A stretch of 12,986 bases of DNA from Clostridia bacterium (GTDB taxonomy: Bacteria > Bacillota_A > Clostridia > Monoglobales > Monoglobaceae). This document shows, piece after piece, positions 1 to 12,986 of the stretch. The stretch is taken from the NCBI GenBank assembly GCA_017436135.1, contig JAFSDQ010000022.1, forward strand, positions 1 to 12,986, given 5' to 3'. The position numbers were made by a program, and so were the translations under genes. A model generated the notes under the pieces. That model did no database searches. It was not told the origin of the DNA and was given only the letters and a program-made list of their open reading frames with translations. How positions within the stretch are numbered: the stretch's first letter is position 1; every line of letters starts with the position of its first letter.

Positions 1-1
1 C

Positions 2-940
2 GTTAAGAACATGATCACCGGTGCTGCTCAGATGGACGGTGCTATCTTGGTTGTATCATCTGCTGATGGTCCTATGCCCCAGACAAGAGAGCACATCTTG
101 CTTTCACGTCAGGTTGGCGTACCTTATATCGTAGTATTCATGAACAAGGTTGACCAGGTTGACGATCCCGAACTTCTCGAGCTCGTTGAAATGGAAATCA
201 GAGACCTTCTCACAGAGTATGAGTTCCCCGGAGATGATATCCCGATTGTTAAGGGTTCAGGTCTTCAGGTTCTTGAGAGTGCTTCTACAGATCCTTCTGC
301 TCCTGAATACGCTTGTATCCACGAGCTTATGGAAGCTGTTGACAGCTACATCCCCACACCTGAAAGAAAGAGCGATTTGCCTTTCTTGATGCCTGTCGAG
401 GACGTATTCTCAATCACAGGTCGTGGTACAGTTGCTACAGGCCGTGTTGAGAGAGGTCAGCTCAATATGTCTGATGAAGTTGAAATCGTTGGTCTTTCTG
501 ACGAATCAAGAAAAGTAGTTGTAACAGGTATCGAGATGTTCAGAAAGCTTCTTGACTATGCAGAAGCTGGTGACAACATCGGTGCACTTCTCCGTGGTGT
601 AGCAAGAGACGAAATCGAAAGAGGACAGGTTCTTGCAAAGCCCGGCACAATCACACCTCACACTCAGTTCAAGGGCGAAGTTTACGTTCTTACTAAGGAA
701 GAGGGTGGACGTCATACTCCTTTCTTCACAAACTACAGACCTCAGTTCTATTTCAGAACAACTGACGTTACAGGTGTTGTAAACCTTCCTGAAGGTACAG
801 AAATGTGTATGCCTGGCGACAACGTAACAATGGATGTTGAACTTACAACAACTATTGCTATCGAGCCCGGTCTCCGTTTCGCTATCCGTGAAGGTGGTAG
901 AACAGTTGGTTCAGGCGTTGTTACTGAAGTTCTCAAATAA
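2..940 (+). CDS. tuf: Elongation factor Tu, 3' portion (5' end outside window)
   Basis: EF-Tu is the GTPase that brings aminoacyl-tRNA to the ribosomal A site. The open frame runs from base 2 ([10 protein letters not shown]) to TAA at 938-940. About 85-90 N-terminal residues, with the P-loop, switch I and DCPGH, lie upstream of the window. Visible are the G4 motif NKVD, the G5 region, domain II ([15 protein letters not shown]) and domain III with [24 protein letters not shown] and the terminal TEVLK. The G5 signature usually read as GSAL is GSGL here, followed by a stretch ([12 protein letters not shown]) longer than the E. coli equivalent. The ATG at position 11 is internal Met, not the start. 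A strong terminator follows directly, so tuf is the last gene of its operon. Identity is certain; only completeness is limited. Confidence 0.97.
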
Positions 941-956
941 TTATATTTGACATTTT

Positions 957-988
957 AAAAGCCGTAGCTTTTTTGCTACGGCTTTTTG
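957..988 (+). terminator. Rho-independent terminator after tuf, usable in both directions
   Basis: Perfect 8-bp stem GCCGTAGC (961-968) / GCTACGGC (975-982) with a T6 loop, preceded by AAAA (957-960) and followed by TTTTT (983-987). Because A-runs and T-runs flank both sides, it can also stop the leftward HAD gene that ends at 1067. Confidence 0.9.
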
Positions 989-1000
989 TTTGCAAATCTC

Positions 1001-1045
1001 GGATGAGGTGGAATTTGTAGGGACAGGCGTCCCCGACGGTCCGTT
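1001..1045. repeat. Possible dispersed intergenic repeat (GTAGGGACAGGCGTCCCC type)
   Basis: This short intergenic stretch is GC-richer than its surroundings and has a small hairpin, GGGAC (1020-1024) / GTCCC (1029-1033). From memory it resembles a GTAGGG..GGCGTCCCCGACGG..CCG sequence scattered between genes in many gut Clostridia. There is only one copy in this window, so calling it a genomic repeat is inference. The rest of 989-1066 shows nothing else. Confidence 0.35.
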
Positions 1046-1066
1046 TGGATTGTCTGTTTTGTGTTT

Positions 1067-1870
1067 TTATATAAGTCCAAGCTCTGAAAGAGCCACAGCT
1101 ACGCCTTCTTCTCCAACACTTCGGGTATATTTTTTTACAACTCCGTCAAGAAGAGGGGAGTGAGGCGTCATTGCAACTCCGCAGCCAACAGTTGTCAGCA
1201 TATCCAAATCGTTTTCGTCATCTCCGAAAGCGTAAGTGTTTTTTATATCAATGCCAAAATGTTTGATTACATTTTTTATTCCTGAAGCTTTAGTGATGCC
1301 CGCGCGGCTTACATCCCCTGAATTATATCCGTGATGCAGATTGACCTTGAATTTTCCGTTAAAGGCTTCAACAAGCTTTTTGTATTGGCTTTCTTCATCA
1401 AAGGCAAAGACAATCTTGTTTACCTCAAGTCCGTCTAGACTCTCAAAGGGGAGAAATGCGGAAGTGTCAACATTAAAAATATCTAAAAATTTTTCAAGCA
1501 ATTCTCTTCTTGCTCTGCCAAAGTAACAACGGTCAAAGGTTTCTACGTCATAGGCAATATTATTTTTGTCAAGAAAATCAATAAGAGGTATAAGCTCATT
1601 GTGGGGAATACATTCATTTATAAGTTTTTTGCCATTTACCTCAATTGCGGCACCATTGCTTGTAATGATGCAGTCAAAATCAATCCCTAAATCAGACATA
1701 TACCCCTTTGAGCGTCCTGTTGCAATCCCTGTAAGATAGCCGTTTTCCTTAAGTTTTGCAATAGCTTCCTTTGTTGCCTTTGTGGGGACATAAATTTCTA
1801 ATCTCTCGTCAACTAATGTTCCGTCTATGTCAAAAAATACTGCACCTTTGTAATTTATCTTATTTTTCAT
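1067..1870 (-). CDS. HAD-superfamily hydrolase, Cof type (sugar/nucleotide phosphatase-like)
   Basis: A 267-residue cytoplasmic phosphohydrolase. HAD motif I is FFDIDGTLV with nucleophile and acid Asp14/Asp16. The motif II Thr is in TGIATGRS, the Lys motif is near TKASGIKNVIKHFG, and motif IV is GDDENDLDML (about 216-225). The inserted cap between motifs II and III and the KASGIK / GDDENDxxML pattern place it in the Cof (class IIB cap) group, which dephosphorylates sugar phosphates, FMN or nucleotides. The substrate cannot be read from sequence. The frame stays open upstream to 1978, but ATG at 1868-1870 is chosen because GGAGGG sits 6 bases before it and the homologous region starts just after; the upstream extension overlaps the promoter. 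It diverges from ygiQ and faces the tuf terminator. Confidence 0.9.
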   Translation of the reverse strand: MKNKINYKGAVFFDIDGTLVDERLEIYVPTKATKEAIAKLKENGYLTGIATGRSKGYMSDLGIDFDCIITSNGAAIEVNGKKLINECIPHNELIPLIDFLDKNNIAYDVETFDRCYFGRARRELLEKFLDIFNVDTSAFLPFESLDGLEVNKIVFAFDEESQYKKLVEAFNGKFKVNLHHGYNSGDVSRAGITKASGIKNVIKHFGIDIKNTYAFGDDENDLDMLTTVGCGVAMTPHSPLLDGVVKKYTRSVGEEGVAVALSELGLI

Positions 1871-1901
1871 CTTTTGCCCTCCAAGATATTCTATATGATA
1901 T

Positions 1902-1930
1902 ATTGTATCCAAAGCAGGGGTAAAAATCAA
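1902..1930 (-). promoter_or_regulatory. Sigma-A promoter for the HAD gene
   Basis: On the minus strand: -35 TTGATT (plus 1925-1930), exactly 17 bases, then -10 TACAAT (plus 1902-1907). Predicted start near 1895 gives a leader of about 25 bases containing GGAGGG. The -35 box lies on one arm of the inverted repeat shared with the ygiQ promoter. Confidence 0.7.
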
Positions 1931-1958
1931 GTATATATATCTATATCTCTTGATTTTT
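1922..1958. promoter_or_regulatory. Inverted repeat joining two divergent promoters (possible operator)
   Basis: AAAAATCAAG (1922-1931) is the perfect reverse complement of CTTGATTTTT (1949-1958), with a 17-base AT-only-rich spacer (1932-1948). Each arm contains the -35 TTGATT of one divergent promoter, so a dimeric protein bound here would affect both. It may also simply be a symmetric promoter pair; no regulator gene lies next to it. Confidence 0.5.
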
Positions 1959-1978
1959 TCCTTGAAATGTTGTATCAT
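1950..1978 (+). promoter_or_regulatory. Sigma-A promoter for ygiQ-folD operon, predicted leaderless
   Basis: TTGATT (1950-1955), 17 bases, TATCAT (1973-1978). Transcription should begin about 7 bases after the -10, at roughly 1985-1986, which is the ATG of ygiQ itself. There is no other convincing promoter and no Shine-Dalgarno sequence upstream of that ATG. Confidence 0.6.
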
Positions 1979-1985
1979 ATAAGCT

Positions 1986-3932
1986 ATGGATAACAGAGAA
2001 AAATTTTTACCGATAAGTAAATACGATATGCAAAGTCGGGGGATAGAACAGCTTGACTTTGTCTTTGTTACGGGTGATGCTTATACAGACCACCCCAGCT
2101 TTGCCAATGCCTTAATTCCCAGATTGCTTGAGAGTCTTGGCTATACCGTGGGCATACTTGCCCAGCCCGATTGGCACAGCTTTGATGCCTTTACAGAGTT
2201 TGGAAAGCCTAAATATGCATTTTTTGTAAGTGGCGGAAATATTGATTCTATGGTAAATCACTATACAGCGGCGAAGAAGCGGAGAAACGAAGATTTATAC
2301 TCTCCCGGTGGTGAAACAGGGCATAGACCGGACAGAGCAACAATTGTGTATTGTAATAGAATAAGAGAGGCTTACGGCAAGGAAATCCCTGTTATAATCG
2401 GGGGAATTGAAGCAAGCTTGCGGCGATTTGCTCATTATGATTACTGGACAGACAAGGTAAGACGAAGCATATTGATAGACAGCGGTGCAGACCTTTTGAT
2501 TTATGGTATGGGGGAGCATCAGACGGAAGAAATAGCAGAACTTTTATCTATGGGAGTAGATGTCCGGGACATTAAAAATGTAAGAGGGACTGTGTACAAG
2601 GAAGATTTGGCTGAAAATCTTCCGCCTGATGGAGTTGTTGTTGAGGAATACAATAAGGTTTCCAATGATAAGCGGGAATATGCAAAGGCGACGGCTATGC
2701 AGTATAGAGAACAGGATGCATACAGAGGGAGAGCGGTAATACAGCTTGACAGAGATAAATATATAGTACAAAATCCCCCTGCATATCCCCTTACAACAGA
2801 GGAGCTTGACAGGATTTATGAGCTGCCATATATGCGAACATATCATCCGGTATACGAAAAACAAGGCGGTGTTCCTGCTATAGAAGAGGTTAAGTTTTCT
2901 ATAACCTCATCCAGGGGCTGCTTTGGTGCCTGCAGCTTTTGTGCCCTCACCTTTCATCAAGGCAGAACAATATCTGCCAGAAGTCACCAGTCAATTCTGC
3001 GGGAGGCGGAGCTTTTAACAAAGCTGCCTGATTTTAAGGGATATATTCATGATGTGGGAGGTCCTACCGCAAACTTTCGTGCTCCGTCCTGTGAAAAACA
3101 GATGAAATATGGGGTGTGTAAGGATAGGCAATGCTTGTTTCCAAGCCCTTGCAAAAATCTTCAGGTTTCACACAGAGAATATGTGGAGCTTTTGAGAAAG
3201 CTTCGGAAAATCAAGGGTGTCAAAAGAGTTTTTGTACGCTCGGGCATAAGATATGATTACCTTATATATGACAAGGATGATGAGTTTTTCAGAGAACTGT
3301 GCAAGCACCATATCAGCGGACAGCTTAAGGTTGCCCCCGAGCATATTTCCGATAATGTGCTTAAGTATATGGGAAAACCCTCGGCAGAGGTGTATAAAAA
3401 GTTCAGCGACAAATATAAAAGGATAAATGAGGAGCTTGGGAAAAAACAATTTCTTGTGCCATATCTCATGTCCTCCCATCCGGGAAGCCGGCTGAAGGAT
3501 GCGATTTCTCTGGCGGAGTATCTTCGGGATAATAAACTAAATCCGGAACAGGTTCAGGATTTTTATCCAACCCCGGGGAGCTTGTCTACCTGTATGTACC
3601 ATACGGGGATAGACCCACGAACAATGGAGAGTGTGTACGTACCTAAAACATACGAGGAAAAACAGATGCAAAGGGCTCTTTTGCAGTACAGACGCCCCGA
3701 GAATTACAATCTTGTCTACAAAGCCTTAAAAGAGGCGAAACGCCTTGATTTAATAGGAAATGGAGAAAGATGTCTGATAAAAGATAAAAGAAAAGGAGAA
3801 TTTAAAGATGGCAAAGATTTTAAGCGGAAAGACAGTATCAGCAAGAGTAAAAGAGGAGCTGAAAAAAGAGGTAGAAGCACTGACAAAGGCAGGAACACAG
3901 CCGGGGCTCGCCGTAGTAATCGTGGGCGATGA
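1986..3932 (+). CDS. ygiQ: YgiQ-family radical SAM protein
   Basis: A 648-residue YgiQ-type radical SAM enzyme whose exact reaction is not established. The N-terminal part ([37 protein letters not shown]) is typical of the family. The iron-sulphur motif CxxxCxxC is Cys312, Cys316 and Cys319 ([17 protein letters not shown]). A second Cys-rich stretch ([15 protein letters not shown]...PC) follows, then LKVAPEHIS and [20 protein letters not shown]. The start at 1986 is fixed by an in-frame stop (TAA, 1980-1982) directly upstream; no ribosome site precedes it. After the conserved end ([12 protein letters not shown]) comes a Lys/Arg-rich tail. Residues 608-648 of this tail are encoded inside folD in another frame, an unusual 125-bp overlap. 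The tail could be a read-through product of a lost stop codon. Confidence 0.93.
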
Positions 3933-4668
3933 TTCTGCCTCTAAAGTATATGTGGCAAATAAGGAAAAGGCTTGTGCGGAGCTTTCAATGTATTCAGAAA
4001 AGTATGCCCTGCCCCAGGAAACAACAGAGGAAGAGCTTCTCTCTCTTATAAATAAGCTGAATAATGATGATAAAATACACGGTGTATTGGTTCAGCTTCC
4101 ACTCCCCAAGCATCTTGACGATAAAACCATAATTAACAATATTCTTCCCCAAAAGGATGTGGATGCTTTTCATCCCACCAATGTAGGCAGAATTATGATA
4201 GGGGATTTTGATTTTGTGCCTTGTACTCCTGCAGGAATAATGGAGCTTATCCACGAAAGCGGAGTAGAGGTAGAGGGCAAGGAATGTGTTGTCATAGGAA
4301 GAAGTAATATTGTAGGAAAGCCAATGTCTATGCTTCTTCTTCACGAAAACGGCACAGTTACAACCTGTCATTCCAGAACAAAGGATTTAAAGGCGGCAAC
4401 CCGTCGTGCAGATATTCTTGTTGCGGCTGTAGGTATTCCTAAATTTGTGACAGGGGATATGGTAAAAGAGGGAGCGGTTGTAATTGATGTAGGAATGGAC
4501 AGAGATGAAAACGGCAAGCTTTGCGGTGATGTGGACTTTGATTCAGTAGAACCAGTTGCAGGAGCAATCACCCCTGTACCCGGCGGTGTTGGACCTATGA
4601 CAATTGCAATGCTCATGAAAAACACATTAACTGCCGCAAAGAGAGCCCACGAGAAAAAGCAGGGATAA
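3808..4668 (+). CDS. folD: Bifunctional methylenetetrahydrofolate dehydrogenase / cyclohydrolase
   Basis: A 286-residue FolD, the normal family length. It interconverts 5,10-methylene-, methenyl- and 10-formyl-tetrahydrofolate with NADP for purine, Met-tRNA formylation and one-carbon supply. Visible motifs are [18 protein letters not shown] with the catalytic Lys of the YVxNKxK motif, [22 protein letters not shown] (usually DVDGFHP, so Gly to Ala here), [11 protein letters not shown], the nucleotide-binding [18 protein letters not shown], and the terminal [15 protein letters not shown]. The start at 3808 is set by AGGAGA some 8 bases upstream and by the family's N-terminal pattern ([11 protein letters not shown]). 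It overlaps the last 125 bp of ygiQ and is followed after 3 bases by the small Cys protein, so the three are probably one transcript. Confidence 0.97.
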
Positions 4669-4671
4669 AAT

Positions 4672-4845
4672 ATGATAAATTGCGAAGATTGTATGAATTA
4701 TTACTATGACGAAGAGGGTGAATATTACACTTGTTCCGTTCAGCTTGACGAGGACGAGATGTATAAATTTATGGGCGGACAAATACGAGAATGCCCATAT
4801 TACCGCCCCGGTGATGAATATACAATAGTAAGAAAACAAAAATAA
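4672..4845 (+). CDS. Small four-cysteine protein, DUF6472-like
   Basis: A 57-residue protein beginning MINCEDCMNYYYDEEGEYYT and ending TIVRKQK. It has four Cys arranged CxxC (4, 7), then Cys21 and Cys41 (ECPYYRPGDEY), and is rich in Asp, Glu and Tyr. The pattern suggests one bound metal, probably zinc. From memory it matches the Clostridial small family labelled DUF6472, which often follows folD; no function is known to me. The start ATG lies 3 bases after the folD stop. The ribosome site AGGG overlaps the folD stop codon, which implies translational coupling. The two-way terminator begins at its own stop codon. Confidence 0.82.
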   Translation: MINCEDCMNYYYDEEGEYYTCSVQLDEDEMYKFMGGQIRECPYYRPGDEYTIVRKQK

Positions 4846-4878
4846 AACAGAGGATAGGTAAGACCTATCCTCTGTTTT
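4845..4878. terminator. Bidirectional terminator between convergent genes
   Basis: Perfect 15-bp stem: 4845-4859 (AAACAGAGGATAGGT) and 4863-4877 with loop AAG. It is A-rich on the left and T-rich on the right (GTTTTC), so it works for both strands. The stop codon and last two codons of the leftward GTPase-nuclease gene are inside the stem. Confidence 0.9.
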
Positions 4879-7417
4879 CGTTTATAAGCTCTCGTATTTC
4901 ATTTTCCGCTGCTTCTACCTCAAGACGGAATTCGTCGGCAGAAATTCGAAAAGCACCGTTACCGAGAATAATCAGCTGTTCCATATAGTCCGAGGTGGCA
5001 ACACGGACATTATGGTTTTTGCCAAGCTCGTGTGTTGTTTTTTCTATATAAGAGTCGGCGGTTTCAGCTTCTTTAGTATACACCACATTTACATTATGAA
5101 TTTTTTCAACGCTGCCCGGGTTGCCTTTTACCTTGTAAGCATCAAAGACAAGAATAACCTCAACGTTTCTCATTGCCCTGTATGCGCTGACTCGGGTAAG
5201 AAGCTTGTTCCTTGCATATTCAAGGTCAATGTCGGCGGCGTCCTTCAAGTCTTTCCAGGCAAAAATTATGTTGTAGCCGTCAATCAGCATATAATCCCCT
5301 CGTTTTGGCTTTGGCTTGGGGGTTTTATATTTATATTCAGCTGTCTTTCGGGGCTGCATTGCGTTGAAATTTCTATGAACAACCTTGCCATAAGTCTGTT
5401 CAAATATTTTAAGAAGCTCTTCGTCGCTTGCCAAGCTGTGGTTTGAATGATTTTCCACAGCTTGCCGTGGCATTTTGACTTCAGGCTCACTTAAATCATA
5501 GGCAGGAAGATGCATATAATCTGCTACCTGATCCCATTTTACAATAAAGCCTGACCCGTGAGAGCAAAAAACGGAATCGGGTGTGTTGTCCGGGTCTGCT
5601 TCAGGGTCATAGCCAATTGTATCTATTACCTGTTCTGTGTCAGAGCAAGGCTCGTATCCTGAAAGAGAGCAGGAAATGCGGCCTCTTCCCCGAGTATAAG
5701 AGGTAAGATTTTTTTGATAGTCCCTCATTTTTGCCGCAGGAGCAGTTCCTTTAATGTAAGAGATTTCTCCAATGGTTTCAGGAGGCGAGATTTCACCGCT
5801 CATCTGGCTGATATCTGTCATCGCTCTTCCTACACAGTCTGTGGGAAGTTCAATGGAAAACTTAAACCAAGGCTCAAGCAGAACATTCTTCGCCTGCATC
5901 AATCCCTGACGGATTGCCCGATATGTGGCTTGACGGAAATCTCCGCCCTCTGTATGCTTAATGTGAGCCTTACCTGCAACCAGGGTAATCTTCATGTCTG
6001 TTATGGGCGAGCCTGTAAGGACCCCCAAATGGGTTTTTTCTTCAAGATGAGTCATAATCAATCGTTGCCAGTTTCGGTCAAGCTCATCTTCATTGCATTT
6101 TGTGCTGAATTTAAGTCCGCTTCCCCGCTCAATGGGTTCAAGAAGAAGATGAACCTCTGCATAGTGACGAAGAGGCTCAAAATGCCCTACGCCCTCCACT
6201 TTTTCTGCTATGGTTTCTTTATATATTATGCTTCCCTTTTCAAATTCTACGGCCATTTTAAAACGCTCTGCTATAATGCTCTTCAGCACTTCTAACTGAA
6301 CCTCTCCCATAATCTGTACCTGAATTTCCTTTAGCTGTTCGTTCCACATAATATGAAGCTGTGTTTCTTCCTCCCCAAGCTGTTTTAAGTTAGAAATTGC
6401 TGTATGCAGATCGACTCCCTTGGGCAATATTACAGAGTAGGTAAAAATAGGTTCAAGAGAAAGTGCCTCGGAATTTTCTTCTCTGCCAAGTCCCATACCG
6501 GGATAGGTTTTCACCGGTCCTGTTATTGCACAAACAGTGCCTGTGTCTGCATGGGATACGGGAGTATACTTCTCTCCCGAATATATGCGGATTTCGTTTA
6601 CTTTTTCGGGGGCGTCAGTCCCGATAAGCTCCTTTACCTTAAGAGTGCCTCCTGTTATTTTAAGGTGGGTAAGGCGGTTGCCCTTATCGTCTTCGGATAT
6701 TTTAAACACCTTTGCACCAAAGTCGGAGTGGTGAGGTTTTTCCTTTGTGTATTCATCAAGCAGAGCTGAAAAATCGTCAATACCATCCAGCTTCAAGGCA
6801 GACCCAAAACAACAGGGAAAAATATTTCGATTTAAAATAGCATCCCTCAAGGAATCCTTTGAAAGAGGCTTTCCCCGTAAATATTCCTCCATTAGTAGTT
6901 CGTCGCACATAGCGACGGTTTCCGAAAAATTGGGATTATTCTGATAATTGCTGAAATCAACACAATTATCACTCAAACGGGCTGAAAGCTCCGCCATAAG
7001 CTCATCTTGCTTATCCTCTGCCAGGTCCATTTTGTTTACAAAGATAAAGGTAGGAATAGAGTGGTGGCAAAGAAGTCGCCACAGGGTTTCTGTGTGGCTC
7101 TGCACTCCGTCGGTTCCGCTGATTACCAAAATTGCATAGTCGAGGACCTGCAGAGTGCGTTCCATCTCTGCAGAAAAGTCAATGTGACCGGGAGTATCAA
7201 GCAAAGTAAATTCTGCTGACCCGGAAGAGATAATTGCCTGCTTTGAGAAGATAGTAATTCCCCGGTCGCGTTCTATTTTGTTTGTGTCAAGGTAGGCGTC
7301 TTTGTGGTCAACTCTGCCCAATTTTTTTGTCATTCCAAATGAATACAAAAGCCCCTCTGAAAGGGTTGTTTTGCCGGAATCCACGTGAGCCAAAATACCG
7401 ATTGCAAGTTTTTTCAT
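4865..7417 (-). CDS. Tet(M)-like ribosomal GTPase fused to a C-terminal Rae1/YacP NYN endoribonuclease domain
   Basis: An 850-residue cytoplasmic fusion. Residues 1-650 follow EF-G/Tet(M) layout: P-loop AHVDSGKT (10-17), RGIT (52-55), DTPGH (74-78), NKMD (128-131), GSAL (205-208), then domains II-V. The tip of domain IV, where Tet(M) has YSPVSTPADF, reads HIKHTEGGDFR (485-495), so tetracycline protection is not supported. After a basic linker (KYKTPKPKPKRG) residues 708-850 match B. subtilis YacP/Rae1. These include IDGYN (Asp713), VFDA (Asp759), TKEAETAD (Asp788) and ATSDYMEQ (Asp810), all acidic active-site positions kept. Rae1 cuts mRNA in the ribosomal A site and Tet(M)-type GTPases act in the same site. 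A role in ribosome clearing or mRNA surveillance is inference. Start ATG 7415-7417 has GGGGA just upstream. The gene has its own promoter and an 87-base leader. Confidence 0.9.
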   Translation of the reverse strand: MKKLAIGILAHVDSGKTTLSEGLLYSFGMTKKLGRVDHKDAYLDTNKIERDRGITIFSKQAIISSGSAEFTLLDTPGHIDFSAEMERTLQVLDYAILVISGTDGVQSHTETLWRLLCHHSIPTFIFVNKMDLAEDKQDELMAELSARLSDNCVDFSNYQNNPNFSETVAMCDELLMEEYLRGKPLSKDSLRDAILNRNIFPCCFGSALKLDGIDDFSALLDEYTKEKPHHSDFGAKVFKISEDDKGNRLTHLKITGGTLKVKELIGTDAPEKVNEIRIYSGEKYTPVSHADTGTVCAITGPVKTYPGMGLGREENSEALSLEPIFTYSVILPKGVDLHTAISNLKQLGEEETQLHIMWNEQLKEIQVQIMGEVQLEVLKSIIAERFKMAVEFEKGSIIYKETIAEKVEGVGHFEPLRHYAEVHLLLEPIERGSGLKFSTKCNEDELDRNWQRLIMTHLEEKTHLGVLTGSPITDMKITLVAGKAHIKHTEGGDFRQATYRAIRQGLMQAKNVLLEPWFKFSIELPTDCVGRAMTDISQMSGEISPPETIGEISYIKGTAPAAKMRDYQKNLTSYTRGRGRISCSLSGYEPCSDTEQVIDTIGYDPEADPDNTPDSVFCSHGSGFIVKWDQVADYMHLPAYDLSEPEVKMPRQAVENHSNHSLASDEELLKIFEQTYGKVVHRNFNAMQPRKTAEYKYKTPKPKPKRGDYMLIDGYNIIFAWKDLKDAADIDLEYARNKLLTRVSAYRAMRNVEVILVFDAYKVKGNPGSVEKIHNVNVVYTKEAETADSYIEKTTHELGKNHNVRVATSDYMEQLIILGNGAFRISADEFRLEVEAAENEIRELINENRG

Positions 7418-7510
7418 AATAGTCCCCGTTTAACCTGAAATAAGTTATCACATTCGTACAAGCTTTCGTCATTACTTCAAGTTTAAAATAAAGTAGCATT
7501 ATTTCAAAAA

Positions 7511-7539
7511 ATTATAGCATATTTATAGGTTTTTATCAA
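7511..7539 (-). promoter_or_regulatory. Near-consensus sigma-A promoter for the GTPase-NYN gene
   Basis: Minus strand TTGATA (plus 7534-7539), 17 bases, TATAAT (plus 7511-7516) with an extended TG upstream of the -10 (TGCTATAAT). Start is predicted near 7504, giving a leader of about 87 bases before the ATG. I see no convincing terminator hairpin or attenuator in that leader. Confidence 0.8.
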
Positions 7540-7616
7540 CATAATTTTATTAGGAACTTATATTTTTTGCATAAATGCGGAAAATATTTTTATGGCTGAA
7601 AAACGGAGGGGAAAAA

Positions 7617-9284
7617 ATGATTAAAATAAAAGGAAAAGCCGTATCAGGCGGAATTGCAATTGGAAAAATAATGTTCCTGAAGAAGAATGAGATAGAGATA
7701 GAGGCAAAGCACAGCGAAAATGAAAGACAGGAGCTTGACAGATACAGGCAGGCCGTGGAAAAGGCTGTATTGGAGCTAAACACAATGATTGCCGAAGCAA
7801 AAGCAAATGGCAGAGAAGATGCGGCAGAAATATTTGAAATACATCAAATGATGCTTTTTGATAAGGAATATGTTACCGAAATCGAGGAAATGATTACTAA
7901 AGAAAAGTGGATTTCGGAATATGCGGTAGAGGAAACCTCAAAGAAGTTTTCCCAGGCGTTTTTATCTATGGACAGTGAGTATATGAGGGGCAGAGCTGCA
8001 GATGTAATGGATGTTTCGGACAGAATAATAAGATTGCTGTCAGGGGGCATAGAAGAGGATGACAGAATAGGTTTGGACAAAGAAAAAATTATTCTTTGTG
8101 CAGATGACCTTACCCCCAGCGAAACCGTAAGACTTGACAAAAATAAGGTGGTAGCCTTTGCTACCAAAGGCGGAACCGCCCAATCTCATACTGCGATTAT
8201 AGCGGGGACTATGAACCTTCCTGCAATTATTGCATTGGGGAATGATTTGTCAGAGGAATATGACGGAATGACGGCTGTAGCAGATGGTGTAGGGGGCTAT
8301 TTGTATGTAAATCCACCTCTTGAATTTTTAGAGGATGCAAAGGAGAGATGCCGAAAAGAAAAGCTGAAAAGAGAACGGCTTCGTCAGTTGAAAGGAATGA
8401 AAAATATCACAGAAGACGGACGGGAAATTATGGTATATGCAAATATTGGTACACCGACAGACGTGGATGAGGTATTGGATAATGACGGGGGAGGCATAGG
8501 GCTTTTCAGGAGTGAATTTTTATACCTGAAATGCAAAAATTTTCCCACTGAAGAGGAACAATTTAATGCGTATAAATCCGTGCTGAAGAAAATGGGAGAC
8601 AAAAGGGTTATAATCAGAACCATGGATATAGGCGCGGATAAGCAGATAGATTATTTTGGACTGGATATAGAGGAAAATCCTGCACTTGGCTACAGGGCAA
8701 TAAGAATATGCCTGACCCGCAGGGAGATTTTTAAAACCCAGCTCAAGGCGTTATTTCGTGCATCTGCTTTTGGGAAATTGGGAATAATGATACCTATGGT
8801 TATATCCCTTGAGGAGGTATTGGAAACCAAGAAAATCATTGAAGAGGTAAAAGCCGAGCTTAAATACAACAAAATAGAATTTGATGAAAAGACAGAGTTT
8901 GGTATAATGATAGAAACTCCCGCTGCAGTGATGATAAGCGACGACCTTGCAAAAGAGGTGGATTTTTTCAGCATAGGAACAAATGATTTAACACAGTACA
9001 GCCTGGCGATAGACAGACAAAATCCACAAGTTGAGGCATACTATAATCCCCGCCATAAGGCGTTGATGAGAATGATACACAAGACGGTAGAAAATGCCCA
9101 CAAAGAGGGAATATGGTGCGGAGTATGCGGTGAGCTTGCTGCAAATCTTGATATGACAGAACAGCTTTTAGCCATGGGAGTTGATGAATTCTCTGTTTCG
9201 CCCCCTCATATACTCTCTCTTCGGGAAAAAATAAGGTCTGTAAATATTAAAAAAATTACAAAGTCTAACCTCGATATCCTGTAA
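7617..9284 (+). CDS. ptsI: PTS enzyme I (phosphoenolpyruvate-protein phosphotransferase)
   Basis: A 555-residue enzyme I, slightly shorter than E. coli EI. It takes phosphate from phosphoenolpyruvate and passes it to HPr at the head of the sugar phosphotransferase system. The phospho-accepting His is His191 in GGTAQSHTAI; compared with the common GGRTSH this has one extra residue before Ser-His. The PEP-binding barrel shows MDIGADKQIDYFG, ENPALGYRAIR, MIETPAAVMISDDLAKEVDFFSIGTNDLTQYSLAIDRQN and the catalytic Cys504 in GVCGELAAN. The frame is open from 7575, but ATG 7617 is chosen because GGAGGGG (about 7606-7611) sits just before it and MIKIKGKAVSGG is the family N-terminus. No ptsH or sugar permease is in the window. 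I cannot assign a promoter with confidence. Confidence 0.96.
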   Translation: MIKIKGKAVSGGIAIGKIMFLKKNEIEIEAKHSENERQELDRYRQAVEKAVLELNTMIAEAKANGREDAAEIFEIHQMMLFDKEYVTEIEEMITKEKWISEYAVEETSKKFSQAFLSMDSEYMRGRAADVMDVSDRIIRLLSGGIEEDDRIGLDKEKIILCADDLTPSETVRLDKNKVVAFATKGGTAQSHTAIIAGTMNLPAIIALGNDLSEEYDGMTAVADGVGGYLYVNPPLEFLEDAKERCRKEKLKRERLRQLKGMKNITEDGREIMVYANIGTPTDVDEVLDNDGGGIGLFRSEFLYLKCKNFPTEEEQFNAYKSVLKKMGDKRVIIRTMDIGADKQIDYFGLDIEENPALGYRAIRICLTRREIFKTQLKALFRASAFGKLGIMIPMVISLEEVLETKKIIEEVKAELKYNKIEFDEKTEFGIMIETPAAVMISDDLAKEVDFFSIGTNDLTQYSLAIDRQNPQVEAYYNPRHKALMRMIHKTVENAHKEGIWCGVCGELAANLDMTEQLLAMGVDEFSVSPPHILSLREKIRSVNIKKITKSNLDIL

Positions 9285-9295
9285 AATATTTATAT

Positions 9296-9324
9296 TTGAC
9301 TTTTTTCTGTATATATGATAAAAT
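9296..9324 (+). promoter_or_regulatory. Strong sigma-A promoter of the PP2C-FHA-cysK cluster
   Basis: TTGACT (9296-9301), 17 bases, TAAAAT (9319-9324). Start is predicted near 9331, leaving about 36-48 bases before the PP2C coding region. No other clear promoter is seen between here and 11837. Confidence 0.75.
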
Positions 9325-9358
9325 TTAACGGTATGTATATGAAGCTTTGAAGGGTGGT

Positions 9359-9382
9359 ATGTCTGCTTGGAGTTTGCAATGA
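9359..9382 (+). CDS. Possible 7-residue leader peptide coupled to the PP2C gene
   Basis: ATG at 9359 follows a good ribosome site (GAAGGGTGGT) and reads MSAWSLQ, then TGA. This TGA overlaps the ATG at 9379 of the phosphatase gene (ATGA). Such overlap allows translation to restart on the downstream gene. It may instead be chance, with the same ribosome site serving the TTG at 9367. Confidence 0.25.
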   Translation: MSAWSLQ

Positions 9383-10068
9383 TTACAAGGCAGGGCGAAA
9401 AAGAATATAACAGCGACTTTATTACAGTTACCGAAGACGGGGACTGCAGTTTTTTTGCTGTAGCAGACGGACACGAAACGCCATGGGCGGCAGAGCTTGC
9501 AGTGAAAACTGTAGCAGAGGATTTTCAAAAATCCAGTGGAATTACAAAGGAGTCTATTGTAGAATTTTTTGCGGATGCGGACAAGGCATTGCGGGAGGAT
9601 GAAAATCCCCTTAATGCCTGTATGGCATTTATGCTGACAGATGGACAGATTGCGGTATGGGGCAATATTGGCGACTGTAGAGTGTATTGGCTTCGTGATA
9701 ATTTGCTCTATGAAATTACCCCCGATCATAGTGGCGCTTATGCCCTTTATGAGGCAGGGGAGATAAGATATCCCAAAATACGCAGACAGAAAACAAGATA
9801 CGATTTAACCCACATGTTGGGGGATGGATACGATGCAACTCCGGGACTTTCTCAACCGGAGGTTATCCGCAAGGGAGACAGTTTTCTTATTTGCACAGAC
9901 GGATTTTGGAGTAACATCCATGAGCTTCAGATTGAAAAATCCTTGAAGAAATCTTCAAGTGCCCAGGAATGGTTAGATAAGATGGTTAAAATTGTAGATA
10001 AAAATATGCATTTTAAGAAATATTCAAGATTTAAAGACGGCATAGGTGCGATAACCATAAAAATATAA
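9367..10068 (+). CDS. PP2C-type Ser/Thr protein phosphatase (divergent)
   Basis: A compact cytoplasmic metal-dependent phosphatase of 233 residues from TTG 9367, or 229 from ATG 9379. PP2C marks in order are: RQGEKEYNSDF near the N-terminus, the metal Asp in VADGHE (Asp34, usually ADGMGG), NIGDCRVYWLRDN (the GDSRAYL region), ITPDHS, ICTDGFWSN (metal Asp of the CSDGLWD block), and DGIGAITIKI where most have DNITxVVV. The changed DGH and DGIG loops make it a divergent member, but the metal aspartates remain. TTG has GGGTGG at 9 bases and is favoured over ATG 9379. The FHA gene follows 64 bases later, so this pair probably reads and removes Thr phosphorylation from a kinase encoded elsewhere. 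Confidence 0.85.
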   Translation: MEFAMITRQGEKEYNSDFITVTEDGDCSFFAVADGHETPWAAELAVKTVAEDFQKSSGITKESIVEFFADADKALREDENPLNACMAFMLTDGQIAVWGNIGDCRVYWLRDNLLYEITPDHSGAYALYEAGEIRYPKIRRQKTRYDLTHMLGDGYDATPGLSQPEVIRKGDSFLICTDGFWSNIHELQIEKSLKKSSSAQEWLDKMVKIVDKNMHFKKYSRFKDGIGAITIKI

Positions 10069-10132
10069 TAAAAAGGGTTGTGGTGTCCGCGCACGACTAC
10101 AGGGGATTATGCGGACAGGAAGGCAGTTTGAA

Positions 10133-10855
10133 ATGAAAAAGAGTGTATACAGGATATTGACTATACTTTTGTGTTTATTTACAAAAATTGGATATGCAAC
10201 ACCTAATACAGAAAATCAGGAAATTATGATAAGTCAGGTTGATGCGGTAGATTATGTAATATTTATGGGAATAGGCGTATTTTTAATAGGTATGCTATTG
10301 ATTCTCCTTTCAATGTACTCGGGCGGTAAAAATAAGGCTGAAGTTGAAGAAGAATATTCAATGGAGGAAGAGCTTGAGGAGCCAGAAGAGGAGGTTCTCG
10401 CAGAGCCTGAAGAGGAAGCTGTACAGGCAGAAGAGCCTGTAGAGGAAATGCCAGAAGAGCCTGCAGAGATAATCGCCGAAGAACCTGTTCCCGCTTCCAT
10501 TCCGGAGAAAGTACAGGAAGAGGCAGAAGAAGTTGAAGAAGAGGAAGTTGAAGAAGAAAAAGCGAAAGTTCGTATAACTCTTACAGGAGTAAATAACTCG
10601 GATGTAAAAATTGCAGAATTCTCACGAGAGGCAACTGTTGGAAGAAGAGGGACTAACGATATAATAATAGCGGATAATGCGGTATCCGGTTGCCATTGTA
10701 TTTTTACATACGAAGACGGAGCAGTTCTTGTTAAAGACCTGGAGTCTACGAATGGGACCATTATAAATGGTGAGGTTATTGATAAAGAAGAGATAAAGAG
10801 CGGAGATTATATAGTTCTTGGAAAGCATAAATATAAGATAAATATTTCTTTATGA
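10133..10855 (+). CDS. Membrane-anchored FHA-domain protein with acidic linker
   Basis: A 240-residue protein. MKKSVYRILTILLCLFTKIG looks like a signal peptide with possible cleavage after GYA (residue 22). A second hydrophobic span (about 39-62, YVIFMGIGVFLIGMLLILLS) anchors it. Residues about 69-143 are a Glu/Pro-rich tract (EEPEEEVLAEPEEE type), then a C-terminal FHA domain (about 146-238). The domain has VGRRGTND, AVSGCHCIF and DLESTNGTIING. The phosphothreonine-contact Ser185, His188 and Asn of TNG are present; the Arg of the usual SRxH is Gly here. The predicted topology puts the FHA domain in the cytoplasm, where it would bind phosphothreonine partners. The frame opens at 10109, but ATG 10133 with AGGAAGG 9 bases upstream and a proper signal peptide is preferred. 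Likely co-transcribed with the PP2C gene. Confidence 0.85.
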   Translation: MKKSVYRILTILLCLFTKIGYATPNTENQEIMISQVDAVDYVIFMGIGVFLIGMLLILLSMYSGGKNKAEVEEEYSMEEELEEPEEEVLAEPEEEAVQAEEPVEEMPEEPAEIIAEEPVPASIPEKVQEEAEEVEEEEVEEEKAKVRITLTGVNNSDVKIAEFSREATVGRRGTNDIIIADNAVSGCHCIFTYEDGAVLVKDLESTNGTIINGEVIDKEEIKSGDYIVLGKHKYKINISL

Positions 10856-10863
10856 CAAGCGTT

Positions 10864-10886
10864 AGGCGATAGCACTGCTATCGCCT
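10864..10886 (+). promoter_or_regulatory. Hairpin without U-tract between the FHA gene and cysK
   Basis: AGGCGATAGC (10864-10873) and GCTATCGCCT (10877-10886) form a perfect 10-bp stem with loop ACT. The following bases GAATAATTTGG are not a T-run, so it is not a standard terminator. It may be an RNA-stability or processing element, or a weak attenuator ahead of cysK. The cysK ribosome site lies 10 bases downstream. Confidence 0.5.
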
Positions 10887-10907
10887 GAATAATTTGGAGG
10901 GTTTAAT

Positions 10908-11837
10908 TTGAATATATATAAAAACGTGACAGATTTAATAGGAAAGACGCCAATTATAGAGCTTAAAAAAGTCGAGAACAATGTTTCGGCAAAGGCTGCA
11001 ATACTTGCAAAGCTTGAATGTTTTAACCCTGCGGGAAGTGCAAAGGACAGGGTTGCAGCATCAATGATTGAGGATGCAGAAAAAAGGGGAATATTGAAAA
11101 AAGGCTCTGTAATAATTGAACCCACAAGCGGCAATACCGGAATAGGGCTTGCGGCGGTTGCTGCAGCAAAGGGATACAGGGTTATTCTTACCATGCCTGA
11201 TTCTATGAGCATAGAGCGGCAGAATCTTTTAAAGGCATACGGTGCTCAAATTGTGTTGACAGAAGGCGCAAAAGGAATGAAAGGTGCAATAGAAGAGGCA
11301 GAAGCGCTTAAAAGAAAAATAGACGGAAGTATTATCCCGGGACAATTTGTAAATGAAATGAACCCTATAGCTCATTACAGGACAACAGGACCTGAAATAT
11401 GGGAGGATACAGATGGGAAAATTGATATTTTTGTAGCCGGAATCGGCACAGGAGGCACAATTTCCGGTGTAGGGAAGTTTTTAAAGGAAAAAAATCCTGA
11501 TATTAAAATTGTGGGTATAGAGCCGGAGGATTCTCCACTTATTTCAAAAGGTATAGCAGGTCCTCATGGAATACAGGGAATAGGGGCAAATTTTGTGCCG
11601 GATATCCTTGATACAGAGGTTATAGACGAGATTATAACTGTTACAAGTGAGGATGCGTACAAGTATGGGAGAATGCTTGCAAGAGAGGAAGGAATTCTTG
11701 TGGGAATATCCTCGGGAGCAGCAGTGTACGGAGCAGCAGAGCTTGCAAAAAGAATTGAAAATAAGGGAAAGGTTATTGTTGCACTTCTTCCTGATACAGG
11801 GGAGAGATATCTTTCTACCCCAATGTTTTGCGAATAA
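10908..11837 (+). CDS. cysK: Cysteine synthase A (O-acetylserine sulfhydrylase)
   Basis: A 309-residue PLP enzyme that makes cysteine from O-acetylserine and sulfide. The PLP Lys is Lys46 in NPAGSAKDRVA. The substrate/PLP loop is TSGNTGIGLA (73-82). GTGGTISG binds the PLP phosphate, and the C-terminal region has EEGILVGISSGAA and LLPDTGERYLST, as in CysK. The start is TTG 10908 with GGAGGG (10896-10901) 6 bases upstream; no ATG near the N-terminus would keep the family pattern (xxIYKNVTDLIGKTPIIEL). No serine acetyltransferase (cysE) is in the window. There is no promoter of its own in the 52-base gap, so it is probably read from the PP2C promoter, perhaps tempered by the hairpin before it. 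I see no clear terminator after it. Confidence 0.95.
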   Translation: MNIYKNVTDLIGKTPIIELKKVENNVSAKAAILAKLECFNPAGSAKDRVAASMIEDAEKRGILKKGSVIIEPTSGNTGIGLAAVAAAKGYRVILTMPDSMSIERQNLLKAYGAQIVLTEGAKGMKGAIEEAEALKRKIDGSIIPGQFVNEMNPIAHYRTTGPEIWEDTDGKIDIFVAGIGTGGTISGVGKFLKEKNPDIKIVGIEPEDSPLISKGIAGPHGIQGIGANFVPDILDTEVIDEIITVTSEDAYKYGRMLAREEGILVGISSGAAVYGAAELAKRIENKGKVIVALLPDTGERYLSTPMFCE

Positions 11838-11851
11838 AGGTGTGTTTTTTC

Positions 11852-11880
11852 TTGACAAGGAAAAGGAATTGTGGTAAAAT
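11852..11880 (+). promoter_or_regulatory. Strong promoter in front of the first tRNA-Leu fragment
   Basis: TTGACA (11852-11857), exactly 17 bases, TAAAAT (11875-11880). Start is predicted near 11887, about 44 bases before the tRNA-Leu sequence. This is a stable-RNA type promoter, suggesting the first fragment was once a working tRNA gene. Confidence 0.8.
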
Positions 11881-11930
11881 GCATAATTGTAAGTGATGCA
11901 CAAAACAATGTTTTGGCAGAACAAAAACTT

Positions 11931-11972
11931 GCGGGCGTGGCGGAATTGGCAGACGCGCTAGACTTAGGTTCC
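11931..11972 (+). pseudogene. tRNA-Leu(UAG) 5' half, copy 1, cut after the anticodon
   Basis: Starts GCGGGCG (acceptor 5' strand), then the D-arm TGGCGGAATTGGCAGACGCG, anticodon stem CTAGA and loop CTTAGGT (anticodon TAG). After GGTTCC the sequence leaves tRNA: the 3' anticodon strand (TCTAG), variable arm, T-arm and acceptor 3' strand are missing. A strong promoter precedes it. The bases after the anticodon instead form a new hairpin (11964-11992) running into an IVS-type cassette. Confidence 0.8.
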
Positions 11973-11992
11973 ACACCTTGTGTGAAACCTAA
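11964..11992 (+). repeat. Hairpin made from the broken anticodon loop and the cassette edge
   Basis: TTAGGTTCCACAC (11964-11976) pairs with GTGTGAAACCTAA (11980-11992), loop CTT, 13 positions with one C-A mismatch. The left arm includes the TAG anticodon; the right arm ends where the left inverted repeat of the cassette begins. Confidence 0.6.
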
Positions 11993-12422
11993 ATGCAAAA
12001 TTCAAAATGCAGAATGCAAAATGAGATGAGGTTTGATTGTGAGCGAAAATATAATCGTTGATAAAAGTTTTGATTTTGCAGTCCGTATTGTGAATTTAAA
12101 TAAGTATTTGAATAATGAGCAAAAAGAATATATTTTGTCAAAGCAACTACTTCGCAGTGGTACAAGTATCGGCGCAAATGTTTCGGAAGCGGAACGAGCA
12201 CAAAGCAAAGCTGATTTTATTTCAAAAATGAGTATCGCTTTAAAAGAAGCAAACGAAACGAATTATTGGCTAAAATTATTATATAAGACTGACTACTTAA
12301 ACAAATCGCAATATGATAGCATAAATACAGATATTAACGAGTTGATAAGCATTTTAATCGCTATCTGCAAAACTTCAAATTCAAGTAAATAATTCTGCAT
12401 TATGCACTATGCATTTTGCATT
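11992..12422 (+). mobile_element. IVS-type cassette bounded by imperfect 32-bp inverted repeats
   Basis: The left end 11992-12023 and right end 12391-12422 are reverse complements at 26 of 32 positions, starting with a perfect AATGCAAAAT. Both are built from low-complexity AATGCA/GAATGC units. They enclose a single gene of the 23S rRNA intervening-sequence (four-helix bundle) family. In RNA the ends would form a long stem around the gene, as 23S IVS elements do. There is no transposase. Boundaries are inferred from the repeats. Confidence 0.55.
12039..12392 (+). CDS. Four-helix-bundle protein, 23S rRNA IVS (S23) family
   Basis: A 117-residue all-helical protein, the usual length for this family. 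Family marks are SENIIVDKSFDFAVRIVNL, EYILSKQLLRSGTSIGANVSEA, SKADFISKMSIALKEANETNYWLKLL and a last helix ending ISILIAICKTS. Related proteins are encoded within insertions in 23S rRNA genes or serve as Avd-like partners in diversity-generating retroelements; the family is thought to bind nucleic acid. Start GTG 12039 (MSENII) has GAGG 7 bases upstream; a TTG at 12033 is in frame but sits inside that spacing. Its stop overlaps the start of the right inverted repeat. It lies directly downstream of a tRNA-Leu half, so it is expressed, if at all, from the tRNA promoter. No reverse transcriptase is present. Confidence 0.9.
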   Translation: MSENIIVDKSFDFAVRIVNLNKYLNNEQKEYILSKQLLRSGTSIGANVSEAERAQSKADFISKMSIALKEANETNYWLKLLYKTDYLNKSQYDSINTDINELISILIAICKTSNSSK

Positions 12423-12433
12423 ATTATAAATAT

Positions 12434-12475
12434 GCGGATGTGGCGGAATTGGCAGACGCGCTAGACTTAGGTTCC
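12434..12475 (+). pseudogene. tRNA-Leu(UAG) 5' half, copy 2
   Basis: Acceptor 5' strand GCGGATG (differs from copy 1), then the same 31-base D-arm/anticodon block (12441-12471) and GTTCC. It departs from tRNA exactly where copy 1 does. It is identical to copy 4 for 53 bases, 12441-12493 against 12924-12976. A matching acceptor strand CATCCGC is absent from the window. Confidence 0.8.
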
Positions 12476-12494
12476 GTCCTGTATGTGATTTTAT
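12461..12494 (+). repeat. Direct repeat, left border of the zinc-ribbon cassette
   Basis: Runs from the anticodon stem CTAGACT through GTTCCGTCCTGTATGTGATTTTA. A degenerate copy lies at 12656-12692 on the far side of the small gene and another follows tRNA copy 4 at 12944-12986. Confidence 0.6.
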
Positions 12495-12521
12495 CGAATA
12501 TACTGTTAAGGAGGCTTTATT

Positions 12522-12659
12522 ATGCCAACTGAATGTGCTGAATGTGGTTGTAGTTTAAGTGGAGCTGAATATGTTGCTCCATGGGAAGACGATGATAACG
12601 AATACGGTTATTATATTTGTCCAAATTGCGGATACGAAAATGAATTTTATGATGACTAG
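12522..12659 (+). CDS. 45-residue zinc-ribbon-like protein
   Basis: MPTECAECGCSLSGAEYVAP is followed by an acidic stretch and YICPNCGYENEFYDD. Two CxxC knuckles (Cys5/Cys8 and Cys33/Cys36) with an extra Cys10 fit a small rubredoxin-like or zinc-ribbon fold; the rest is acidic. AAGGAGG (12508-12514) stands 7 bases before the ATG, an excellent ribosome site that supports real translation. I recognise no named family. The gene lies between two tRNA-Leu fragments, and its stop codon is within a CTAGACT copy of the flanking direct repeat, so coding region and repeat border are joined. Expression from the tRNA promoter upstream is possible; none of its own is seen. Confidence 0.75.
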   Translation: MPTECAECGCSLSGAEYVAPWEDDDNEYGYYICPNCGYENEFYDD

Positions 12660-12692
12660 ACTCCGTTCCGTATGTGATTTTATTGTTGATTA
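12656..12692 (+). repeat. Degenerate direct repeat, right border of the zinc-ribbon cassette
   Basis: Reads CTAGACTCCGTTCCGTATGT then GATTTTATTGTTGATTA. Against the tRNA copies it keeps CTAGACT, GTTCCGT and ATGTGATTTTA but has lost a few bases around the anticodon. 12670-12692 matches 12964-12986 (after copy 4) at 22 of 23 positions. Confidence 0.6.
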
Positions 12693-12729
12693 CGGTTTTT
12701 GCCGTTTTCATATATGAGGATTAAGCGAT

Positions 12730-12768
12730 ATGCTCCTCCTCGGTGTACCTCCACCGTGTAAAAATTAA
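12730..12768 (+). CDS. Possible 12-residue mini-ORF MLLLGVPPPCKN
   Basis: ATG 12730 follows TGAGGA by about 9 bases and is followed by three CTC Leu codons and three Pro codons, ending TAA at 12766-12768. Leu codons beside tRNA-Leu sequence and a Pro-Pro-Pro run recall regulatory leader peptides. The bases CCTCCT (12735-12740) could also pair with the ribosome site AGGAGG (12509-12514) of the zinc-ribbon gene, so the sequence may matter as RNA rather than as peptide. Confidence 0.25.
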   Translation: MLLLGVPPPCKN

Positions 12769-12786
12769 GAGGTGAAAACTTAATAT

Positions 12787-12858
12787 GCGGGCGTGGCGGA
12801 ATTGGCAGACGCGCTAGACTTAGGATCTAGTGATCTTATCGTGGGGGTTCAAGTCCCT
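12787..12858 (+). tRNA. tRNA-Leu(UAG), copy 3, lacking the acceptor 3' strand
   Basis: The most complete copy. It has GCGGGCG, D-arm, anticodon stem-loop CTAGA-CTTAGGA-TCTAG (anticodon TAG, reads CUA and other CUN codons), variable arm with GAT/ATC pairing, and T-arm GGGGG-TTCAAGT-CCCT. After 12858 the sequence becomes GAAGGTTTGC instead of the needed C plus CGCCCGC. The last T-stem pair, the acceptor 3' strand and the discriminator base are therefore missing. A tRNA-finding program may still score it, but it should not form a working tRNA. Confidence 0.7.
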
Positions 12859-12916
12859 GAAGGTTTGCTAACGAAGTACGGCTCGTGTAAATGCTAACAA
12901 CTAAAATTTAATATCT

Positions 12917-12958
12917 GCGCCAGTGGCGGAATTGGCAGACGCGCTAGACTTAGGTTCC
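12917..12958 (+). pseudogene. tRNA-Leu(UAG) 5' half, copy 4, near the window end
   Basis: Acceptor 5' strand GCGCCAG (different again), then the same 31-base block (12924-12954) and GTTCC. It continues like copy 2 (CGTCCTGTATGTGATTTTA) and then GTGTTGATTA as in the right border of the zinc-ribbon cassette. The window ends at 12986, so what follows is unseen. Confidence 0.75.
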
Positions 12959-12986
12959 GTCCTGTATGTGATTTTAGTGTTGATTA

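Follow-up and report, generated by a model that had tools for sequence, protein, structure and literature searches.

The DNA analysed here, a stretch of 12,986 nucleotides from a Clostridia bacterium (the window), raises the question of why four tRNA-Leu(UAG) 5' blocks should be packed into 1.05 kb. A sequence of 32 bases, GTGGCGGAATTGGCAGACGCGCTAGACTTAGG, is repeated exactly four times, always on the + strand (11937-11968, 12440-12471, 12793-12824 and 12923-12954), a count reached in none of 200 dinucleotide shuffles. A previous sequence-only reading had the identity and the copy number right, with a length of 31 rather than 32 bases, and its observation that three copies leave the tRNA just past the anticodon was borne out, as tRNA sequence ends after TTAGGTTCC in copies 1, 2 and 4. 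Copy 3 continues past the anticodon stem, variable arm and T-loop, and departs only after GTTCAAGTCCC (12847-12857). The acceptor 5' strands of copies 1 to 4 are GCGGGCG, GCGGATG, GCGGGCG and GCGCCAG, and the + strand of the window contains none of the complementary strands CGCCCGC, CATCCGC and CTGGCGC, in agreement with the claim that no 3' acceptor strand is present. The proposed tRNA scan gave the same picture: ARAGORN found no tRNA in the window, and an Rfam tRNA match on copy 3 stayed sub-threshold, at 23 bits (threshold 29). The features of the region are the following.

11852..11880, + strand: sigma-70-type promoter TTGACA-17-TAAAAT between cysK and copy 1 (11/12 consensus positions)
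11931..11968, + strand: copy 1, tRNA-Leu(UAG) 5' half with acceptor GCGGGCG, cut at TTAGG
11969..11985, + strand: putative half-site of a related element, TTCCACACCTTGTGTGA, proposed from its likeness to TTCCGTCCTGTATGTGA only
12033..12392, + strand: gene for a four-helix-bundle protein of the 23S rRNA intervening sequence type
12434..12471, + strand: copy 2, tRNA-Leu(UAG) 5' half with acceptor GCGGATG
12472..12488, + strand: attL half-site TTCCGTCCTGTATGTGA of an anticodon-type element; the junction matches relatives
12522..12659, + strand: 45-codon open reading frame with four CxxC-spaced cysteines, zinc-ribbon-like by eye
12662..12677, + strand: second half-site copy, TCCGTTCCGTATGTGA, similar to TTCCGTCCTGTATGTGA but without a tRNA fragment
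12684..12786, + strand: structured leader RNA with a pseudoknot, immediately 5' of copy 3 (alignment, covariance)
12787..12857, + strand: copy 3, tRNA-Leu(UAG) with acceptor GCGGGCG, complete to the T-loop, without a 3' acceptor strand
12858..12916, + strand: T-arm-type unit, a leader-like spacer that separates copy 3 from copy 4; genome G058 has the identical sequence
12917..12954, + strand: copy 4, tRNA-Leu(UAG) 5' half with acceptor GCGCCAG
12955..12986, + strand: attL half-site TTCCGTCCTGTATGTGA, then the first part of a second leader, where the contig ends

What follows each copy had been described as an unrelated new payload. This is correct insofar as the payloads are not all related, but copies 2 and 4 share the identical departure sequence TTCCGTCCTGTATGTGA, and the conserved leader recurs. 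The half-site TTCCACACCTTGTGTGA was not seen in other loci. The four-helix-bundle gene is bracketed by inverted repeats (11992-12022 and 12392-12422), and the 45-codon frame had no match in Pfam, NCBIfam or PADLOC. We take the promoter upstream of copy 1 as the original tRNA-Leu promoter; a comparable site precedes the outermost 5' piece in all 11 occupied relatives, with 10-12 of 12 consensus positions, these scores being those of the best site in the stretch searched, without a shuffle control.

In related genomes we observed split tRNA halves, joins that restore the gene, unsplit syntenic genes and a recombinase gene, with mobilisation genes in some. The window's own species was absent among the 391 genomes of the class searched by DNA, the best match being 71%. 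A pattern search nonetheless recovered the window's junction in eight ruminant-gut Clostridia genomes, all of them metagenome-assembled (MAGs), in the same order: a host promoter, a host tRNA 5' half cut between TTAGG and TTCCGT, and a leader of ~120 nt. An intact tRNA-Leu(UAG) follows the leader in six of these eight loci, namely, those whose contig extends that far, as the sequence-only reading had anticipated for the region downstream. With the patterns used, this array copy was the sole intact tRNA-Leu(UAG) in 6/6 genomes checked. Doubled units were found in G001 and G007, and the outermost half in G001 retains its own anticodon stem, CCAGA. Pattern scans of viral contigs gave no matches.

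The fate of the missing 3' half could be followed in part. Displaced 3' halves, which start at TTAGG and adjoin a conserved arm, were located in four of 11 occupied genomes and were not found in the other seven. These orphans pair fully with their own 5' half (acceptor 7/7, anticodon stem 5/5), and rejoining the two restores tRNA-Leu(UAG) in 4/4 cases, whereas only 3-5 of 7 bases pair between the first 5' half and the nearby intact tRNA in all eight loci checked. The junction thus leaves the host tRNA gene broken, not restored. Unsplit tRNA genes occur at syntenic places, after the same upstream genes, in three genome pairs, the best such site (G043) having ~150 extra bases downstream. The matched halves and the unsplit syntenic genes contradict, in the relatives, a collapse of the copies to normal complete tRNA-Leu genes.

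A recombinase gene had also been expected downstream, and beyond the intact tRNA five of the eight loci encode a large serine recombinase (95-98% identical); in the remaining three the contig ends without one. The protein of locus L030, with homologues in L031, L032, L033 and L035, joins Resolvase, Recombinase and zinc-ribbon domains in one polypeptide. L030 also encodes a relaxase, NikA/MobC and AAA_25, and relaxase homologues in L031 and L033 bring the loci with both recombinase and relaxase to three; the five remaining loci, where the contigs run out, showed no relaxase or mobilisation genes. Cargo of defence type was found as well (type I restriction-like, AbiEi-like and TIR-SIR2 genes). 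This gene content is known from partial elements, a whole element never being on one contig. The recombinase matches CcrB/CcrC of NCBIfam weakly, far below the cut-offs; relatives in G009 and G011 (46-47% identical) lie in 4.6-kb loci without a tRNA, a plasmid search gave one match, at 41%, and a phage search gave none at E<=1e-60.

Taken together, split halves, unsplit syntenic genes, and recombinase and relaxase genes point to mobilizable elements that split the tRNA and bring a replacement. In the proposed mechanism, the large serine recombinase of an anticodon-type element would join attP to the anticodon loop of tRNA-Leu(UAG) at the TTAGG core, so that the host promoter and the 5' half remain at the left end and the 3' half is moved to the far right end. 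A short distance in from the left end, the element would carry the structured leader together with a complete tRNA-Leu(UAG) that points the same way as the broken gene; the host promoter could therefore read through, and the cell would keep the tRNA. Since the replacement is itself a target, the next element would split it and deliver another, and second-round splitting of this kind would account for the tandem units. Repeated rounds would leave serial 5' halves with differing acceptors, and the 3' halves would end up nested at a great distance. Because the two element ends never share a contig in any of the genomes, and both 3' halves were not recovered for any doubled array, we infer the nesting from these partial records.

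We consider it very probable that the array in the window records the left ends of several mobile elements, nested at one tRNA-Leu(UAG) gene. Its membership is argued from junction homology, as the attL junction and the leader match relatives (copies 2 and 4; leader 12684-12786). By the same comparison, copies 2 and 4 are read as junctions of anticodon-type elements, GCGGATG of copy 2 being an element-type acceptor in relatives, and copy 1 is probably the junction of a related element. Copy 3 is a T-arm junction, which is not explained by the serine recombinase described for the anticodon type. The window itself holds no recombinase and no 3' half before the contig ends at 12986; both would lie beyond the contig. 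The earlier idea that elements piled up at the anticodon region is supported at its core by the relatives, with copy 3 as an exception. It is refined in that the enzymes would be large serine recombinases, and in that each element would bring a whole replacement tRNA, to be split later, and not a fresh 5' half only. Junctions in the D-loop also occur in arrays and are likewise not explained by the serine recombinase. Open reading frames near T-arm and D-loop units, two of which were run against Pfam, included no recombinase.

The leader is a covarying pseudoknot RNA, as judged by alignment and covariance, and it also precedes tRNA-Leu genes without a junction. Because MAFFT set L001 one column off near the pseudoknot, a script counted the pseudoknot pairs on loop and tail segments taken without alignment. 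Rfam 15 gave no match to the leader: the overlapping models in L030 (E<=5) and in L173, L175, L176 and L029 (E<=1) are all tRNA models. A scan of two loci gave no consistent sigma-70 site that could serve as the leader's own promoter. Eleven of 13 leaders contain an ATG with three CTC codons behind it; ATC comes first in one leader, and one starts with TTG. A leader-peptide attenuator is nevertheless a remote idea, which we rejected, as differences between copies alter the amino acids while RNA pairing is kept; it is also opposed by L001, a homologous leader in which no such frame was seen by eye.

Other origins of the array were weighed against these data. Tandem duplication of a tRNA-Leu gene with its leader, followed by decay and small-gene capture without any recombinase, would suit the head-to-tail, near-uniform units (162-165 bp in the anticodon type), in which leader and 5' block are almost the same from one to the next. 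We regard it as very improbable, given that fully paired 3' halves lie elsewhere beside a conserved arm, that unsplit syntenic genes exist, and that the outermost half, with its host promoter and acceptor, is unlike the inner copies. Nor do we give much credence to a recombinase that is a mere passenger beside the tRNA while another, unseen enzyme makes the junctions. The role of the recombinase is predicted from genes, three of eight loci end before one, and the same arrays hold T-arm and D-loop junctions without a known enzyme; yet the gene lies 55 bp past the tRNA in G002, is near-identical in five genomes whose upstream genes differ, and has four sister recombinases that adjoin tRNA-Leu(CAG) in the same layout. 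Moreover, the 42-bp attP that we infer is a quasi-palindrome centred on TT, with 24 of 42 positions self-complementary, a value matched by 48 of 20,000 shuffles.

The anticodon loop is a usual site of tRNA introns. A functional split or spliced tRNA, with the cassettes as introns or 23S-type intervening sequences in one transcript, would therefore agree with the position of the cut and with the four-helix-bundle gene, of the 23S intervening-sequence family, in one cassette. This is extremely unlikely, since no nearby 3' half follows the 5' half, and serine recombinase and relaxase genes lie downstream; an intron or intervening sequence proper was rejected because the tRNA that comes next is whole, with a 3' strand that does not pair with the first 5' half. 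Just as hard to credit is an assembly artefact at a short repeat, even though all eight pattern matches are MAGs, several contigs stop within the repeat, and the acceptor strands of the inner tRNA in G044 are mismatched. Misassembly is unlikely because separate MAGs, from several host animals, reproduce the anticodon junction, its spacings and the leader, and because G058 matches the unit between copies 3 and 4 exactly over 70 bases; in addition, four attL/attR pairs restore fully paired tRNAs.

The nested, tRNA-carrying elements can be compared with known systems, each as described in the available part of the source cited. In tRNA-dependent lysogeny (Guerrero-Bustamante and Hatfull 2024, PMC10865867) the host tRNA is likewise broken and not restored, and the element bears a complete tRNA of the same isotype. 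That system relies on a phage with a tyrosine integrase, and its tRNA lies at another place in the phage genome under a promoter of its own. The parts of the element seen here have a serine recombinase and relaxase instead of a tyrosine integrase and phage genes, and a replacement tRNA that follows the host promoter, ~120 bp in from attL, and is reused as a target in stacking units with a shared leader RNA. Dehalococcoides ssrA islands and SCC-type Ccr systems also have serine recombinases and insert at a single-copy RNA gene, with islands in tandem and gene fragments; however, the available text on the former reports a repeated 20-bp 3' tmRNA fragment and ssrA kept at one end (PMC3146451), while in our case the cut falls in the anticodon loop of a tRNA, for which a whole copy is substituted. 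With Firmicutes serine-recombinase IMEs (Tn4451 and others) the elements share a single large recombinase, relaxase and mobilisation genes, and a very short core, here TTAGG; as far as the accessible account goes, site-specific members disrupt dispensable genes (PMC5704250), unlike a tRNA gene of which no other intact copy was seen. Classical islands (Islander, PMC4383910) resemble our case in the tRNA target, an anticodon-loop crossover subsite and a displaced end fragment, but the portion available describes a tyrosine integrase and a gene restored by the island's own att segment, and states, in 2014, that tRNA genes were not among the known targets of serine integrases. In the open-access literature, with few subscription papers included and mainly as titles and starts of abstracts, we recognised no report of a serine recombinase that splits a tRNA and brings a replacement, nor of the leader RNA.

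A broader proposal, made tentatively and with somewhat less than even confidence, is that widespread Clostridial mobilizable elements take control of tRNA-Leu genes (UAG, CAG) with serine recombinases that act in the anticodon loop, capture the promoter of the host and become carriers of the cell's tRNA; that a shared new pseudoknotted leader, which already preceded host tRNA-Leu genes when elements captured it, governs or matures tRNA-Leu; and that further families hit the D-loop and T-arm. The finding adds a structured tRNA-Leu leader RNA that is not listed in Rfam, and a recombinase family whose predicted natural target is a conserved anticodon loop. The element appears to cut what is apparently the sole intact gene for a tRNA and to survive by providing a substitute. 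Such an element should not be lost easily, and it offers a fresh target to the next, the consequence being stacked integration hot spots with defence-type cargo.

The tRNA-Leu(UAG) 5' block at the right end of the window occurs in four exact copies between positions 11937 and 12954, as the sequence-only reading had claimed, albeit with a length of 32 rather than 31 bases. The acceptor 5' strands of copies 1 to 4 are, in turn, GCGGGCG, GCGGATG, GCGGGCG and GCGCCAG. Copies 1, 2 and 4 depart from the tRNA after TTAGGTTCC, confirming that three copies do so just past the anticodon, and copy 3 departs in the T-arm. The further claim of a different payload after each copy fails for copies 2 and 4, which share the departure sequence TTCCGTCCTGTATGTGA. 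ARAGORN called no tRNA in the window, and complementary acceptor strands were absent from its + strand, in line with the proposed lack of a 3' acceptor strand. A near-consensus sigma-70 promoter precedes copy 1, itself downstream of cysK. The cassette after copy 1 contains the following gene, whose setting is between tRNA-Leu 5' halves and not in rRNA:

Window 11992-12422: four-helix-bundle gene, 23S intervening-sequence family, between 31-nt inverted repeats of 84% complementarity

A single pattern scan with GACGCGCTAGAYTTAGGTTCC over 84,980 species genomes returned eight loci, every one from a ruminant-gut Clostridia MAG. In six of these, the 5' half and a leader of ~120 nt are followed by an intact tRNA-Leu(UAG), the contigs of the other two stopping earlier. 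Units of this anticodon type, namely, those cut at TTAGG, measure 162-165 bp, and G001 and G007 have two each. No upstream gene family was common to the eight first loci. In all 11 occupied genomes, those with a split tRNA-Leu gene, a sigma-70-like site matching 10-12 of 12 positions precedes the outermost 5' piece; in G005 it lies 175 bp ahead of the half, with a truncated piece between. Past the intact tRNA, five of the eight loci (L030, L031, L032, L033 and L035) carry a 539-aa gene, 95-98% identical across genomes (two of the five copies are cut by the contig end), whose product contains all three large-serine-recombinase domains; the contigs of L034 and of L036 and L037 end in cargo and in the array, respectively. 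Beyond the recombinase, L030 encodes a relaxase, a NikA/MobC protein and an AAA protein, and relaxase homologues are present in L031 and L033. Between tRNA and recombinase, the cargo of L030 includes a type I restriction-like fusion and that of L033 an AbiEi-like protein; in L034, a TIR-SIR2 protein stands ahead of the contig end.

The displaced 3' halves were searched for in the 11 occupied genomes; they were found in G003, G004, G008 and G040, and not in the other seven (G001, G002, G005, G006, G007, G039 and G044). Each orphan half begins at TTAGG, preceded by an arm TTCTTTCACATATGC..AACCA. All four far 3' halves pair fully with their own 5' half (acceptor 7/7, anticodon stem 5/5), and joining the flanks gives a tRNA-Leu(TAG) in 4/4, whereas the first 5' half pairs with the nearby intact tRNA at just 3-5 of 7 bases (8/8 checked). 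When halves were swapped between genomes of differing sequence, pairing fell to 5/7 or 4/5; where sequences coincide (the stems of G003 and G004, and the acceptor also in G040), swaps carry no information.

Unsplit counterparts were also found. In the order of G004, 43 of 51 genomes contained the tRNA pattern. The seven gene families that stand ahead of the split tRNA-Leu of G004 and G044 are followed in G043 by an unsplit one; likewise, unsplit G045 matches G040 (four families) and unsplit G042 matches G039 (three). Up to the cut, 446 bases of G004 and G043 DNA align at 84%; all 51 positions of the G004 3' half agree with G043. G043 is nevertheless not pristine, since ~150 extra bases with a repeated tRNA 3' end lie downstream. 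G039 and G042 share 74% over 449 bases, but their acceptors differ, and the alignment of G040 with G045 is limited to the tRNA region. In G001, G002, G004, G006, G007 and G008, the array copy is the sole intact tRNA-Leu(UAG) found with the patterns used, though further copies could be concealed by MAG gaps or by divergence.

Joining the two arms yields an inferred 42-bp attP, TCACATATGCTATATAACCATTAGGTTCCGTCCTGTATGTGA, imperfectly palindromic around a central TT at 24 of 42 positions, a value reached by 48 of 20,000 shuffles. An imperfect palindrome about a central dinucleotide is the general look of serine-recombinase sites. The shared core would be too short for the element to rebuild the tRNA at the junction, hence the whole tRNA that it brings; this tRNA carries the same target, such that a second element could cut it. 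The 5' side of G008 fits such splitting of an element-supplied tRNA: it has, in order, a D-loop-cut piece, an anticodon-cut half (GCGGGCG) and an intact GCGGATG tRNA, and it is the anticodon-cut piece that pairs with the orphan 3' half. The additional 3' end past that half looks like a local tandem duplication and is not taken as support. In the window, the host gene, copy 1, is the probable target of an element bearing a related half-site, TTCCACACCTTGTGTGA. Junction type firmly assigns copy 2 to an anticodon-type element, whose left end holds a 45-codon ORF flanked by two half-sites, and copy 4, after which the contig ends, to another; on the same basis, the cut of copy 3, like that in G058, falls in the T-arm.

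The 69-nt leader core, searched with a covariance model, gave 23 matches in 20 of 391 class genomes; three of the matches are sequences used to build the model. tRNA-Leu sequence comes next in every case (19 ARAGORN-called tRNAs, four cut or contig-ended); visual inspection placed a 5' half upstream of 18, the exceptions being in G263, G283, G270, G065 and G134. In 36 distinct instances from the fetched loci, the leader forms a pseudoknot in which the hairpin loop pairs with a segment before the tRNA. Stem variants are CGGT/ACCG, CGGG/CCCG, CGGC/GCCG and CGGTTT/AAACCG, and loop/tail pairs include ACCTC/GAGGT, TATCTCA/TGAGATA, TGTCCTC/GAGGACA, TAGTTTCC/GGAAACTA, GTCGCA/TGCGAC, TTTCTCT/AGAGAAG, CTCTT/AAGAG and ATCCTCT/GGAGGAT. 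Of 33 unique loop/tail pairs, 30 had an own pairing score that no more than 5% of 300 tail shuffles reached; over 18 helix types, the mean own score was 15.5 versus 11.8 with tails swapped, many rows being related. Only tRNA overlaps the leader in Rfam. The leader, with covarying stems, lies directly before tRNA-Leu(UAG/CAG) at window 12684-12786 and in L173, L175, L176, L029 and L001; it also precedes tRNA-Leu genes without an element junction, and L176 has a tandem pair. Our best guess, a tentative one, is that it controls tRNA-Leu transcription or 5' processing.

Recombinases 41-43% identical (G039, G015, G005 and G001) adjoin tRNA-Leu(CAG); their loci combine CAG 5' halves and a related leader with an intact gene for this tRNA. 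The fetched loci of the G009 and G011 recombinases (46-47%) contain no tRNA, which counts against a strict rule. Of six recombinases at 28-30%, five stand in fetched loci devoid of tRNA, and one has two tRNA-Ser genes nearby. In L138 (G041:C18), tRNA-Ser(TGA) and tRNA-Ser(GCT) lie <400 bp from a distant serine recombinase (30% identical), perhaps another tRNA-linked one. Further unit types and tRNA pieces are as follows:

L035 11220-11400 (- strand), L064, L168: D-loop-type units, tRNA-Leu 5' piece cut after GGTAG
L116 6345-6653 (G040:C32), L170, L177, L179, L107: T-arm-type units, ..GTTCAAGTCC/GTGAACCCTTTTTAAGGGAG.. or CCC/TGAAGG.., the slash marking the cut
L100 after 7467, L104 after its tRNA-Leu, L058 (- strand): TTCGGGCGCACCA-type copies, unrelated filler between
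L101 7168-7251 (G044:C41): inner tRNA-Leu, GCGGATG acceptor joined to a CGCCCGC 3' strand, two mispairs

The D-loop-type unit has a conserved GC-rich spacer, GCGGTCGAAATC..GATTTCGGG..CCGCAAAC.GTCTCGCGGGCGCG, and then another tRNA-Leu 5' half; L037 has a different spacer, after a cut at GGAATT. In L116, T-arm-type units stand in tandem ahead of tRNA-Leu(CAG), near the right end of the element. The TTCGGGCGCACCA-type copies repeat the final ~15 bases of the tRNA and lie ~130-190 bp downstream of a tRNA-Leu, either intact or a 3' half; they would stem from a distinct small duplication or insertion at the 3' end of the tRNA. The inner tRNA-Leu of L101 would be either a hybrid between two types of element or an error of assembly.

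Tyrosine-integrase phages are known to break a needed tRNA while carrying a substitute (PMC10865867, whose discussion also names prophage Lj965); the principle is the same here, with a serine recombinase instead. Published accounts state that tRNA genes were not known as serine integrase targets (PMC4383910), that site-specific serine-recombinase IMEs disrupt dispensable genes (PMC5704250), and that serine-recombinase islands occur at tmRNA with tandem fragments (PMC3146451). As far as our literature searches show, what is new is the combination of a serine recombinase, a tRNA anticodon target, a replacement tRNA behind a trapped promoter, stacking and a shared leader RNA.
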